NCBI RefSeq assembly: GCF_039532215.1
Contig: NZ_BAAARN010000001.1
Location: forward strand, 1,969,942-2,033,941
Reading direction: 5' to 3'
DNA length: 64,000 nt
DNA from: Pedococcus aerophilus
Lineage (GTDB): Bacteria > Actinomycetota > Actinomycetes > Actinomycetales > Dermatophilaceae
The notes under the pieces are model-generated. The model was given only the letters and a program-made list of their open reading frames with translations, searched no databases and was not told where the DNA came from. Position 1 is the first letter of the stretch, and each line of letters starts with the position of its first letter. Shown piece by piece: positions 1 through 64,000 of the stretch. The translations under genes were made by a program, and so were the position numbers.

Positions 1-544
1 CGACGTGCAGCGTCGCGAAAGAGACCCCCGCGCGTCGCAGCTGCACGTTCTCCGGGTATGCCGCATCCGGGACGGAGACCCGCGCGGGGGCTCCCAGCGT
101 GGTCCCGGGGCGGTCGAAGAACACCGACCGGTCGAAGGCGAGGCGCTCGAGCGGGTCGTAGCCACCGTTGTTCGCCCGGTGGCAGTCGGTCCACTCGTTG
201 TCACCGGGCGTGTAGACCAGGGGGTCGGCGAACCGTTCGAACTGCGTGCGAATCATCCGGTAGTAGGCGTCGTCGCAGCGGGTGGAGCCGTTCTTGATGT
301 CGCCTACGTGGAAGACGAAACCGACCTGCGGGTCGGCGTTGATCTGGTCGATCCAGCCGGGGAACCTCGCGACCTGGTCGGCGCCGTAGGGGACGTCGCC
401 GATCACGGCGAAGGTCTCGTGGCCGGGCTTGGCCTGACCGGGCGCCTCGGCCCGGGCGGTCGCGGGAGAAGCGGCGACGAGGCTGCCGGCCAGCAGGGCT
501 AGGCAGGCGGCAAAGACGAGCGGTCGGCGAGAGGTGGATGGCAC
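1..544 (-). CDS. Secreted metallophosphoesterase, 3' end outside window
   Basis: The complement encodes about 181 residues running off the left edge. It begins at GTG (544-542) with AGGAG seven bases upstream. An N-terminal arginine pair and a hydrophobic Ala/Leu-rich stretch ending near ATARA look like a Sec signal peptide. The mature part shows calcineurin-like phosphoesterase blocks: VIGDVPYG, HVGDIKNG and TPGDNEW, supplying the metal-binding Asp, Gly-Asp and Gly-Asp-Asn elements. The later His-rich blocks would lie off the window. The fold suggests hydrolysis of a phosphomonoester or diester outside the membrane; the substrate cannot be read from the sequence. It lies downstream of dedA on the same strand, separated by 111 bases with hairpins. 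Confidence 0.85.
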   Translation of the reverse strand, partial: MPSTSRRPLVFAACLALLAGSLVAASPATARAEAPGQAKPGHETFAVIGDVPYGADQVARFPGWIDQINADPQVGFVFHVGDIKNGSTRCDDAYYRMIRTQFERFADPLVYTPGDNEWTDCHRANNGGYDPLERLAFDRSVFFDRPGTTLGAPARVSVPDAAYPENVQLRRAGVSFATLHV

Positions 545-551
545 TGGGGAG

Positions 552-573
552 CTCCTGTCAGAGGGGACAGGAG
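552..573 (-). promoter_or_regulatory. Hairpin that would sequester the ribosome binding site of the phosphoesterase gene
   Basis: Read on the minus strand, CTCCTGTC, a six-base loop CCCTCT, then GACAGGAG form a perfect 8-bp stem. The 3' arm contains the AGGAG Shine-Dalgarno sequence of the gene starting at 544, paired to a CTCCT in the 5' arm. A second perfect palindrome, CCGGTG-AA-CACCGG, sits at 588-601. The two may act as a dedA terminator and a translation switch; that role is inferred from position only. Confidence 0.5.
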
Positions 574-655
574 AGTTCTTGCCGATGCCGGTGAACACCG
601 GACCCCCGGCAGGGTGGCCGGCGAGTGAACGATCCCGCTGCCGGCCGGGGAAAGG

Positions 656-1288
656 TCAGGCGGTCTCGGGACGGCCCTCGGAGCGGTGGCGGCGGACCGC
701 CCAGACGACCACGGCGACCAGCACGATGACGCCGACGATGATCGCGGCGCCCTTGCCGAGCCACGCCTCGACCTGGTGGTACGACTCGCCGGCGAGGTAG
801 CCCGCCGTCACTGCGGTCGCGCCCCACGCGATCCCGCCGACGGCGTTCCACGGCAGGAACACGCGGTACTTCATCCCGCTGAGCCCGGCCAGCGCCGGCA
901 TCACGGCCCGGAAGAACGCGGTCCACCGGCCGAGGAAGACGGCCGAGCCACCCCGACGCTGGAGGAACTCCTGCGCCTTCTCGAGCTTCGCTCGGCGCCG
1001 GTCGAAGATCTTCGACCCCATCACCCGCGGCCCGAACAGCTTGCCGATCTCGTAGCCCACGGAGTCGCCGACGATCGCGGCGACCACGACGATGGCGAGC
1101 ACCACCCACAGCGAGGTGTGGCCGAGGCTGGCGGTGACGCCGCCGATGATGGCCAGGGTCTCGCCCGGCAGCACGAACCCCACGAACAACGCGTCCTCGG
1201 CGAACACCACCACCGCGACGAGGAGGTAGACCAGCCACGGGGGTGCGCCGAGCACCGTGTTCACCAGGCTGTTGACCAGACCGCTCAT
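656..1288 (-). CDS. DedA family membrane protein
   Basis: This 210-residue integral membrane protein starts at ATG (1288) after GGAGCAGGACC. The family hallmark is seen: FxEDALFVGFVLPGETL near the N terminus, then G(D)SVGYEIGK, a cytoplasmic basic stretch (KIFDRRRAKLEKAQEFLQRRGG) and FLGRWTAFFRAVMPALAGLSGM. These match the re-entrant helices of DedA/VTT proteins, which include UptA- and PopT-type flippases that recycle undecaprenyl phosphate or phospholipids. The start overlaps the tadA stop (ATGA), so the two genes are translationally coupled. Which lipid this paralogue moves is unknown. Confidence 0.9.
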   Translation of the reverse strand: MSGLVNSLVNTVLGAPPWLVYLLVAVVVFAEDALFVGFVLPGETLAIIGGVTASLGHTSLWVVLAIVVVAAIVGDSVGYEIGKLFGPRVMGSKIFDRRRAKLEKAQEFLQRRGGSAVFLGRWTAFFRAVMPALAGLSGMKYRVFLPWNAVGGIAWGATAVTAGYLAGESYHQVEAWLGKGAAIIVGVIVLVAVVVWAVRRHRSEGRPETA

Positions 1289-1809
1289 GGTCCTGCTCCC
1301 TGCTGCGTCCGTCCAAGGGGGGCCTGCTGCCCCCGTCGTCCCTCGAAGAATGACAACAGGACCTGTGAGCACTCTGATTCCCGGATGCCGCCGACCACCT
1401 CGACCCGGTGCGTTGCCCGTCGGTCGCGGACGATGTCCCAGACCGAGCCGGTCGCCCCGAGCTTGGGGTCCCACGCGCCGAGCACCAGCCGCGAGACCCG
1501 GGCCAGCATGAGGGCGCCTGCACACATCGGGCACGGCTCCAGCGTCACGACCAGGGTGCAGCCATCCAGACGCCAGGACCCGAGACGGCGAGCGGCGTCC
1601 CGCAGGGCGACGACCTCGGCGTGGGCGGTGGGATCGTGCTCCACCTCGCGCAGGTTGCGGCCGACCCCGACGACCTCGCCGCCCGCCGACACGACCACCG
1701 CGCCGACCGGGACGTCCCCGTCCTCGCCGGCCCCGACCGCCAGCGCGAGCGCCTGACCCATCCACGCGGCGTACCGCTCGTCAGCGGCTGGTCCGCGGGT
1801 GGGGGTCAC
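1285..1809 (-). CDS. tadA: tRNA-specific adenosine deaminase TadA
   Basis: The 174-residue protein has the zinc-deaminase signature: H63-A-E65 (proton shuttle Glu) and P92-C93-P-M-C96, the three zinc ligands being H63, C93 and C96. TadA converts A34 to inosine in tRNA-Arg(ACG) so that one tRNA reads CGU, CGC and CGA; a tRNA-Arg with anticodon ACG is encoded in this window at 42069-42141. The start is GTG (1809), with no Shine-Dalgarno and only 16 bases from the divergent upp start, which fits a leaderless message. The C terminus extends about 20 residues beyond the fold. Other cytidine-deaminase-fold enzymes are less likely because the PCPMC context and length are typical of TadA. Confidence 0.92.
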   Translation of the reverse strand: MTPTRGPAADERYAAWMGQALALAVGAGEDGDVPVGAVVVSAGGEVVGVGRNLREVEHDPTAHAEVVALRDAARRLGSWRLDGCTLVVTLEPCPMCAGALMLARVSRLVLGAWDPKLGATGSVWDIVRDRRATHRVEVVGGIRESECSQVLLSFFEGRRGQQAPLGRTQQGAGP

Positions 1810-1813
1810 GCGC

Positions 1814-1825
1814 TAAGTTTCGCCT
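1814..1825 (+). promoter_or_regulatory. Shared -10 region for divergent leaderless upp and tadA
   Basis: TAAGTT (1814-1819) ends exactly six bases before the upp ATG, which places the transcription start on the ATG. On the other strand GAAACT (1821-1816) is likewise six bases before the tadA GTG. The divergent genes are separated by only 16 bases, so upstream promoter elements must lie inside the opposing coding sequence. Confidence 0.5.
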
Positions 1826-2464
1826 ATGCGCGTCCACGTTGCCGACCACCCGCTCATCACCCACAAGCTGACCTACCTGCGCGACAAGCGCACGGACAGC
1901 CCCACCTTCCGGCGGCTGACCGAGGAGCTGGTGACGCTGCTGGCGTACGAGGCGACCCGCGACGTGCGCGTGGAACCCTTCGACATCGAGACGCCGGTCG
2001 CGCCGACCACGGGCATCAAGCTGTCCAACCCCAAGCCGCTGATCGTGCCGATCCTGCGCGCCGGCCTGGGCATGCTCGAGGGCATGGTCCGCCTCCTCCC
2101 CAGCGCGGAGGTGGGGTTCCTCGGTATGCAGCGCAACGAGGAGACGCTCGAGGCGATCACCTACGCGAACCGCCTGCCCGACGATCTCAGCGGCCGCCAG
2201 TGCTACGTCGTCGACCCGATGCTCGCAACGGGCGGCACGCTGGCCGACGCCATCCGCTACCTCGCCGACCGCGGCGCGGACGACATCACCGCCGTCACCC
2301 TGCTGGCCGCCCCCGAGGGCATCAAGGCCGTCGAGGAGGCGCTCGCCGACCTCGACATCCCGATCAACCTCGTCACCGGCGCCCTCGACGAGCGCCTCAA
2401 CGAGAAGGGCTACATCGTGCCCGGCCTCGGCGACGCGGGCGACCGCCTCTACGGCGTGGTCTGA
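1826..2464 (+). CDS. upp: Uracil phosphoribosyltransferase
   Basis: The 212-residue protein salvages uracil by transferring it to PRPP to give UMP. The PRPP-binding loop reads [15 protein letters not shown] (about residues 128-142) and the family block [13 protein letters not shown] is present near residue 73. The C-terminal uracil-binding segment [10 protein letters not shown] is intact. Length and motif order match bacterial Upp. The message is probably leaderless, since TAAGTT stands six bases before the ATG and no ribosome binding site is visible. It is divergent from tadA. Confidence 0.96.
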
Positions 2465-2628
2465 CTCACCGACCCACCCCGCCCCGAGCCACCACTCCAG
2501 TCCACCGCCCCGTAGTCGGCGGACGGTCCTCGGCGCGCCTGTCCGGCTCCGGCAGGCTCATCGGACACGATGGTCGCTGAGGTGTGCCCGTCCGGCGTGT
2601 CCTCGCCCGCCACACCAAGGAGACGACG

Positions 2629-2799
2629 ATGAACCGCGTGAAGAAGATCCTCCTGTGGGTCCTCGTCGCGTTTGCCATCTACGCGATCATCACCTCGCCC
2701 GACCAGGCCGCCGAGATCGTCAAGACCTCGTGGTCGATCCTCGTCGACGGTGTCCGCAACATCGGCAACTTCTTCGACGCCCTGCTCGGTCGCGAGTAA
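2629..2799 (+). CDS. Small single-pass membrane protein
   Basis: This 56-residue protein begins at ATG (2629) behind AAGGAG with ideal spacing, which is the main evidence that it is translated. Residues 6-22 (ILLWVLVAFAIYAIITS) form one membrane helix after a basic N terminus, followed by an amphipathic region (AAEIVKTSWSILVDGVRNIGNFFDALLG). The downstream PH-domain gene begins eight bases after its stop, so they are likely one operon. I do not recognise a named family. Confidence 0.72.
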   Translation: MNRVKKILLWVLVAFAIYAIITSPDQAAEIVKTSWSILVDGVRNIGNFFDALLGRE

Positions 2800-2806
2800 C
2801 CCGCTG

Positions 2807-3559
2807 ATGGCCGCCCGGGCCGCCAGCGAGCGCCGCCACGCCGAGCTCGACCGCTACCTGCTGGACGGCGAGCGGCTCGTCACTGCGGTCCACCAGCACT
2901 GGGGCAAGGTCGCAGAGCCCGTGGGCAGCGCGATCGCCGGCCTGGCAGTGGCCCTGTGGGTCGACATCAAGATCACGCCCTCGCTCGGCGTCGTCAGCAC
3001 CGTCGTGTGGTGGGCGTGGTTCGCGCTCGTGCTGCGGATGGCCTACCTCGTCGCGGAGTGGCGCCACGACTGGTTCGTCGCCACCGACAAGAGGCTCCTG
3101 CTGTTCTACGGGTTCATCACCCGCAAGGTCTCGATGATGCCGCTCGCCAAGGTCACCGACATGTCGTACGAGCGCTCGATCCCGGGACGGCTCCTCGGCT
3201 ACGGGCGGTTCGTCATGGAGTCCGCCGGGCAGGACCAGGCCCTGCGCGAGGTCAACTGGGTGCCCCAGCCCGACCACCACTACCGCGCCATCTGCGCGGA
3301 GATCTTCGGGGTCACCGACCACGACAGCGAGGTCATCGACGAACGCTGGGACGGCGGCGTCCCACCATCTCGCCCGCTGCCGGATCCCTATACGGGGTGG
3401 GACGATCCGCGTCACGGCACCACCGACCCCAACTCGCTCTACCGCAGCCCCGACCTGCGAGCCCGTGACCGCAGCGCCGACACGGGTCCCATCCCGATCC
3501 AGCCCCGTCGGCAACCCCGACCGGCGCCCCGGCCCGACCCGCGCCACGACGACGACTGA
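2807..3559 (+). CDS. Membrane protein with bacterial PH (YdbS-like) domain
   Basis: The 250-residue protein starts at ATG (2807). Two hydrophobic segments (about residues 44-60 and 66-84) are followed by WFVATDKRLLLFYGFITRKVSMMPLAKVTDMSYERSI, the typical pattern of the bPH2 domain. The last 90 residues are Pro/Arg/Asp-rich and probably disordered. Proteins of this type are membrane anchored with the PH fold in the cytoplasm; their ligands are largely unknown. It follows the small membrane protein and is likely co-transcribed with it. Confidence 0.8.
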   Translation: MAARAASERRHAELDRYLLDGERLVTAVHQHWGKVAEPVGSAIAGLAVALWVDIKITPSLGVVSTVVWWAWFALVLRMAYLVAEWRHDWFVATDKRLLLFYGFITRKVSMMPLAKVTDMSYERSIPGRLLGYGRFVMESAGQDQALREVNWVPQPDHHYRAICAEIFGVTDHDSEVIDERWDGGVPPSRPLPDPYTGWDDPRHGTTDPNSLYRSPDLRARDRSADTGPIPIQPRRQPRPAPRPDPRHDDD

Positions 3560-3675
3560 GTCGCACCAGCAGGACCCGGCTCTGCACGGGTGGGCGTCAT
3601 CCTGCCGTCACCGCTAGCGTGATCTGTCGTCCGGGCCGCCCAGGCGGCCGCGCAGTCGGCCGGAAGGTGATCCAC

Positions 3676-5163
3676 ATGTCCGTGATGAGGACCAAGTCGA
3701 TCGAGCAATCGATCAAAGAGACAGACGACCCGGAGTTCCAGCTCAAGAAGAAGCTGTCCGCCCTCGACCTGACCGTCTTCGGCATCGGCGTCATCATCGG
3801 TGCGGGCATCTTCACGCTCACCGGCCGCGCCGCGGCGCAGTACGCCGGACCGTCGATCGCCCTGTCCTTCGTGCTCGCCGCGATCTGCTGCGGCCTGGCA
3901 GCGCTCTGCTACGCCGAGTTCGCGTCCACCGTGCCGGTGTCCGGGTCCGCGTACACGTTCTCCTACGCCTCGCTCGGTGAGCTCGTCGCCTGGATCATCG
4001 GCTGGGACCTGCTGCTGGAGCTGATGCTCGGCGCCAGCGTGGTGGCCCAGGGCTGGTCGCAGTACGCGACGCTCTTCCTCGAGAAGATCGGCTTCACGAT
4101 CCCCGAGTCCGTGGCGCCCGGGTCGGCCTTCGACCTCCCGGCGTTCGTCCTCGTCGCCGCCCTCACCGCCCTGATCGCCATCGGCATCAAGGAGTCGCTG
4201 CGCGTCAACCTCGTGCTCGTCGGCGTGAAGCTGTTCATCGTGCTGTTCGTCATCATCGCGGGCCTGTCGTTCATCAACACCGACAACTACCGCCCGTTCA
4301 TCCCGCCGGCAGCAGCAGGCGAGGCCACCGAGGGCCTGGCCGCGCCGCTCATCCAGGTGCTGTTCGGGCTTGAGCCGACGACGTTCGGCATCCTCGGCAT
4401 CGTCTCGGGTGCCTCGATCGTCTTCTTCGCCTACATCGGCTTCGACGTCGTGGCCACGACCGCGGAGGAGGCCAGGAACCCCCAGCGCGACCTCCCGATC
4501 GGCATCATCGCATCGCTCATCATCTGCACGGTGCTGTACGTCGCCACCACGCTCGTCATCACCGGCATGGTCAAGTACGACAAGATCGACCCCGAGGCGG
4601 CGCTGGCGTCGGCCTTCGAGTCGGTCGGCAAGCCCGGCTACGCCACCCTGATCGCGGCCGGTGCCGTGGCCGGCCTGATGACGGTCGTGATGACCCTGAT
4701 CATCGGCGCCACCCGCGTCACGTTCGCCATGTCGCGCGACTGGCTGCTCCCGCGCCAGCTGGGCAGGGTCAACCCGAAGACCGGCACCCCCGTGCGCCTG
4801 ACGCTCATCATCGGCACCCTGGTCGCGCTCATCGCGTCGCTCACCCCGATCGGCAAGCTCGAGGAGATGGTCAACATCGGCACCCTGTCGGCGTTCGCGC
4901 TCGTGTCGCTGGCGGTCCCGGTGCTGCGCAAGCGTCGCCCCGACCTGAAGCGCGCGTTCACCGTGCCGTTCTCGCCGGTGCTCCCAGTCCTCGCCGCGCT
5001 GATCAGCGTCTACCTCATGCTCAACCTGTCGGTGGAGACCTGGCTGCGCTTCCTCATCTGGATGGCGCTCGGCTTCGTCATCTACTTCACCTACGGCATC
5101 CGCAACAGCCGCCTGGCCCGTCGCGGCAGCCAGGAGCCGGCACAGGAGTCGTCCCGCACCTGA
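3676..5163 (+). CDS. APC-superfamily amino acid permease (cationic amino acid transporter type)
   Basis: The 495-residue protein has about 12-13 hydrophobic segments. The substrate-binding loop of helix 1 reads GIGVIIGAGIFTLTG, and FFAYIGFDVVATTAEEARNPQRDLP in helix 6 is the consensus of YfnA/CAT-type carriers. The start chosen is ATG (3676), preceded by GAAGGTGA. The C terminus ends with a short basic, Ser-rich tail. Family members import amino acids with protons; selectivity cannot be read here. The gene ends in a strong bidirectional hairpin shared with the convergent VOC gene. Confidence 0.88.
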   Translation: MSVMRTKSIEQSIKETDDPEFQLKKKLSALDLTVFGIGVIIGAGIFTLTGRAAAQYAGPSIALSFVLAAICCGLAALCYAEFASTVPVSGSAYTFSYASLGELVAWIIGWDLLLELMLGASVVAQGWSQYATLFLEKIGFTIPESVAPGSAFDLPAFVLVAALTALIAIGIKESLRVNLVLVGVKLFIVLFVIIAGLSFINTDNYRPFIPPAAAGEATEGLAAPLIQVLFGLEPTTFGILGIVSGASIVFFAYIGFDVVATTAEEARNPQRDLPIGIIASLIICTVLYVATTLVITGMVKYDKIDPEAALASAFESVGKPGYATLIAAGAVAGLMTVVMTLIIGATRVTFAMSRDWLLPRQLGRVNPKTGTPVRLTLIIGTLVALIASLTPIGKLEEMVNIGTLSAFALVSLAVPVLRKRRPDLKRAFTVPFSPVLPVLAALISVYLMLNLSVETWLRFLIWMALGFVIYFTYGIRNSRLARRGSQEPAQESSRT

Positions 5164-5181
5164 GGCCCCACCGCCTCGGAC

Positions 5182-5220
5182 GAGGGGTATGCCGCGTGGT
5201 CACCACGCGGCATACCCCTC
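5182..5220. terminator. Bidirectional hairpin built from two copies of the GTATGCCGCGTG element
   Basis: A perfect 19-bp inverted repeat (5182-5200 and 5202-5220) lies between the convergent permease and VOC genes. Each arm contains GTATGCCGCGTGG (5187-5199 and its complement), the same 12-mer core seen at other intergenic sites in the window. There is no clear U-tract. Position and symmetry support a terminator for both genes. Confidence 0.75.
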
Positions 5221-5227
5221 CTGCGTG

Positions 5228-5608
5228 TCAGCCCCAGTTCGCCGCGAGGGTGAGGCAGAACGGGTGGCCGGCCGGGTCGAGGAGCACGATCCAGTCGGTC
5301 GACGGCTGGTCCGCTGGTTTGGTGGCCCCCAGCTCGGTGAGGTCTGCCTCGGCCCGGGACAGGTCCTCGACGGCCAGGTCGAAGTGGAACTGCTTGGTCC
5401 CCGACTCGTTCGGCCAGGGCGGAGGGGTCCAGCCCTCGACCTTGCCGAAGCCGATCCGCTGCTCCCCCAACGTGACCATGGCGTACTCGTCCTGGGCGTG
5501 GGCGACCTCGCCACCCAGGGCCGCGGCCCAGAACCTCGCCTCCGCAGCCGGGTCGGTGCAGTCGATGGTCGTCATGGCCAGGGTGGCCGGAGCGGTGCTG
5601 GTGGGCAT
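5228..5608 (-). CDS. VOC-family (glyoxalase/bleomycin-resistance fold) protein
   Basis: This 126-residue protein starts at ATG (5608) behind GAGGAGGACCC. It shows the single-module VOC pattern: IDCTDPAAEARFWAAALGG at the N terminus, KQFHFDLAVEDL in the middle and DPAGHPFCLT at the C terminus. Family proteins bind a metal or hydrophobic ligand between beta-alpha-beta modules; many, like this one, have no assigned substrate. It is divergent from a second VOC gene 84 bases away. Confidence 0.82.
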   Translation of the reverse strand: MPTSTAPATLAMTTIDCTDPAAEARFWAAALGGEVAHAQDEYAMVTLGEQRIGFGKVEGWTPPPWPNESGTKQFHFDLAVEDLSRAEADLTELGATKPADQPSTDWIVLLDPAGHPFCLTLAANWG

Positions 5609-5692
5609 GGGTCCTCCTCGGACGGTCGTCGGTGGCACCCCCCACCTTCGCGGACCCGGGGAGGTGCTGGCTACGGCTGGCACACTCCTTCC

Positions 5693-6097
5693 ATGAAGCT
5701 CGCCGTCGTCCTCGACTGCACCGATGCCCCTGCTCTCGTGCCGTTCTGGGTCGCCGCGCTCGGCTACGAGCACGTCGCCTCCGTTCCTGGGTTCGAAGTG
5801 CTGGCTGCCGGCACGGAGCCCCAGGACCCGATGTTCCTGCTCCAACAGGTCAGCGAGCCCAAGGTGGGCAAGAACCGCATGCACCTCGACGTCCACCCGC
5901 CGCTCGACCTCGGGGTGCCTGCGCTCGTCGCCACGCTCGAGTCACTGGGCGGACGACGCCTCGGCCCGCCCGTCACCGAGCTCCTCGACGTGCTGGGTAT
6001 CTGGTGGCAGACGATGGCCGACCCGGAGGGCAACGAGCTCGACGTCGTCGCCGATGCCGGCCACCCGCTCCCCGTGACGCCGGGGCCGACGGGTTGA
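5693..6097 (+). CDS. VOC-family protein
   Basis: This 134-residue protein contains VLDCTDAPALVPFWVAALGY, KNRMHLDVHPPL and MADPEGNELDVV, the three conserved blocks of a VOC module. It resembles the genes at 5228-5608 and 28633-29088, giving three relatives in the window. CACACT (5681-5686) is exactly six bases before the ATG and no Shine-Dalgarno is present, so a leaderless message is likely. Function is unknown. Confidence 0.82.
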   Translation: MKLAVVLDCTDAPALVPFWVAALGYEHVASVPGFEVLAAGTEPQDPMFLLQQVSEPKVGKNRMHLDVHPPLDLGVPALVATLESLGGRRLGPPVTELLDVLGIWWQTMADPEGNELDVVADAGHPLPVTPGPTG

Positions 6098-6139
6098 CCG
6101 ATGCCCCGACCGAGGGGGCGAACGAGGGGTGCTGCACCA

Positions 6140-6176
6140 CTACGTTACTGAACGCACTCCGCGTTCAGTAACGTAG
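6140..6176. terminator. 16-bp perfect hairpin between convergent genes
   Basis: CTACGTTACTGAACGC (6140-6155), loop ACTCC, and its exact complement (6161-6176) lie between the VOC gene (+) and pntB (-). The arms are unusually AT-rich for this genome and there is no T-tract, so an operator or processing site is not excluded. Confidence 0.65.
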
Positions 6177-6194
6177 CGGCGCCGAACACCTTGG

Positions 6195-7574
6195 CTAGAG
6201 CGCCTTGATGATGTCCTCGACGCGTTCCTTCGCGTCGCCGAAGAGCATCTGGCTGTTCTCCTTGAAGAACAACGGGTTCTGCACCCCGGCATAGCCCGTG
6301 GCCATCGAGCGCTTGAACACGACGACGTTGCGCGCCTTCCAGACCTCGAGCACGGGCATGCCGGCGATCGGGCTGCCGGGGTCCTCGGCGGCGGACGGGT
6401 TGACGGTGTCGTTGGCCCCGATGACGAGGACGACATCGGTGTCGGAGAGGTCGCCGTTGATCTCGTCCATCTCGAGGACGATGTCGTAGGGCACCTTGGC
6501 CTCGGCGAGCAGCACGTTCATGTGGCCGGGCAGGCGGCCGGCCACGGGGTGGATGCCGAAGCGGACGTTCACACCCTTCTTGCGCAGCTGTGACGTCAGC
6601 TCGGCGACGGGGTACTGCGCCTGGGCGACCGCCATGCCGTAGCCGGGCGTGATGACGACGCTCGACGCGTCGCGCAGCAGCTCGGCGACGTCGGCCGCGA
6701 TGGTCTCGCGGTGCTCGCCGTAGTCCTTGTCCTCCCCGAGAGACACCTCCTGGCCGAAGCCACCGGCGATCACCGAGACGAACGACCGGTTCATGGCCTT
6801 GCACATGATGTAGGACAGGATCGCGCCGGAGGACCCGACGAGGGCGCCGGTGACGATGAGCAGGTCGTTGCCGAGCATGAAGCCGGCGGCCGCGGCGGCC
6901 CAGCCGGAGTAGCTGTTCAGCATCGAGACGACGACCGGCATGTCGCCGCCGCCGATGGAGGCGACGAGGTGCCAGCCGAACGCGAGCGCGATGACGGTCA
7001 TGAGCAGCAGCGGGATGATCGAGTGCGACTGCACGAACCACACGAGCAGCAGCGCTGACACGACCAGCGCGGCGAGGTTGAGCCAGTGCCGGGCGGGCAG
7101 CATCAGCGGCGAGGACTTGATCCGGGCCGACAGCTTGAGGAACGCCACGATCGAGCCGGTGAACGTCACCGCACCGATGAAGACCCCGAGGAACACCTCG
7201 ACGCCGTGCACGGTGTCGGCGCTGTCGCCCTCGGTGAGGAACGAGTTGATGCCGACGAGCACCGCCGCCAGGCCGACGAACGAGTGCAGCATCGCCACGA
7301 GCTCGGGCATCTGCGTCATCTCGACGACACGGGCCCGCCACAGGCCGATGGCCCCACCGACCGCCATGGCGACGGCGATCAGCAGGAACGTGGTGAGCGG
7401 GTGCGCCGACCGGTCGAGGACGCCCCACACGGTCGCGGCGAGCGCGAGCGCCATACCGGTGACTCCGAAGGCGTTGCCCTGCTTGGCGGACTCGTGCTTC
7501 GAGAGCCCGGCGAGGGAGAGGACGAACAAGACTGCCGCGACGATGTATGCCGCCTGGACGAGGTTCTGGGTCAT
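6195..7574 (-). CDS. pntB: NAD(P) transhydrogenase subunit beta
   Basis: This 459-residue subunit passes hydride between NAD(H) and NADP(H), coupled to proton entry, to supply NADPH. About nine membrane helices occupy the first 265 residues, including [18 protein letters not shown]. The soluble NADP-binding domain III follows, with the conserved [53 protein letters not shown] and [16 protein letters not shown] blocks. Length and motifs are intact. It begins six bases after the pntA stop in the same operon. Confidence 0.96.
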
Positions 7575-7580
7575 CGCGGC

Positions 7581-9119
7581 TCAGTCCTTCCGGAACATCT
7601 GGAGCATGCGACCGGTGACGGCGAACCCGCCGAAGATGTTGATGCTGGCGACGGTGATGGCCAGCAGGGCAAGCACCTTGACGACGTAGTCGTCGCTGTC
7701 CACCTGCAGGAGGCCGCCGACGAGGATGATGCCGCTGATCGCGTTGGTCTCGGCCATGAGTGGCGTGTGCAGGGCGTGGGCGACGTTGGAGATGACGTAG
7801 AAGCCGACGATGACCGCGAGCGCGAAGACGGTGAAGTGGCCGAGGAAGTCGGCGGGCGAGTTCGCTGCGACGAGGCCGAAAAGCACTGCGGCCAGGGCCA
7901 TCCCGACGTAACGGCGCCTCGGGTCCGGTGGCGGTTTCGGGGCCGCGGGCTCGGGTCGCGGCCCCGCGGGGGTGGTCGAAGTGGGCGCCGCACTCACCTG
8001 CACCGGCGGCGGGGGCCACAGGGTCTCGCCGTCGCGGCAGACCGTCATCCCCCGCTGGACCACGTCGTCGAGGTCGAGGACCACGCGGCCGTCCTTGCCG
8101 GGGGTGAGCAGCTTGAGGAGGTTGACGAGGTTGGTGCCGAACAGCTGGCTGGCCTGGGTGGGCAGCCGACCGGGCAGGTCGGTGTAGCCGATGATGCGGA
8201 CGCCGTTGGCCGTGGTGACGAGCTGGTCGGCGACAGAGCCGGCGACGTTGCCGCCATTGGCCGCCGCCATGTCGACGACCACCGAGCCCGGCTTCATCGT
8301 GGCGACCATCTCCTCGGTGAGCAGCCGCGGCGCCGGACGTCCGGGGATGAGCGCGGTGGTGATGACGATGTCGACGTCCTTGGCCTGCTCGGCGTAGAGC
8401 GCTGCGGCCTTGGCGTTGAAGTCCTCGCCCATCTCCTTGGCGTAGCCGGAGGCGGACGGCCCCTCGTCCTCGACGTCGATGCGCAGGAACTCCGCGCCCA
8501 TCGACTCGACCTGCTCACCCACCTCGGAGCGGGCGTCGAAGGCTCGCACGATGGCGCCGAGGCTGCTCGCGGTGCCGATGGCAGCCAGCCCGGCGACCCC
8601 GGCACCGACCACGAGGACCTTGGCCGGGGGGACCTTTCCGGCGGCGGTGACCTGGCCGGTGAACAGGCTGCCGAACTCGTGGGCGGCCTCGATGACGGCT
8701 CGGTAGCCGCCGATGTTGGCCATCGACGAGAGGACGTCCAGGGACTGGGCGCGCGAGATGCGCGGCACCGCGTCCATCGCCAGCGCGGTGACCCCGGCGG
8801 CGGTGAGCTTCTCGACGAGGGCGGGGTTGAGGGCCGGGGAGACCAGGGAGGCGAGCAGGGAGCCGGGGCGCAGCAGTCCGATCTCGGCGTCGTCGGGGGC
8901 GTTCACCTTGAGGACGAGGTCGCCCGCCCACGCGTCGGCGCCGTCCACGACGGTGGCGCCCGCGGCGGCATACGCCTCGTCGGAGAAGGAGGCCCTTCCA
9001 CCGGCGCCGCGTTCGATCACGACGTCGTACCCGAGGCCGATCAGCTGCCCCACGGTCCTGGGCGTCGCGGCGACCCGGGTCTCCCCCGGCTTGGACTCTG
9101 CTGGCACACCGATCAGCAC
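7581..9119 (-). CDS. pntA: NAD(P) transhydrogenase subunit alpha (domain I fused to alpha membrane domain)
   Basis: This 512-residue subunit carries the NAD-binding domain I ([20 protein letters not shown] at the start; [23 protein letters not shown] Rossmann loop; [29 protein letters not shown]) and, after a Pro/Ala linker near residue 390, a membrane part with [28 protein letters not shown]. It is therefore the one-piece E. coli-like alpha chain, not the split PntAA/PntAB form. I chose GTG (9119) because GGGAG precedes it and homologues begin with (M)xIGVP; an in-frame TTG at 9155 would add 12 residues. Confidence 0.95.
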
Positions 9120-9203
9120 TGCTGCTCCCGTCGTTGGGGTCCGCGTGGACGCCAACCTAGGGGCAAAGCCGGGCCGATTGGGTGAAGCTGTGAGGCGTCA
9201 GGC

Positions 9204-9386
9204 TCAGAAGAGCAGACCGGTGACGATGAGGGTCATCAGGGCGATGAGGGTGATGGCGCCGAGGAACAGGCTCCCCCCGATGTCGCGCTGCGACTCCTCG
9301 TAGGGGCGGTCGCTGTGCAGGTAGTCGTGGGGGTAGGTGTCGGGGTGGCCGCGACGGGCGCGAGTGCGGGTGGTGTTGGTGGTCAT
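9204..9386 (-). CDS. Small membrane protein
   Basis: This 60-residue protein starts at ATG (9386) behind GGAGAGGAGTGGC, a strong ribosome binding site. The first 38 residues are hydrophilic with Arg, Tyr and His; the C terminus (SLFLGAITLIALMTLIVTGLLF) is a single membrane helix ending at the stop, so it is tail-anchored. It sits under a palindromic AT-rich promoter region shared with the divergent MFS gene. No family is recognised. Confidence 0.65.
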   Translation of the reverse strand: MTTNTTRTRARRGHPDTYPHDYLHSDRPYEESQRDIGGSLFLGAITLIALMTLIVTGLLF

Positions 9387-9406
9387 GCCACTCCTCTCCT
9401 TTCGTT

Positions 9407-9425
9407 ACGATACGCACCGTATCGT
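9407..9425. promoter_or_regulatory. 8-3-8 palindromic operator between divergent small-protein and MFS genes
   Basis: ACGATACG (9407-9414), CAC, CGTATCGT (9418-9425) is a perfect palindrome in an otherwise GC-rich stretch, 20 bases upstream of the small membrane protein start and about 90 upstream of the MFS start. Size and spacing suit a TetR- or ArsR-type dimer. No regulator gene is adjacent. Confidence 0.5.
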
Positions 9426-9516
9426 ATCTTTCAGTGTCCGGCCACCCCGATGAGAAATCCTCTGCCGTCCGGTCTGCACCACTGACCGCACGACCCGTGA
9501 CGACGAGGATGACCCC

Positions 9517-10875
9517 ATGGCCACCGACCGGCTGCGCTGGAGCGACCCGTTCCTGCCGACCTTCCTCCAGCTGCTCGTCAACGTCCTGCTCGTGTCGGTC
9601 ATCAACTTCACGGTGTGGTTCGCCATCACGTTCTTCGTCTACCTCGAGACGAAGTCGGTGTTCGCGACCGGCATGATCGCCGGCATCTTCCTCGTGTCGA
9701 TCGTGGCGACCGGGATCTGGTTCGGCAGCCTCGTCGACCACCACCCGAAGAAGCTGGTGATGCAGGCGTCGGCCTTCGTCTCGCTCGGCTTCTACGCCCT
9801 GTGCTTCGCGATCTACCAGGTGACGCCGCGGGAGGAGTTCACCGACCCGACGAGCGGGCGGCTGTGGGTGTTCGTCGTGCTGCTCATGGCGGGCGTCATC
9901 GCGGGAAACCTGCGGACCATCGCCCTGCCGACCGTCGTCACCGCCCTGGTGCCCGAGGCCAAGCGCGACCGCGCCAACGGGCTCGTCGGGACGACCTCCG
10001 GCATCGCCTTCCTGGTCACCTCGGTCATCAGCGGCCTGCTCGTCGGCGCCAACGGCATGTTCGGCGTGCTCGTGCTGGCTCTCGTCGTGCTCGGCGCGGC
10101 CGTGGTCCACCTGCCGTTCGTCCGCGTCCCCGAGGCGGTCGAGCGCGCCGCCGACACCTCCGACCACAAGGTCGACCTGCGCGGCACGGTCGCCGTCGTC
10201 CGCGGCATCCCCGGGATGTTCGCCCTGATCGTCTTCTCGGCCATCAACAACTTCCTCGGCGGCGTCTTCATCGCCCTCATGGACGCCTACGGCCTGTCGA
10301 TGGTCTCGGTGCAGGCGTGGGGCCTGATCTGGGGAGCACTCAGCAGCGTGATGATCCTCGGCGGCCTGCTCATCACCCGAACCGGGCTCTCGTCCAACCC
10401 GGTCCGCCTGATCCTGCTCATCAACCTGGCGCTGTGGACCACCACGGTCGTCTTCCCGCTGCGCGACTCGATCATCTGGCTGACCGCGGGAATGGTCGTC
10501 TACATGGCGCTGATGCCCTACGTCGAGGCCGCCGAGCAGACGGTCCTGCAGAAGGTCGTCCCGTACGAGCGGCAGGGGCGAGTGTTCGGGTTCGCCCAGA
10601 GCGTGGAGCAGGCCGCCTCGCCCCTGACGGCGTTCCTCATCAGCCCGTTGGCGCAGTTCGCGTTCATCCCGTTCATGACCGATGGGCGCGGGGCGGACTG
10701 GATCGGCGGCTGGTTCGGCACCGGCCCCTCGCGGGGGATCGCGCTGGTGTTCGTCCTCAGCGCGGTGCTCGGCCTGGTGCTGACCGTGGCCGCGCTGGGC
10801 AGCCGCTACTACCGGGAGCTCAGCACGAGGTATGCCACCGCGCCAGAGCCCAGGGACGTCGCCGCAGCCCCCTGA
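9517..10875 (+). CDS. MFS transporter
   Basis: The 452-residue protein has about 12 hydrophobic helices. The loop between helices 2 and 3 (GSLVDHHPKKLVMQ) matches MFS motif A, and PEAKRDRANGLVGTTSGIAFLVTSVISGLL gives motif C-like Gly positions. EQTVLQKVVPYERQGRVFGFAQSVEQAASP is typical of the enterobactin-exporter/macrolide-efflux type group. The start is ATG (9517) after GAGGATGACCCC. Substrate unknown. A palindrome upstream suggests a repressor-controlled exporter. It ends in a long hairpin. Confidence 0.85.
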   Translation: MATDRLRWSDPFLPTFLQLLVNVLLVSVINFTVWFAITFFVYLETKSVFATGMIAGIFLVSIVATGIWFGSLVDHHPKKLVMQASAFVSLGFYALCFAIYQVTPREEFTDPTSGRLWVFVVLLMAGVIAGNLRTIALPTVVTALVPEAKRDRANGLVGTTSGIAFLVTSVISGLLVGANGMFGVLVLALVVLGAAVVHLPFVRVPEAVERAADTSDHKVDLRGTVAVVRGIPGMFALIVFSAINNFLGGVFIALMDAYGLSMVSVQAWGLIWGALSSVMILGGLLITRTGLSSNPVRLILLINLALWTTTVVFPLRDSIIWLTAGMVVYMALMPYVEAAEQTVLQKVVPYERQGRVFGFAQSVEQAASPLTAFLISPLAQFAFIPFMTDGRGADWIGGWFGTGPSRGIALVFVLSAVLGLVLTVAALGSRYYRELSTRYATAPEPRDVAAAP

Positions 10876-10881
10876 TCGAGA

Positions 10882-10929
10882 GTCTTTGAGCGATCCGACG
10901 CGTCATGACGCGCCGGATCGCTCGAAGAC
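10882..10929. terminator. Long terminator hairpin downstream of MFS gene
   Basis: Arms at 10882-10897 and 10914-10929 pair over 16 positions with one G-T wobble; the loop itself contains the palindrome GCGTCATGACGC. It lies between the convergent MFS and pirin genes. Confidence 0.75.
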
Positions 10930-10945
10930 CGCCAGAGCAGAGGGG

Positions 10946-10957
10946 GTATGGCGCGTG
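10946..10957 (+). repeat. Copy of intergenic 12-mer GTATGSCGCGTG
   Basis: GTATGGCGCGTG stands just outside the stop codon of the pirin gene. Other copies are at 5187-5198, 5204-5215 (inverted), 19598-19609 (inverted), 44344-44355 and 53906-53917. A shorter GTATGGCGC (25965-25973) abuts another stop codon. Confidence 0.6.
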
Positions 10958-10959
10958 GG

Positions 10960-11934
10960 TCAGGCGGTGCCGGAGACGTCACCGTGCGGGACGGGCTGGC
11001 CGAGGCGCCCGGCTTGGTAGTCCTCGAACGCCTGCACGAGCTCGGCGCGGTTGTTCATGACGAACGGACCAGCCCACGCGACGGGCTCGCGGATCGGCTG
11101 GCCACCGAGGACGAGCAGGTCGAGGCCTGCGGCATACCGCTCCTGCTGGGTGCGGGCCGAGGACACGCGCAGCGCGTCGCCCTTGCCGAGCACCGCGAGC
11201 TGGCCGGGGCCGATGGGCGTCTGGTCGGGACCGACGAACCCGTCACCGCTCATGACGTAGACGAGCGCGTTGAAGTCCTTGCGCCAGGGAAGGACCAGCT
11301 CGCCGCCGGGCGCCACGGTCGCGTGGACCATCGCCATCGGGGTGTGGGTCGAGCCGGGGCCGGTCACGCCACCGACCTCGCCGGCGATGACACGCACGAG
11401 CGAGCCGCCGTCGCTGGAGGTCAACAGGCCGACCTCGGAGGAACGCAGGTCCTGGTAGTGCGGGGCCTTGAGCTTGTCGACCTTGGGCAGGTTGACCCAG
11501 AGCTGGAAGCCGTGGAAGAGGCCCCCGCTGACGACGAGCTGCTCCGGCGGTGCCTCGATGTGCAGGATGCCCGAGCCGGCGGTCATCCACTGGGTGTCGC
11601 CGTTGGTGATGGTGCCGCCGCCGCCGAAGGAGTCCTGGTGGTCGAAGATGCCGTCGATGATGTAGGTGACGGTCTCGAAGCCGCGGTGCGGGTGCCACGG
11701 CGTGCCCTTGGGCTCACCGGGCGCGTACTCGACGGCCCCCATCTCGTCCATGTGGATGAACGGGTCGAGGTCGCGCAGGTCGACGCCCGCGAAGGCGCGC
11801 TTGACCGGGAAGCCCTCACCCTCCATACCGGACGGGGCGGTGGACACGGCACGGACCGGGCGCTGGACGGCCGTCGGAGCGGGCGCGGGGACGCGCGGCA
11901 GGACGGTCAGGTCGGCGACGGTGACAGCAGGCAT
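10960..11934 (-). CDS. Pirin family protein
   Basis: The 324-residue bicupin contains the pirin N-terminal motif with metal ligands (WHPHRGFETVTYIIDGIFDHQDSFG; TAGSGILHIEAPPEQ). The C-terminal cupin runs WRKDFNALVYVMSGDGFVG to YQAGRLGQPV. The start is ATG (11934) after GAGGAGAGTCCG. Bacterial pirins are iron-binding, some with quercetinase activity, some as redox-sensing partners; which applies here is open. The MarR gene upstream on the same strand ends 56 bases away, and a TTCAA direct repeat between them could be its operator. Confidence 0.9.
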   Translation of the reverse strand: MPAVTVADLTVLPRVPAPAPTAVQRPVRAVSTAPSGMEGEGFPVKRAFAGVDLRDLDPFIHMDEMGAVEYAPGEPKGTPWHPHRGFETVTYIIDGIFDHQDSFGGGGTITNGDTQWMTAGSGILHIEAPPEQLVVSGGLFHGFQLWVNLPKVDKLKAPHYQDLRSSEVGLLTSSDGGSLVRVIAGEVGGVTGPGSTHTPMAMVHATVAPGGELVLPWRKDFNALVYVMSGDGFVGPDQTPIGPGQLAVLGKGDALRVSSARTQQERYAAGLDLLVLGGQPIREPVAWAGPFVMNNRAELVQAFEDYQAGRLGQPVPHGDVSGTA

Positions 11935-11953
11935 CGGACTCTCCTCAAGATCG

Positions 11954-11965
11954 TTCAATATTCAA
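11954..11965. promoter_or_regulatory. Candidate MarR-type site upstream of the pirin gene
   Basis: TTCAATATTCAA holds a direct repeat of TTCAA around a central palindromic AATATT, in the only AT-rich stretch upstream of the pirin ribosome binding site. Position between the MarR gene and pirin suggests regulation. Confidence 0.35.
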
Positions 11966-11990
11966 CTATCCACCTCAACCACCGAGGACG

Positions 11991-12524
11991 TCAAGGTGTT
12001 CCCGGACCGGCGTCGTCGCTGCGAGCCCTCGAGGCGGCGTCCGTGGCATCGGTGAGGAACCGCAGGACGGTCTCACGCTCGGCCATCGAGTACGACCCGA
12101 TGGTCTCGCGCATCGTGGTGGCGATCGGCCCGAAGATCTCCAGCGCCACCCCCATCGCGTCATCGGTCATCTCGACCGAGACGCGGCGACGGTCGACCTC
12201 GCTGTGGGTGCGACGGACGTGACCGACCGACTCGAGGCGGCGCAGCATCGCCGAGGTGGCCGGTGGGCTCAGGCCCAGGGCGTGCGCCAGCTCCCCCGGC
12301 GACATCTCGCCGCCCGAGCGGCGCGCGTCGAGGACGTGGGCGAGGGCGTTGAGGTCGGTGCGGTGCAGCCCGACGGCGCCGCCCCGGGTGTCGATGTAGC
12401 GGTCCATCTCGGTGGTGAAGGCGCGCAGGGCGTCGATGATCTCCAGCGCCAGGGCGGGGCCTTTCGTGGGGCCCTGTGCGGGGCCCTCGGCGCCCCGGGG
12501 GCGCTGGGGCTGCGACGTCGACAT
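11991..12524 (-). CDS. MarR family transcriptional regulator
   Basis: The 177-residue protein has the winged helix of MarR: LTDLNALAHVL-type helix, GELAHALGLSPPATSAMLRRLESVGHVRRTHSEVDRRRVSVEMT. The first 25 residues are Pro/Gln-rich and divergent. The start is ATG (12524) after AGGAGGTCCG. It is divergent from an MMPL exporter, the classic arrangement of a MarR repressor and its efflux target, and upstream of a pirin. The effector is unknown. Confidence 0.9.
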   Translation of the reverse strand: MSTSQPQRPRGAEGPAQGPTKGPALALEIIDALRAFTTEMDRYIDTRGGAVGLHRTDLNALAHVLDARRSGGEMSPGELAHALGLSPPATSAMLRRLESVGHVRRTHSEVDRRRVSVEMTDDAMGVALEIFGPIATTMRETIGSYSMAERETVLRFLTDATDAASRARSDDAGPGTP

Positions 12525-12623
12525 CGGACCTCCTCGGTTCGCGGGACATTGTGCCGCACGGTACTGTTTCCATCGTAGAACTATTTGTTGGTAGAAGTGC
12601 AACAGACGCGATGGAGGAATGAC

Positions 12624-14756
12624 GTGGCTGGCGGACATGGCTTCTCGGGGGCGGGTCGAGCCCTCGGTGCTTTGGTGGGGCCTCGGGTCAAGTGGCTCGT
12701 CGTCGTGGTGGCAGTGCTCGTCTCGGCGGCGGCTTTCGCGTTCGCCGGGGAGCCCAAGGCGGTCTCCACCACCGCCGCCTCGCTCCCCGACAGCGCAGAG
12801 GCGGCGCAGGTCAGCGCCCTGCGCGCCCAGCTGCCGTCGAGCGGGGTGACCCCGGCGATCGTCGTCTACAAGTCGGCCTCGGGCACCGTCGACACCTCCG
12901 CGGTGGAGGCCTCCCGCGACCGCGGCATCGCCGCGGTCAAGGAGTGGGCGCCCACGGCGAGTGCCACCGCGAGCGGTGCACCGACCGGTGCGGGCGGCGA
13001 CTCGGCCGCCGGCGCCTCGGCCATCCCGCCGCAGGTGTCCCAGGACAAGACCACCGCACTGGTCATCATCCCGCTCGAGGCGGACCTTCCCGACGAGGCC
13101 AACTCGGAGGCGGTCGATGCGCTCCGCACCGCTGTCCGCGAGGGCCTGCCCGAGGGCCTGACCGCCACGGTCACCGGCGGGCCGGCCTTCGGCGCCGACA
13201 TCGGTGCGGTCTTCGACGGCGCCGACATCAAGCTCCTCGGCGCCACCGCGGGCGTCGTCGCGATCCTGCTGCTCATCACCTACCGCAGCCCGTGGCTGTG
13301 GCTCGTCCCCCTCACCGTCGTCGGCACCGGCGACCAGGTCGCGAGCAAGGCCCTGTCCGCCCTCTCGCGGGTCAGCGAGGTCCGCGCCGACGGCGCCGTC
13401 ACCGGGATCACCTCGGTGCTCGTCTTCGGTGCCGGCACCAACTACGCGCTGCTCATCATCGCCCGCTACCGCGAGGAGCTGCGCCGCACCGAGGACCGCC
13501 ACGAGGCGATGCGTGCCGCCCTTGGTTCGGCAGCGCCGGCCGTCCTCGCCAGTGGCGGCACCGTGATCCTCGCGCTGCTCAGCCTCGGGTTCGCCAAGGA
13601 CCCGTTCGCCCAGTCCCTGGGATACGCCGGCGCCATGGGCATCGCGATCGCCCTCGCCTACGCCCTGCTCGTCCTGCCCGCCGCGATGGTGCTCTTCGGC
13701 CGGCGGCTGTTCTGGCCGTTCGTCCCCCGCGTGGGGACCGACGACCCTAGCCACGCCGGCGTATGGCGCCGCCTGGGCGACGCGGTCACCCGCCGTCCCG
13801 TCGTGGTCGGCCTCGCCTCGGTCGTCACCCTGGCGATCCTCGCCCTCGGCGGCCTGAACCTGTCGGTCGGGCAGTCGCCGAACGAGCAGTTCCTCGACAA
13901 GCCCGAGGCCGTCGTCGGCCAGGAGCAGCTCGCCTCGGCCTTCCCAGCCGGCACGAGCCAGCCCACCATCGTCATCGCCAAGGCCTCGGCCACCGACGCC
14001 GTCACCACCGCCGCCAAGGGTGTCGAGGGTGTGCAGCAGGTTCGGGCGTCCGGGGGTGACGACGACCTCGTCGAGCTGAGCGTGGTCCTCGACGCCTCCC
14101 CGGGGACGACCCAGGCCTTCGACCAGGTCCGCGCCCTCCGGACGGCCGTCCACGACGTGCCGGACGCGCAGGCCCTCGTCGGCGGTCCCGACGCCGAGGC
14201 CCTGGACTCGCGCACCACGGCCGACCGCGACCGGCTGCTGCTGTTCCCGCTCATCCTCGGGATCGTCGTCGTGGTGCTGCTGCTCCTGCTCCGCTCGGTC
14301 GTGGCGGCTCTGGTCCTCGTGGCCACCGTGGTCGCGACCTACGTCGCGAGCATGGGCGCGAGCTGGTTCGCGTTCCAGAACCTGCTCGACTACCCCCCGC
14401 TGGCCGTCACCACGCCCCTGCTGGCGTTCTTGTTCCTCGTGGCCCTCGGCGTCGACTACAACATCTTCCTCACGACCCGGGCCCGCGAGGAGGCCGCCGG
14501 TGGCTCGCACGCCCGCGAGTCCATCGTCACCGCCCTGGCCGTCACCGGTGGCGTCATCACCAGCGCCGGCATCCTGCTGGCTGCGGTGTTCGCCGTCCTC
14601 GGCGTGCTGCCGCTGGTGCAGCTGGCCCAGATCGGCGTCATCGTCGGGTTCGGCGTGCTGCTCGACACGCTGCTGGTCCGCTCGGTCCTCGTGCCGGCCG
14701 TGGTCAGCCTGCTCGGCGAGAAGTTCTGGTGGCCCAGCCACCCCGCCGACCGCTGA
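12624..14756 (+). CDS. MMPL family RND-type exporter
   Basis: The 710-residue protein has two repeats of one helix, an extracytoplasmic domain and five helices. The proton-relay helices read VFGAGTNYALLIIARYREELRRTED in the first half and VALGVDYNIFLTTRAREEAAGGSHARES in the second. The start is GTG (12624) because GGAGG (12613-12617) is correctly spaced; an in-frame earlier start at 12585 lacks one. MMPL proteins export lipids, siderophores or drugs. Control by the divergent MarR gene suggests a toxic or signalling compound. Confidence 0.9.
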   Translation: MAGGHGFSGAGRALGALVGPRVKWLVVVVAVLVSAAAFAFAGEPKAVSTTAASLPDSAEAAQVSALRAQLPSSGVTPAIVVYKSASGTVDTSAVEASRDRGIAAVKEWAPTASATASGAPTGAGGDSAAGASAIPPQVSQDKTTALVIIPLEADLPDEANSEAVDALRTAVREGLPEGLTATVTGGPAFGADIGAVFDGADIKLLGATAGVVAILLLITYRSPWLWLVPLTVVGTGDQVASKALSALSRVSEVRADGAVTGITSVLVFGAGTNYALLIIARYREELRRTEDRHEAMRAALGSAAPAVLASGGTVILALLSLGFAKDPFAQSLGYAGAMGIAIALAYALLVLPAAMVLFGRRLFWPFVPRVGTDDPSHAGVWRRLGDAVTRRPVVVGLASVVTLAILALGGLNLSVGQSPNEQFLDKPEAVVGQEQLASAFPAGTSQPTIVIAKASATDAVTTAAKGVEGVQQVRASGGDDDLVELSVVLDASPGTTQAFDQVRALRTAVHDVPDAQALVGGPDAEALDSRTTADRDRLLLFPLILGIVVVVLLLLLRSVVAALVLVATVVATYVASMGASWFAFQNLLDYPPLAVTTPLLAFLFLVALGVDYNIFLTTRAREEAAGGSHARESIVTALAVTGGVITSAGILLAAVFAVLGVLPLVQLAQIGVIVGFGVLLDTLLVRSVLVPAVVSLLGEKFWWPSHPADR

Positions 14757-14773
14757 GATCCCTTCACCGATTC

Positions 14774-14811
14774 GAGGTCAACGCGCCGCGATCTGCCGGC
14801 GCGTTGAACTC
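14774..14811. terminator. Hairpin between convergent MMPL and acyl-CoA synthetase genes
   Basis: Arms at 14774-14788 and 14797-14811 pair at 14 of 15 positions around an 8-base loop. Confidence 0.7.
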
Positions 14812-14835
14812 GACCGGGGGGAGGGGGCGGTGGGT

Positions 14836-16464
14836 TCAGCTGCTGAGGCCCAGGTCCGCGACTGACTTCTCGCGCATCTCGACCTTGCGCACCTTGCCCG
14901 TCACGGTCATCGGGAACTCGTCGACGACCGTGACGTAGCGCGGGATCTTGTAGTGCGCGAGCTTGCCGGTCGAGAACGCGCGGACGGCCTCGGCATCCAG
15001 CGGCTCGGCCCCCTCGCGCATCCGGATCCAGGCGCAGAGCTCCTCGCCGTACTTCTCGTCCGGCACCCCGATGACCTGGGCGTCGAGGATGTCGGGGTGC
15101 GTGTAGAGGAACTCCTCGATCTCGCGCGGGTAGATGTTCTCCCCACCGCGGATCACCATGTCCTTGATGCGACCGGTGATCTGCACGTACCCCGACTCGT
15201 CCATCACCGCGACGTCGCCGGTGTGCATCCACCCGTCGACCAGCACCTCGTCGGTCTTGTCCTGCTGCTCCCAGTACCCGAGCATCACCGAGTACCCCTT
15301 GGTGCAGAACTCCCCCGCCTCGCCTCGCGGCAGCGTCTCTCCCGAGACCGGGTCGACGACCTTGATCTCCAGGTGCGGACCGACCCGGCCGACCGTCCCG
15401 ACCTTCTGCTCGAAGGTGTCGTCGGTGCGGTTCTGGGTCGAGACCGGCGAGGTCTCGGTCATGCCGTAGGCGATGGTCACCTCGGTGATCCCCGCCTCGA
15501 TGAGCTTGGTCATCATCGTTGCAGGACAAGGGGATCCGGCCATGATGCCGGTCCTCACCGAGGAGAGGTCGTATGACGCGAAGTCAGGGAGCGCCCACTC
15601 CGCGATGAACATCGTGGGCACGCCGTACAGCGACGTGCACTTCTCGTCAGCCGTCGCCCGCAACGTCGCGGCGGGGTCGAACCCCGGTGCGGGGATGACC
15701 ATGGCCGCGCCGTGGGTGGTGCACGCGAGGTTGCCCATGACCATGCCGAAGCAGTGGTAGAACGGCACCGGGATGCAGACCCGGTCGGCCTCGGTGTAGC
15801 GGCAGAGCTCGCCGACGAAGAAGCCGTTGTTGAGGATGTTGCGGTGGGACAGGGTCGCGCCCTTGGGGAAGCCGGTCGTGCCCGACGTGTACTGGATGTT
15901 GATGGGGTCGTTGCGGTCGAGCCCGGCCTGGACCTCGGCGACCTGCTCCGGCGTCACCTCGTCGGCACGAGCCAGCAGGGCGTCCCAGCTCTCCCTGCCC
16001 AGGACGTAGGCGCCCACGACGTCGGGGCAGCTGGCGCGCACCTCGTCGAACATCGCCACGTAGTCGCTCGACTTGAACGACTCGGCGAGGAACAGGTGGG
16101 AGATCCCAGCCTGCTTGAGGACGAACTCGAGCTCGTGGGTCCGGTAGCTCGGGTTGATGTTGACCAGGATCGAGCCGATCTTCGCCGTGGCGTACTGCAC
16201 CACCGTCCACTGCGCGCAGTTCGGCGCCCAGATCCCGACCCGGTCGCCCTTGGCCACCCCGGCGGCGAGCAGCGCCCGGGCGAGGCGCTCGACCTCGGCG
16301 CCGAACTCCGCATACGTCCAACGGATCCCCTGCGCCACGTCGACGAGGGCGTCGCGCTCCCCGAAGCGCGCGACCGTCGCGTCCAGGTTGTCGGGGATGG
16401 TCTGCTCGAGCAGCGGGACGTCGGTCTCGCCGACGGCGTGCGACAGCGTTGTCATGGGTGCCAT
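14836..16464 (-). CDS. Acyl-CoA synthetase, AMP-binding (FadD type)
   Basis: The 542-residue adenylating enzyme activates a carboxylic acid with ATP and joins it to CoA. Motif order is complete: YTSGTTGFPKGATLSH (P-loop), IAYGMTETSP (substrate/AMP site), DGWMHTGDVAVMDESGYVQITGRIKDMVIRGGENIYPREIE (hinge) and the catalytic Lys in TVTGKVRKVEMR near the C terminus. Sequence style is that of medium/long-chain fatty acyl-CoA ligases. The start is ATG (16464) after GAGAGGATGGG; a second ATG lies three codons in. It faces a divergent ABC-F gene and may work in fatty acid catabolism. Confidence 0.93.
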   Translation of the reverse strand: MAPMTTLSHAVGETDVPLLEQTIPDNLDATVARFGERDALVDVAQGIRWTYAEFGAEVERLARALLAAGVAKGDRVGIWAPNCAQWTVVQYATAKIGSILVNINPSYRTHELEFVLKQAGISHLFLAESFKSSDYVAMFDEVRASCPDVVGAYVLGRESWDALLARADEVTPEQVAEVQAGLDRNDPINIQYTSGTTGFPKGATLSHRNILNNGFFVGELCRYTEADRVCIPVPFYHCFGMVMGNLACTTHGAAMVIPAPGFDPAATLRATADEKCTSLYGVPTMFIAEWALPDFASYDLSSVRTGIMAGSPCPATMMTKLIEAGITEVTIAYGMTETSPVSTQNRTDDTFEQKVGTVGRVGPHLEIKVVDPVSGETLPRGEAGEFCTKGYSVMLGYWEQQDKTDEVLVDGWMHTGDVAVMDESGYVQITGRIKDMVIRGGENIYPREIEEFLYTHPDILDAQVIGVPDEKYGEELCAWIRMREGAEPLDAEAVRAFSTGKLAHYKIPRYVTVVDEFPMTVTGKVRKVEMREKSVADLGLSS

Positions 16465-16567
16465 CCCATCCTCTCGACGTCCGGCGCACAACCCCGTGCC
16501 GCAAGCGATCGTCCGACGCAAACCGGGTGTCGACGAACGGTCGTGAGCAGGTAGCGTCACCGGCGAC

Positions 16568-18205
16568 ATGAGCACCACTCTCAAGGCTTCTGGCCTCGCC
16601 GCCGGCCACGGCGCCCGCGCCCTGTTCTCGGACCTCGACCTCATCGTCGCGCCGGGTGACGTCGTGGGTCTCGTCGGTGCCAACGGCGCAGGCAAGTCCA
16701 CGCTGCTGCGGCTCCTCGCCGGGGAGGACGAGCCCGAGGACGGCAGCGTCGCGCTCACCCCGGCGAGCGCGACCGTCGGGCACCTGCCGCAGGAACCCGA
16801 GCGGCGCGAGGGCGAGACCATCGCCGCCTTCATCGGTCGGCGGACCGGCGTCACCGCTGCCGAGACCGCGATGAACACCGCCGCCGAGGCCCTCGCCGAC
16901 CCTGCGCCCGGCGCCGACGACCGGTATGCCGCGGCGCTGGAGACGTGGCTCGCGCTCGGCGGTGCGGACCTCGACGAACGGTCCGCTGCGACAGCGGCCT
17001 CGCTGGGGCTCGGCGTCGACCTCAGCACCCCGATGACCGCGCTCTCGGGTGGGCAGGCAGCCCGGGCGGGCCTCGCAGCGCTGCTGCTGTCGCGCTACGA
17101 CGTGCTGCTGCTCGACGAGCCCACGAACGACCTCGACCTCGACGGGCTGGAGCGGCTGGAGCAGTTCGTCAGCGGCCTGCGCAGCCCGGCGGTCATCATC
17201 AGCCACGACCGGGAGTTCCTCGCGCGCACCGTGACCCGGGTCGTCGAGCTGGACCTCGCCCAGCAGCAGGTCGCCGTCTACGAGGGCGGGTACGACAGCT
17301 ACCTGGCCGAGCGCGAGGTGGCCCGTCGGCACGCCCGTGAGGCCTACGACGAGTACGCCGGGACCGTGAGCGGGCTCGAGGACCGAGCGCGGATGCAGCG
17401 GAACTGGATGACCGTCGGTGTCCGCAACGCCCGGCGCAAGAAGCCCGACAACGACAAGATCGGTGCCGCGTTCCGCCAGGACTCCGCCGAGAAGCAGGCA
17501 GCCAAGGCGCGTCAGACCGAGCGGATGATTGAACGGCTCGAGGTCGTCGAGGAGCCCCGCAAGGAGTGGGAGCTGCGCATGACCATCGCGGCGGCGCCGC
17601 GCTCGGGGTCGGTGGTGGCCAGCGCCTCCGGTGCGGTCGTGCGTCGCGGCGACTTCACGCTCGGGCCCGTCGACGCCCAGGTCGACTGGGCCGACCGCGT
17701 CGTCATCACCGGCGCCAACGGCTCGGGCAAGACCACCCTGCTCGGGGTCCTCCTCGGGACGATTCCCGTCGACGAGGGGTCGGCCGGGCTCGGCTCGTCG
17801 GTCCGGCTCGGCGAGGTCGACCAGGCGCGCGGACTGTTCCTCGGGCCGCAGACGTTGGCGCGGGCGTTCGGCGAGGCGCTGCCGGAGTGGCCGGATGCCG
17901 ACGTGCGGACACTGCTCGCGAAGTTCGGCCTCGGCGCGGAGCACGTCCACCGGCCGGCCGAGTCGCTGTCCCCCGGCGAACGCACCCGGGCCGCCCTCGC
18001 TCTCCTGCAGGCTCGCGAGGTCAACCTCCTCGTCCTCGACGAACCCACCAACCACCTGGACCTGCCTGCCATCGAGCAGCTGGAGCAGGCGCTCGACTCG
18101 TTCGGCGGCACCGTGCTGCTCGTGACGCACGACCGGCGGATGCTGGCCGACGTCAACGCGACCCGGCGCTGGCACGTCGAGGCCGGAAGGGTCACCGAGC
18201 TCTAG
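16568..18205 (+). CDS. ABC-F family ATPase (ribosome-associated)
   Basis: The 545-residue protein has two ABC ATPase domains and no membrane segment. Domain 1: Walker A GANGAGKST (near residue 38), LSGGQAARAGLA, LLLDEPTNDLD. Domain 2: GANGSGKTT, LSPGERTRAALAL, LVLDEPTNHLD. The linker between them carries the Arg/Lys-rich coiled region (RRHAREAYDEYAGTVSGLEDRARMQRN) that reaches into the ribosome in ABC-F proteins. Members either regulate translation or protect ribosomes from antibiotics; which applies here is undecided. No ribosome binding site is visible. Confidence 0.9.
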   Translation: MSTTLKASGLAAGHGARALFSDLDLIVAPGDVVGLVGANGAGKSTLLRLLAGEDEPEDGSVALTPASATVGHLPQEPERREGETIAAFIGRRTGVTAAETAMNTAAEALADPAPGADDRYAAALETWLALGGADLDERSAATAASLGLGVDLSTPMTALSGGQAARAGLAALLLSRYDVLLLDEPTNDLDLDGLERLEQFVSGLRSPAVIISHDREFLARTVTRVVELDLAQQQVAVYEGGYDSYLAEREVARRHAREAYDEYAGTVSGLEDRARMQRNWMTVGVRNARRKKPDNDKIGAAFRQDSAEKQAAKARQTERMIERLEVVEEPRKEWELRMTIAAAPRSGSVVASASGAVVRRGDFTLGPVDAQVDWADRVVITGANGSGKTTLLGVLLGTIPVDEGSAGLGSSVRLGEVDQARGLFLGPQTLARAFGEALPEWPDADVRTLLAKFGLGAEHVHRPAESLSPGERTRAALALLQAREVNLLVLDEPTNHLDLPAIEQLEQALDSFGGTVLLVTHDRRMLADVNATRRWHVEAGRVTEL

Positions 18206-18654
18206 CGGTGGTCGGGGCCGGGTGCCCAGCCCGACCACTGGCAGCCCGTCCACAGCTCGAACCGGTCGTGGCCACCGGGCGAGGGGTACAGGCCCGGCGG
18301 GTCGCCGTCGTGTAGCCCGCCTGGAGCTCTGCCACCTGCGCCCGACCCCAGCGCCGCACGCAGACCGAGACCGTGGCTGCGCCGACCGCAGCCACCACGA
18401 GGACGAGCGCGACGCCGCCCCACGGGAGGCGTCCGTCCCGGGCGGAGCCGAGCAGCGCGGTGACCACGGCCACGACCGCTCCAGCCGAGACGAGGGCCGT
18501 GGCCCTGAGCGCGGATTGGGCGGTCGGGCGCACGGACACCGGCGGCGGTGTGGCCGGCACCTTCGGGAGCGACCCCCGGGAACGCGCGTTCGTAGCCCAC
18601 CACGTCACTCGGGCCTGGTCGGGCGTCGGCGCTGGGCGCGGTCATGGGCCCCAT
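18202..18654 (-). pseudogene. Frameshifted small membrane protein gene with DUF2510-like C terminus
   Basis: No single frame gives a coherent protein. The frame starting at ATG (18654 or 18645) gives a plausible N terminus, then loses codon bias near a GGGGG run (about 18572). From there the other frame (open 18608-18192) encodes two membrane helices (ATALVSAGAVVAVVTALLG; GVALVLVVAAVGAATVSVCV) with high third-position GC. After about 18305 the sense returns to the first frame, giving GLYPSPGGHDRFELWTGCQWSGW and a stop at 18202. That ending resembles the Gly-Tyr-Pro-Asp...Trp-Trp-Asp-Gly DUF2510 motif. Two compensating frameshifts or sequencing errors are implied; it could also be a non-functional relic. 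Confidence 0.45.
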
Positions 18655-18706
18655 TGGACCGGACCGACGGCACTCCCGTGGGCCGGACGAGCCAGAAGGG
18701 GACCGG

Positions 18707-19537
18707 TCAGCCGATGAAGAGGTCGGGGGCGAGTCCCTCGTCCTTGCCGGTCATGGAGTACGGCGCGAAGTCGGTGACACCACGCGAGCGCAGCAGGTCC
18801 TCGTCGATGACGGTCTGCCCATTGAGGGACTGGCCGGCCGTGGTGAGGACCTCGAACGCCGCGTCGGCCACGATCTCGGGACGTCTCGACACCTTGACCA
18901 TCTGGTCGCCGCCCGGCAGGTTGCCGATCGCATCGGTGGCGACGAGGGTCGCCGGCCACAGGCAGGTGGAGGAGACGCCCTTGCGACCGAGCTCGTGCGC
19001 GAAACCGAGTGCGGCCAGGGTCATCCCGTACTTCGCCATCGTGTAGGCCGGGTGCCCGGCGAGCCAGCGCGGGTCGAGGTTGATCGGCGGGCTGAGGGTC
19101 AGCACCTTGGGGTCCGGCGAGGCGAGCAGGTGCGGGATCGCGGCCCTGGTCAGCATGAACGTCCCGCGCACGTTGACGTCCTGCATGAGGTCGTAGCGCT
19201 TGGGGTCGAGGTCCGCGGACGGGCTCAGGTTGAGGACGCTGGCGTTGTTGACGACGACGTCGATCCCGCCGAACTGCGCCACCGTCTTCTCCACGGCGGA
19301 CGCGATCGTCTCGTCGTCACGGATGTCGCCGACGATCGGCAGCGCCTGACCCCCGGCGTCCTCGATGGCGGCCGCGGCGGTGTGGATCGTGCCGGCGAGA
19401 CGCGGGTCGGGCTGGTCGGTCTTGGCGATGAGAGCGATGTTGGCGCCCTCCCGGGCGGCGCGGACCGCGATCGCGAGGCCGATGCCCCGGCTCCCGCCGG
19501 ACATGATGATCGTGGTCCCACTCAACGCCTTCGTCAT
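18707..19537 (-). CDS. Short-chain dehydrogenase/reductase (HSDL2-like)
   Basis: The 276-residue enzyme has the SDR cofactor loop SGGSRGIG (about residues 13-20), NNAS near residue 97, a Ser in TLSPP and the catalytic pair in Y-T-M-A-K. The stretch NLDPRWLAGHPAYTMAKYGMTLAALGFAHEL is typical of HSDL2-like/citronellal-type SDRs, which lack the usual SSxxG context before the Tyr. It reduces or oxidises an unknown alcohol/carbonyl with NAD(P). It lies downstream of the MFS gene but is separated by a terminator hairpin. Confidence 0.9.
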   Translation of the reverse strand: MTKALSGTTIIMSGGSRGIGLAIAVRAAREGANIALIAKTDQPDPRLAGTIHTAAAAIEDAGGQALPIVGDIRDDETIASAVEKTVAQFGGIDVVVNNASVLNLSPSADLDPKRYDLMQDVNVRGTFMLTRAAIPHLLASPDPKVLTLSPPINLDPRWLAGHPAYTMAKYGMTLAALGFAHELGRKGVSSTCLWPATLVATDAIGNLPGGDQMVKVSRRPEIVADAAFEVLTTAGQSLNGQTVIDEDLLRSRGVTDFAPYSMTGKDEGLAPDLFIG

Positions 19538-19597
19538 GGGAGACGACCCTAGTTACCCGCCGGTAGCGACGGAACCCGCGCGGCGAGTGGGTCTCGT

Positions 19598-19609
19598 CAC
19601 GCGCCATAC
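19598..19609 (-). repeat. Copy of intergenic 12-mer GTATGSCGCGTG (inverted)
   Basis: The plus strand reads CACGCGCCATAC, the complement of GTATGGCGCGTG, in the intergenic region upstream of the SDR gene and just beyond a terminator hairpin. Confidence 0.6.
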
Positions 19610-19620
19610 CGGTGACCTGA

Positions 19621-19671
19621 GTGAGGGCGAAGGGGGGGAACCCCGGCGGGGTTCCGACACTTCGCGCTCAC
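19621..19671 (-). terminator. Nested terminator hairpin downstream of the MFS exporter gene
   Basis: The outer arms (19621-19632 and 19660-19671) pair at 11 of 12 positions. Inside is a perfect 8-bp stem GGAACCCC/GGGGTTCC (19637-19644 and 19648-19655). Confidence 0.65.
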
Positions 19672-19704
19672 TGAGGGCTGGGTATGGGGCGCGCCGTGCC
19701 GGCC

Positions 19705-21858
19705 TCAGGGGCGCTGGCTGCGCTCCGTGAGCTCGCTCATCCGCTCGGCCTCCAGCCGGGCCCGGGCGATGATCGCCTCGGCCTCGGCGTGCGCGGCGGC
19801 GACGACGCGGTCGGCCGTGGCCTGGGTGCTGCGCAGGAGGGTGAACTCCAGGTCGTGCAGCACGTCGGCGGCGCGCTGCTGGGAGTGGCGTCCGGCGGCC
19901 GGGTGCTCGAGGGACTCGATGACGGCCCCGAGCCCGGAGTGGAACTGGCCCAGCGCAGCGTCGACGTCGCGGCCGAGCCCCTGCAGGAGCTCCTTCGCGG
20001 CCACGATGGCCTCGTCACCGGCGTCGACCCGACCCCGGACCTCGTCCTGGGCGCTGGTCAGCACGTCGAGGGCGGCCAGGGCACCCAGCTCGTGCGAGTC
20101 GGACGTCGACTGGCTGGCGCGCGCCCGCTCCGCCCGGACCTCGGTGCCGGCCCCGACCGGGACGGCGTCGCCGTTGCGGTCGACCAGCGTCGTCCCGGGC
20201 CGCGGCGCGGTCGGCTCGACCGGAGCCGACGACCCCGGCGTGGACTCGACCGGAGCCGGGGCACCCGTGCCGGTGGTGGCAGCCGTCGCGGCCTCGTCAC
20301 CCATGGAGACGGTGGTGCGCAGCGGCACCTCCTTGATGAACAGGACGGCGAGCAGCGCCACGACCGACACGATGGCGGCGATCAGGAAGATGTGACCGGT
20401 CGCGTCGCCATACGCGGCCCGCACGATCTGGGCCACGGGCTCAGGCATGTCCTTGATGTTGAGCGTGCCACTGCTGGAGCCACCGGCCGCGGCGGCCTGC
20501 GGGCCGAGCTTGGCGAGTCCGTCGCGGATGTCGCCGGTCACCTGGGTGGCCAGCACCGCACCGAGCGCCGAGACGCCGACCGCGCCACCGAGGGTGCGGA
20601 AGAAGGCGATCGTGGCTGAGGCGGCGCCGACATCGCGGACGTCGACGGTGTTCTGGACGGCGAGGACGAGGTTCTGCATCATCGCGCCGAGGCCGAAGCC
20701 CATGAGCGCCATGGCCAGGCCGATGTGCCACATCGGGGTGAGGTGGTCGATCGTCCCGAGCCACGCGAGGCCGGCCACGAGGAAGAACGAGCCGCCGACG
20801 ATGAACTTCTTCCAGCGACCGGTCCGGCTGATGATCTGGCCGGCGCCCGTCGAGGACACGAGCAGCGCCGCCATCAGCGGGATGGTGAGCAGGCCGGCCT
20901 TGGTCGGGCTGTAGCCGCGCGAGATCTGGAAGTACTGCGTGAGGAAGGTCGTGCCACCGAACATCGCGATGCCGACGGCGGCGCTGGCGAGGACGACGAG
21001 CCCGGCGGTGCGGTTCTTGAGGACCTTGAGGGGGACCATCGGCTCCTTGGCGCGGCTCTCGACCACGAGGGTGAGCACGAGGGCGATCGCGGTGCCGCCG
21101 AGGAAGTAGGCGGTCTCGAGCGACCACCACGGGAAGTCGTTGCCCGCGAAGGTGATCCAGAGCAGCGGCAGCGACGCGGTGATGGAGATGAGGACGGCAC
21201 CGAGGTAGTCGATCTTCGGGCTGCGCTTGATCGTCGGCACGTGCAGGGTCGCCTGGAGGATGAACAGGGCGATGATGGCGAGCGGGATGCAGACGAAGAA
21301 CGTCCAGCGCCAGCCCAGCGAGCTGTCGACGATGACGCCACCGAGGAGCGGGCCGCTCACGGTGGAGACGGCCATGACGGCGCCCATGTAGCCGGAGTAC
21401 CGGCCGCGCTGCCTCGGGGCGATGATCGCGCCCATGATCGACTGGGTCAGGGCGGTGAGCCCTCCCATGCCGAGGCCCTGGACGACGCGGCAGGCGATGA
21501 GGAAGCCGACGCTCTGCGACAGCCCGGCGCCGATCGAGCCGATCACGAAGATCACCAGCGAGAGCTGCACGAGCAGCTTCTTGCTGAACAGGTCGGAGAA
21601 CTTGCCCCAGATCGGGGTGCTGACCGTCGTCGCGAGCAGCGACGCGGTGATCACCCAGGTGTACTGGTGCTGGGTGCCGTTGAGGTCACCGATGATCGTC
21701 GGGAGAGCCGTCGAGACGATGGTGCTGCTGAGCAGCGCCGTGAACAGACCGGCGAGCAGACCGGTCATGGCCTCGAGGATCTGCTTGTGGCTCATCTCGT
21801 CGGCGGCGGGGTGGGCGGTCGTCGGTTCGGGCGGTGCCGAGACTGTGGTGGCTGACAT
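19705..21858 (-). CDS. MFS drug exporter (DHA2 type) with long C-terminal cytoplasmic tail
   Basis: The 717-residue protein has about 14 membrane helices up to residue ~508. The DHA2/EmrB signatures are GKFSDLFSKKLLVQLSL (motif A), ACRVVQGLGMGGLTALTQSIMGAIIAPRQRGRYSG and GPLLGGVIVDSSLGWRWTFFV (motif C). The remaining ~209 residues are unusual: a Pro/Thr/Ala linker, then an acidic and alanine-rich helical region ending in AEAEAIIARARLEAERMSE, which looks like a coiled coil. The ATG (21858) shares one base with the MarR stop, so the two are an operon repressed by MarR. Exported compound unknown. Confidence 0.9.
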   Translation of the reverse strand: MSATTVSAPPEPTTAHPAADEMSHKQILEAMTGLLAGLFTALLSSTIVSTALPTIIGDLNGTQHQYTWVITASLLATTVSTPIWGKFSDLFSKKLLVQLSLVIFVIGSIGAGLSQSVGFLIACRVVQGLGMGGLTALTQSIMGAIIAPRQRGRYSGYMGAVMAVSTVSGPLLGGVIVDSSLGWRWTFFVCIPLAIIALFILQATLHVPTIKRSPKIDYLGAVLISITASLPLLWITFAGNDFPWWSLETAYFLGGTAIALVLTLVVESRAKEPMVPLKVLKNRTAGLVVLASAAVGIAMFGGTTFLTQYFQISRGYSPTKAGLLTIPLMAALLVSSTGAGQIISRTGRWKKFIVGGSFFLVAGLAWLGTIDHLTPMWHIGLAMALMGFGLGAMMQNLVLAVQNTVDVRDVGAASATIAFFRTLGGAVGVSALGAVLATQVTGDIRDGLAKLGPQAAAAGGSSSGTLNIKDMPEPVAQIVRAAYGDATGHIFLIAAIVSVVALLAVLFIKEVPLRTTVSMGDEAATAATTGTGAPAPVESTPGSSAPVEPTAPRPGTTLVDRNGDAVPVGAGTEVRAERARASQSTSDSHELGALAALDVLTSAQDEVRGRVDAGDEAIVAAKELLQGLGRDVDAALGQFHSGLGAVIESLEHPAAGRHSQQRAADVLHDLEFTLLRSTQATADRVVAAAHAEAEAIIARARLEAERMSELTERSQRP

Positions 21859-22454
21859 CAGTGGCTTTCCTGGCTGTTCGCTGGGGCGGGTTCGGGACGG
21901 TGGGTGGGCTCTGCGCCGGTCGTCGTCTGCGGGGGCCGCAGGCTCGGGGCGAGCCCGGTATGACGCGGGGTCGCCTGGTCGGCGGCCTTCAGCAAGGCCT
22001 GCTCGAGGAGGGCGAGGGTCCCGGGCATCCGGCTGACCTCCTCGGCCGGCACGTCGGCGAGGGCGCCGCCGAGCAGCTCGGCGTACTCCCGCTGGATGGC
22101 CGCGAGCTGCTCGCGGCCTTCCGGGGTGAGGATGATGTGGCACGACCGTGCGTCGACCTCGTCCCGGCGGCGCGTGACGAGACCGTCCTCCTCCAGGCGC
22201 GGCAGCACCCGGCTGACGACGGACGGGGCGACGCCGGCGGCGACCGCGAGGTCCCCCGGGCGAGACTGGCCACCGTCGGACCGGGACAGCGCCTTGAGCA
22301 CCGCGAGCGGCGTGCCCGAGGCGCCGAGCTGGTCGTGCCGCTGGCGGGCGACCGCGCGGCTGGCGCGGATCAGGCTGGAGAGGGCGGCGATGACCTCGAG
22401 GGGGTGGTCGGAGGCTGGTGTCCCGGCCGGCTTGGTCGCGAAGGTGGTGACCAC
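21858..22454 (-). CDS. MarR family transcriptional regulator
   Basis: The 198-residue protein begins at GTG (22454), chosen for AAAGGAG five bases upstream. The winged helix reads RPGDLAVAAGVAPSVVSRVLPRLEEDGLVTRRRDEVDARSCHIILTPEG. The C-terminal 35 residues are Pro/Thr-rich and not part of the fold. Overlap with the MFS gene and GTTGC/GCAAC palindromes at its promoter suggest autoregulation and control of efflux. Confidence 0.9.
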   Translation of the reverse strand: MVTTFATKPAGTPASDHPLEVIAALSSLIRASRAVARQRHDQLGASGTPLAVLKALSRSDGGQSRPGDLAVAAGVAPSVVSRVLPRLEEDGLVTRRRDEVDARSCHIILTPEGREQLAAIQREYAELLGGALADVPAEEVSRMPGTLALLEQALLKAADQATPRHTGLAPSLRPPQTTTGAEPTHRPEPAPANSQESH

Positions 22455-22467
22455 GACGACTCCTTTG

Positions 22468-22511
22468 GTTGCAGAACACAACTGTAAACCTAGTTGGTTG
22501 CGCTATGCAAC
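22468..22511. promoter_or_regulatory. Two GTTG...CAAC palindromes, probable MarR operators
   Basis: GTTGC-GCTAT-GCAAC (22497-22511) is a perfect palindrome, and GTTG-N6-CAAC elements begin at 22468. They lie 14-57 bases upstream of the MarR GTG and form an AT-rich promoter region. A similar GTTG-N9-CAAC occurs at 12587-12603 by the other MarR/MMPL pair. Confidence 0.5.
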
Positions 22512-22592
22512 TTCATTCGAGACGTGCTCGAGCCGGGCCCCGCCCCTGTCCTCGGGTCGCGTCCCTGTCCTCAGGCCCCGTGACGGACCGGG

Positions 22593-23039
22593 TCAGATGG
22601 CGGTGTCGTTGAGCAGCCGCAGCAAGCGGGCCAGCTCGGCGATGTCCGCGCGGTCCCACGTCGTGAGCTGCTGGCGCAGCCGTTCGCGCCGCCCCTCGAA
22701 GGACTGCTCCAACGCCGCCGAGCCGTCGGCCGTCAGGCGCACCTGGCGGGCCCGGGCGTCCAGCGGGTCCGGGATGCGCTCGATGAGACCGAGCTCCTCG
22801 AGCACCGCGAGGTTGCGGCTCATCGTCGACTTGTGCAGGCCGAGGACCTCGGAGATGTCGCCGCCCCGCGCGCCCCCACCCGCGGCCGCCAGGTCACGCA
22901 CGGTGACGAGCACGGCATACCCGGAGGCGTCGAGGTCGGGGTGCACCTCGGAGGCGGTGCGGTGCTGGGAGCTGCGCGCCCGGCGCAGCAGCCGGGAGAG
23001 CTCGACCTCCAGCTCACCGAGGGGGGTTCGGGGAGACAT
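22593..23039 (-). CDS. MarR family transcriptional regulator
   Basis: This 148-residue protein starts at ATG (23039). The DNA-binding region reads GDISEVLGLHKSTMSRNLAVLEELGLIERIPDPLDARARQVRLTADG, flanked by dimerisation helices. It lies upstream of the MarR/MFS operon on the same strand but separated by 138 bases with their own promoter. Its own target is not evident; the gene to its right is divergent and of unknown function. Confidence 0.9.
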   Translation of the reverse strand: MSPRTPLGELEVELSRLLRRARSSQHRTASEVHPDLDASGYAVLVTVRDLAAAGGGARGGDISEVLGLHKSTMSRNLAVLEELGLIERIPDPLDARARQVRLTADGSAALEQSFEGRRERLRQQLTTWDRADIAELARLLRLLNDTAI

Positions 23040-23209
23040 GCCGGAAGCCTAGGGGCGCGGGTGGGACCACGCAGTCGTCTTGACCCTTTGCGAACTCTGT
23101 CCCGACCTGCGGGGCCCGGAGCCGTCACCGCGCCGTCGGCCGGGGGACGTGTCAGGGTGGCCGGGTGCGACGCGAGCGGGTGCGAGGGGGCGGGACGCAG
23201 GGTGAACGC

Positions 23210-23842
23210 GTGCCGGGGCGACAGCGGTTCACCGGTCAGATCGCCGGGGTGGGCAGCACCTCCGGGGTGCGCGTCGTCGTGGGGCTCTGGGACGCCTCCC
23301 CGTGGGGACCGTTCGCCGACGTGATGCTCGAACAGCCGGACGGACACCGGGTCCTGCTCGCGCCGAGCACCACGGTGGCGGAGTTCGTCGCCGACACCTA
23401 CGTGTTCGACGGGGTCATCGTCACGGAGGTCGCCGCCGAGGTGTCGACGCCGCGCGGAGCAGCCTCCGGGACGGTGCACTGGTCGGTCGCTGCCGGCGAG
23501 CTGGAGCTGGCGTTCGTCGTGGGTCGGCGCGCTGCTCTCGGACACCTGCTTCGCGCCATACCCACGCCGCTCGCGGCCAGCCCCCTCTTCGCCGCCGCCG
23601 TCGACCCGGTGGCCCGTACGGTCCTGCGCGGGGTGAGCACTCGCGGACAGGCCCGGTCGGGACGACGGGAGTGGTACGGCGCCCTGGACCTGCACCACGT
23701 CACATCCCTGACCGGGTCCTGGCAGGGGAGGCCGCTCGGCGCGCTGGCCGACGTGGACCCGCCGTGCCGGTTCGGCTTCTCCTCGACCCCGCGAGCGCCG
23801 GGGGTCACGAGGGTGGTCACCACCGTGGAGACCACCGGCTAG
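23210..23842 (+). CDS. Conserved hypothetical protein
   Basis: This 210-residue protein is not one I recognise. No membrane helix or signal peptide is visible. It is rich in beta-type stretches (VRVVVGLWDASPWGPFADVMLEQPDGHRVLLAPS; GVIVTEVAAEV; GELELAFVVGRRAALGHLLRAIP) and ends with RVVTTVE. GTG (23210) was chosen because AGGGTGA precedes it; an in-frame GTG at 23165 would add 15 Arg/Gly-rich residues. It is 53 bases upstream of the aminotransferase gene. Codon bias is typical of the genome, so it is likely real. Confidence 0.6.
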   Translation: MPGRQRFTGQIAGVGSTSGVRVVVGLWDASPWGPFADVMLEQPDGHRVLLAPSTTVAEFVADTYVFDGVIVTEVAAEVSTPRGAASGTVHWSVAAGELELAFVVGRRAALGHLLRAIPTPLAASPLFAAAVDPVARTVLRGVSTRGQARSGRREWYGALDLHHVTSLTGSWQGRPLGALADVDPPCRFGFSSTPRAPGVTRVVTTVETTG

Positions 23843-23895
23843 TCCGCGGTGTGGCGACGCCCCCCGCCACCCTCGACCTTTGACACACTGCTCGC

Positions 23896-25125
23896 GTGCG
23901 CCGCATCACCCAGTCCCGCAAGCTGCACCAGGTCCGCTACGACGTGCGCGGTCCGATCCTCGTCGAGGCCCAGCGCCTGGAGGCCGAGGGGCACAAGATC
24001 CTCAAGCTCAACATCGGCAACCCGGCTCCGTTCGGCTTCGAGGCGCCCGAGGCCGTGCTGCAGGACATGGTCCACCACCTGCCGAACGCCCAGGGGTACA
24101 GCGACTCCCGCGGCATCTACTCGGCACGCACGGCCGTCGCGCACTACTACCAGTCGCGCGGGCTGACCGACACGCACGTCGACGACGTCTTCATCGGCAA
24201 CGGCGTCTCCGAGCTCATCTCGATGGTGCTGACGGCGTTCGTCGACGAGGGCAACGAGGTCCTCGTCCCCGCGCCGGACTACCCGCTCTGGACCGGCGCG
24301 GTGACCCTGGCCGGCGGCACCCCCGTGCACTACCGCTGCGACGAGTCGAACGGCTGGAACCCCGACCTCGAGGACATCGAGTCGAAGATCACGCCGAACA
24401 CCCACGCCCTGGTCGTCATCAACCCCAACAACCCGACCGGCGCCGTCTACAGCGAGGACGTCGTCAAGGGCCTGGTGGACATCGCCCGCCGCCACGACCT
24501 CGTCCTGCTGTCCGACGAGATCTACGAGAAGATCCTCTTCGCCGACGAGCACCACCAGCCGGTGCACCACCACACGGCGACCTTCGCCGGCGACGACGTG
24601 CTCTGCCTGACGTTCAGCGGGTTGTCCAAGGCCTACCGCGTGTGCGGGTTCCGCGCCGGTTGGGTCATGGTGTCCGGGCCGAAGTCGATGGCCACGGACT
24701 TCCTCGAGGGACTGACCCTGCTGGCCAACATGCGCATGTGCGCCAACGTCCCCGGCCAGCACGCCATCCAGACCGCGCTCGGCGGGTACCAGTCGATCGA
24801 GGAGTACATACACCCCGGCGGCCGGTTCTACGAGCAGAGCAAGCTGGCCTGGCGGCTCCTCAACGAGATCCCCGGCGTCTCCTGCGTCGAGCCGCACGGG
24901 GCCCTCTACTGCTTCCCGCGCCTCGACCCCGAGGTCTACGCCATCGAGGACGACCAGCAGTTCGTCATCGAGCTGTTGCGGGAGAAGAAGATCCTCGTCA
25001 CCCACGGCACCGGCTTCAACTGGTTCGAGCCCGACCACTTCCGCCTCGTGACGCTGCCCGACATCGAGGTGCTCACCGAGGCGATCGGCCGCATCGCCGA
25101 GTTCCTGGAGACGCGCAGGGCATGA
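23896..25125 (+). CDS. alaA: PLP-dependent aminotransferase (AlaA-like, class I/II)
   Basis: The 409-residue enzyme is a fold type I aminotransferase. INPNNPTGAVYS (175-186) and SDEIYEKILF (D207, Y210) bind PLP, and K245 in SGLSKAYRVCGFR forms the Schiff base; FRLVTLPD near the C terminus carries the carboxylate-binding Arg. The sequence matches the AlaA/glutamate-pyruvate aminotransferase group that makes alanine. The start is GTG (23896) with CACACT six bases before it and no Shine-Dalgarno, so probably leaderless. Two CrcB genes follow with overlapping codons. Confidence 0.92.
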   Translation: MRRITQSRKLHQVRYDVRGPILVEAQRLEAEGHKILKLNIGNPAPFGFEAPEAVLQDMVHHLPNAQGYSDSRGIYSARTAVAHYYQSRGLTDTHVDDVFIGNGVSELISMVLTAFVDEGNEVLVPAPDYPLWTGAVTLAGGTPVHYRCDESNGWNPDLEDIESKITPNTHALVVINPNNPTGAVYSEDVVKGLVDIARRHDLVLLSDEIYEKILFADEHHQPVHHHTATFAGDDVLCLTFSGLSKAYRVCGFRAGWVMVSGPKSMATDFLEGLTLLANMRMCANVPGQHAIQTALGGYQSIEEYIHPGGRFYEQSKLAWRLLNEIPGVSCVEPHGALYCFPRLDPEVYAIEDDQQFVIELLREKKILVTHGTGFNWFEPDHFRLVTLPDIEVLTEAIGRIAEFLETRRA

Positions 25126-25526
25126 CGCGGGGCCTCGTCGGTGTCGTCGCCGCCGGCGGTGTGCTGGGTTCGCTCGGCCGGTATGCCGTCGGCCTGGCCC
25201 TCCCCCACGCCTCGGGTCAGTGGCCGTGGGGGACGTTCCTGGTCAACGTGACCGGGTCCCTTGCCATGGGGCTGCTGATGGCCTGGGTCCTGACCCGGAT
25301 CGATCCGCACCCGTGGTTGAGGCCGTTCCTCGGGGTCGGCGTGCTGGGTGGCTGGACGACTTTCTCGTCGTTCGCCCTCGACGTCCACGCGCTGAGCGGG
25401 TCCGGCCGGAGCGGGCTGGCCCTCGGCTACATGCTGGCGTCGTTCGTGGTCGGTCTCGTCGCCGTCGCGATCGGGCTGGCGCTGGGTCAGCGGGCGTTCG
25501 GCGACCGACCTCGGCCTGCCCTGTGA
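25122..25526 (+). CDS. crcB: Fluoride channel CrcB (Fluc), first subunit
   Basis: The 134-residue protein has four membrane helices. GGVLGSLGRYAVG, WGTFLVNVTGSLAMG and GGWTTFSSFALDV are the conserved Fluc motifs; the Asn in FLVN and the Phe/Ser pair line the fluoride pore. ATG (25122) overlaps the aminotransferase stop (ATGA). Paired crcB genes usually form an antiparallel heterodimer. Confidence 0.93.
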   Translation: MTRGLVGVVAAGGVLGSLGRYAVGLALPHASGQWPWGTFLVNVTGSLAMGLLMAWVLTRIDPHPWLRPFLGVGVLGGWTTFSSFALDVHALSGSGRSGLALGYMLASFVVGLVAVAIGLALGQRAFGDRPRPAL

Positions 25527-25894
25527 CCGGCCTCGGAGGAGCACTGCTCGTGGCTGCCGGCGCCGCCGTCGGGGCGCCGCTGCGCTTCCTCGTCGACCGG
25601 TGGGCCCGGGCCCGCTACGACGCCGGCAGCATCATCGGGACGCTCGTCGTCAACGTCGTCGGCTCGTTCGTCCTGGGGATCGCCGCCGGCTGGTCGAGCG
25701 CCCCGTCGTGGGTCCTGCCGCTCGCGGGCATCGGGTTCTGCGGTGCGCTGACGACGTTCTCGACGCTGGCGTTCGAGACCTGGGTGTTCCTCGAGCGACG
25801 CGAGTGGAGGCCGTTCGCGGCCAACCTCGCCCTGTCCCTCGGCCTGGGCCTGCCCGCCGTCTGGCTCGGCTGGGCCCTCGGCACCGCACTCTGA
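25523..25894 (+). CDS. crcB: Fluoride channel CrcB (Fluc), second subunit
   Basis: The 123-residue protein has four helices with GAPLRFLVDRW, GTLVVNVVGSFVLG and GFCGALTTFSTLAFETW. The GTG start (25523) overlaps the first crcB stop (GTGA), so the subunits are made together, as expected for a heterodimeric fluoride exporter. I see no fluoride riboswitch upstream; the pair instead depends on the aminotransferase promoter. Confidence 0.93.
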   Translation: MTGLGGALLVAAGAAVGAPLRFLVDRWARARYDAGSIIGTLVVNVVGSFVLGIAAGWSSAPSWVLPLAGIGFCGALTTFSTLAFETWVFLERREWRPFAANLALSLGLGLPAVWLGWALGTAL

Positions 25895-25908
25895 CGACAC
25901 CACGGGTT

Positions 25909-25948
25909 GGGGGCCACGCGGTGATCCAACGCTCACCGCGTGGCCCCC
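25909..25948. terminator. 16-bp perfect hairpin between convergent crcB and MFS genes
   Basis: Arms at 25909-25924 and 25933-25948 are exact complements (GGGGGCCACGCGGTGA) around eight bases. Confidence 0.8.
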
Positions 25949-25973
25949 GAACCGAGCGGGGCGGGTATGGCGC

Positions 25974-27515
25974 TCAGTGGAGTGCGGGGCCCGTCGCCAC
26001 CGGGTGGGACGGGAGCTGGCGGGCGACCACCGCCGCCACGAGCATCAGCACGACCAGCGCCCCGAGCGCCACCTCCATCGCGGGACGGAACATCTCGACC
26101 GGGACCGACGACGCGTGGGCGTCGACGACCGAGAAGAACACCGAGCCCAGCACCGCGACCCCGATGGCACCCGACAGCTGACCTGTCGTGCTGAACAGTC
26201 CGGACGCCGAACCCGCCTTGGCCACCGGCACCTCGGCCAGGGTGAACACCCCGATCGGGGAGACCATCAGCCCGAACCCGGCCCCCGACACGATGAACCC
26301 GGGGACGAACGCCCAGACCGACGTCGAGGCGTCTGCGCCGTGCACGGCAGCGGCGATGAACACCGCACCCACGGCCCACGTGAGCGCACCGATCTGCAGC
26401 ACCCGTCGGCCGATCCGCGGAGCGAGCACGGCGACCCCGACGCCGGCGAACACCGTCGTCGTCAGCGCGAACGGCACACCGGCCAGCCCGGCGTGGAGCA
26501 CCGACCAGCCGAGACCTGCCTGCAGGTAGATCGTCTGGCACAGGAAGTACGAGCTCATCGCCATGAACAGCAACGAGTTCATCGCCGACCCGGCACCGAA
26601 CCCGCGACCGCGGTAGAGGCTGAGGGCGACCAGCGGCTCACGACCCGTGCGCTCGGCGCGCACCTGTGAGCGGGCGAACAGCGCGAGCACCACCACACCG
26701 ACGGCCATGGCGGCATACACCCAGGCGGGCCAACCCAGCTCGCGTCCCATGGTGAGCGGGTAGAGGACGGCGAGCAGGCCGACCGCGAGCACCGTCACAC
26801 CGCGGGCGTCGATGCGCGGGCGTTGCGCTGCAACAGATTCCGGCACCCAGCGAAGGGCGGCAACGATGGCGAGCACGCCGAAGGGGACGTTGACGAGGAA
26901 GATGGAGCGCCATCCCAGACCACCGAGGTCGGCCTCGGTCAGCACGGCACCGATGACCGGTCCGAGCACCGCGGACAGACCCGCGAGACCGGTGAACATG
27001 CCCATCGCCTTCGCCCGTTCGTGCGGCGCGTACATCACCTGCAGGCTGGACAGCACCTGCGGGATCATCGCTGCCGCGGTGAGTCCCTGCAGGGCACGGA
27101 ACCCGACGAGCGCCTCGGCGTTCGGGGCGAAGCCGCACGCCGCCGACATCAGCGTGAACCCCACGAGCCCGGCGACGAAGACGCGCTTGCGCCCCCACAG
27201 GTCCCCGAGGCGCGACCCGGTGATGAGCCCGACCGCGAAGGCGAGGGGGTAGGCCGCGACCATCCACTGCAGCTGGGCGGCACTCGCTGAGAGTCCGCTC
27301 TCGATCGTCGGGAGCGCGACGTTGACGATCGTCGTGTCGAGCAGCTCCATCGTCGAGGCGAGGAACAGGCTGAGCAGCGCGATGGTGCGGGCCCTGCCCA
27401 CGGGCAGCGGCCCGCGGGCGACGGCCTCCTCGGCGACGGGTGCAGCGGGTACGCCGGTGGTGGCGGGTGGGGCGTCCAGCGTGCTCTCCAGCGGAGCGGC
27501 GGCTGTGGCGGTCAT
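25974..27515 (-). CDS. MFS drug exporter (DHA2 / EmrB-QacA type)
   Basis: The 513-residue protein has about 14 helices with MELLDTTIVNVALPTIE (helix 1 motif D1), GSRLGDLWGRKRVFVAG (motif A) and GPVIGAVLTEADLGGLGWRSIFLVNVPFG (motif C). The N-terminal 40 residues are Ala/Pro-rich. ATG (27515) follows TGAGGAGAGAACCC. It is divergent from a WYL-type regulator 117 bases away, which probably controls it. The exported substrate is unknown. Confidence 0.9.
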   Translation of the reverse strand: MTATAAAPLESTLDAPPATTGVPAAPVAEEAVARGPLPVGRARTIALLSLFLASTMELLDTTIVNVALPTIESGLSASAAQLQWMVAAYPLAFAVGLITGSRLGDLWGRKRVFVAGLVGFTLMSAACGFAPNAEALVGFRALQGLTAAAMIPQVLSSLQVMYAPHERAKAMGMFTGLAGLSAVLGPVIGAVLTEADLGGLGWRSIFLVNVPFGVLAIVAALRWVPESVAAQRPRIDARGVTVLAVGLLAVLYPLTMGRELGWPAWVYAAMAVGVVVLALFARSQVRAERTGREPLVALSLYRGRGFGAGSAMNSLLFMAMSSYFLCQTIYLQAGLGWSVLHAGLAGVPFALTTTVFAGVGVAVLAPRIGRRVLQIGALTWAVGAVFIAAAVHGADASTSVWAFVPGFIVSGAGFGLMVSPIGVFTLAEVPVAKAGSASGLFSTTGQLSGAIGVAVLGSVFFSVVDAHASSVPVEMFRPAMEVALGALVVLMLVAAVVARQLPSHPVATGPALH

Positions 27516-27632
27516 GGGTTCTCTCCTCAAGGGTTCGGGTGACGATGGGCGCCGTGACGATCGGTGCTTCGAAAACCACGTTAGGGAGACTTCCGGCCAC
27601 TTCCTGTCCGCTTGGTCGGGCATGCTGGATCC

Positions 27633-28607
27633 ATGGCCAACACCAGCTCCCGCACCCTGCGCCTGCTCTCGCTGCTCCAGACGCACCGCTTCTGGTCGGG
27701 CCCCGAGCTCGCGAACCGACTCGAGGTCTCCGAGCGCACGCTGCGCCGCGACGTCGAGCGCCTGCGCGAGCTCGGGTACCCCGTGGACTCCTCGCGGGGG
27801 ACCGAGGGCGGCTACCAGCTCGGTGCCGGCGCGACGATGCCGCCGCTCACCGTCGAGGAGGACGAGGCCATCGCCATGGTCGTCGCCCTCAACGGCGCCG
27901 CCCAGCTCACGGCCGGACCGCTGGCCGAGGCCTCGGTCAGCGCCCTGTCGAAGGTCGTCCAGGTGCTGCCACCGAAGCTGCGCCGCCGGGCGGAGGCTCT
28001 GCGGGCGGTCACCGACGACTCCCCGTTCGCCGAGGCGCCGACCGTCCACGCGGACGTCCTGGCGACGATGGGCCAGGCCACGCGCGACGCCGAGCGCGTC
28101 CGGTTCAGCTACCTCGCGCGGGGCGGTGCCAGCGCCGGGGAGCAGGTCCGGCGCCACGTCGAGCCGCACCGCCTCGTGACCGTCGGCCGCCGGTGGTACC
28201 TGCTGGCCTACGACCTCGACAGGCAGGACTGGCGCTCGTTCCGGCTCGACCGCCTGAGCGAGCCGATGGGCACGCGCAGCAGGTTCCGACCGCGCGAGGT
28301 CCCCGGTGGCGACGCCGCGGCATACGTCCGAAAGGGCCTGTCCCGCACTGAGATCGGCACCTCGCTGCGCGTCCTGGTCCACGCGCCCAAGGACGAGGTC
28401 GAGGAGCAGATCTCGCGCTGGGCGACCGTCACCGCGGTCGACACCCGCACCTGCCGGGTCGAGATGGACGGCCGGCAGGCCCGCTGGGCGGCGTTCGGGC
28501 TCGGGGTGCTGGAGGCCCCGTTCACCGTCGAGGAGGCTCCGGCCGAGGTCATCGAGCTGCTCGGACGGTGGGGCGAACGGTTCAGCGCCGCCGCAGCCGG
28601 CCGCTGA
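27633..28607 (+). CDS. WYL-domain transcriptional regulator (DeoR-type HTH)
   Basis: The 324-residue protein has an N-terminal HTH_11 (RLLSLLQTHRFWSGPELANRLEVSERTLRRDVERLRELGYPVDSSRGTEGGYQL), a WYL domain (VRFSYLARGG...RHVEPHRLVTVGRRWYLLAYDLDRQDWRSFRLDRL) and a C-terminal WCX-like domain (GLGVLEAPFTVEEAP). WYL domains bind nucleotides or other small ligands. CATGCT is six bases before the ATG (27633), so leaderless translation is likely. Its position suggests it regulates the divergent exporter. Confidence 0.92.
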   Translation: MANTSSRTLRLLSLLQTHRFWSGPELANRLEVSERTLRRDVERLRELGYPVDSSRGTEGGYQLGAGATMPPLTVEEDEAIAMVVALNGAAQLTAGPLAEASVSALSKVVQVLPPKLRRRAEALRAVTDDSPFAEAPTVHADVLATMGQATRDAERVRFSYLARGGASAGEQVRRHVEPHRLVTVGRRWYLLAYDLDRQDWRSFRLDRLSEPMGTRSRFRPREVPGGDAAAYVRKGLSRTEIGTSLRVLVHAPKDEVEEQISRWATVTAVDTRTCRVEMDGRQARWAAFGLGVLEAPFTVEEAPAEVIELLGRWGERFSAAAAGR

Positions 28608-28632
28608 CACCGGCCGGTGCCACACTCGGGGC

Positions 28633-29088
28633 ATGACGACGACGTGGCAGCTGACGGTGGACTGTGCGAGTCCGGAGCGACTCGTGGAGTTCTGGTGCGA
28701 GGCAGTGGGCTACGTCCCGGAGCCGGCCCCGGACGGGTGGTCGAGCTGGCTGGAGTACTGGCGCTCTGCAGGCATCCCCGACGAGGACCTCGTGGGCGCG
28801 GAGCACGGCAGCGGCGCGATCGTCGACCCCGAGGGGGTCCTCCCCCGGATCTGGTTCCAGGAGGTGCCCGAGGGCAAGACGGTGAAGAACCGCCTGCACC
28901 TCGACCTGCGCCACACGCCCGGTCGTGACCAGATGCCGTATGCAGCGCGGCGCGCGAGCCTCGAGGCGGAGGTCGAGCGGCTGGTCGCCCTCGGGGCGGC
29001 GGTCGCCCACGTCAATGCGCCGGTGGGCGCCGACTACTTCGCCGTGACGTTGCGCGACCCCGAGGGCAACGAGTTCTGCATCGTCTGA
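28633..29088 (+). CDS. VOC-family protein
   Basis: The 151-residue protein has LTVDCASPERLVEFWCEAVGY, KNRLHLDLRHTP and TLRDPEGNEFCIV, the VOC blocks, with a central insertion (SWLEYWRSAGIPDEDLVGAEHGSG). CACACT (28621-28626) is six bases before the ATG. It follows the WYL gene by 25 bases but likely has its own leaderless promoter. Substrate unknown; it resembles the gene at 5693-6097. Confidence 0.82.
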   Translation: MTTTWQLTVDCASPERLVEFWCEAVGYVPEPAPDGWSSWLEYWRSAGIPDEDLVGAEHGSGAIVDPEGVLPRIWFQEVPEGKTVKNRLHLDLRHTPGRDQMPYAARRASLEAEVERLVALGAAVAHVNAPVGADYFAVTLRDPEGNEFCIV

Positions 29089-29144
29089 GGGCCGACCCGG
29101 CCGACAGCACTCAGCGCACGCACGGCGAAGCAGCCGGCGCCACG

Positions 29145-29270
29145 TCAGCGCCGCGGCGCAGAGCGGCGCTCGCGGATCTTCTTCTTGGCCAGCGGCAGGC
29201 CGACGACGGCCAGCAGCTTCCAGACGAACCATCCGAGGATGGTGAACAGGTTGCGCTTGGGGCGGCTCAT
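29145..29270 (-). CDS. Very small basic membrane protein
   Basis: A 41-residue ORF starts at ATG (29270) with GAGAGGA about nine bases upstream. It has a basic N terminus, one hydrophobic helix (LFTILGWFVWKLLAVVGLPLA) and a very basic C terminus (KKKIRERRSAPRR). It sits downstream of the CsbD gene beyond a terminator. Codon bias and ribosome binding site support it, but it is too short for family assignment. Confidence 0.55.
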   Translation of the reverse strand: MSRPKRNLFTILGWFVWKLLAVVGLPLAKKKIRERRSAPRR

Positions 29271-29304
29271 GGCGGTGTCCTCTCGAGTGGGGGTGGCATG
29301 ACGA

Positions 29305-29337
29305 CGGCCTGCCCACGTCCGTGACGTCGGCAGGCCG
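29305..29337 (-). terminator. Terminator downstream of csbD-like gene
   Basis: CGGCCTGCC (29305-29313) and GGCAGGCCG (29329-29337) form a perfect 9-bp stem right after the stop codon. Confidence 0.65.
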
Positions 29338-29345
29338 CAGGGAGG

Positions 29346-29519
29346 TCAGCCCTTGAACGTGTCCTTCACGTCCTCGCCGGTCTTCTTGACCTTGGCCTCG
29401 GCCTGGTCGGCGCGACCCTCGGACTCGAGGCGCTCGTTGTTGGTGGCGTCACCGATGGCCTCCTTGGCCTTGCCGGTGAGGTCCTGGGCGGCGTTCTTGG
29501 CCTTATCTGCGATTCCCAT
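29346..29519 (-). CDS. CsbD family stress protein
   Basis: The 57-residue hydrophilic protein matches the CsbD pattern: GIADKAKNAAQDLTGKAKEAIGDATNNERLESEGRADQAEAKVKK. In other bacteria CsbD genes are under general stress sigma factors; the protein is a small helical bundle of unknown activity. It begins 125 bases after the end of the Asp23 operon on the same strand. Confidence 0.9.
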   Translation of the reverse strand: MGIADKAKNAAQDLTGKAKEAIGDATNNERLESEGRADQAEAKVKKTGEDVKDTFKG

Positions 29520-29644
29520 GAGGGTCCCTCTCTCTTCGACGGTGGTGCTTCGATCGTCCTGCCCCGGGAACGGGCCAGGAGGCTCTGATGGGTGGAACGG
29601 CTGTGCTGGGTGGTCCGGCCGTGCTGGCCAGGGCCTTGCCCAGC

Positions 29645-30211
29645 TCAACGGAGGCGGCGCGCAGCGCGTTCCGGTCGGGCGACCTTCACGCGGTACCGAG
29701 CGGGGACCGCCCCGCCGGTGGCGCGGTCGAGCTGCTGCCCGACGTCTGCGATCGCCGAGCGCACGTGACCGAGGTCGGCCCGCGAGTCGACCGTCGCCGT
29801 GACCTCGAGGGCCCCCGAGCCCTTGCCCCCGAGGGCAGATCCCTTGGCCGAGCGGACGGACGGCGCCTCGGCCAGCTGGTCCGCGGCGGCTGACGCGAGG
29901 GCGTCGAGGTCGATGCGCAGACGGCCCTCGGGGCCGGAGCCGGGCAGGGGGTGGGTGGCGAACTTGCGGGACGGTGCGTGCGCACCGAACCAGCGCAGGG
30001 CCACCAGCACGAGCAGGATCGCGGCTGCCCCGAGCGCCCACGGCCACCAGGCCTGGTCGGGCAGGTCCTGCGCCCACGGCGCGTCGACCGTCGACGGGAA
30101 CTGGGCCACGAGGTCGAGCTGCCACACCACGGCGCAGACTCCGAGGACGACGAGGACGAGTCCGACGAGGAGGGCGACCAGACGGTCGACGGTGACGGCG
30201 AGGCGGGTCAT
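29645..30211 (-). CDS. AmaP-like membrane anchor of Asp23 proteins
   Basis: The 188-residue protein has two N-terminal helices (RLVALLVGLVLVVLGVCAVVW; WWPWALGAAAILLVLVALRW) then an Asp23-like alpha/beta domain (RLRIDLDALASAAADQLAEAPSVRSAKGSALGGKGSGALEVTATVDSRAD). This is the layout of AmaP, which holds Asp23 at the membrane. ATG (30211) overlaps the stop of the upstream gene (ATGA). It is the last gene of the Asp23 operon before csbD. Confidence 0.75.
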   Translation of the reverse strand: MTRLAVTVDRLVALLVGLVLVVLGVCAVVWQLDLVAQFPSTVDAPWAQDLPDQAWWPWALGAAAILLVLVALRWFGAHAPSRKFATHPLPGSGPEGRLRIDLDALASAAADQLAEAPSVRSAKGSALGGKGSGALEVTATVDSRADLGHVRSAIADVGQQLDRATGGAVPARYRVKVARPERAARRLR

Positions 30212-30804
30212 GAGACACCTCCGGTGGTCGAGGCCTTGACGGACACGGACGGGGTGGGCGACAGCTCGGCGAGCGCGCGCTCCACCTGGGAGCGGACGTC
30301 GGCGGCAACGGGCTTGACGTCCTCGGCGGTCGTGGTGACCGTGACGCGGACCCCGCGACGGGTCGCGGTGGCGCGGGCGTCCAGGACGCCGTCGGCCGTG
30401 GTGGCGGCCGTCTGCGCGAGTCGCGCCGTGTCGGACCGGTCGACCCAGATGGCACCGCTGGTGCCGAGCTCGATGTCGGGACGGGGCCGCGGTCGCAGGG
30501 CGGTCAGGACGACCCAGAGCCCCACGAGGGTGACGACCACGCCGGCCGGCACCATCCACGACTGCGGCTGCAGTCCGTCCACGGAACGCAGAGCCGAGGA
30601 CGTCCACGGGTCTCCACTGACGGCTCCGGTGATCACGAGCACGTCGCGCACCAGCACCGCAGCGAGCACGAGCAGCAGGAGCGCCAAGAGGATCGCGACC
30701 CGTGCTGCGGGTGGGGCACCCGTGGGACGCAACGGGACACGGGGTGCCACGTGCTGCGGGTCTCCGGGCGCCGACGACGCGGCACCCTGCCATTCCTGGC
30801 TCAT
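30208..30804 (-). CDS. DUF6286-type membrane protein in Asp23 operon
   Basis: The 198-residue protein has a Pro/Ala-rich N terminus, two helices (ARVAILLALLLLVLAAVLVRDVLVI; WMVPAGVVVTLVGLWVVLTAL), an RPRPRPDIELG segment and an Asp23-like C-terminal domain (IWVDRSDTARLAQTAATTADGVLDARATATRRGVRVTVTTTAEDV). It appears to be a second membrane-anchored Asp23-like protein next to the AmaP-like one. Its start overlaps the Asp23 stop, so the operon is tightly coupled. Confidence 0.7.
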   Translation of the reverse strand: MSQEWQGAASSAPGDPQHVAPRVPLRPTGAPPAARVAILLALLLLVLAAVLVRDVLVITGAVSGDPWTSSALRSVDGLQPQSWMVPAGVVVTLVGLWVVLTALRPRPRPDIELGTSGAIWVDRSDTARLAQTAATTADGVLDARATATRRGVRVTVTTTAEDVKPVAADVRSQVERALAELSPTPSVSVKASTTGGVS

Positions 30805-31223
30805 ACGACCCTCCTCGAGGGGGTCCCCGCACTGGCGGGGAGGATCTGGTTGATGGTCACGTCGACGGCATCGACGGTCAGGCCCAGCAGGTTGGCGAGG
30901 GCGGACCGCACCGACTCGCGGACCGCCTGCGCGGCAGGGGCCAGCGGCGTCGGCCAGACCACGGCCAGCTCGACGGCGGCCCGCACCCTGTCGCCCGCCC
31001 GGTCGGCGTCGACGCGGGGCAGGTCCCGGTGGGTCACGACGTCCAGGCCGCTGGAGTGGCGCACGACCCCGTCGACCGACAGGGCCGCCTGCTCGGCGAC
31101 GTGCACGACGACAGCGTCCTTGAGCTCCAGGGTGCCCCGCTCCTCGGGGGCACGCTGTGCGCCGTCAGCGGCAACGGCACCCGCGGTGGAGGTCGCTGCT
31201 GCCGTCGTGGTCGGGTCAGCCAC
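30801..31223 (-). CDS. Asp23/Gls24 family envelope stress protein
   Basis: The 140-residue protein shows the Asp23/Gls24 pattern: ELKDAVVVHVAEQAALSVDGVVRHSSGLDV, RVRAAVELAVVWPTPLAPAAQAVRESVRSAL and VDAVDVTINQIL. The first 28 residues are Ala/Thr-rich. GTG (31223) overlaps the preceding small-protein gene. Asp23 proteins coat the inner membrane surface and respond to envelope or alkaline stress. Confidence 0.85.
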   Translation of the reverse strand: MADPTTTAAATSTAGAVAADGAQRAPEERGTLELKDAVVVHVAEQAALSVDGVVRHSSGLDVVTHRDLPRVDADRAGDRVRAAVELAVVWPTPLAPAAQAVRESVRSALANLLGLTVDAVDVTINQILPASAGTPSRRVV

Positions 31224-31395
31224 GGCCGCGACCGCGGAAGAGGCCGCTCAGGTCGAGCTCGCCGTCGCGCTGTCCACCGAGGAGGAAGCCGACGATGCCC
31301 AGCACGAGGGCGACGAGGAAGCCGGTGAAGCCGCCGGCTGCGGCAGCGACGCCGAGCAGCAGGCCGGCGAGAAGGCCGATGGTGGAGGTGGTCAT
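31216..31395 (-). CDS. Small membrane protein (DUF2273-like) of the Asp23 operon
   Basis: The 59-residue protein starts at ATG (31395) and is mostly hydrophobic and Gly-rich (IGLLAGLLLGVAAAAGGFTGFLVALVLGIVGFLLGG), enough for two short helices, ending in a basic Gly/Arg tail (LFRGRGRG). Small DUF2273 proteins accompany Asp23 in other Gram-positives. It overlaps the Asp23 start by eight bases. Confidence 0.7.
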   Translation of the reverse strand: MTTSTIGLLAGLLLGVAAAAGGFTGFLVALVLGIVGFLLGGQRDGELDLSGLFRGRGRG

Positions 31396-31489
31396 GGTGC
31401 TCTCCTAGGTGGTGGTGCGGTCGGCGGTGCCGACGCGGCATACGTGGTGTGTGGAGGTGTTCACGGGGTGCTGCACGAGCGCAGGAGCG

Positions 31490-31783
31490 TCAGTGCACGC
31501 GGGTGGAGCGGCGCCGTCGGCGACCGGCGAGGTAGCGGTGACCGCGTCGGCGCCACCCCGCGAGGCGTCCCCGACGGGTCCGGCGCACCTGCACCGTCCC
31601 CGCCGGGGCACCGAGTCGCTCGGTCTCCCCCTGCAGCAGACCAAACTCCTCGTCGACGGCACTGAGGGCGTTCAGGAACGCCTCGGTGCTGCCGCCCAGG
31701 TCCGGGTGGTGCAGTCGGGCAGCACGCCTGCGTGCGGCCCGCCACTGCTCGCGGTCCCCGGTCCTGGTGCGGTCGGGAGTCAT
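31490..31783 (-). CDS. Small basic protein with J-domain-like HPD motif
   Basis: The 97-residue protein has WRAARRRAARLHHPDLGGSTEAFLNALSAVDEEFGLL. A basic helix, then H26-P27-D28 and a following helix, is the core of a DnaJ J-domain, which stimulates Hsp70 through HPD. The N-terminal helix is shorter than in a canonical J-domain, and the C-terminal 35 residues are very Arg-rich. ATG (31783) shares one base with the stop of the upstream gene, so it belongs to the Asp23 operon. The chaperone link is inferred from the motif alone. Confidence 0.6.
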   Translation of the reverse strand: MTPDRTRTGDREQWRAARRRAARLHHPDLGGSTEAFLNALSAVDEEFGLLQGETERLGAPAGTVQVRRTRRGRLAGWRRRGHRYLAGRRRRRSTRVH

Positions 31784-32079
31784 CAGGGGACGACGTCCTC
31801 GACCGTGACGTGCACCGGCGTGGTGACCAGTGCGGCCACCGCGGTGCGGACCTCGTCCGCGGTCTCGCGCACGGGCGAGCCGAAGGCGATGGTCAGGTGC
31901 ACCTCGGTGATGTCGGGCTGGACGCGGATGCCGGCGACGCGGCGACCCGGAAGGTAGGTCGCCGCCTCCCCGAACATCCCTGCGTGCAGGTCCGCCACCC
32001 CGGGGACGGCGAGCACCGCAGCAGCGATGGCGTCGACCGGGTCGCGGTCGTCGTCCTGGCCGTCCTCGTGGGTGGTCAC
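31783..32079 (-). CDS. Small Asp23-like protein
   Basis: The 98-residue protein has the Asp23-type half-domain AIAAAVLAVPGVADLHAGMFGEAATYLPGRRVAGIRVQPDITEVHLTIAFG, then VRETADEVRTAVAALVTTPVHVTVEDV. It has no membrane helix. ATG (32079) overlaps the stop of the first Asp23 gene (ATGA). It probably assembles with the other Asp23 paralogues. Confidence 0.65.
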   Translation of the reverse strand: MTTHEDGQDDDRDPVDAIAAAVLAVPGVADLHAGMFGEAATYLPGRRVAGIRVQPDITEVHLTIAFGSPVRETADEVRTAVAALVTTPVHVTVEDVVP

Positions 32080-32537
32080 TGCACGCGCGGCGAGGAGTCG
32101 GTCTCGTCCGCGGACGTCTCGTCGTCCTCGAGGTGCACGTCGTGGACGGTGATGTTGACCTCGGTCACCTCGAGCCCGGTCATCCGCTCGACGGCGGCGA
32201 TGACGTTGCGGCGGATGGCTCCGGCCAGGTCGGCGATGCCGACGCCGTACTGCGCGACGAGGTCGATGTCGATGGCGGCCTGCTTCTCGCCCACCTCGAC
32301 TCCGACACCCTGCGACTGGTTGGTGCGGCTGCCGGGGATGCGCTCGCGCAGCGCCCCGACGGCGCGGGCGGTGCCGCCGCCCAGGTCGTGGACCCCCGCG
32401 ACCTCGCGGGTGGCGATGCCGGCGATCTTGGAGACGACGACGTCGGCGATGACCGTCTTGCCCTGCGAGGTGGTGAGGGCGGACTCGGCGGGCTTCGACA
32501 CCGCGGAGGAGGTCTGGGTGGTCTGGCTGTCAGCCAT
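32076..32537 (-). CDS. Asp23/Gls24 family envelope stress protein (operon leader)
   Basis: The 153-residue protein is the clearest Asp23 here: GKTVIADVVVSKIAGIATREVAGVHDLGGGTARAVGAL, VGEKQAAIDIDLVAQYGVGIADLAGAIRRNVIAAVERMTGLEVTEVNITVHDVHLEDDE. It starts at ATG (32537) behind AAAGGAAAG and opens the leftward operon. The divergent region towards the sigma factor contains a consensus CRP-type site. Confidence 0.92.
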   Translation of the reverse strand: MADSQTTQTSSAVSKPAESALTTSQGKTVIADVVVSKIAGIATREVAGVHDLGGGTARAVGALRERIPGSRTNQSQGVGVEVGEKQAAIDIDLVAQYGVGIADLAGAIRRNVIAAVERMTGLEVTEVNITVHDVHLEDDETSADETDSSPRVQ

Positions 32538-32614
32538 GAGGCTTTCCTTTCGGTCGTTCGTGTCTGTCAGAGATGTAGTCGTGGCGACCGGCCGAAACCG
32601 CACGCCTACGGTCC

Positions 32615-32630
32615 TGTGACCCGCATCACA
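32615..32630. promoter_or_regulatory. CRP/GlxR-type site between Asp23 operon and ECF sigma gene
   Basis: TGTGA-CCCGCA-TCACA is a perfect match to the CRP consensus TGTGA-N6-TCACA. It lies 78 bases from the Asp23 ATG and 94 from the sigma GTG. Actinobacterial CRP homologues bind this sequence. Confidence 0.6.
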
Positions 32631-32723
32631 CTTGCGCTGATCCCCTTGCGCCCGCACGTCAAGGCCGTTCCACGCCCGGTTCTCCACGATGCCGATCCCC
32701 GGGGCGCGTGTGAGGATCGGGAC

Positions 32724-33302
32724 GTGAGCGACGGGGGGCGGGCGACGGTTGCGCCGAGCGACCGCACCGGCGACGCAGCGCTGGCCCGGGCTGCCGCCCT
32801 CGGCGACCGCGAGGCCTTCGAGGTCATCGTCCATCGCTACGGCCCCGCGCTCTACCGGTATGCAGCGCGCACGACGGGCGACGCAGGCGACGCGCAGGAC
32901 GTCGTGCAGGAAGCCTTCGTCGCAGCGTGGAAGGCCCTGGACCGCTTCGATGCCCGGTCCTCGCTCAAGACCTGGCTCTTCTCGATCGTGTCCCACAAGG
33001 TCGCCGACCGGAACCGGCGGTCGCGCGCGCTGCCCATCGACGACGCGCTCATGGAGGCCATCCCCACCGGCGGTGGCGACCCCTTCGCCGAGGCCACCCA
33101 CCAGGAGCTCGTCGACGCCCTGGACCACGCACTGCGCGAATTGCCCTATCGTCAGCGCGCCTGCTGGATCCTCGTCGAGATCGAGGGGATGAGCCAGGCC
33201 GAGGTGGCCGAGGCGCAGGGCATGACCCCGGACGCGGTGCGCGGCCACCTGTTCCGGGCCCGTCGCAACCTGAGCGAGAGGATGGCAAGGTGGAAGAGGT
33301 GA
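32724..33302 (+). CDS. ECF-type RNA polymerase sigma factor
   Basis: The 192-residue sigma factor has region 2 (EVIVHRYGPALYRYAARTTGDAGDAQDVVQEAFVAAWKALDRFDARSSLKTWLFSIVSHKVADRNRR) and region 4 (LRELPYRQRACWILVEIEGMSQAEVAEAQGMTPDAVRGHLFRARRNLSERM). GTG (32724) follows GAGGATCGGGAC. The next gene, an Asp23-like protein, starts 13 bases before this one ends, so it may act as its partner or target; no classical anti-sigma zinc motif is visible. It is divergent from the Asp23 operon and may drive it. Confidence 0.92.
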   Translation: MSDGGRATVAPSDRTGDAALARAAALGDREAFEVIVHRYGPALYRYAARTTGDAGDAQDVVQEAFVAAWKALDRFDARSSLKTWLFSIVSHKVADRNRRSRALPIDDALMEAIPTGGGDPFAEATHQELVDALDHALRELPYRQRACWILVEIEGMSQAEVAEAQGMTPDAVRGHLFRARRNLSERMARWKR

Positions 33303-33778
33303 CACCCGAGCCCGACGACCTCTCAGCAGGTTCCGAGATGCTCAGCCGCTCTGCCCGCGCGCTGCGCGAGTCCACCGACCCCGGGTGGGACCAGGCCAGC
33401 CAGCGGGTCCTGGCCGCCGTGCGCTCGGCCACGCGTCGCTCCTGGCCCGTCGACGCCACGTTCCCGTCCCCCGACGGCGACGACCGCCTGTCCATCAGCG
33501 ACCAGGTGGTCATCTCCCTGCTGCGCCGCGCGCTGGAGGCGGTCGCCTCGTGCGCCCCCAGCCGCATCACCCTCCAGCTCGAGGAGCACGAGTGCACCGG
33601 CGCCACGGTCTCGGTCGTCGCGGCCTACGGCACCGACCTGAGGGCGGCCGCAGCCGAGGTGCGTGACGTCGTTCTCGACACCCTGGAGGACGTCCTTGGC
33701 CCCCCCTCGTTCACCCAGCGCACGGCCATCGTCGACATCAGCGTCGACGACGTCACTCCCGGCGACCCCCGCCTCTGA
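33290..33778 (+). CDS. Asp23-like protein coupled to the ECF sigma factor
   Basis: The 162-residue protein begins at GTG (33290), inside the sigma gene, after GAGAGGATGGCAAG. Residues 70-160 follow the Asp23 pattern (ISDQVVISLLRRALEAV, ITLQLEEHECTGATVSVVAAYGTDLRAAAAEVRDVVLDTLEDVLG, IVDISVDDV). The first 60 residues (MLSRSARALREST...RVLAAVRSATRRSWPVD) are extra and could be a sigma-contact segment; that is a guess. It occupies the position normally taken by an anti-sigma factor gene. Confidence 0.7.
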   Translation: MEEVTPEPDDLSAGSEMLSRSARALRESTDPGWDQASQRVLAAVRSATRRSWPVDATFPSPDGDDRLSISDQVVISLLRRALEAVASCAPSRITLQLEEHECTGATVSVVAAYGTDLRAAAAEVRDVVLDTLEDVLGPPSFTQRTAIVDISVDDVTPGDPRL

Positions 33779-33814
33779 CACCGTCTGCGGCCCCTGACCT
33801 GACAGGGTTGGGTC

Positions 33815-34846
33815 GTGCTCACCACGAACGATGTCGCCAAGTGCGAACGTTGGTTCGACGACAACGGCCTGCCCTACTTCGTCGAGTCCGGCCACGAGGC
33901 CATCCAGCGGGCGCTCCGCCCTCGGGCAGTGGCGTTCTGGGCCCTGGTCGTGGCGATCCCGGCGTGCGTCGCCGCAGCCGTCGCGACCGTACTGGACTGG
34001 TCGCCGGGTGACATCGCAGCGCTGACGCTGACCGTTCTCGCACTCGGCGCCCTCGCCCGCGGGATTCGCGTGTTCCGGGTCGGGCGGATCGGGCGGTGGG
34101 CCCTCGCCCACGCCTGGGAGAACAAGTCCCTCATCGGACCACTGGCCACCCGGGCGCTGCCGTTCCTGCTGCTGTTCATCACGTTCTTGTTCATCAACAC
34201 CGAGGTCTGGCAGGTGTCCTCGGCGCTGTCGCGACCCCGCCTGTGGGCCAGCGTCGGGATCTTTGCCCTGCTCGCGGTCGCCTTCCTCGCGCCGTCGTTC
34301 GCCAGCGAGATCGAGCGCGTCGGCGTCGAGGTCGACGGCGAGCGCCTCGCCGACACCTGCCAGGGCACCCCCGTCGCCTCGGCCGCACGCGAGATCCTCG
34401 CCGAGCCCCAGCTCGCGAACGAGGTCGCGGGCATCCGGCTGCCGCCGCTCCAGCGCCGCAACCTCATGCTCATGCTCTTCGTCGCCCAGGCGATCCAGAT
34501 GCTGTCGCTGGTGCTCATCGTTTTCGCGTTCTTCGTGGTGTTCGGCTCGGTCGCCATCAGCCCCAGCGTCGTCGAGTCCTGGGTCGGCGCGCCTCCGCAC
34601 TTCACCGGTCCGCTGCGCCTCATCAGCGACGAGCTGTTCTCGGTGGCCGTGTTCCTCTCCGGGTTCGCCGGCCTCTACTTCACCGTGCAGGCGGTCATCG
34701 ACCAGAACTACCGCCGCGAGTTCTTCTCCCGCATCCAGGACGACCTGCAGCGCGCCATCGGGGTCCGCAAGGTCTACGTGGCGCTGCGCGCCCACCTCGC
34801 CGACCACCCTGCCGGACGTCCTGTCGACCACGAGGGCACGGCATGA
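33815..34846 (+). CDS. Multi-pass membrane protein of unknown function
   Basis: The 343-residue protein has about six hydrophobic segments (FWALVVAIPACVAAAVATVL; LTLTVLALGAL; ALPFLLLFITFLFI; LWASVGIFALLAVAFLAPSF; NLMLMLFVAQAIQMLSLVLIVFAFFVVFG; FSVAVFLSGFAGLYFTVQAV). Between the fourth and fifth lies a hydrophilic loop of about 50 residues. GTG (33815) is six bases after CAGGGT, a weak leaderless promoter. The methyltransferase gene overlaps its stop. I do not recognise the family. Confidence 0.7.
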   Translation: MLTTNDVAKCERWFDDNGLPYFVESGHEAIQRALRPRAVAFWALVVAIPACVAAAVATVLDWSPGDIAALTLTVLALGALARGIRVFRVGRIGRWALAHAWENKSLIGPLATRALPFLLLFITFLFINTEVWQVSSALSRPRLWASVGIFALLAVAFLAPSFASEIERVGVEVDGERLADTCQGTPVASAAREILAEPQLANEVAGIRLPPLQRRNLMLMLFVAQAIQMLSLVLIVFAFFVVFGSVAISPSVVESWVGAPPHFTGPLRLISDELFSVAVFLSGFAGLYFTVQAVIDQNYRREFFSRIQDDLQRAIGVRKVYVALRAHLADHPAGRPVDHEGTA

Positions 34847-35610
34847 CCGCACCACCCCTTGGCGGCCACCCCCGCGTGAGCACCATCGAGGAGCTCATGG
34901 AGCTCCTCGACTCCCTGTATGGCGCCGACGCCGACCGCACCAGCGTGGGCGCCTCCGACTTCTGGGGGCGCCTCCTCCAGCAATCCGACCACGTGCTCAA
35001 CACCGACCTTCCCGACGCGAACCTCGTCGCCTGGCGCTCGGCCGGTCACCTGCCGTCGGTCGGGGACCTTGGCCGCCGCCCCACCGCCCTCGATGTCGGC
35101 TGCGGCCTCGGTCGCAATGCGAACTGGCTTGCATCGCAGGATTTCTCGGTCACTGGGATCGACATCGCCGAGCCGGCGCTGGCCGAGGCGATCCGGCGGG
35201 GCGGGGCCCGCGCGGACGGTGAGCGGGCTCGATACCTCTCCCGCGACTTCCTCCGCGACGAGGTGCCCGGCGCTCCCTTCGACCTGGTGTACGACTCCGG
35301 GTGCTTCCACCACCTGGCCCCGCACCGACGGATCTCCTACCGCGCCGCCCTCGACGTGGCCTTGGCCCCGGGCGGCTGGTTCGGGATCTGCACCTTCGCC
35401 GCAGGACGGATGGGCTCCACTGCTGACGACGCCCAGCTGCTGCGCCAGGGCGCCCTCGACGGAGGGGTGGGCTACTCCCTCGTGGAGCTGGAGCACGTCT
35501 TCGCCGACCTCGAGCTCGTCGCGGCAGGGCGGCTGCCGGCAGCGGACGAGGTGGGCGAGCCCGTGTTCACCCAGGACTTCCTGCACGCCGCTCTCTTCTG
35601 CCGCCCCTGA
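34843..35610 (+). CDS. Class I SAM-dependent methyltransferase
   Basis: The 255-residue protein has the SAM motif I ALDVGCGLGRNANWLA (82-97), acidic motif GIDIAEPAL, and motif II FDLVYDSGCFHHLAPHRR. The FHHL segment is common in small-molecule methyltransferases related to thiopurine S-methyltransferase. ATG (34843) overlaps the membrane-protein stop (ATGA). The substrate is unknown. Confidence 0.85.
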   Translation: MTAPPLGGHPRVSTIEELMELLDSLYGADADRTSVGASDFWGRLLQQSDHVLNTDLPDANLVAWRSAGHLPSVGDLGRRPTALDVGCGLGRNANWLASQDFSVTGIDIAEPALAEAIRRGGARADGERARYLSRDFLRDEVPGAPFDLVYDSGCFHHLAPHRRISYRAALDVALAPGGWFGICTFAAGRMGSTADDAQLLRQGALDGGVGYSLVELEHVFADLELVAAGRLPAADEVGEPVFTQDFLHAALFCRP

Positions 35611-35628
35611 GGGGGACCGGCACGTCCC

Positions 35629-35640
35629 TAGAATCGCGCC
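35629..35640 (+). promoter_or_regulatory. Leaderless-type promoter of the dehydrogenase gene
   Basis: TAGAAT (35629-35634), a near-consensus -10 box, is followed by six bases and then the ATG at 35641. No ribosome binding site is present. Confidence 0.55.
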
Positions 35641-36558
35641 ATGCCGGACCTTTCCGAGGACGAGATCCCGAGCCCCGAGGCGGTGGCCTTCGTCGGCCTG
35701 GGCCGGATGGGCCTGCCCATGTCGCTCAACCTGGCCCGCGCCGGGGCGGAGGTTCGCGCGTGGAACCGCAGCCCGCGCACGGTTGACGACGCGCCAGCCG
35801 GTTGGACCCTTGCCCCGTCCATCGCCGAGGCGGTCGGCGGTGCCCGTGTGGTCGTCACGATGCTGCCGGACCTCGGCGATGTCGTGGCGTGCCTCGACTC
35901 CCTGCTCGTGGAGGGTCAGATCGTCATCGTGATGGGCACGGTCTCGCCGACCGCCGTCACCGGGTGGGGCGCCGAGCTCGCCGCGCGCGGGGTCGACCTC
36001 GTCGACGCACCGGTCAGCGGGGGGACGGTCGGTGCCGACGAGGGCTCCCTGTCGATCATGGTCGGCGGGGAGGAAGGTCCGGTCGGACGGGTGCTGCCCG
36101 TCCTGGCCACGATGGGGACGGCCCGGCACCTCGGGCAACTGGGCAGCGGCCAGCTGGCCAAGGCCTGCAACCAGGTCGTCGTCGGCGTGACCCTCACCGC
36201 CCTCGCCGAGGCAGTCGCCCTCGGGGAGGCCGGCGGGCTGGACGTCGGCGCCCTGCTCGACGTCCTCGCCGGCGGGCTCGCCGGGAGTCGCGCCCTCGAC
36301 GTGAAACGTGGCCTGCTCGAGAGCGGGGACTTCACCCCGGGTGGCAGGGCCGCCTATCAGCACAAGGACCTCGGCTTCGCCCTCGCCGCCGCGCGTGCCA
36401 CCGGGACGACGCTTCCCGTGACCGCCCTGGTCGACCAGCTGTACGGCGCGATGGTCGCCACCGGACGCGGGGACGACGACCACAGCGGCGTCGTCGAGCT
36501 GACCAGGCTGCTGTCGTCGCCGCGTCCACGTCCGCCCGAGGCCAACCGGCGCGGTTGA
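35641..36558 (+). CDS. 3-Hydroxyisobutyrate dehydrogenase family oxidoreductase
   Basis: The 305-residue protein starts with VAFVGLGRMGLPMSLNLARAG, the NAD(P) Rossmann fingerprint. DAPVSGGTVGADEGSLSIMVGG carries the substrate-binding block and GQLAKACNQVVVG the catalytic Lys. HKDLGFALAAARATGTTLPVT is the C-terminal helical block. The family includes 3-hydroxyisobutyrate, tartronate semialdehyde and 6-phosphogluconate-like dehydrogenases; the substrate is not determined. Confidence 0.9.
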   Translation: MPDLSEDEIPSPEAVAFVGLGRMGLPMSLNLARAGAEVRAWNRSPRTVDDAPAGWTLAPSIAEAVGGARVVVTMLPDLGDVVACLDSLLVEGQIVIVMGTVSPTAVTGWGAELAARGVDLVDAPVSGGTVGADEGSLSIMVGGEEGPVGRVLPVLATMGTARHLGQLGSGQLAKACNQVVVGVTLTALAEAVALGEAGGLDVGALLDVLAGGLAGSRALDVKRGLLESGDFTPGGRAAYQHKDLGFALAAARATGTTLPVTALVDQLYGAMVATGRGDDDHSGVVELTRLLSSPRPRPPEANRRG

Positions 36559-36565
36559 GGACCCG

Positions 36566-38002
36566 TCAGTCCCGCGTCGACCCGGTCGGCGGCGCCGTGA
36601 GCTCCAGCCTTCGGGAGCCCACTGCGGCGGCGAGGTCGGAGTCGTGCGTGACGGCGACCAAGGCGCAGCCGTGCTCCTCCACCTCGGTCATGAGGCAGTC
36701 CACGGTCCAGGCCTGGCTGGCCAGGTCCAGTCGCGACGTGGCCTCGTCGGCGACGAGCAGGACGGGCCGCGCCAGCAGGGCCCGGACGAGCGCGATCCGT
36801 TGCAGCTCACCGCCGCTCACCTGGCCGGGACGTCGAGCGAGCAGGTCGGACCTGACCGCGACCCCCTCCAGGAGCTCGGCCACGCGACCCGGCGCGGCGC
36901 CGTACCGGCGGGCCACGTCGGCCAGCCCCACCCCCAGCGGCACGCGGGCAGGGAACGACGGGGTCGGCTCCTGGTAGAGCTTCTGGAACCCGCCGTCCCG
37001 GACCGCAGGGCCGCGTCGCACCCGCCCACGGGTCGGCGGCACGAGCCCGAGCAGGACGTCGGCCGCCGTGGACTTGCCCGCACCGCTGGGTCCGGACACG
37101 GCGAGCCGGTCCTCGGGGTGCACGGCCAGGTCGAGGTCGCGCAGCACCGGCCGCCCGCCGTACTCCACCGTGACCCCCTGCGCCTGAACGAGCGGCTCCC
37201 CGTCCCTCGACGGCTCGGTGGCGCGCATCCACGGCCGGTCCCAGCGCGAGGGCTCGGCGGCGAGCAGCTCCCGTGAGTAGGGGTGCTCGGGTTCGCTGAG
37301 CACGCGCCCACTCGGGCCACGCTCGACGACTGCGGACTCCCGCATCACCCACACCTCCCCGCCCAGCCGGCGCGCCAGCCCGATGTCGTGGGTGATGGTG
37401 AGCAGGGCGCCACCGCGTTCGAGGTGCTCCTGGAGGAGGGTGGCGAGGGCGTCCAGCGCCGCCGGGTCCAGCCCCTTCGAGGGCTCGTCGACGATGAGGA
37501 CCTCCGCGCCGCCGATGGTCGCGGCGGCATACGCGGCCCGCTGGGCCATGCCCCCCGAGAGCATGTGCGGGTATGCCGCCGTGGCACCACCCAGCCCCAC
37601 CCCACGGAGGCGCCGGTCCGCCTCGAGCAGGGCCTCGCGACTGCGGGGTCGCCAGCCGCGGGCGCCCTCGGCGACCTGCCCGCGGACCCGCATCGTCGGG
37701 TCGAGCGCCAAGACCGGTTCCTGCGGGAGCAGCGCCAGCCGCCTCCCCCACAGGGCGCGGCGGCCGCCCCGGTCGGCGAGGTCGTGGGGGCATCCGTCGA
37801 TGTCGACGCGTCCGGAGGGCGCCAGCTCGCGAGGCAGCGTGCCCATGACGGCGTGGGCGAGCACGGATTTGCCCGAGCCGCTCTCGCCGACGATGGTCAA
37901 CGCCCGCCCGGGAGCCAGGCGCAGGTCCTCGACGTCGACGAGGACGCTCGTGCCGTGCCGGACCACGGCGTGGTGCACGTGGACCACGGGGGTGGTGCTC
38001 AT
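36566..38002 (-). CDS. Dipeptide/nickel-type ABC transporter ATPase, two domains fused
   Basis: The 478-residue protein joins DppD- and DppF-like ATPases. Domain 1 has GESGSGKS (Walker A), LSGGMAQRAAYA (signature) and VLIVDEPSKGLD (Walker B). Domain 2 has GPSGAGKST, VSGGELQRIALVRALLA and LLVADEATSRLD, in which Ala replaces the usual Pro. It energises the importer encoded by the three preceding genes. ATG (38002) overlaps the permease stop (ATGA). Fused ATPases occur in several peptide, nickel and opine-metallophore importers. Confidence 0.9.
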   Translation of the reverse strand: MSTTPVVHVHHAVVRHGTSVLVDVEDLRLAPGRALTIVGESGSGKSVLAHAVMGTLPRELAPSGRVDIDGCPHDLADRGGRRALWGRRLALLPQEPVLALDPTMRVRGQVAEGARGWRPRSREALLEADRRLRGVGLGGATAAYPHMLSGGMAQRAAYAAATIGGAEVLIVDEPSKGLDPAALDALATLLQEHLERGGALLTITHDIGLARRLGGEVWVMRESAVVERGPSGRVLSEPEHPYSRELLAAEPSRWDRPWMRATEPSRDGEPLVQAQGVTVEYGGRPVLRDLDLAVHPEDRLAVSGPSGAGKSTAADVLLGLVPPTRGRVRRGPAVRDGGFQKLYQEPTPSFPARVPLGVGLADVARRYGAAPGRVAELLEGVAVRSDLLARRPGQVSGGELQRIALVRALLARPVLLVADEATSRLDLASQAWTVDCLMTEVEEHGCALVAVTHDSDLAAAVGSRRLELTAPPTGSTRD

Positions 38003-38880
38003 CGGATCTCCTCGGTTTCCCGCAGCCCCAGCAGGCTCACGGTGATGACGAACAGGACGGCGACCGGGGCGAGGCACAGCCAGGGTGCGACGTCGTAGAA
38101 CGGGAAGGACTCGGTCACCATCAACCCCAGCTCCGCGCGTGGCGGCTGGAGCCCGACCTTGACGAAGCCCAGCGTCGACATCGCCAGGACGGACGTGACC
38201 AGGCCGAGCGGCGCGAGCGTCGCCACGAGCGGCCGCAGCTCGGGCAGCAGGTGCCGCCGCAGGACGTGCACCGTCCCGAGGTCGAGCAGCCCGGCTGCCT
38301 GGACGGCGGTCGACCCGAGCACGCGCGAGCTGCGGGCGCGTACCACCCGGAAGTACTCGACCCACTGGGCCAGCGCGATCCCGACGTAGAGCGCCACCAG
38401 GCTGCCGGCCGGTGCCATCGCCGCGACGAGCAGCACCACGAGCAGCGCCGGCACCGCCACGAAGGCCTCGGACACCGCGCGCAACCCCGCATCCACCCAG
38501 CCACCCAGGCGGGCGGCCAGGACACCTGTCACCGTCCCGAGCACCACGGCCGTCGCCACGCACCCGAGCGCGAGCACCAGCGATAGCCGGGTCGCGTGGG
38601 CGAGGCGCGCGAGGACGCTGCGTCCGTACTCGTCGCGACCGAGCGGCTCCGCGACGCTCGGAGGCTCGAGGTACCGGCCGAGGTCCTGCGCGGCCGGGTC
38701 CGGCAGCAGTGCCGGACCCGCGAGCGCGAGGAGGGCGACCAGTCCGAGTCCGCCCCACGACGCCAGTCGTGCGGTGCGGTGCCGCCTCGCGCGACCCGCG
38801 CGCCCGTCGCCGCGATCGGGCCCGGTGACGAGGGTGGGCGTCGGGGTCGTGGAGACCGCGGTGGTCGAGGTGGCCGTCAT
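37999..38880 (-). CDS. ABC importer permease, DppC/NikC type
   Basis: The 293-residue permease has an N-terminal Thr-rich cytoplasmic region, one helix (LGLVALLALAGPALL), then the periplasm-facing PLGRDEYGRSVLARLAHATRLSLVLAL block that opens the DppC family. The coupling EAA loop reads VVRARSSRVLGSTAVQAAGLLDLGTVHVLRRHLLPEL. It overlaps both neighbours by four bases. It would pair with the upstream DppB-like permease. Confidence 0.88.
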   Translation of the reverse strand: MTATSTTAVSTTPTPTLVTGPDRGDGRAGRARRHRTARLASWGGLGLVALLALAGPALLPDPAAQDLGRYLEPPSVAEPLGRDEYGRSVLARLAHATRLSLVLALGCVATAVVLGTVTGVLAARLGGWVDAGLRAVSEAFVAVPALLVVLLVAAMAPAGSLVALYVGIALAQWVEYFRVVRARSSRVLGSTAVQAAGLLDLGTVHVLRRHLLPELRPLVATLAPLGLVTSVLAMSTLGFVKVGLQPPRAELGLMVTESFPFYDVAPWLCLAPVAVLFVITVSLLGLRETEEIR

Positions 38881-39905
38881 GACGCCACCCCCGCACCCCG
38901 CGGGCGCGGATCGAGCCACACCCCGGCCAGGTCGACCACGGTGTTCACCGTGACGACGAGCAGCGCCAGCACGAGGGCGGTCGCCTGCAGGACGGGGACG
39001 TCGCGCCAGAAGGTCGCGTGGACCAGTGCGTGACCGAGTCCCTGCCAGGAGAACAGGCTCTCGACGACGACGACCCCCTCGACGAGCACCACGGCCTGCA
39101 CCCCGAGGTAGGGCACGAGCACGACCGCTGCGTTGCGCACCACGTGGCGAAGAACGACCCAGCGCTCGGACAGTCCCTTGGTCCGCGCGAAGCGCACCCA
39201 CTCCGACCGGTGCACCTCCACGACGGTGTCGCGGGTGACTCCGGCGACCAGACCGGACAGACCCGCCCCGAGTGTGGTGACCGGCAGGACCAGGCTGGCC
39301 GCGGTGCCGTGGCCGACGGCAGGCAGCAGCCCGAGCTGTGCCGAGACCACCACGACGAGCAGCAGCCCGAGGAGGAACGGCGGCACGGCGCGCACCGAGG
39401 CGACCCAGACGGCGACGAGCCGGTCCACGAGCCCGCCGGGGCGACGGGCCGCCGCGACGCCGAGCCCGGTTCCCAGGACGACGGCCACCACCAGGGCGGC
39501 GGTCGCGAGCTGAAGGGTGCCCACGAGGTAGAACGCGACCTCCTGCGCCACCGGGCGCGAGGTGACCAGTGAACGCCCGAGGTCGAGCTGGACCAGTGAG
39601 CCGAGCCAGTCCCCGAGCTGCACCCAGGCGGGGCGGTCGAGGCCGAGCTCGGTCCGGACGGCCGCAGCCGACTCCGAGTCGACGAGGTCGGACCCGTAAC
39701 GCCCCGCGGCGATCCGGTAGGCGGCGTCGCCGGGTAGTCGCAGGGTGATGACGAAGCAGAGCACCGACACGAGGAGGGCGACGGAGACCGCCTGCACCCC
39801 GCGCCGCGCCAGCACCCCGGCGAGCATCCTGACGGGAACCCCGGTACGTGGCCGCGCAGGCGGCGAGGCGGTGCCCGGCTCGGCGTGGGTCAGCTTTCCG
39901 GTCAC
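38877..39905 (-). CDS. ABC importer permease, DppB/NikB type
   Basis: The 342-residue permease contains LLVSVLCFVITLRLPGDAA near the N terminus, LGLDRPAWVQLGDWLGSLVQLDLGRSLVTSRPV in the extracellular part, and an EAA loop TRDTVVEVHRSEWVRFARTKGLSERWVVLRHVVRNA. It starts at GTG (39905), overlapping the binding-protein stop (GTGA). The N-terminal ~28 residues are an extra Pro-rich cytoplasmic stretch. Confidence 0.88.
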   Translation of the reverse strand: MTGKLTHAEPGTASPPARPRTGVPVRMLAGVLARRGVQAVSVALLVSVLCFVITLRLPGDAAYRIAAGRYGSDLVDSESAAAVRTELGLDRPAWVQLGDWLGSLVQLDLGRSLVTSRPVAQEVAFYLVGTLQLATAALVVAVVLGTGLGVAAARRPGGLVDRLVAVWVASVRAVPPFLLGLLLVVVVSAQLGLLPAVGHGTAASLVLPVTTLGAGLSGLVAGVTRDTVVEVHRSEWVRFARTKGLSERWVVLRHVVRNAAVVLVPYLGVQAVVLVEGVVVVESLFSWQGLGHALVHATFWRDVPVLQATALVLALLVVTVNTVVDLAGVWLDPRPRGAGVAS

Positions 39906-41446
39906 CGTGCCCACGAGGTCCCCGAGATGCGCCAGGTCGTCTCGAGCGGGTCCATGACGAAGCCGTCGACCCGGTCCGAGACGGCGGCGTTCATGCGGTA
40001 CCAGGCGACCGGGACGAGGGGCAGCTCCGCCTGGGCCGTCTCCACGATCGTCTCGCGCGCCTGCGCACCGCGCTGCTCCGACGTACCGGTCAGCAGCGCC
40101 TTCACGGCCTGGTCCATGTCGTCGTCCTGCCAGTTCATGACCCCCCAGTCGGAGCCGCCGGGGGCGAACACGGCCGCGATGTCGACGAGCGGGTCCGAGA
40201 CCAGGGCGAAGTGCTTGGCGACGAGGGCCATCTCGAGGCTGCCGTCCTTCTGCCCGGCAGGGATCTCGCTGGAGTTCGTCACGTCGACGCGGACGGCCAC
40301 TCCGACTTTGGCCAGCTCCGCCTGGATGGCGGTGGCGAGCGCCGGGAGCTCGGGTCGGTCGGGGTAGGTGAGGAGGGTCAGCTCCAACTTCGTGCCGTCC
40401 TTGCGGACCACCCCATCGGCGCCCGGCGCCCACCCTGCGGCGGCGAGCTGGGCCCGCGCCTCCTGCACGTCGTGGCGCAGGGGCGCGACCTCGGTGGAGT
40501 GCCACGCCTCGAGGGACGGGGGCAGCAGCTGGGTGGCCGCGAGGTCCTGCTCCCGGAGCACGGCCTGCGCCATGGCGGGGCGGTCGAGGGCCAGGCTGAG
40601 GGCGCGACGGACCCGCACGTCGGCCAGGGCGGGGTGGTCGGCATTGAGCTTGAGCATGAGCGTGCGCGGCTGGAGGCTGGACTCCATCCGCACGGAGTCG
40701 GCGGCGTCCACGCGCGAGCGGCCCGCCGGCTCCAGCCCGAAGACGACGTCCGCCTGACCCGAGACGGCCATCAGGGCGCGGGTCTCGGCGCGACCGACCG
40801 CCTGGAACTGCACCGACTCCACGGCGGGCGCCTTGCCCCGCCACTGCTTCGCGCGGGTGGTGCTCACGCGCGAGGGCAGCGCGATCTCGTCGATCGCGTA
40901 GGGGCCCGTGCCGATGACGGACCGCACGCGGCCGTCCGTGCCGTAGCTGCCGGGGGCCAGGACCGCCGTGCTGTAGTGGGTGAGGACGGCGGGCAGCGTC
41001 AGGGCCGGGGCCGCCAGCCGCACGGTCACGGCCTGCCCGGCGGAGTCGACCCCCTCGACGTCGAGGTCGGCCAGCGGGCTCGCCGGCTCCTGCGCGGCCC
41101 GCTCCAGGGACACGGCCACGACCTCACCCGTGACCGGGGTCCCGTCGTGGAAGGTGGCACCCTCCACGAGGTCGAAGGTCCACTGCGTGCGGTCGGACGA
41201 GGGCCGCCAGTCCCTGGCCAGGCCCGGGGAGAGCTGGCCCCGGACGTCGCTGGTCACCAGCGTCTCGGTCACCTCCAGACGGGTGAAGAGCTCACCGTCC
41301 GCGGCGGGTTCGAGGCTGTGGACCTCGAACGGCCCGGCGACGCGCAGGGTGGTGGGGGCGGCGGTGCGCTGGTCGGTGGCAGCGCAGGCGCCGGTCGTCA
41401 GCGCCAGGCTCGCGGCGAGGGCCGCGACGGCAGTTCGGCGGTGCAT
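39902..41446 (-). CDS. Extracellular solute-binding lipoprotein, family 5 (Dpp/Opp/NikA type)
   Basis: The 514-residue protein has a lipobox ending LALTTGAC (C21 lipidated), then the SBP_bac_5 fold: EPAADGELFTRLEVTETLVTSD, WTFDLVEGATFHDGTPVTGEVV, VIGTGPYAIDEI, MLKLNADHPALADVRVRRALSLALDR and LPLVPVAWY. It is the first gene of an ABC importer operon, with permeases and fused ATPase downstream. A Fur/Zur-like palindrome 45 bases upstream suggests that the cargo is a metal or metal chelate rather than a nutritional peptide; this is inference from the site. Confidence 0.9.
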   Translation of the reverse strand: MHRRTAVAALAASLALTTGACAATDQRTAAPTTLRVAGPFEVHSLEPAADGELFTRLEVTETLVTSDVRGQLSPGLARDWRPSSDRTQWTFDLVEGATFHDGTPVTGEVVAVSLERAAQEPASPLADLDVEGVDSAGQAVTVRLAAPALTLPAVLTHYSTAVLAPGSYGTDGRVRSVIGTGPYAIDEIALPSRVSTTRAKQWRGKAPAVESVQFQAVGRAETRALMAVSGQADVVFGLEPAGRSRVDAADSVRMESSLQPRTLMLKLNADHPALADVRVRRALSLALDRPAMAQAVLREQDLAATQLLPPSLEAWHSTEVAPLRHDVQEARAQLAAAGWAPGADGVVRKDGTKLELTLLTYPDRPELPALATAIQAELAKVGVAVRVDVTNSSEIPAGQKDGSLEMALVAKHFALVSDPLVDIAAVFAPGGSDWGVMNWQDDDMDQAVKALLTGTSEQRGAQARETIVETAQAELPLVPVAWYRMNAAVSDRVDGFVMDPLETTWRISGTSWAR

Positions 41447-41490
41447 GGGTCAGGGGCTCCCTCAGGTGTGGTGGAGGGAGCGACACTAAC

Positions 41491-41503
41491 GATAATTATT
41501 CTC
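41491..41503. promoter_or_regulatory. Fur/Zur-type box upstream of the ABC importer
   Basis: GATAATTATTCTC (minus: GAGAATAATTATC) is a 6-1-6 palindrome with one mismatch, resembling GATAAT-type Fur/Zur boxes. Direct repeats of ATTCTC extend it to 41508. It is the most AT-rich 20 bases in the region, 45 bases before the ATG of the binding protein. Confidence 0.5.
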
Positions 41504-41525
41504 ATTCTCAACAGCGGTCCGGCGG

Positions 41526-41951
41526 TCACAGGTCCTTGCGGAAGTGGACGTCGTCGGATCCGTCGACGGGCACCCCCTGCCAGCGGAAGATCTCGCGATA
41601 CCCCGCCCGCTCGTAGAAGCCCGGCGCCTGGAAGGTGAAGGAGGTGACGAACACCCGGGCGCACCCCCTGGCGCGCGCCTCCTCCTCGAACGCGCGCAGC
41701 AGCCCGGCCCCGACCCCACTACCGCGGACCTTCGCGTGCACCCACGTCATCGCGATGCCGGCAGCTTCACCCCAGGTCCAGCCCGAGACCCCTGCGACGA
41801 GGTCACCCCCGTCGTCGAGCACCTTCACCGTGAGCTCCCGCGCCGCCGGCACCGCGGCGGTCGCAGAGGCATTCACCCCGTCCAGCTCGTCGCTGAGGCG
41901 CTGGTCGAGGGCGGCGTCCGCCTCACCGGTCGTCGTCGTCCATCCGTCCAT
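41526..41951 (-). CDS. GNAT family N-acetyltransferase
   Basis: The 141-residue protein has the acetyl-CoA motif A VHAKVRGSGVGAGLLRAFEEEARARGCARVFV and the C-terminal FQAPGFYERAGYREIFRWQG typical of GNATs. ATG (41951) follows GGAAGG; an in-frame GTG at 42014 would add 21 residues overlapping the terminator hairpin, which makes it less likely. The acetylated substrate is unknown. Confidence 0.85.
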   Translation of the reverse strand: MDGWTTTTGEADAALDQRLSDELDGVNASATAAVPAARELTVKVLDDGGDLVAGVSGWTWGEAAGIAMTWVHAKVRGSGVGAGLLRAFEEEARARGCARVFVTSFTFQAPGFYERAGYREIFRWQGVPVDGSDDVHFRKDL

Positions 41952-42012
41952 GCCCGGCAGCCTTCCAGACGGCCCCCACCCCAGGCCCACCTCGGACACG
42001 GCCGGTCCGGAC

Positions 42013-42051
42013 ACGACGAAACCCCGGTCCGAGGGACCGGGGTTTCGTCGT
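42013..42051 (-). terminator. Perfect 18-bp hairpin downstream of tRNA-Arg
   Basis: Arms at 42013-42030 and 42034-42051 are exact complements (ACGACGAAACCCCGGTCC) with a three-base loop, 18 bases beyond the 3' end of the tRNA. Confidence 0.8.
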
Positions 42052-42068
42052 TCTGTCTCAACACAGAG

Positions 42069-42141
42069 TGCGCCCGAAGGGATTCGAACCCCTAACCTTC
42101 TGATCCGTAGTCAGATGCTCTATCCGTTGAGCTACGGGCGC
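42069..42141 (-). tRNA. tRNA-Arg (anticodon ACG)
   Basis: The 73-nt cloverleaf has acceptor stem GCGCCCG/CGGGCGC, D arm GCTCAACGGATAGAGC, anticodon arm TCTGA-CTACGGA-TCAGA with anticodon ACG, and T arm with GGTTCGAATCC. The discriminator is A; CCA is not encoded. A34 would be converted to inosine by TadA, encoded at 1285-1809. Confidence 0.97.
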
Positions 42142-42264
42142 GAATGTCGCCTCAGGGATCGCCCGAGGCAACGGTGGGAAAGACTACCGGCTCACCCCTG
42201 CGCAGACGAAATCGGTCCGGCGCCGCGGCGCCGGTGAGCAAGAAAAGACCACCGATCCAGCAGG

Positions 42265-42285
42265 TTCTTGCAAGCCTTGCAAGAA
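42265..42285. promoter_or_regulatory. Perfect palindromic operator upstream of pckG
   Basis: TTCTTGCAAG, a central C, then CTTGCAAGAA form a 10-1-10 perfect palindrome. The CTTGCAAG halves recall LacI-family sites, but no regulator is adjacent and the assignment is uncertain. Confidence 0.55.
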
Positions 42286-42316
42286 GCAAACATGCAGGTC
42301 AGGGCTACTCCCCGGT

Positions 42317-42332
42317 TGTGAGGCTTTTCACG
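42317..42332. promoter_or_regulatory. CRP/GlxR-type site upstream of pckG
   Basis: TGTGA-GGCTTT-TCACG matches TGTGA-N6-TCACA at nine of ten defined bases. cAMP-CRP control of PEP carboxykinase would link gluconeogenesis to carbon supply. Confidence 0.55.
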
Positions 42333-42489
42333 AGCGATCTACGGCGGCAGTGGTACCGACCACGATCACGGCGGGTCTACCTTGGCCAGATCAGAGGCGT
42401 TCACCATGTGGACTCTGGTCCACGGAGACGCAGTCAACCGCGGTGATCCCGGGGGCCACGCGCCCGGGCGAAAGGGACGGCCGATCAAC

Positions 42490-44328
42490 ATGACGACCGA
42501 GGCGACGCAGCACACCGACCAGCGGGCGGGGGGCACCACGCACGCAGGCCTCCAGGCCTGGGTCGACGAGGTGGCCGCACTGACCACCCCTGACCACATC
42601 GAGTGGGTCACCGGCTCCGACGCCGAGTGGACCCGGCTCACCGACAAGCTCGTGGCCGCCGGCACCTTCGTGCGGCTCAACGACGAGCTCAAGCCCAACA
42701 GCTTCTACGCTGCCTCCGACCCGACCGACGTCGCCCGGGTCGAGGACCGCACCTACATCTGCTCCGTCGACGAGAAGGACGCCGGGCCCACCAACAACTG
42801 GATGGACCCGAACGAGATGAAGGACCTCATGCGCGGGCTGTACGCCGGCTGCATGAAGGGCCGCACCATGTACGTCATCCCGTTCGTCATGGGCCACCTC
42901 AACTCCGAGAACCCCATGTTCGGCGTCGAGCTCACCGACTCCGAGTACGTCGTGGCGTCGATGCGCGTCATGGCCCGCTGCGGCGTCAACGTGCTCCGTC
43001 GCATCGAGGAGCTCGGTGACAAGGCGAAGTACGTCCCCGCGCTCCACTCGGTCGGCGCCCCGCTCGAGCCCGGCCAGCAGGACGTCAAGTGGCCCTGCAA
43101 CCCCGAGAAGTACATCGTCCAGTTCCCCGAGGAGCGGATGATCTGGAGCTACGGCTCCGGCTACGGCGGCAACGCCCTGCTGGGCAAGAAGTGCTACTCC
43201 CTGCGCATCGCCAGCGTCATGGCCCGCGACGAGGGCTGGCTCGCCGAGCACATGCTCATCCTCAAGCTCATCTCGCCCGAGCAGCAGGTCTACTACATCG
43301 CTGCTGCGTTCCCCAGCGCCTGCGGCAAGACCAACCTCGCGATGCTCGCCCCGACCATCCCCGGCTGGAAGGTCGAGACCCTGGGCGACGACATCGCCTG
43401 GATGCGCTTCGGTGAGGACGGCCGGTTGTATGCCGTGAACCCGGAGTTCGGGTTCTTCGGCGTCGCCCCCGGCACCAACGAGCACACCAACCCCAACGCG
43501 ATGAAGACGATCAACAAGGGCAACTCGGTCTTCACGAACGTCGCCCTCAAGGACGACGGCGACATCTGGTGGGAGGGCCTGGAGAACACGCCGGACCACG
43601 CCACCAGCTGGAAGGGCGAGGACTGGACGCCGGACTCCGAAGAGCTCTCGAGCCACGCGAACAGCCGCTACTGCACCCCGATCGAGCAGTGCGACATCCT
43701 CGCCAAGGAGTACTACGACCCCAAGGGTGTGCCGATCTCGGCGATCTTCTTCGGTGGCCGCCGCAAGACGACCGTCCCGCTCGTCACCGAGGCCCGCGAC
43801 TGGATCCACGGCACGTTCATGGGCGCGACGCTCTCCTCGGAGACCACCGCTGCTGCGACCGGTGCCGTGGGCGTCGTCCGCCGCGACCCCATGGCCATGC
43901 TGCCCTTCATCGGCTACAACGCCGGTGACTACTTCCAGCACTGGGTCAACCTCGGCAAGGACGCCGACGCCGCGAAGCTGCCGAAGATCTTCTACGTCAA
44001 CTGGTTCCGTCGCGGTGACGACGGCGACTTCCTGTGGCCCGGGTTCGGCGAGAACAGCCGCGTCCTCAAGTGGGCCATCGAGCGCATCGAGGGCAAGGCC
44101 GCCGCCGTCGAGACCCCCATCGGCCACGTGCCGACGCCGGAGTCGCTCGACACCACCGGCCTGGACATGAGCGACGCCGAGCTCGAGCAGGCGCTGGCGG
44201 TCGACGCCGAGGAGTGGAAGGCCGAGATCCCGCAGATCGAGGAGTGGTTCGCCAAGTTCGGCGAGAACCTCCCGACCCAGCTCCAGGTGGAGCTGGACGG
44301 CCTCAAGGCCCGCCTCGGCGTGGAGTGA
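42490..44328 (+). CDS. pckG: Phosphoenolpyruvate carboxykinase (GTP)
   Basis: The 612-residue enzyme converts oxaloacetate and GTP to PEP, CO2 and GDP, the entry to gluconeogenesis. The GTP-type signature with the reactive Cys is FPSACGKTN (274-282, C278). Other blocks are [67 protein letters not shown] and [15 protein letters not shown] (42490) was chosen for GAAAGGGA upstream and homologue length; an upstream ATG at 42382 has no such site. It ends in a strong terminator. Confidence 0.97.
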
Positions 44329-44343
44329 CCTGACGAGGACCGC

Positions 44344-44355
44344 GTATGCCGCGTG
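44344..44355 (+). repeat. Copy of intergenic 12-mer GTATGSCGCGTG
   Basis: GTATGCCGCGTG lies between the pckG stop codon and its terminator hairpin. Confidence 0.6.
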
Positions 44356-44367
44356 GTCATCGTGGAG

Positions 44368-44394
44368 GGCCCGGAACCGTTGTGGTTCCGGGCC
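44368..44394 (+). terminator. Rho-independent terminator of pckG
   Basis: GGCCCGGAACC (44368-44378), loop GTTGT, GGTTCCGGGCC (44384-44394), then TTT: a perfect 11-bp stem. Confidence 0.88.
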
Positions 44395-44452
44395 TTTCGC
44401 GTGCCCGCCCAGACACGGTCCCCTGGTGGGCACTCCCTCCTCGCGCACACGG

Positions 44453-44464
44453 CATACTCACCGC
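44453..44464 (+). promoter_or_regulatory. Leaderless-type promoter of the 501-residue hypothetical gene
   Basis: CATACT (44453-44458) is followed by exactly six bases and the ATG at 44465, without a ribosome binding site. Confidence 0.45.
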
Positions 44465-45970
44465 ATGGCGCACAGTGGCTCCTCGCCGAGCGGAGTGGTC
44501 TTTCCCGAGGTCGACGGCAAGCGGTCCACGTCCGCCGTGGGACGCGCCGTGGTCGCCGACGCGCTGCGGCAGGTCGACCCGGTGGGCGCGCAGGCCGCCG
44601 AGCGCGAGACCAGCTGGCGCCAGGGCTACCTCGGGCACTTCCGGCGCACCGTCGAGGCCGGGCTGCTGCGCGAGGGCGAGGCGGCCGTGGACATCGCCCG
44701 CGCCGGCCTGGACTCCCTGCACCGGCGGATGCGCTGCGCCACGGCCCGCGGCGAGGTGCCGTTGGGCGAGGCCTTCGCCGCCACGCCCGAGTCCGGGGCG
44801 CCGCTGGAGACGGCGACGGTGCGAGGCACCGGCGAGCGCACCGCCACGCTGAGCCTGCCCCTGCACGGCGAGCGCCTCACCGGTGCGGCCCTGAGCCGAC
44901 AGCTCGACCGCTGGGTCGCAGCCGGCTCGATGGAGCCCTCGGCTGCCGACAAGGTCCGCGAGGTCATGGACCACCCCGAGTGGCTCGACCTGTCGGGCCA
45001 GAAGGTCGTCGTCCTCGGCGCCGGCGCCGAGATGGGCCCCCTGCGCGCCCTGCTGTCGTGGGGCGCCGAGGTGGTCGGTGTCGACCTTCCCCGGCCGGAG
45101 ATCTGGAAGCGCGTCCTCGACGTCGCCGCCGGCTCCGCGGGCACCCTGCACCTGCCCGTGGCTGCGGGCTCCACCACCCGCCCCTCCTCGCCCACAGCAT
45201 CGACCGCCCTCGCGTCGAGCGCCGGCGCGGACCTCGTCCACGGCCTCCCCTCCGTCGCGGACTGGCTCAGCGAGCTCGACGGCCCGCTCGTGGTGGGCAA
45301 CTACGTGTATGCCGACGGGGCCACCAACGTCCGCGTCGCCATGGCCGTCGACGCCCTCAGCTGTGAGCTGCTGCGTCGCCGTGACGACGTCGCCCTGGCG
45401 TTCCTCGCCACGCCCACCGATGTCTTCGCGGTGCCTCGCGAGGCGGTGGAGTTCTCGACCCGGGCCTACCGGTCACCCTCGGCGGTGACCCGGGTCCTGC
45501 GCCCGGCGCTGCGCGGGGTCAGCGGTGGGCGTCTGCTCCAGCGCAACTACGCCCCGGGCTCCGACCCCGGCCTGAACGACAGCCTCGTCCCGCAGCAAGG
45601 GCCCAACTACGCCCTCGCGAAGCGGCTCCAGCGCTGGCGGGCCACCGTCGCCGCTCGTGAGGGCGTGAGCGTCTCTCTCAACGTCGCACCCCCGACCCGC
45701 ACCCGTTCGGTGGTCAAGAACCGTGCGCTCGCCTCGGCCTACGCCGGTGCCCACCGGTTCGGGATCGAGGTCTTCGAGCCGGCCACGAGCAACACCCTGA
45801 TGGCCGCCCTGCTCGTCCACGACCTGCGCAGCGGCAACACGGAGGGACGCTCGCCGTGGCAGGACGAGGCTGACGGTGCCGTTCACGGCGGTCTCTGGCG
45901 GACGGCATACGACCCGCGCAGCGCGCTGGGACTGGCTGTCGTCCTGGGGCTCGGCTCCGCGCGCGGCTGA
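44465..45970 (+). CDS. Conserved hypothetical protein with Rossmann-like core
   Basis: The 501-residue protein has no signal peptide or membrane helix. A central segment, DLSGQKVVVLGAGAEMGPLRALLSWGAEVVGVDLPRPEIWKRVLDVA, has the beta-strand, glycine loop and acidic strand end of a nucleotide- or SAM-binding Rossmann fold. The preceding 170 residues are helical (LREGEAAVDIARAGLDSLHRRMRCATARGEVPLGEAF). The C-terminal third (NYAPGSDPGLNDSLVPQQGPNYALAKRLQRWRA; SLNVAPPTRTRSVVKNRALASAYAGAHRFGIEVFEPATSNTLMAALLVHDLR) is conserved-looking but unknown to me. It might be a dehydrogenase or methyltransferase relative; substrate and partners are not indicated. Confidence 0.65.
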   Translation: MAHSGSSPSGVVFPEVDGKRSTSAVGRAVVADALRQVDPVGAQAAERETSWRQGYLGHFRRTVEAGLLREGEAAVDIARAGLDSLHRRMRCATARGEVPLGEAFAATPESGAPLETATVRGTGERTATLSLPLHGERLTGAALSRQLDRWVAAGSMEPSAADKVREVMDHPEWLDLSGQKVVVLGAGAEMGPLRALLSWGAEVVGVDLPRPEIWKRVLDVAAGSAGTLHLPVAAGSTTRPSSPTASTALASSAGADLVHGLPSVADWLSELDGPLVVGNYVYADGATNVRVAMAVDALSCELLRRRDDVALAFLATPTDVFAVPREAVEFSTRAYRSPSAVTRVLRPALRGVSGGRLLQRNYAPGSDPGLNDSLVPQQGPNYALAKRLQRWRATVAAREGVSVSLNVAPPTRTRSVVKNRALASAYAGAHRFGIEVFEPATSNTLMAALLVHDLRSGNTEGRSPWQDEADGAVHGGLWRTAYDPRSALGLAVVLGLGSARG

Positions 45971-46140
45971 CGTCCTCGCTGGTCCCGAGGCCGATTCGGG
46001 GTGATTTGTCGTTTCCTGAACCAACCCAGACCCGCGCCTGACCCCTACTCGTGGGTCGTCACGTTGGGTGGGGGAACGGCCTCCCCCGTGACGGCGAATC
46101 CGCAGCGCCGCGGGAGCCCGTGACCGAAGGGAGCCCGACG

Positions 46141-49131
46141 ATGACCCGTAGGCGCACACAACTAGCCGTGGTGTCGGCCACCGCGGCACTGGCAGTGGCG
46201 GTCACCTCCGCCATGCCGGGCGCAGCAGCCGCCGAATCCGCACCGAAGGCCGGGGGTTCGGCCTTCCTCGGCGAGGACAGCCACCACCTCGACGACCTCG
46301 ACACCCGCAAGGACAAGGCCCAGCCGTCGGCGGCGCAGAAGGCAGCTGCCGAGCAGACCCGCTCAGGGAGCCAGCGCGGCGCAGCACCGGCCACCGTGAC
46401 CTGGAACCGGTTCGGCTCCGCGGCCACGATCACGCCGACCGGCAAGGCCGCGCTCGCCACCGGCCTCGGCAAGGACGCCGTCGCCGCGGCCCGCGCCTAT
46501 CTCGTGCGCCAGGCGAGCGTGCTCGGCGTGACCGCCGACGACGTCGCCGCGATGGAGCACGTGACGACCAACCGCATCGGCGACAGCAGCGTCGTCATGT
46601 TGCGCCAGACCGTCGGCGGTGTCCCCGCCGGACTCGACGGCCTCGTCGTCGTGGCGGTGCAGGACGGTTCGGCCCGCTACCTCACGTCCTCGCTCTCGCC
46701 GACCCGTGGTGCCGCGACGGCGCGACTGGCCGCGCCGAAGCTCACGCCGGAGCAGGCCCTCGGGCGTGCGGCCGACAACATCGGTCACGAGATCTCCGAG
46801 GTCAAGAGGGCCGGGGCAGCGAACGCCCGCACCGCCGCGACGGGGTGGACCTCGTTGCAGGCCAAGGGTCTCGTGGGTGAGCAGCAGGTCAAGCAGGTCG
46901 CCGTCCCTGTGCCCGGAGGCGCCACGCGCACGGCGTACCACGTGGTGACCCGCGCAGCCCAGGACGAGGGCTACTCGGTCTACGTCGACGCCGCGACCGG
47001 CGAGGTCCTCGCCCGCGACGGCCTCGTCGACCACGACAGCGACAACCCGCGCTGGTCGGTCTTCACCTCCGTCCCCGAGGTCTCCCCGACCCCGGCCGAC
47101 ACCCGCGTGCAGTGGTGCTGGACGACGACCACCGGCTGCGCGGAGGCGGTCCAGAACCCGGCGTCACCGCTGGCCTGGGACGTCGACCCGGTCACGAAGG
47201 CGACCACGACGACCACGAGCGGCAACAACGCCACGAGTGGCGAGCGCTGGGTCGCCGGCGGGGTCGTCACCCCGGCCACGCTGCGCAGCGACCGGAACTA
47301 CACCTACCCGTTCACCGGTCAGTGGACCAAGGAGCGCTGCAACCCGGCGAACTACTCCAGCCCGGAGCGCAACGACATCGACGCCGCGACGGCCAACCTG
47401 TTCGCGATGCACAACCGCATGCACGACTGGTCCTACCAGCTCGGCTACACCGAGTCGGCCTGGAACATGCAGCGCGACAACTTCGGCAAGGGCGGCCTGG
47501 GCGCCGACCCCGAGCTCGGCTACAGCCAGTCCGGCGCCAAGTCCGGCTCGCGCAACAACGCCAACCAGGGCACCCCGCCCGACGGCATCAGCGGCTACAG
47601 CAACATGTACCTCTGGCAGCCGCTGGCGGGCTCCTTCTACGCACCGTGCGTCGACGGCGACTACGACATGTCGGTCATCGGCCACGAGTACGGCCACGGC
47701 ATCAGCAACCGCATGGCCGGCGGTCCCGACCGCGGCCTGTCCGGCCTCCAGGCCGGCGCCATGGGCGAGAGCTGGTCGGACCTGATGGCGACGGAGTACC
47801 TGCAGGAGCAGGGCTACGTGCCGTTCAGCTCGACGGCGACGCCGATGGGCGCGTACGTCACCGGCAACGCCGAGCACGGCATCCGCAACTACAACTTCAG
47901 CAAGAGCCCGCTGAACTACTCCAACGTGGGCTACGACCAGACCGGCCCGCAGGTCCACGCCGACGGTGAGATCTGGTCGGCGACGCAGAGTGACGTCCGC
48001 AGCGCGTTCATCACGCGCTACGGCGGCGGTGACGCGGCCCTGCAGAAGAGCTGCGCGACCGGTGCGACCGACGTCGAGTCCTGCCCGGGCAACCGGCGCT
48101 GGATCCAGCTGGTCTTCGACGCCTGGCTGCTCATGCCGTCAGGTGCCGTGAGCATGCTCGACGCCCGTGACGCCATGTTGGCCGCCGACCTGCTCCGCTT
48201 CGGTGGCGCCAACCAGGACCTCCTCTGGGACGCCTTCGCCGCCAGGGGTATGGGGCGTGGGGCCTCCTCTACGAGCAGCGCGGACTCTGCGCCGATCCCG
48301 TCGTTCGAGTCGCCCTACAGCCGCAACGCGAACCTCACGTTCGTGCCCACAGGTGAGGACGGCCGACCGGTGGCCGGCGCCAAGGTGTTCGTCGGCGAGT
48401 ACACCGCGCGTTCGCGCCCGGTCGCCGACACCGACCCGGCGACGAGCCTGGACGAGACGTTCACGACGGTGCCGGGCACGACGACGTACACGGTGACGGC
48501 TCCGGGCCACGCCCAGAAGCAGCTGACGTTCACGTCCAAGCCGGGACAGACCCGCAACATGCCGGCCCCCCTCACCACGAACCTCGCCAGCACGCAGGCG
48601 GGCGCCACGGTGACCGGTGTCGGCACCAAGGTCCCGGCCATGGTCGACGGCGACGAGGGCACGACGGCCACCACGACCGATGCGCCCACCGCGGCCCAGA
48701 AGGTGTTCACCGTCGACCTCGTCGGTGGCCGCCAGGTCGTGCGCAAGGTCCAGCTCAGCGCCCTGCCCGAGCCCGGCTCGGCAGGACGCTTCCAGAACCT
48801 GCGCCAGTTCAAGGTCTGGGCCTGCGACGCCAAGGGCCGCGTGCTCTGCGACCAGGACGCCGACTACCGCGCGGTCTTCACCTCGGCACCGGATGCGTTC
48901 CCCGGTACGGCGCCGCGGCCGGTCGCCCCGGAGCTCAAGATGCGCTCGTTCGAGATCCCGCAGACCGCGGCGACGCACCTGCGCTTCGAGCTGGTCACCA
49001 ACCAGTGCCAGGGCGGACCGGCGTTCCAGGGCGAGCAGGACGCCGACCCGGCGAACGCCACCGACTGCACGACCGCGTACGCGGGGGCTCAGAAGGTCGC
49101 GGTCAGCGAGGTGCAGGTCCTGCGCCGCTGA
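46141..49131 (+). CDS. Secreted M36 (fungalysin-type) metallopeptidase
   Basis: The 996-residue protein has a signal peptide (TRRRTQLAVVSATAALAVAVTSAMPGAAAAE), an FTP/PepSY-like propeptide (to about residue 300), and an M36 catalytic domain with H515-E-Y-G-H519 and the third zinc ligand E543 in GAMGESWSDLMATEY. After about residue 720 come a carboxypeptidase regulatory-like beta domain (NLTFVPTGEDGRPVAGAKVFVGE) and a discoidin-like C-terminal domain (MVDGDEGTTATT...RKVQLSALPEPGSAGRFQNLRQFKVWAC). ATG (46141) follows GAAGGGAGC. It degrades extracellular protein; the C-terminal domains may bind substrate or cell wall. It ends in a hairpin. Confidence 0.93.
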   Translation: MTRRRTQLAVVSATAALAVAVTSAMPGAAAAESAPKAGGSAFLGEDSHHLDDLDTRKDKAQPSAAQKAAAEQTRSGSQRGAAPATVTWNRFGSAATITPTGKAALATGLGKDAVAAARAYLVRQASVLGVTADDVAAMEHVTTNRIGDSSVVMLRQTVGGVPAGLDGLVVVAVQDGSARYLTSSLSPTRGAATARLAAPKLTPEQALGRAADNIGHEISEVKRAGAANARTAATGWTSLQAKGLVGEQQVKQVAVPVPGGATRTAYHVVTRAAQDEGYSVYVDAATGEVLARDGLVDHDSDNPRWSVFTSVPEVSPTPADTRVQWCWTTTTGCAEAVQNPASPLAWDVDPVTKATTTTTSGNNATSGERWVAGGVVTPATLRSDRNYTYPFTGQWTKERCNPANYSSPERNDIDAATANLFAMHNRMHDWSYQLGYTESAWNMQRDNFGKGGLGADPELGYSQSGAKSGSRNNANQGTPPDGISGYSNMYLWQPLAGSFYAPCVDGDYDMSVIGHEYGHGISNRMAGGPDRGLSGLQAGAMGESWSDLMATEYLQEQGYVPFSSTATPMGAYVTGNAEHGIRNYNFSKSPLNYSNVGYDQTGPQVHADGEIWSATQSDVRSAFITRYGGGDAALQKSCATGATDVESCPGNRRWIQLVFDAWLLMPSGAVSMLDARDAMLAADLLRFGGANQDLLWDAFAARGMGRGASSTSSADSAPIPSFESPYSRNANLTFVPTGEDGRPVAGAKVFVGEYTARSRPVADTDPATSLDETFTTVPGTTTYTVTAPGHAQKQLTFTSKPGQTRNMPAPLTTNLASTQAGATVTGVGTKVPAMVDGDEGTTATTTDAPTAAQKVFTVDLVGGRQVVRKVQLSALPEPGSAGRFQNLRQFKVWACDAKGRVLCDQDADYRAVFTSAPDAFPGTAPRPVAPELKMRSFEIPQTAATHLRFELVTNQCQGGPAFQGEQDADPANATDCTTAYAGAQKVAVSEVQVLRR

Positions 49132-49148
49132 CCTCAGGAGGAGAACGA

Positions 49149-49189
49149 CAGAAGTGCCGCGCGGCCCCTTGGGCTGCGCGGCACTTCTG
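49149..49189. terminator. 14-bp perfect hairpin downstream of the M36 gene
   Basis: CAGAAGTGCCGCGC (49149-49162) pairs with 49176-49189 around 13 bases, between the convergent peptidase and universal stress protein genes. Confidence 0.8.
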
Positions 49190-49241
49190 CTGGGGGATGG
49201 AGGGTCGGCGCCGGGCAGTCGTGGTGTCGGCCCTCCTGCGG

Positions 49242-49645
49242 TCAGCGGGCCCGGGGGGCCTTCACCGCTAGCACGGCGCACTGGGCGTCGAGGAGGACCT
49301 GCTGGGACGTGCTGCCGAGGAAGAGCTTTCCCACGGGCGAACGCTGCCGCATGCCGATGACGATGAGCGTCGCGTTCTCGACGTCGGCCACGCGCAGGAT
49401 CTCCTCGGCGGCGGCGAGGCCACCAGTGGCCTGCACCACGTCGTGGTCCAGGCCGGTCTGCTCCAGCTCGGACCGGATGGCGTCGATGTCCTGGGGGGTG
49501 GCGAAGCTCGGCGTGGCGAAGTCGCCGTTCTGCCCGGTGTTCACCACGACCAGCCGTGAGCCGTGCAGGACGGCTTCGTCCTTGGCGCGCTCGAAGGCCG
49601 CGATCCCCTCGGGGCTCGGGATGTAGCCGACGACCACGGTGCCGG

Positions 49646-49649
<4 letters not shown>
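49242..49649 (-). CDS. Universal stress protein (UspA family)
   Basis: The 135-residue single-domain Usp begins TGTVVVGYIPSPEGIAAFERAKDEA and ends with the ATP-binding pattern IGMRQRSPVGKLFLGSTSQQVLLDAQCAVLAV (G-x2-x-...-G-x-F-x-G-S). It overlaps the stop of the sugar ABC ATPase, so it is the last gene of that operon, an unusual coupling of a Usp to a sugar importer. Confidence 0.9.
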
Positions 49650-50475
<826 letters not shown>

Positions 50476-50479
<4 letters not shown>

Positions 50480-51498
50480 GCCTTCACCTTCCTGATCCAC
50501 TGGTCGACGGCGACGGCGATGATGACGAGGATGCCGGTCGCGAGGACGCGCCACTGCTGGTCGACGCCCATCTGGGAGAGGCCGAACTGCAACGTCTGAA
50601 CGATGAGGGCACCGATGAGGGTCCCGACGAGGCGACCGCGGCCACCGAAGAGGCTGGTGCCACCGATGACCACGGCGGTGATGCTGGCCAGGTTGGCGTC
50701 CGGGAACGCGTTGGGGGTCGCCGCGCCGGCACGTCCGATGAGGATCCACGCCGCGAGACCGTAGATCAGGCCGGCCACGGTGTAGACGGCCAGGAGGATC
50801 CGCTTGCTGGGGACACCCGAGAGGCGGGCCGACTCGGGGTCGTCGCCGACGGCATACACGTAGCGCCCCCACGCGGTCTGGGAGAGCACGAACCCGATCA
50901 CCGCGTAGATCAGGATCACCAGGACGATTCCCCAGGTGAGCCTGAACGACCCGATGCCGAACCCTTGCCCGAGGAAGTTGAGCAGGTCGGGCAGGTGGTT
51001 GGCCTGGATGCTCTCGCCACCGGAGTAGAGCAGCGCGATGGCGGTGAAGATGCTCAGCGTGCCGAGGGTGACGATGAACGGAGGCAGGTTGATCCGGGTC
51101 ACGAGCAGGCCGTTGAGGGCACCCGCACCGGTGGCCAGGAGCAGGCCGATCGCCAGGCCGAGGATGCCGGGCATCCCGTCATCCCTGGACAGCGTGGCCA
51201 TGACCATCATCGACAGCACCATGACGGCACCGACCGACAGGTCGATCCCCGCGGTGAGGATGACGAGCGTCTGTCCGACGGCCAAAGCGGCCACGACCGC
51301 GGTCTGCTGGAGCAGGATGCCCATCGAGCTCGGGGTGAGGAACGTGGGCGTCGCGATGAAGAAGGACACGAACGCCACGAAGAGCAGGAACAGCGGACTC
51401 AGCCAGGGCCGGCCGTGCAGCTGGTGCTGCACCCGCTGGAGTGGGGACTGCTGCCGCCGAGCGAACTCGGCGGCAGCAGAGGTCACCTCGGTGGTCAT
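50476..51498 (-). CDS. Sugar ABC importer permease (RbsC/FrcC type)
   Basis: The 340-residue permease has about ten helices. The CUT2 hallmark region LSVGAVMVLSMMVMATLSRDDGMPGILGLAIGLLLATGAGALNGLLVTRINLPPFIVTLGTLSIFTAIALLYSGGESI is complete, as is the coupling block GDDPESARLSGVPSKRILLAVYTVAGLIYGLAAWILIGR. It starts two bases after the binding-protein stop. Confidence 0.92.
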
Positions 51499-51500
51499 GG

Positions 51501-52613
51501 TCAGTTGCCCCAGCAGATCTTCGCGCCCTCTTCGGACGAGATGCTGTCGACGCCGTCAGCCTTCTTGTCGGTGACCAGGGCCACACCGGTGTCGAAGAAG
51601 TCGAGGCCCTCGGTGACCTTGGGCGCCTCGCCGCCACGGGCGATCTTGGCGATGGCCTCCATGCCGAGCGTGGCCATCTTCAGCGGGTACTGCTGGGCCG
51701 TCGCACCGATGACGCCGCTCTTCACGCTGTCGACGCCAGCGCAGCCACCGTCGACCGAGACGATGAGGGCCGTCTTGTTGGCGGCCTTGAGGGCGGCGTT
51801 GGCGCCGACCGCGGCGGGCTCGTTGATCGTGTAGACGAGGTTGATGTTCGGGTTCTTCGCGAGGCACTTCTCCATCGCGGTGCGGCCGCCGTCCTCAGCG
51901 CCGTTGCTGGCCTCGTTGCAGACGATCGTGTAGTCGCCGCCCTTGCCACCGGTGTACTTGCCGGTCTTGGCCTCGTCGCCGTTCTTCTTGCCGTCGGCGA
52001 CATCGATGCCCATGCCCTCGAGGAAGCCCTGGTCACGGTTGTAGTCGACCGAGACGATCTTGTCGCTGAACAGGTCGAGCAACGCGATCACGGCGGGCTT
52101 GCCGTCGAGCTGGGCTGCGGCCCACTCACCGTCGAGCTTGCCGGCGCTGCGGTTGTCCGTCGCGAAGGTGATGTCGACGGTGTCGGCCGGGTCGGGCGGG
52201 GTGTCGAGGGCGATGACGAACAGCTTGGCGTCGCGGGCCTTCTTGATCGCGGCGTTGACGCCGTCGCTCATCGGCGTGATGAGGATGCCCTTGTCGCCGC
52301 GGGCGATCGCGTCCTCGATGGCGGTGATCTGGCCCTGGTCGTCACCCTCCTGCTTGCCGGAGGCGACGGTGAGCTTCACGTTGTTCTTGGCGGCGTCCGC
52401 CTTGGCGCCCTTCTGCATGGCGACGAAGAACGGGTTGGTCGAGTCCTTCGTGATGAGCGTGACTCCCACGGTGGCCTCACCTCCGCCGCCGCTGCTGCCG
52501 GTGTCGGTGGTGCTGGCGCGGTTGCAGGCGCTGAGGCCGAAGGCGGCGGAGACGGCGACCGTCACGGCGAGGCTGCGGCGCACGGACGGGTTCTGCAGGG
52601 TCATACGAGGCAT
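51501..52613 (-). CDS. Sugar ABC importer substrate-binding lipoprotein (FrcB/RbsB type)
   Basis: The 370-residue lipoprotein has the lipobox AFGLSAC (C30), a Gly/Ser linker and a periplasmic-binding type I fold: GVTLITKDSTNPFFVAMQKGAKADAAKNNVKL, DAIARGDKGILITPMSDGVNAAIKKARDAKLFVIALDTPPDPADTVDITFATDN. FrcB-like proteins bind fructose, ribose or mannose; the ligand here is not established. ATG (52613) follows AAGGGGAGC. The promoter carries a perfect LacI-type palindrome, matching the divergent LacI gene. Confidence 0.92.
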   Translation of the reverse strand: MPRMTLQNPSVRRSLAVTVAVSAAFGLSACNRASTTDTGSSGGGGEATVGVTLITKDSTNPFFVAMQKGAKADAAKNNVKLTVASGKQEGDDQGQITAIEDAIARGDKGILITPMSDGVNAAIKKARDAKLFVIALDTPPDPADTVDITFATDNRSAGKLDGEWAAAQLDGKPAVIALLDLFSDKIVSVDYNRDQGFLEGMGIDVADGKKNGDEAKTGKYTGGKGGDYTIVCNEASNGAEDGGRTAMEKCLAKNPNINLVYTINEPAAVGANAALKAANKTALIVSVDGGCAGVDSVKSGVIGATAQQYPLKMATLGMEAIAKIARGGEAPKVTEGLDFFDTGVALVTDKKADGVDSISSEEGAKICWGN

Positions 52614-52650
52614 GTGGGTGCTCCCCTTCTCAGGCGGCTCCATCGCCGCG

Positions 52651-52664
52651 TGACAACGTTGTCA
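52651..52664. promoter_or_regulatory. LacI operator 1 (sugar ABC operon side)
   Basis: TGACAACGTTGTCA is a perfect 14-bp palindrome with the central CG typical of LacI-family sites, 38 bases before the binding-protein ATG. Confidence 0.8.
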
Positions 52665-52721
52665 GGGATGTTTCTAGCCCGCGGTTGTGCATTTGTCAAC
52701 GGGTAATGTACAACTAGCCAC

Positions 52722-53771
52722 GTGATCGTGACATCGTTGTCAGAGGAGGGCCGTCGGCCGCCGCGCGCCACCATGCGTGAGGTGGCGGCGCTCGCCGGCG
52801 TCAGCCTCAAGACGGTCTCCAGGGTCGTCAACCGCGAGCCGGGGGTGTCCCCGGACGTCGTCGCCCGCGTCGAGCGTGCGGTCTCCCAGCTCGGCTACCG
52901 GCACAACCTCGCCGCCAGCAACCTGCGCCGCGGTCACGGCAAGAGCGCCATGGTCGGCGCCCTGCTCCAGGACGTCAGCAACTCGTTCTCCTCCAGCCTG
53001 CTGCGCAGCCTCGAGGACGCCGCGCGGGACCGCGACGTCGCCATCGTGGCGTCAAGCCTCGACGAGGAGCCCGAGCGCGAGCGCGCCCTGGTCGAGGGCC
53101 TGGTCCGTCGACGTGTCGACGGCCTGCTGCTCATGCCGGCCACCCAGCGCCACGACTACCTCGCCGAGGACCTCCGCAGCGGCCTGCCGATCGTCTTCGT
53201 CGACCGGCGGCCGAACGGTGTGGACACCGACTCGGTCACCGTCGACAACGCCCTCGGGGCGCGGATGGCGGTGGAGCACCTGCTCGCCCACGGCCACCGG
53301 CGCATCGCCATCCTCGGCGACCTGCCCACCATCCAGACGGCGCAGACGCGGCACGACGGCTACCTCGCCACGATGCGCGACGCCGGCCTCCCCCGCGACC
53401 CGAGCCTCGAGGCGCTGTCGCTGCGCTCCCCCGACGACGCGGTCGCCGGGCTCGTCCGGCTGCTCGACGGCCCCAACCCGCCGACGGCGGTCTTCGCAGC
53501 GCGGAACTCGTTGGCCATCGGGGCGATTCGCGCCCTGCACCAGCGCGGAGTTGCAGGACAGGTGGCCCTCGTCGGGTTCGACGACTTCCCCCTCGCCGAC
53601 ATCGTCGATCCGCCGCTCACCGTGGTGAAGCAGAATGTCGCGATGATCGGCTTCGAGGTCGCGAAGCGGCTCTTCGGCCGCATCGACGGCGACACCTCCG
53701 CCCCCCAGCACGTCGTGCTCGCCCCGGAGCTCGTCGTCCGCGGCTCCGGGGAGATCCGCCCCGGCGTCTAG
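52722..53771 (+). CDS. LacI family transcriptional repressor
   Basis: The 349-residue repressor has the N-terminal HTH TMREVAALAGVSLKTVSRVVNREPGVSPDVVARVERAVSQLGYRHNLAASNLRRG and a sugar-binding core (LPIVFVDRRPNGVDTDSVTVDN; VALVGFDDFPLADIVDPPLTVV). GTG (52722) is the longest start; no ribosome binding site is visible, TAATGT lies 13 bases upstream, and an ATG at 52773 would remove part of the HTH lead. It is divergent from the sugar importer and should repress it. Confidence 0.92.
   Translation: MIVTSLSEEGRRPPRATMREVAALAGVSLKTVSRVVNREPGVSPDVVARVERAVSQLGYRHNLAASNLRRGHGKSAMVGALLQDVSNSFSSSLLRSLEDAARDRDVAIVASSLDEEPERERALVEGLVRRRVDGLLLMPATQRHDYLAEDLRSGLPIVFVDRRPNGVDTDSVTVDNALGARMAVEHLLAHGHRRIAILGDLPTIQTAQTRHDGYLATMRDAGLPRDPSLEALSLRSPDDAVAGLVRLLDGPNPPTAVFAARNSLAIGAIRALHQRGVAGQVALVGFDDFPLADIVDPPLTVVKQNVAMIGFEVAKRLFGRIDGDTSAPQHVVLAPELVVRGSGEIRPGV
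52729..52742. promoter_or_regulatory. LacI operator 2 (over the lacI-type gene start)
   Basis: TGACATCGTTGTCA differs from operator 1 at one position and lies just inside the annotated start of the repressor gene. The operator centres are 78 bp apart, compatible with looping and autoregulation. Confidence 0.75.
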
Positions 53772-53971
53772 CCGCGGTCGCGCAGCTCCCGCTGCGACGC
53801 CAGCGGCCTCACCGAGCCGCAGACCGGCACAGCGCCGAAGTCCTTGCGCTGCACCGGGTCCTGCGAACCCGTCAACGGTGCTCGGCGTCCGATCCGAGGA
53901 TGCGGGTATGGCGCGTGCGCGTGCGCCGCGAGCGACCCCAGGACCGAGCGCGTCGCCGCCAGCGGGCTCAC
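53768..53971 (-). CDS. Doubtful 67-residue ORF
   Basis: GTG (53971) overlaps the stop of the Gly/Gln-rich protein gene, and the frame is open to 53768. The product is basic with no membrane helix and no recognised domain. It contains a copy of the intergenic 12-mer (53906-53917), elsewhere always non-coding, which argues against it. The alternative is that 53772-53967 is simply intergenic. Confidence 0.25.
   Translation of the reverse strand: MSPLAATRSVLGSLAAHAHAPYPHPRIGRRAPLTGSQDPVQRKDFGAVPVCGSVRPLASQRELRDRG
53906..53917 (+). repeat. Copy of intergenic 12-mer GTATGSCGCGTG
   Basis: GTATGGCGCGTG lies between the convergent LacI gene and the Gly/Gln-rich membrane protein gene. Confidence 0.55.
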
Positions 53972-54549
53972 GTCGTGCTCGCGTTCGGGTCGGCCGGCGC
54001 GAAGCCCTGGCCGGGAAGGGCCGGCTGTCCGGGGAGCTGCTGGCCGTCACCCGGGAGCTGCTGCATGCCTCCCGGAGCCTGGGGCTGGGCACCCTGCTGG
54101 CCGGGAAGCTGCTGCTGGGTGCCGCCCGGGACCTGGGTCCCCTGCTGCGTCCCTTGCTGACCGAAGCCACCCTGGCCGCGACCACCGAAGCCGCCGGGCT
54201 GGAACTGCCCGGTGCCACCCTGGGTCGAGCCGGCCGGGAGGGCTGCCGCTGCACCGACCGCACCCATCGCCGAGATGCCGATCGCCAGGGCTGCGGCGAT
54301 GGCGGTCTTGCGACCGGACCACACCGGAGGATTGAGGGCGGGAGCGGTGGTCGGAGCCGGGCTGGGGGCGATGGTCTGACCCGGGCTGGGGGCGGCGACC
54401 GTGGGCGGCAAGGGCTGGGCGGGCGCGGCCGCCGCCGGCGCCTCGGGAGCCGGCGACGCGGCATACGGCATGGTCTGGGTGGTGGCCCACGCGATCGGTG
54501 CGGTGTCGCCGCTGGGGTCGCGGTCGTTGCGGGTGGTGGGGTTCGTCAT
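53968..54549 (-). CDS. Single-pass membrane protein with Gly/Gln/Pro-rich exterior
   Basis: The 193-residue protein starts at ATG (54549) after GGAGGCGTCCG. Residues 1-78 are Pro/Ala/Thr-rich and cytoplasmic; residues 80-104 (RKTAIAAALAIGISAMGAVGAAAAL) form one helix; the rest is low-complexity Gly, Gln and Pro (QFQPGGFGGRGQGGFGQQ; QQQLPGQQ). Its promoter holds a CACAG direct repeat of 11-bp period like that of the PhoP-like regulator. The Gly-rich composition is shared with the sensor kinase loop and the GT39 enzyme. Function unknown; a surface-exposed matrix or cell-wall-interacting protein is an inference. Confidence 0.7.
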   Translation of the reverse strand: MTNPTTRNDRDPSGDTAPIAWATTQTMPYAASPAPEAPAAAAPAQPLPPTVAAPSPGQTIAPSPAPTTAPALNPPVWSGRKTAIAAALAIGISAMGAVGAAAALPAGSTQGGTGQFQPGGFGGRGQGGFGQQGTQQGTQVPGGTQQQLPGQQGAQPQAPGGMQQLPGDGQQLPGQPALPGQGFAPADPNASTT

Positions 54550-54602
54550 CGGACGCCTCCGGCGAGATGGGGTGCTTGGTCCCTCGAGCGTCGGGGCGGG
54601 GG

Positions 54603-54618
54603 CTGTGCGCAGCCTGTG
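54603..54618 (-). promoter_or_regulatory. PhoP-like box upstream of the Gly/Gln-rich protein gene
   Basis: On the minus strand CACAG-GCTGCG-CACAG: two copies (54618-54614 and 54607-54603) exactly 11 bp apart, 54 bases before the ATG. Confidence 0.5.
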
Positions 54619-54658
54619 GCCGGGGTGTCGGACGACTGAGCATCCGCGGTCAGCACGG

Positions 54659-55177
54659 CTAGCCGTGCTCCTCCTTGTGGGCGGCCCGCCAGGACGTGTA
54701 CTCCTCGACCTGCTCGACCTCGTCCCACGCAGCCTTGAAGATCCGCGCCGACTCCGCCTTGACCGGGTCCTCGGGGCCGCGGGGCAGCTCTGCCCGACCG
54801 TGGGCGCCACTCTCCCCGCGCTTGTCGACCGGGACCGGGCCGTCGTACTTCTTCCCGCCCGGGTGGTTGGCGTAGCGCCGGGCCCGGGTGAAACCCATCT
54901 GGAGGAACTTGCGCGCCATGTCCGCGCCGACCAGGTCACCTGCGGCGAGGTAGTCGTCGAACGCCGCCCGGATCGCGGTCGCACTCTCCTGTGCGACATC
55001 GGGGGTCTTGAAGCGCCACAGCGGCAGCAGCTCACCCTTGTAGGGCTGGACGGTCAGGACACCCTGCTCGCCGCGCCCCACGCGGTAGAGCTCGGGGTGC
55101 GCCCTCACGTCGTCGCCGCTGCCCGCCACCTGCAGAAGTATCCCGGCGAAGCGGATCGCGCGCTCGGCGACCGGCAC
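54659..55177 (-). CDS. DUF4385 family protein
   Basis: The 172-residue protein has the DUF4385 core RAHPELYRVGRGEQGVLTVQPYKGELLPLWRFKTPDVAQESATAIRAAFDDYLAAGDLVGADMARKFLQMGFTRARRYANHPGGKKY. It is soluble and acidic at the C terminus. The start at ATG (55177) lies inside the CACAG repeat region shared with the divergent response regulator; a GTG further in (before RAHPELY) is possible. Biochemical function of the family is unknown. Confidence 0.85.
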   Translation of the reverse strand: MPVAERAIRFAGILLQVAGSGDDVRAHPELYRVGRGEQGVLTVQPYKGELLPLWRFKTPDVAQESATAIRAAFDDYLAAGDLVGADMARKFLQMGFTRARRYANHPGGKKYDGPVPVDKRGESGAHGRAELPRGPEDPVKAESARIFKAAWDEVEQVEEYTSWRAAHKEEHG

Positions 55178-55201
55178 AGTGGCTTCACAGGATTCGCACA
55201 G
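55175..55201. promoter_or_regulatory. Triple PhoP-like box upstream of the response regulator gene
   Basis: CACAG occurs at 55175, 55186 and 55197, exactly 11 bp apart. The last copy is part of a perfect palindrome CGCACAG-T-CTGTGCG (55195-55209). M. tuberculosis PhoP binds TCACAGC repeats with the same 11-bp period. Confidence 0.6.
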
Positions 55202-55245
55202 TCTGTGCGTGGCCTTTGCCCAGCCACCGGGTGTTGTCTAGGTCC

Positions 55246-55980
55246 ATGAACACGCAGCAGTCCGCTTCCGCCAAGCTCCAGCGCATCGACGGCTCCCCGG
55301 TGCGGGTCCTCGTCGTCGACGACGAGAGCAACCTGACCGAGCTCCTCTCGATGGCCCTGCGCTACGAGGGTTGGGAGGTGCGCACGGCGTCCAACGGCGC
55401 CAACGCGGTGCGGGCGGCTCGCGAGTTCCAGCCGGATGCGGTGGCCCTCGACATGATGCTGCCGGACTTCGACGGCCTGGAGGTGCTGCGGCGGATGCGC
55501 GCCGACTCCCCCAACGTGCCGGTGCTGTTCCTCACGGCCAAGGACGCGGTCGAGGACAGGGTCGCCGGCCTCACCGCGGGTGGCGACGACTACGTCACCA
55601 AGCCGTTCAGCCTCGAGGAGGTCGTCGCCCGGCTCCGTGCCCTCATGCGGCGCACCGCCGTAGTGACCGACGAGTCCTCGTCCGTGATCGTCGTGGGCGA
55701 CCTCACCATGGACGAGGACAGCCACGAGGTGACCCGCGACGGCGTCCAGATCGCCCTGACCCCAACTGAGTTCGAGCTGCTGCGCTACCTCATGCGCAAC
55801 CCAAAGCGGGTGCTGTCCAAGGCGCAGATCCTCGACCGCGTCTGGAACTACGACTTCGGGGGCCAGGCCAACGTCGTCGAGCTCTACATCTCCTACCTGC
55901 GCAAGAAGATCGACGCCGGCCGCGAGCCGATGATCCACACGATGCGCGGCGTCGGGTACGTCCTCAAGCCCGCGTCATGA
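55246..55980 (+). CDS. PhoP-like OmpR-family response regulator
   Basis: The 244-residue regulator has a receiver domain with D25-D26, phosphoacceptor D69, T97 and K119, then an OmpR-type winged helix (LTPTEFELLRYLMRNPKRVLSKAQILDRVWNYDFGGQANVVELYISYLRKKIDAGREPMIHTMRGVGYVLK). Stretches such as AGLTAGGDDYVTKPFSLEEVVARLRALMRR and the recognition helix are close to mycobacterial PhoP. ATG (55246) is preferred to GTG 55216. The kinase gene overlaps its stop. CACAG repeats upstream suggest autoregulation. Confidence 0.93.
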   Translation: MNTQQSASAKLQRIDGSPVRVLVVDDESNLTELLSMALRYEGWEVRTASNGANAVRAAREFQPDAVALDMMLPDFDGLEVLRRMRADSPNVPVLFLTAKDAVEDRVAGLTAGGDDYVTKPFSLEEVVARLRALMRRTAVVTDESSSVIVVGDLTMDEDSHEVTRDGVQIALTPTEFELLRYLMRNPKRVLSKAQILDRVWNYDFGGQANVVELYISYLRKKIDAGREPMIHTMRGVGYVLKPAS

Positions 55981-57440
55981 GTCCCGCCGCAGCCGCCGGA
56001 GCAGCCCGCACCCGGTTCCGACCGGCCGTGTGGTCGCTCAGCACCAAGCTCGTCGCCACCGTCGTCGGGCTGTTCCTCGCCGTCACCCTCGCGACGTCCT
56101 CCCTCACCGTCCTCCTGCTGCACAACTACCTCCAGGACCAGCTCGACAGCGACGTGACCGCCAGCGTCGCCCGTGAGGGCGGCCGCCCCGACCTCGACGG
56201 CGACGGCCGGGGGCCCGGGGGCGGCGGTCCACCCGGCGGCGGGGGCGCCTTCCTCAACCTCACGCTGCGTGATGGCGTGGCCGTCACCAACCGCGTCGCC
56301 GACGGCAGCACCTACGGCCAGCTCACCGCCGAGCAGATCTCCCAGCTCCAGACCGCGGGCATCGGACAGACCCCCCAGACGGTCGAGATCGACGACCTCG
56401 GCGCCTACCGCGTGGTCTCGGTCTTCACCGCGAACGGCAGCACCGTCATCAGCGGGCTGCCCATGGCCGGCGTCACCGAGACCATCAACACCGTCGTCAC
56501 GCTCATCGTCGGCGGGACGGTGATCGGGTTCATCGTCGTCGGGGCCGGCGGCCTGTGGCTCGTGCGCCGCAACCTCGCACCGCTGCAACGCGTCGCGCAC
56601 ACCGCGACCCAGGTGTCGCGGCTCAAGCTCGACTCCGGCGACGTCGCCCTCGCCGAACGCGTCCCCGCCGACGACACCGACCCGCGTACCGAGGTCGGCC
56701 AGGTCGGCCTCGCCCTCAACAACATGCTCGACAACGTCGAGGGGGCCCTGCAGTCCCGGCACGAGAGCGAGCAGCGTGTGCGCCAGTTCGTCGCCGACGC
56801 CTCGCACGAGCTGCGGACCCCGCTCGCCTCCATCCGGGGGTATGCCGAGCTGTCCCGTCGCGAGCACGAGCCCGTTCCTGCGACGGTCACCCACGCGCTG
56901 TCCCGCGTCGAGTCCGAGGCGCTGCGGATGCAGGGCCTCGTCGAGGACCTGCTCCTGCTGGCCCGCCTCGACGCGGGTCGACCGCTCGAGCGTGAGCCGG
57001 TCGACCTGTCGCTGCTCGCGATGGACGCCGTGAGCGACGCCCACGCCGCCGCGCCCGGCCACCGCTGGGAGCTCGACCTGCCCGACGAGCCCATCGAGGT
57101 CGCCGGCGACCAGGCCCGCCTCCACCAGGTCGTCGCCAACCTCCTCGCGAATGCCCGCACCCACACCCCCGAGGGCACCAAGGTCGTCACCTCGGTGCGC
57201 CCCGATGGCGACTGGGTCCGGGTCAGCGTGGCCGACGACGGCCCTGGCGTGCCGGAACCGTTGCAGCGCAACGTGTTCCAGCGATTCACCCGCGGCGACG
57301 ACTCCCGCAACCGCGCGGCCGGGTCGACGGGCCTCGGCCTGTCCATCGTCGACGCCGTGGCCAAGTCCCATGGCGGACGCGTCGAGCTCGACAGCCACCC
57401 CGGCGACACGACCTTCACGGTCCTGCTCCCCGCCCACTGA
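55977..57440 (+). CDS. Sensor histidine kinase with Gly/Pro-rich sensor loop
   Basis: The 487-residue kinase has TM1 (24-48), an extracellular domain of about 120 residues, TM2 (171-196), HAMP, HisKA (H277 in ASHELRTPLA) and an ATPase domain (N box LLANARTHTPEG; DDGPGVPE; STGLGLSIV). The sensor domain carries a striking insert at residues 75-90 (GDGRGPGGGGPPGGGG). ATG (55977) overlaps the regulator stop (ATGA). The Gly-rich insert resembles the surface proteins encoded on both sides and may interact with the same matrix; that is inference. Confidence 0.92.
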   Translation: MSPAAAAGAARTRFRPAVWSLSTKLVATVVGLFLAVTLATSSLTVLLLHNYLQDQLDSDVTASVAREGGRPDLDGDGRGPGGGGPPGGGGAFLNLTLRDGVAVTNRVADGSTYGQLTAEQISQLQTAGIGQTPQTVEIDDLGAYRVVSVFTANGSTVISGLPMAGVTETINTVVTLIVGGTVIGFIVVGAGGLWLVRRNLAPLQRVAHTATQVSRLKLDSGDVALAERVPADDTDPRTEVGQVGLALNNMLDNVEGALQSRHESEQRVRQFVADASHELRTPLASIRGYAELSRREHEPVPATVTHALSRVESEALRMQGLVEDLLLLARLDAGRPLEREPVDLSLLAMDAVSDAHAAAPGHRWELDLPDEPIEVAGDQARLHQVVANLLANARTHTPEGTKVVTSVRPDGDWVRVSVADDGPGVPEPLQRNVFQRFTRGDDSRNRAAGSTGLGLSIVDAVAKSHGGRVELDSHPGDTTFTVLLPAH

Positions 57441-57478
57441 GGCACGCGCCCCAGCTCATCACCCAGGCTCAGGGGTGG

Positions 57479-57494
57479 CACAGGAGGCGCACAG
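57479..57494 (+). promoter_or_regulatory. PhoP-like box upstream of the GT39 gene
   Basis: CACAG at 57479 and 57490, 11 bp apart, with CTCAG another 11 bp upstream (57468). The GT39 ATG is 24 bases downstream. Confidence 0.5.
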
Positions 57495-57517
57495 CGAGCG
57501 GCCCGACCGTTGGAGCC

Positions 57518-59599
57518 ATGGACACCATGACCCTCCACCGCAGCGCGGCCGACAGCCCCCCGGCCCTCCCCCGCGCCACCACCGTGCAGGCGGGCCCGAC
57601 CGCACCCAGCCGACTCCAGCGCCTCTGGCGCGGGAACGAGGAGGACCCGTCCTGGGCCCGTCCGGCGCTGCTGGGTCTGCTGTTCGCGACCGCCCTCTTC
57701 TACCTCTACAACCTGACCTCGAGCGGCTACGCGAACTCGTTCTACTCCGCCGCGGTCCAGGCCGGCAGCCAGAGCTGGGAAGCCTTCTTCTACGGGTCCT
57801 CCGACGCCGGCAACTCCATCACCGTCGACAAGCCCCCGGCCTCGCTGTGGATCATGGCGCTGTCGGTGCGGGTCCTCGGGCTGAGCTCGTTCGCGATCCT
57901 GCTGCCCGAGGTCCTCATGGGGGTCGCGACCGTCGCTGTCGTCCACGCCACGGTGCGCCGCCACTTCGGTGCGGCAGCCGGTCTCGTCGGCGGCCTCGTC
58001 ATGGCGCTCACCCCGGTGGCCGTCCTGATGTTCAGGTTCAACAACCCCGACGCGCTGCTCGTGCTGCTCATGGCCCTCGGGGCCTGGGCGACGCTGAAGT
58101 CGATCGACGAGGGGTCGCACAAGTGGTTCGCGATCGTCGGCGTCCTCATCGGGCTCGGCTTCCTCACCAAGGCGCTGCAGGTGCTGCTCGTCGTGCCGGC
58201 GTTCGGGCTCGCGTACCTGCTGTTCGCGAACACGACGCTGCGACGCCGGATCACCGGCGCCCTCATCGGTGTCGCCGCGATGGTCCTGTCGGCCGGCTGG
58301 TGGGTCGCGGTCGTCGAGCTCGTCCCGGCGAGCATGCGCCCCTACATCGGTGGCAGCCAGGACAACTCGTTCCTCTCGGTCACCTTCGGCTACAACGGCC
58401 TCGGCCGCATCAGCGGCAACGAGACCGGGTCGGTCGGCGGCGGCAACGGCTGGGGCACGACCGGACTGGGCCGCATGTTCAGCTCGAGCATCGGAGGCCA
58501 GATCTCCTGGCTCATCCCCTCGGCGCTCATCCTGCTCGCGGTCGGCCTGTTCCTTCGGGGACGGGCGCCGCGCACCGACGGTCGTCGCGCCGCCTACGTC
58601 GTCTGGGGCGGCTGGCTCCTGGTCACGATGCTGACCTTCTCGCTCATGGCCGGCATCTTCCACGAGTACTACACCGTCGCCCTCGCCCCGGCCGTCGCCG
58701 CCGTCGTCGGCATGGGTACCGGTGAGGCGTGGGAGCACCGGACCCGCTCGATCGGCTCGATCACCCTGGCGGCCGCGACCGCTGCTGCCGCGACCTGGTC
58801 GTTCATCCTCCTGTCTCGCACCGACTGGCAGAACTGGCTGCGCATCGGCGTCCTCGTCGTCGGCATGGCCAGCGCGCTGCTCCTGCTGGTCATCACCCAG
58901 CTGCACCGGCGGTTCGTGCCCGTGGTCGTCGCCAGCGCGCTCGTGGCAGTCCTCGCCGGCCCCGCGGCCTACAGCATCCAGACGGTGGGCACCGCCCACA
59001 CCGGCTCCATCGTCACCGCGGGCCCGTCCACGGGTCGCGGAGGGTTCGGTGGGGGCATGCCGGGCGGTGGCCCCGGCGGCATGCCTCCCGGCACGACCCA
59101 GGGCGGGACGGGTACGGCGCCGGGAGGCACCGCGCAGGGCGGCACCACCGGCGCACCCCAGGGTGGCGGCGGAATGGGCGGCCTGCTCGACGCGAGCACC
59201 CCCACCACGGAGGTCGTCTCGGCCCTGTCCGCCGACGCCGGCTCCTACCGGTGGGTCGCCGCGGCGGTCGGCTCGCAGAACGCCGCAGGCCTCCAGCTCG
59301 GCACCGGCCTGCCGGTCATGGCGATCGGTGGCTTCAACGGCAGCGACCCGTCGCCGACGCTGGCGCAGTTCCAGGCGTACGTCGCGAACGGTGACATCCA
59401 CTACTTCGCGGCCAGCGGTGGCCAGGGCGGCGGCCGCGGCGGGATGGGCGGCCTGGGCGGCTCCGGCACCGGCTCGGAGATCTCCACCTGGGTCGCGGCG
59501 AACTTCACCTCCGTGACCATCGGCGGCTCGACGTTCTACGACCTCACCCAACCACTGTCGGCCGCGGCGTCGACCGGCACCACCACCCAGACCACCTGA
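57518..59599 (+). CDS. GT39-family membrane glycosyltransferase (ArnT/PMT-like) with Gly-rich tails
   Basis: The 693-residue protein has about 12 helices up to residue ~495. GYANSFYSAAVQAGSQSWEAFFYGSSDAGNSITVDKPPASLW holds the acidic residue (D104) before Lys typical of the GT39 active site. Enzymes of this group take a sugar from a polyprenyl phosphate and add it to a surface acceptor. The exterior C-terminal region is unusual: Gly/Met/Pro runs at about 505-555 and again at 636-658 (GGQGGGRGGMGGLGGSG), with a folded-looking segment between. ATG (57518) follows TTGGAGCC. The GT2-GtrA gene ten bases downstream probably supplies the lipid-linked sugar. Confidence 0.88.
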   Translation: MDTMTLHRSAADSPPALPRATTVQAGPTAPSRLQRLWRGNEEDPSWARPALLGLLFATALFYLYNLTSSGYANSFYSAAVQAGSQSWEAFFYGSSDAGNSITVDKPPASLWIMALSVRVLGLSSFAILLPEVLMGVATVAVVHATVRRHFGAAAGLVGGLVMALTPVAVLMFRFNNPDALLVLLMALGAWATLKSIDEGSHKWFAIVGVLIGLGFLTKALQVLLVVPAFGLAYLLFANTTLRRRITGALIGVAAMVLSAGWWVAVVELVPASMRPYIGGSQDNSFLSVTFGYNGLGRISGNETGSVGGGNGWGTTGLGRMFSSSIGGQISWLIPSALILLAVGLFLRGRAPRTDGRRAAYVVWGGWLLVTMLTFSLMAGIFHEYYTVALAPAVAAVVGMGTGEAWEHRTRSIGSITLAAATAAAATWSFILLSRTDWQNWLRIGVLVVGMASALLLLVITQLHRRFVPVVVASALVAVLAGPAAYSIQTVGTAHTGSIVTAGPSTGRGGFGGGMPGGGPGGMPPGTTQGGTGTAPGGTAQGGTTGAPQGGGGMGGLLDASTPTTEVVSALSADAGSYRWVAAAVGSQNAAGLQLGTGLPVMAIGGFNGSDPSPTLAQFQAYVANGDIHYFAASGGQGGGRGGMGGLGGSGTGSEISTWVAANFTSVTIGGSTFYDLTQPLSAAASTGTTTQTT

Positions 59600-59609
59600 G
59601 GGGACCGAG

Positions 59610-60878
59610 ATGAGCGACCTGACCGCCCCAGTCCCCGTGCTCGACGTCGTCATCCCGGTGTTCAACGAGCAGCACACCGTGGCCGCGTGCGTGCGGCGGC
59701 TGCACCAGCACCTCGTGCAGACGTTCCCGTACCCGTTCCGGATCACCGTGGCCGACAACGCCAGCACCGACGCGACGGCCGCCGTCGCGTCGGGGCTGGT
59801 GGCCGAGCTGCCCGGGGTCACCCTCGTCCGCCTCGCGGAGAAGGGACGGGGGCGGGCGCTCAAAGCGGTCTGGCTCGCCTCCGACGCACCGATCCTCGCC
59901 TACATGGACGTCGACCTGTCCACGGACCTCGACGCCCTCTGGCCGCTCGTCGCACCCCTGATGTCCGGGCACTCGGACCTCGCGATCGGGTCGCGACTGG
60001 CTCGCGGATCGCGTGTCGTGCGGGGTGCCAGGCGCGAGGTGGTCTCTCGGGGCTACAACCTGATCCTGCGGGGAGCCCTGGGGGCGAGGTTCACGGACGC
60101 CCAGTGCGGGTTCAAGGCGATCCGGGCCGATGTCGCAGCCGAGCTGCTGCCCCTCGTCGAGGACACCACGTGGTTCTTCGACACCGAGCTGCTCGTCCTG
60201 GCCCAGCGCTGCGGCCTGCGGATCCACGAGGTGCCCGTCGACTGGTTCGACGACCCGGACTCGCGCGTCGACGTCGTGGGCACCGCCCTGGACGACCTGC
60301 GTGGCGTCCGGCGGGTGCGGCGTTCCCTGGCCTCGGGCGCGCTGCCGCTGACCGACATCACGGCCCGCCTGGGCCGGGGTACGCCGGGTGGGAGCACGTG
60401 GCAGCAGCTGCAAAGGTTCGCCGCGGTGGGAGTCGCCAGCACGGTGGTCCACCTCGGCCTGTTCGCCGCACTGAGCGCCGGTATGGCGTCCGCCCAGGTC
60501 GCCAACCTCCTCGCCCTGCTGGTGGCCACCGTCGCGAACACGGCGCTGAACCGGCGCTGGACGTTCGGCATCCAGGGTGGCCGGGGCGCAGCGCGACACC
60601 AGGCGCAGGGGCTGGCCGTCTTCGGCATCACCTGGCTGATGACGGCCGGTGCGCTGGGGCTGCTCCACCTCGTCGCCGCGGCGCCGCCGACCGCGGCGCA
60701 GACCGGGGTCGTGGCCGTGGCCACCGCCGCCTCGACGGCGGTGCGGTTCGTCGCGATGCGGTCCTGGATGTTCCGCCCACCCACGGCGCGCGGTGGAGGT
60801 CTGCGCGATGCCACCACGCCGCATACCGAAGCGGCCCCCTCCCACGTCTCACCCGAGGTGACGAGCCGCGTTGCCTGA
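59610..60878 (+). CDS. GT2 glycosyltransferase fused to GtrA flippase-like domain
   Basis: The 422-residue protein has an N-terminal GT2 domain of the polyprenyl-phosphate-sugar synthase type (DVVIPVFNEQHTVAACVRRL; VADNASTDATA; AYMDVDLSTDLDALWPLV with the metal-binding DVD; FTDAQCGFKAIRADVA) and a C-terminal GtrA domain of four helices (LQRFAAVGVASTVVHLGLFAALS...NTALNRRWTF). Such fusions make and flip the polyprenyl-linked sugar used by GT39-type enzymes. It is the last gene of the two-component/glycosyltransferase block. A stem-loop follows. Confidence 0.9.
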   Translation: MSDLTAPVPVLDVVIPVFNEQHTVAACVRRLHQHLVQTFPYPFRITVADNASTDATAAVASGLVAELPGVTLVRLAEKGRGRALKAVWLASDAPILAYMDVDLSTDLDALWPLVAPLMSGHSDLAIGSRLARGSRVVRGARREVVSRGYNLILRGALGARFTDAQCGFKAIRADVAAELLPLVEDTTWFFDTELLVLAQRCGLRIHEVPVDWFDDPDSRVDVVGTALDDLRGVRRVRRSLASGALPLTDITARLGRGTPGGSTWQQLQRFAAVGVASTVVHLGLFAALSAGMASAQVANLLALLVATVANTALNRRWTFGIQGGRGAARHQAQGLAVFGITWLMTAGALGLLHLVAAAPPTAAQTGVVAVATAASTAVRFVAMRSWMFRPPTARGGGLRDATTPHTEAAPSHVSPEVTSRVA

Positions 60879-60895
60879 GCGGTTCGGCCCACCAC

Positions 60896-60910
60896 GCGGA
60901 GACGGAGGGA
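60896..60910 (+). repeat. 15-bp duplicate of the tRNA-Ser 3' end
   Basis: GCGGAGACGGAGGGA here is repeated exactly at 61005-61019, where it is the 3' end of the tRNA-Ser gene plus one flanking base. The copies are 109 bp apart, bracketing a long hairpin. It may be an old attachment-site scar or a short duplication. Confidence 0.5.
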
Positions 60911-60951
60911 CGCCGTCGCTCGTTCCTCGCTCCTCCCGAATCCGGGGGTCT

Positions 60952-61008
60952 CCGCCAACAGGTGAGGCCCGACCACGCTGAGCGTGATCGGGCCTCACCT
61001 GTTGGCGG
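60952..61008. terminator. 21-bp perfect hairpin between GT2-GtrA and tRNA-Ser
   Basis: Arms at 60952-60972 and 60988-61008 are exact complements, around a 15-base loop that contains CACGCT-G-AGCGTG. The right arm runs three bases into the tRNA 3' end. It can serve both convergent transcripts. Confidence 0.8.
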
Positions 61009-61095
61009 AGACGGAGGGATTTGAACCCTCGATGGGCGATAAACCCAAACCGCATTAGCAGTGCGGCGCCATAGACCGGACTAGGCGACGTCTCC
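61006..61095 (-). tRNA. tRNA-Ser (anticodon GCT)
   Basis: The 90-nt type II tRNA has acceptor stem GGAGACG/CGTCTCC, anticodon arm CCGCA-CTGCTAA-TGCGG with anticodon GCT (reads AGC/AGU), a long variable arm, and GGTTCAAATCC in the T arm. The discriminator is G; CCA is not encoded. Confidence 0.96.
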
Positions 61096-61165
61096 ACGCC
61101 CGGACGACAGGTCGACCGAGCCCGCACAGGGTATCCGGACGCCGCGCACCGGAGCAAAGCGACCC

Positions 61166-61193
61166 CCCGACGACGGGACGCGAACCCGTCGGG
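61166..61193 (-). terminator. Hairpin downstream of the LCP gene
   Basis: CCCGACG (61166-61172) pairs with CGTCGGG (61187-61193), 15 bases past the stop codon. Confidence 0.5.
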
Positions 61194-61208
61194 AGGCCCG
61201 CCCCCGGA

Positions 61209-62798
61209 TCAGCTGCAGATGTCCTGGTCGGCGGTGCGGGCCGCGATCGTGGCGGTGTCGGTCGGGTTGCTCGTCGCCGTCACGGACGGCTTGGGCAGCG
61301 GCTCGGTGCCTTCACGGTTCGGGATCTCCACGGCGTCCGGCGAGTCCAGCCCCATGCTGACCTCGATCGTCGACCCGAGCGTGGAGTCCGACTTGATCTT
61401 GGCACCCGGGAAGACGGCGGCGACGGTCCGCGCCGCCTCCTTCTGGCCGGCGCCGTACCGCACGAGCACCCCGGTCGTCTTCTCACCGGTGCCGGTCAGG
61501 TAGGTCTCGACCTTGAAGCCCTGGATGCCCAGGTCACCTGCGGCCTGCTTGGCCAGGCCCGCGATGCCCGAGTCGTTCGTCACGCGCACCGAGATCTCGC
61601 TGGGCGCGACGGTGAGGGCGGGGGCGGTCGTCGTGGGCGACGCCGTCGTCGTGGTCGACGGCTTCTTGGTGCCCGGCAGTGCGTCGTCCTCGCGGATCGC
61701 CTTCCAGATCGACTCGGCGGACGGCAGCCACTGCACGCGGTTGGGGTCGGGCTCGTAGACGGTGGTCGGCAGCTTCACGAACCGGATCTGGTCGGTGCCG
61801 ATCGCCTGGACGCTCTGCGCGATGTCCTTCATCTCGCCGATGTCCAGGCCCTTGTCCGTCGTCATCGAGCCCGTGGCGGCGTCGAGGAAGCGGAACAGCT
61901 TGTCGGGACGCAGCAGCAGGGAGGACTTCGTGACCTCCTGGATGACCGAGGAGAGGAAGGCCTGCTGGCGGTCGATGCGGCCGAGGTCCGACCCGTCGCC
62001 GACGGTCTTGCGGACCCGGACGTAACCCAGCGCCTGCTTGCCGTTGACCTTGCTCTTGCCGGCGGGCAGCACGAGGTGGCTGTCCTCGTCGTTGATGGGG
62101 TCGGGCGTGCAGACGGTCACGCCACCGAGGGCGTCGACCATCTTCTGGAAGCCGCGGAAGTCGATGACGACGAAGTGGTCGACGAAGATGCCCGTCAGGC
62201 CCTCGAAGGTCCGGATCGTGCAGGCCGGGCCACCCAGGGTGAAGTTCTGGTTCCACTGACGCATGACGCCGTTCTCGACGTTGTCCTTGGGGTTCTTGCA
62301 GTCACGCGGGGCCATGGTCATGGAGTCGCGCGGGATCGACACGACGATGGCGGACTTGCGGTCGGCCGACAGGTGGACGACGAGGTTGGTGTCGGAGCGG
62401 GCACCCTCGAGTCCGTACTCCGTCTGCCCCTTGCCGAGGTTGGTCCCCTCGCGGCTGTCCGAACCCATCACCATGATGTTCACCGGCGCGAGGTTGGTCA
62501 CGGCATCGGTCGTCGCAGCCGGCTCGGGGCGGTCACCGAGCGCGCTGCTGATGTCGAGTCGGCTGATGTTGCCGTTGAGCTTCACGTAGGCCGCGATCCC
62601 GAGGACGAGGGCCACCACGAGCAGGGCAGCGACGCCGAACAACGAGCGGCGCAGCCACGGGTGACGGTGCGAGCTCCCTTGGTGGCGCTGCGACCTGCGC
62701 CCGACACCGGCGTCGTCCTGTGGCGTGCCGCCCCCCGGGGCACTGGCGTCCTGGCCGGGCGTGCTGCCCTGCGCAGAGCCGTTGGTGGGCTCGCTCAC
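61209..62798 (-). CDS. LytR-CpsA-Psr (LCP) family cell-wall ligase with LytR_C domain
   Basis: The 529-residue protein has a Gly/Ser-rich cytoplasmic N terminus, a helix (LFGVAALLVVALVLGIAAYV), and the LCP domain: VMGSDSREG, GARSDTNLVVHLSADRKSAIVVSIPRDS, VDHFVVIDFRGFQKMVDALGGVTVC, GYVRVRKTVGDGSDLGRIDRQQAFL. After a Thr/Pro linker follows a LytR_C domain (SEISVRVTNDSGIAGLAKQAAGDLGIQGFKVETYLTGTGE). LCP enzymes attach polymers such as teichoic acid or arabinogalactan-like glycans to peptidoglycan. Its location next to sugar-transfer genes and a PBP fits an envelope cluster. Confidence 0.93.
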   Translation of the reverse strand: MSEPTNGSAQGSTPGQDASAPGGGTPQDDAGVGRRSQRHQGSSHRHPWLRRSLFGVAALLVVALVLGIAAYVKLNGNISRLDISSALGDRPEPAATTDAVTNLAPVNIMVMGSDSREGTNLGKGQTEYGLEGARSDTNLVVHLSADRKSAIVVSIPRDSMTMAPRDCKNPKDNVENGVMRQWNQNFTLGGPACTIRTFEGLTGIFVDHFVVIDFRGFQKMVDALGGVTVCTPDPINDEDSHLVLPAGKSKVNGKQALGYVRVRKTVGDGSDLGRIDRQQAFLSSVIQEVTKSSLLLRPDKLFRFLDAATGSMTTDKGLDIGEMKDIAQSVQAIGTDQIRFVKLPTTVYEPDPNRVQWLPSAESIWKAIREDDALPGTKKPSTTTTASPTTTAPALTVAPSEISVRVTNDSGIAGLAKQAAGDLGIQGFKVETYLTGTGEKTTGVLVRYGAGQKEAARTVAAVFPGAKIKSDSTLGSTIEVSMGLDSPDAVEIPNREGTEPLPKPSVTATSNPTDTATIAARTADQDICS

Positions 62799-63045
62799 GT
62801 GGACCTCTCTGGCTCGACTGCACCGCCAGCGGGTGGGCGGGGCGACGCATCGTCTCGGCGAGTGTAAAGGCGAAACCTGAGCGTGCTGATGACAATGCGC
62901 CTACTTCCCTGACGCCCCACATGGCCGATCGGTTGTCCCCGGCGGGGAACTCGTCGCCGCGAGGTCACTCGCCGCCGCGCACGGTCGGGCGGACCCGCGG
63001 ACAAATGGGACAAGGACTCCCAGCCCGGTGGGGTTTGATGGGGCC

Positions 63046-64000
63046 ATGAGCAAGCGAGCACTGGTGGGGGCCCTGACTGCAGCGGCCGTGGTGGCAGCTC
63101 TCGTGGGAGGCGGGCTGTGGTGGCGCCACACGAAGGCCGAGCGCGACGCCGACGAGCAGTCCGCGGCGGCTGTGGCAGCCTTCGCGAAGGGCTGGTCCCA
63201 GCGGTCCTTCCCGAAGGCGGGGGCGGCCTTCGTGGGCACGACCGCCCAGTCCGTCCAGGACGGCTTCACCAAGGCCACCAACGGTCTGGGCTCGGGTCCG
63301 GTCACCGTCAGCGCCGGTGACGTCGCCCGCGACGGGGACCGCGCCACCTCGACCCTGCGGACCACCTGGACCCTCGGCGGCGACGTGCCGTGGGCGTACG
63401 ACGTGCCGGTCACCGTGCAGCGCACCGGTGATCAGTGGGCCGTCGCGCCACCTGCATCCGGTTCGCTGTGGCACCCGGAGCTCCAGGCCGCCGACACCCT
63501 CACCGCCACCCGCACGTGGGGCCAGCGCGGCGATCTCCTCGACCGCGACGGCGAGCCCCTCATGCCGATCGGGAAGGTCTACCCCGTCCAGATCGACCCG
63601 GGCCGCGCCACCACGGCGACCGTCACGGCGCTGGAGAAGATCGTCGACGAGCCCGCCGGCTCGCTCGTGGCCAAGCTCGAGGCCGCCACCAAGGCCGGGA
63701 GCAAGGCCCCGATCGCCGTGATCACCTACCGCGAGGCCGACTTCCAGGAGCGACGGGCCGCCCTCGACGACCTCAAGGGCGTCATCTACCCGGCCCGCGA
63801 GCAGCCGCTCGCCCGCACCCGCACGTTCGGCCAGCCCCTGCTCGGCACGTATGGTGCCGTGAGCGCCGAGGGCGTCGCCAAGAGCGAGGGGCGTTACGTC
63901 GCAGGCGACTACGCCGGCGTGAGTGGCCTCCAAGGGCGCTACGACGTCCAGCTCGGCGGAACCCCCGGCATCGCGGTCACCTCCAGCGCGAACCCTGACA
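63046..64000 (+). CDS. Penicillin-binding protein (transpeptidase), N-terminal part
   Basis: About 318 residues are present; the gene runs off the right edge. ATG (63046) is followed by a membrane anchor (ALVGALTAAAVVAALVGGGLWW), an NTF2-like MecA_N domain (ADEQSAAAVAAFAKGWSQRSFPKAGAAFVGTTAQSVQDGF...WTLGGDVPWAYDVPVTVQRTGDQWAV), and the start of a PBP dimerisation domain (TWGQRGDLLDRDGEPLMPIG). This layout is that of class B PBPs of the PBP2a/PBP3-like group; the transpeptidase SxxK would lie beyond the window. The 247 bases upstream show no other gene. Confidence 0.88.
   Translation, partial: MSKRALVGALTAAAVVAALVGGGLWWRHTKAERDADEQSAAAVAAFAKGWSQRSFPKAGAAFVGTTAQSVQDGFTKATNGLGSGPVTVSAGDVARDGDRATSTLRTTWTLGGDVPWAYDVPVTVQRTGDQWAVAPPASGSLWHPELQAADTLTATRTWGQRGDLLDRDGEPLMPIGKVYPVQIDPGRATTATVTALEKIVDEPAGSLVAKLEAATKAGSKAPIAVITYREADFQERRAALDDLKGVIYPAREQPLARTRTFGQPLLGTYGAVSAEGVAKSEGRYVAGDYAGVSGLQGRYDVQLGGTPGIAVTSSANPD

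What the first reader, a model, noticed from the sequence alone, without database searches (positions are those of the whole stretch)
54603..57494. Three CACAG direct repeats of exactly 11-bp period at promoters around a PhoP-like two-component system
Seen: CACAG pairs or triplets spaced exactly 11 bp lie upstream of the Gly/Gln-rich protein (54603-54618, minus), between DUF4385 and the regulator (55175, 55186, 55197), and upstream of GT39 (57479, 57490, with CTCAG at 57468). Known: OmpR-family regulators bind direct repeats one helical turn apart, and M. tuberculosis PhoP binds TCACAGC-N4-TCACAGC. With about 71% GC, I estimate about 0.1 such pair by chance in 64 kb. Inference: the regulator controls itself and at least two neighbours.
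Basis: partly seen in the sequence, partly recalled or inferred. Interest (0 to 1): 0.75.

Follow-up and report, generated by a model that had tools for sequence, protein, structure and literature searches.

The report
Self-control switch of an actinobacterial regulator
Short repeated DNA words, spaced one helix turn apart in front of a bacterial sensor-linked regulator and its neighbours, are kept across many related bacteria and are very probably the landing site by which the regulator controls itself and a set of cell-envelope genes.

Summary
The repeats are real, at the stated coordinates, and not chance: 4 exact CACAG-N6-CACAG pairs in 64 kb against 0.22 expected. They are strongly conserved. 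Of 50 orthologous loci, 41 carry the exact pair in the regulator promoter; in 40 thinned promoters CACAG at 11 bp ranks first of 36,864 word/spacing combinations (31 of 40). The pair recurs before the GT39 gene (15 of 21), before a divergent gene (22 of 50) and before a secreted dioxygenase elsewhere in the genome (10 of 13 orthologues, one of them degenerate). Further out the operator is an array of half-sites C[AT][CT]AG every 11 bp (28 of 34 against 2 of 45 other regulators), including the tcrX-type promoter of 4 of 4 mycobacterial genomes but none of 4 TrcR-type promoters. Print gives TcrX a 7-bp mirror repeat and no genome-wide consensus. Binding and direction of control were not tested.

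The parts
53968..54549 (-). CDS of Ala/Pro-rich, single-membrane-segment (by eye), Gly/Gln-rich protein (predicted target)
   Evidence: no Pfam or NCBIfam match at E 0.001; tblastn matches to it in 8 of 50 loci, the window included; similar-looking divergent ORFs in several loci (by eye)
54603..54618 (-). exact direct repeat CACAGGCTGCGCACAG, 53 bp before the ATG of the Gly/Gln-rich protein
   Evidence: exact minus-strand pair upstream of the regulator in 22 of 50 orthologous loci
54659..55177 (-). DUF4385 gene lying between the two operator clusters; its listed GTG start overlaps the first repeat
   Evidence: PF14328; among the 50 loci held, tblastn finds it only in L013, L014, L015, L018
55175..55201 (+). 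operator of the regulator: three CACAG half-sites at -71, -60 and -49 from the ATG
   Evidence: exact pair in 41 of 50 loci
55195..55209 (+). palindrome CGCACAGTCTGTGCG around the third half-site (also in L014; a similar CTGTGCG in L015)
55234..55239 (+). possible -10 element TTGTCT at -12 to -7 (inferred); start of RNA would be at or near the ATG
   Evidence: T at -12 and at -7 in 16 of 23 aligned promoters each
55246..55980 (+). OmpR/PhoB-family response regulator, in one clade with TcrX- and TrcR-type genes
   Evidence: PF00072 + PF00486
55977..57440 (+). sensor histidine kinase
   Evidence: HisKA and HATPase_c above cut-off; HAMP 23.6 bits, below its cut-off of 25; orthologues
57468..57494 (+). 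operator before the GT39 gene: CTCAG, CACAG, CACAG at -50, -39 and -28 from the ATG
   Evidence: exact pair near the GT start in 15 of 21 loci where the gene was found; the triple array in 10 of 11 genus genomes
57518..59599 (+). GT39-type membrane glycosyltransferase, YkcB-like
   Evidence: PMT_2 + YkcB_C
59610..60878 (+). GT2 + GtrA glycosyltransferase, YkcC-like partner
   Evidence: PF00535 + PF04138

Best explanation
The repeats are operators of the neighbouring response regulator. When its kinase phosphorylates it, the regulator sits on the DNA as a head-to-tail row of subunits, one per C[AT][CT]AG half-site, each one helical turn (11 bp) from the next and all on one face of the DNA. At its own promoter the row covers -71 to -45 (with weaker in-phase half-sites at about -38 and -27), and at the GT39 promoter -50 to -24, reaching the -35 region. 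I take it to activate transcription from start points at or near the ATG: positive autoregulation plus induction of the envelope glycosyltransferase pair (YkcB/YkcC-like), the divergent Gly-rich membrane protein and distant genes such as a secreted intradiol-dioxygenase-like protein and, less surely, an ApbE flavin transferase. Shown here: the sites, their conservation, position and phase, the clade of the regulator, and conserved DNA-reading residues. Inferred: binding, phosphorylation dependence, activation and the signal.
For: Conservation: exact pair in 41 of 50 orthologous loci and 31 of 40 thinned to nearly one per genus; best spacing not a multiple of 11 is 3 of 40; shuffles mean 0.003. 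With degenerate half-sites 39 of 40. Specificity: in named genomes 28 of 34 regulators of the window's type (by score) have a C[AT][CT]AG pair at 11 bp against 2 of 45 others; the exact CACAG pair is in 8 of 34 and 2 of 45. Geometry: pair at about -60 before the regulator and at -38/-39 before GT39 in 13 of 21. In other promoters of the genus the pair ends 45-46 bp from the called start in 12 of 49 loci. Operators are kept when DUF4385 lies between them (4 of 11 genus loci). Triple arrays: 39 in 20 genomes against 9 for the reversed pattern, 27 of the 39 at this locus or its orthologues, including the tcrX-type promoter of 4 of 4 mycobacterial genomes. Protein: best solved relative is PhoP, E 1.9e-85; of the six base-facing residues in PMC4832192 (passages) N212, V213, E215, Y217, Y220 are identical and S216 is Leu. 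That paper reports tandem-dimer binding with strict 4-bp spacing between 7-bp motifs (= 11 bp period), extendable to trimer and tetramer. PMC10883919 (passages) reports TcrX binding to its own promoter and acid-dependent autoinduction.
Against: No binding data. Genome-wide the pair is not enriched over the reversed pattern, and N7 pairs are as frequent as N6. Nine of 40 thinned promoters lack the exact pair; L058 and L062 have only CTCAG pairs and L054 has no pair at 11 bp. Six of 34 window-type regulators in the named set (L167, L176, L183, L188, L191, L194) lack even the degenerate pair. TrcR-type genes, nested in the same clade, show no half-site in 4 of 4 promoters. Of 49 genus loci with sites outside the operon, 11 show no called gene beginning within 300 bp of the site, and in 3 a site lies inside a called gene, so some sites are probably chance. 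Ferric-reductase orthologues have the site in only 11 of 24 loci and not in the own genome. The half-site definition C[AT][CT]AG was drawn from promoters it was then counted in; the spacing was not. Activation versus repression is not decided by position alone.
Confidence: 0.85

Rival explanations
1. The repeats are bound by another regulator, for example the second PhoP-like response regulator of this genome (G000 C3:79427-80113), and the local regulator is only one of its targets.
For: The second regulator is somewhat nearer to PhoP than the window regulator is (61.8% against 59.2%), and several relatives have sites beside a paralogous kinase.
Against: The arrays track regulators of the window's type (28 of 34 against 2 of 45) and lie in their own promoters from mycobacteria to streptomycetes; the promoter of the C3 regulator has no half-site in 200 bp.
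Confidence: 0.08
2. The regulator binds the repeats but represses: the rows overlap the -35 region, so this is negative feedback.
For: Half-sites reach -24 before GT39 and degenerate ones about -27 before the regulator.
Against: PMC10883919 (passages) reports acid-dependent autoinduction of tcrXY that is lost when the binding site is scrambled; weak -10-like elements suit an activated promoter (inferred).
Confidence: 0.2
3. Chance or composition of a high-GC genome, or codon-driven repeats.
For: Genome-wide counts do not exceed the reversed pattern or N7.
Against: Shuffle and spacing controls at this locus and conservation at nearly fixed promoter positions.
Confidence: 0.01

Closest known systems
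M. tuberculosis PhoP and its TCACAGC-N4-TCACAGC direct repeat (PMC4832192, passages read)
   Same: Core CACAG, head-to-tail repeat, 11-bp period, 5 of 6 base-reading residues, tandem binding extendable to more than two subunits
   Different: Not an orthologue: PhoP orthologues in four mycobacterial-type genomes are 92-98% identical to PhoP and 58-59% to the window regulator, which has a nearer counterpart there (69-72%). Half-sites here include CATAG and CTCAG and form longer arrays. PMC3413638 (passages) says the PhoP repeats in its own promoter lie downstream of the start, unlike the inferred position here.
M. tuberculosis TcrX/TcrY (PMC10883919, passages read)
   Same: Same clade; the G223 counterpart lies beside an LpqH-type gene (PF05481), the tcrXY neighbourhood as recalled; autoregulated in print; direct targets there include two small proline-rich proteins, here an Ala/Pro- and Gly-rich protein
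   Different: The site in print is a 7-bp mirror repeat and no genome-wide consensus was found; in six mycobacterial/nocardial tcrX-type promoters I find an 11-bp direct repeat of half-sites in 6 of 6 and no mirror repeat of 7-9 bp in the array (one elsewhere, in L163). The M. tuberculosis promoter itself was not read here.
M. tuberculosis TrcR/TrcS
   Same: Also nested in the clade; a G223 paralogue lies beside KdpA (PF03814), the trcRS neighbourhood as recalled
   Different: 60-63% identical to the window regulator; no half-site within 200 bp upstream in 4 of 4 promoters of this type
B. subtilis ykcBC operon (PMC5836110, passages read)
   Same: The GT-C/GT-A pair is also under regulators there (YclJ and YrkP regulon, figure legend)
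   Different: Different phylum and regulators; deletion did not alter lipoteichoic acid under the conditions tested there, so the substrate is open

Membership tests
OmpR/PhoB-family response regulator | Receiver plus winged-helix output domain | tested here: met
   PF00072 and PF00486 above cut-off
PhoP (M. tuberculosis) orthologue | Closest counterpart in mycobacteria is PhoP | tested here: not met
   69-72% to another regulator, 58-59% to PhoP orthologues in the same four genomes; separate supported clades
Clade with TcrX and TrcR | Groups with tcrX- and trcR-type genes, apart from PhoP | tested here: met
   33-row clade, support 100/95; PhoP clade of 9 rows, 100/97 (51 rows chosen by me); the names rest on neighbours LpqH and KdpA in one genome and recalled gene order
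TcrX one-to-one orthologue | Window and tcrX-type genes form one branch without TrcR | tested here: inconclusive
   The fork joining these groups is drawn open in the tree; identity favours TcrX type (69-72%) over TrcR type (60-63%)
TcrXY | Autoregulation | not testable with these tools
   Operator in own promoter; no expression data
TcrXY | Acid sensing | not testable with these tools
   No phenotype data for this organism
PhoP-type direct-repeat operator | Two half-sites, same orientation, 11-bp period | tested here: met
PhoP-type direct-repeat operator | Base-reading residues of helix 8 kept | tested here: met
   5 of 6 identical, S216 replaced by Leu
PhoP-type direct-repeat operator | Protein binds the repeat | not testable with these tools
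   needs purified protein

The most novel reading that the evidence does not exclude
The tandem C[AT][CT]AG array with 11-bp period is the general operator of TcrX-type regulators throughout the actinomycetes (lost in the TrcR branch), read with nearly the PhoP code. The mirror repeat published for TcrX would then be one CATAG half-site plus the -10 element, and the missing TcrX regulon consensus would be this array.
Probability: 0.55. Interest if true: 0.65.

Novelty: new member of a known kind. Interest (0 to 1): 0.55.

Why it matters
It gives a precise, portable DNA motif for a widespread family of actinobacterial sensors, whose mycobacterial member is reported to matter for persistence and to lack a known consensus (PMC10883919, passages). 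It ties the sensor to an envelope glycosyltransferase pair and to exported or redox-type proteins, which narrows the search for its signal. It also shows two paralogous regulators (PhoP and TcrX type) sharing almost one DNA code, so cross-talk at the DNA becomes a testable question.

Tried and rejected
Genome-wide enrichment as proof: rejected, counts do not exceed the reversed pattern or N7. Some N7 pairs have the form CACAG-N2-TTGTCCACAG and look like DnaA boxes (recalled).

PhoP orthology: rejected.

The array as a feature of the whole clade: rejected for the TrcR type (0 of 4).

The published 7-bp mirror repeat as the conserved element: not found within the arrays of six tcrX-type promoters.

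Ferric reductase as a core target: only 11 of 24, absent in the own genome, so not listed as a part.

Literature: eight searches listed no paper that by title or abstract start describes this array for TcrX-type regulators; the library holds open-licence papers only. Bhattacharya and Das 2011 was seen only as a reference-list entry and as cited in PMC10883919. PMC9739842 was searched by term and did not contain TcrX.

Not done: structure prediction, fold search, metagenome or viral scan.

Full report
Observation. The window has four exact CACAG-N6-CACAG matches (the triplet counts twice) against a shuffle mean of 0.22. In the window CACAG pairs exist at 11 and 22 bp and at no other distance from 5 to 40, and no other ordering of the same letters has more than one pair at 11 bp. 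Genome-wide the pattern alone is not special: 9 matches in 4.02 Mb against 14 for the backward control; in 11 genomes of the genus 96 with N6 against 94 backward, 25 with N5 and 104 with N7. So the case rests on clustering and conservation: 4 of the 9 own-genome matches, and 43 of 96 in the genus, are at this locus.

Conservation. The kinase was searched in 78 relatives; 66 have a match at E 1e-60, paralogues included. Of the 53 best kinase matches I took 50 loci (30 delivered, 20 fetched; those of G076, G058 and G065 were not fetched). The exact pair lies in the regulator promoter of 41 of 50 (the nine without are listed), mostly near -60 from the start inferred by homology. Thinned to 40 promoters (one for the window's genus; two others share a genus), 31 have the pair at 11 bp, 16 have one at 22 and 13 at 33; every other spacing is at most 3. 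It is the top of 36,864 word/spacing combinations, and shuffled promoters give a mean of 0.003. Allowing C[AT][CT]AG, 39 of 40 have a pair at 11 bp; this degenerate form was chosen after seeing promoters. The GT39 promoter has the exact pair near the start in 15 of 21 loci where the gene was found, at -38/-39 in 13; in 10 of 11 genus genomes CTCAG stands one further turn upstream. A minus-strand pair facing a divergent gene is present in 22 of 50 loci (some loci hold little upstream DNA). In four genus genomes a DUF4385 gene lies between the two operators, and both are kept.

Which regulator. The best solved relative is M. tuberculosis PhoP. But in four genomes of one genus, mycobacterial by their near-identical PhoP, the PhoP orthologue (92-98% to PhoP) is only 58-59% identical to the window regulator, while a different regulator is 69-72% identical. 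A tree of 51 regulators of my choice puts the window protein in a 33-row clade (support 100/95) apart from the 9-row PhoP clade (100/97); the main fork inside the clade is drawn open. In genome G223 two members of that clade sit beside an LpqH-type gene and beside KdpA, the neighbourhoods of tcrXY and trcRS as I recall them. The names TcrX and TrcR therefore rest on recalled gene order plus these results. The DNA-reading helix is NVVELYISYLRKKI against NVVESYVSYLRRKI in PhoP; five of the six base-facing residues named in PMC4832192 (passages) are the same.

Reach. L184 was dropped because no upstream DNA is held. Of the 34 window-type regulators (tblastn score to the window regulator 310 bits or more), 28 have a C[AT][CT]AG pair at 11 bp (8 of 34 have two exact CACAG), against 2 of 45 other regulators, both mycobacterial PhoP-type genes. 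Loci with the pair come from Streptomyces, Actinoplanes, Amycolatopsis, Nocardia, Mycobacterium and Microbacterium among others. Triple arrays number 39 in 20 genomes against 9 for the backward control; 27 of the 39 are at this locus or its orthologues, and in 4 of 4 mycobacterial genomes the tcrX-type promoter carries one. The four TrcR-type promoters of the same genomes carry no half-site within 200 bp. The order regulator, kinase, then a glycosyltransferase pair is kept in G099 (whose genus groups with Streptomyces), G277, G287 and the mycobacterial-type G114; an exact pair lies between kinase and glycosyltransferase in G287 and inside the last bases of the called kinase gene in G099, and in G046 two overlapping pairs (one exact, one CTCAG-CACAG) precede a GT39 gene that lies further away.

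Other targets. In the own genome the five remaining matches lie before a secreted intradiol-dioxygenase-like protein (a triplet; PF00775 just at its cut-off), a Gly-rich exported protein without a Pfam match, and a small Ser-rich protein next to an ApbE gene (two pairs). In the genus I examined 49 loci holding sites outside the operon. In 12 the pair ends 45-46 bp from the called start, the geometry of the regulator promoter: six dioxygenase-like proteins, two ABC-transporter ATPases, three small exported proteins and one further response regulator, named by Pfam for one member or by eye. In 11 of 49 no called gene begins within 300 bp and in 3 a site is inside a called gene (one locus counts in both). 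Dioxygenase orthologues carry the pair in 10 of 13 genomes with a match (47 searched), 9 of them exact, one in another family of the order. Ferric-reductase-like orthologues carry it in 11 of 24 loci, not in the own genome.

Mechanism. PMC4832192 describes PhoP as a tandem dimer with strict 4-bp spacing between 7-bp motifs, and binding extendable to trimers and tetramers. The arrays here fit that geometry with up to four half-sites. The rows reach the -35 region, and T-rich -10-like elements stand at -12 to -7, so I infer activated promoters with little or no leader. PMC10883919 reports that TcrX binds and induces its own promoter in acid, that both arms of a 7-bp mirror repeat are needed for binding, that one arm overlaps the putative -10 element, and that no genome-wide consensus was found (passages). 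In six tcrX-type promoters of relatives I find direct-repeat half-sites in all six and no mirror repeat of 7-9 bp within the arrays; L101 and L104 show CATAGG upstream of GGATAC, which mirrors it over 6 bp. My reading that the published first arm is a CATAG half-site is an inference; the M. tuberculosis promoter itself was not examined.

Verdict. The finding is right and better supported than its author could know. It is a conserved PhoP-type direct-repeat operator, but of a TcrX-type regulator. It is a new member of a known kind, and binding remains to be shown.

Noticed in passing
55195-55209: Perfect 7-bp-arm palindrome CGCACAGTCTGTGCG around the third half-site; the same in L014 and a similar CTGTGCG in L015.
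   Followed up: partly
54659-55177: DUF4385 gene found in only 4 of 50 orthologous loci, between two otherwise adjacent operators; its listed GTG start overlaps the operator.
   Followed up: partly
L159, L160, L161, L162: Relatives carry an exact CACAG-N6-CACAG pair at or just after the end of a paralogous kinase gene, and in L159 also before the paralogous regulator; possibly a second system sharing the code.
   Followed up: partly
G054 C12:42248-45411: A ferric-reductase-like gene lies directly after a paralogous kinase, linking these sensors to extracytoplasmic redox genes.
   Followed up: no
57518-59599 and 53968-54549: The GT39 protein contains a Gly/Thr-rich insert that resembles the tail of the divergent Gly/Gln-rich protein (by eye).
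   Followed up: no
L288 (G003 C1:1325939-1326583): The dioxygenase-like match in one genus member is listed with one TGA inside.
   Followed up: no
G000 C3:79427-80113 (L093): Second PhoP-like regulator of the genome, about equally similar to PhoP and to the window regulator, without a half-site in its promoter.
   Followed up: partly
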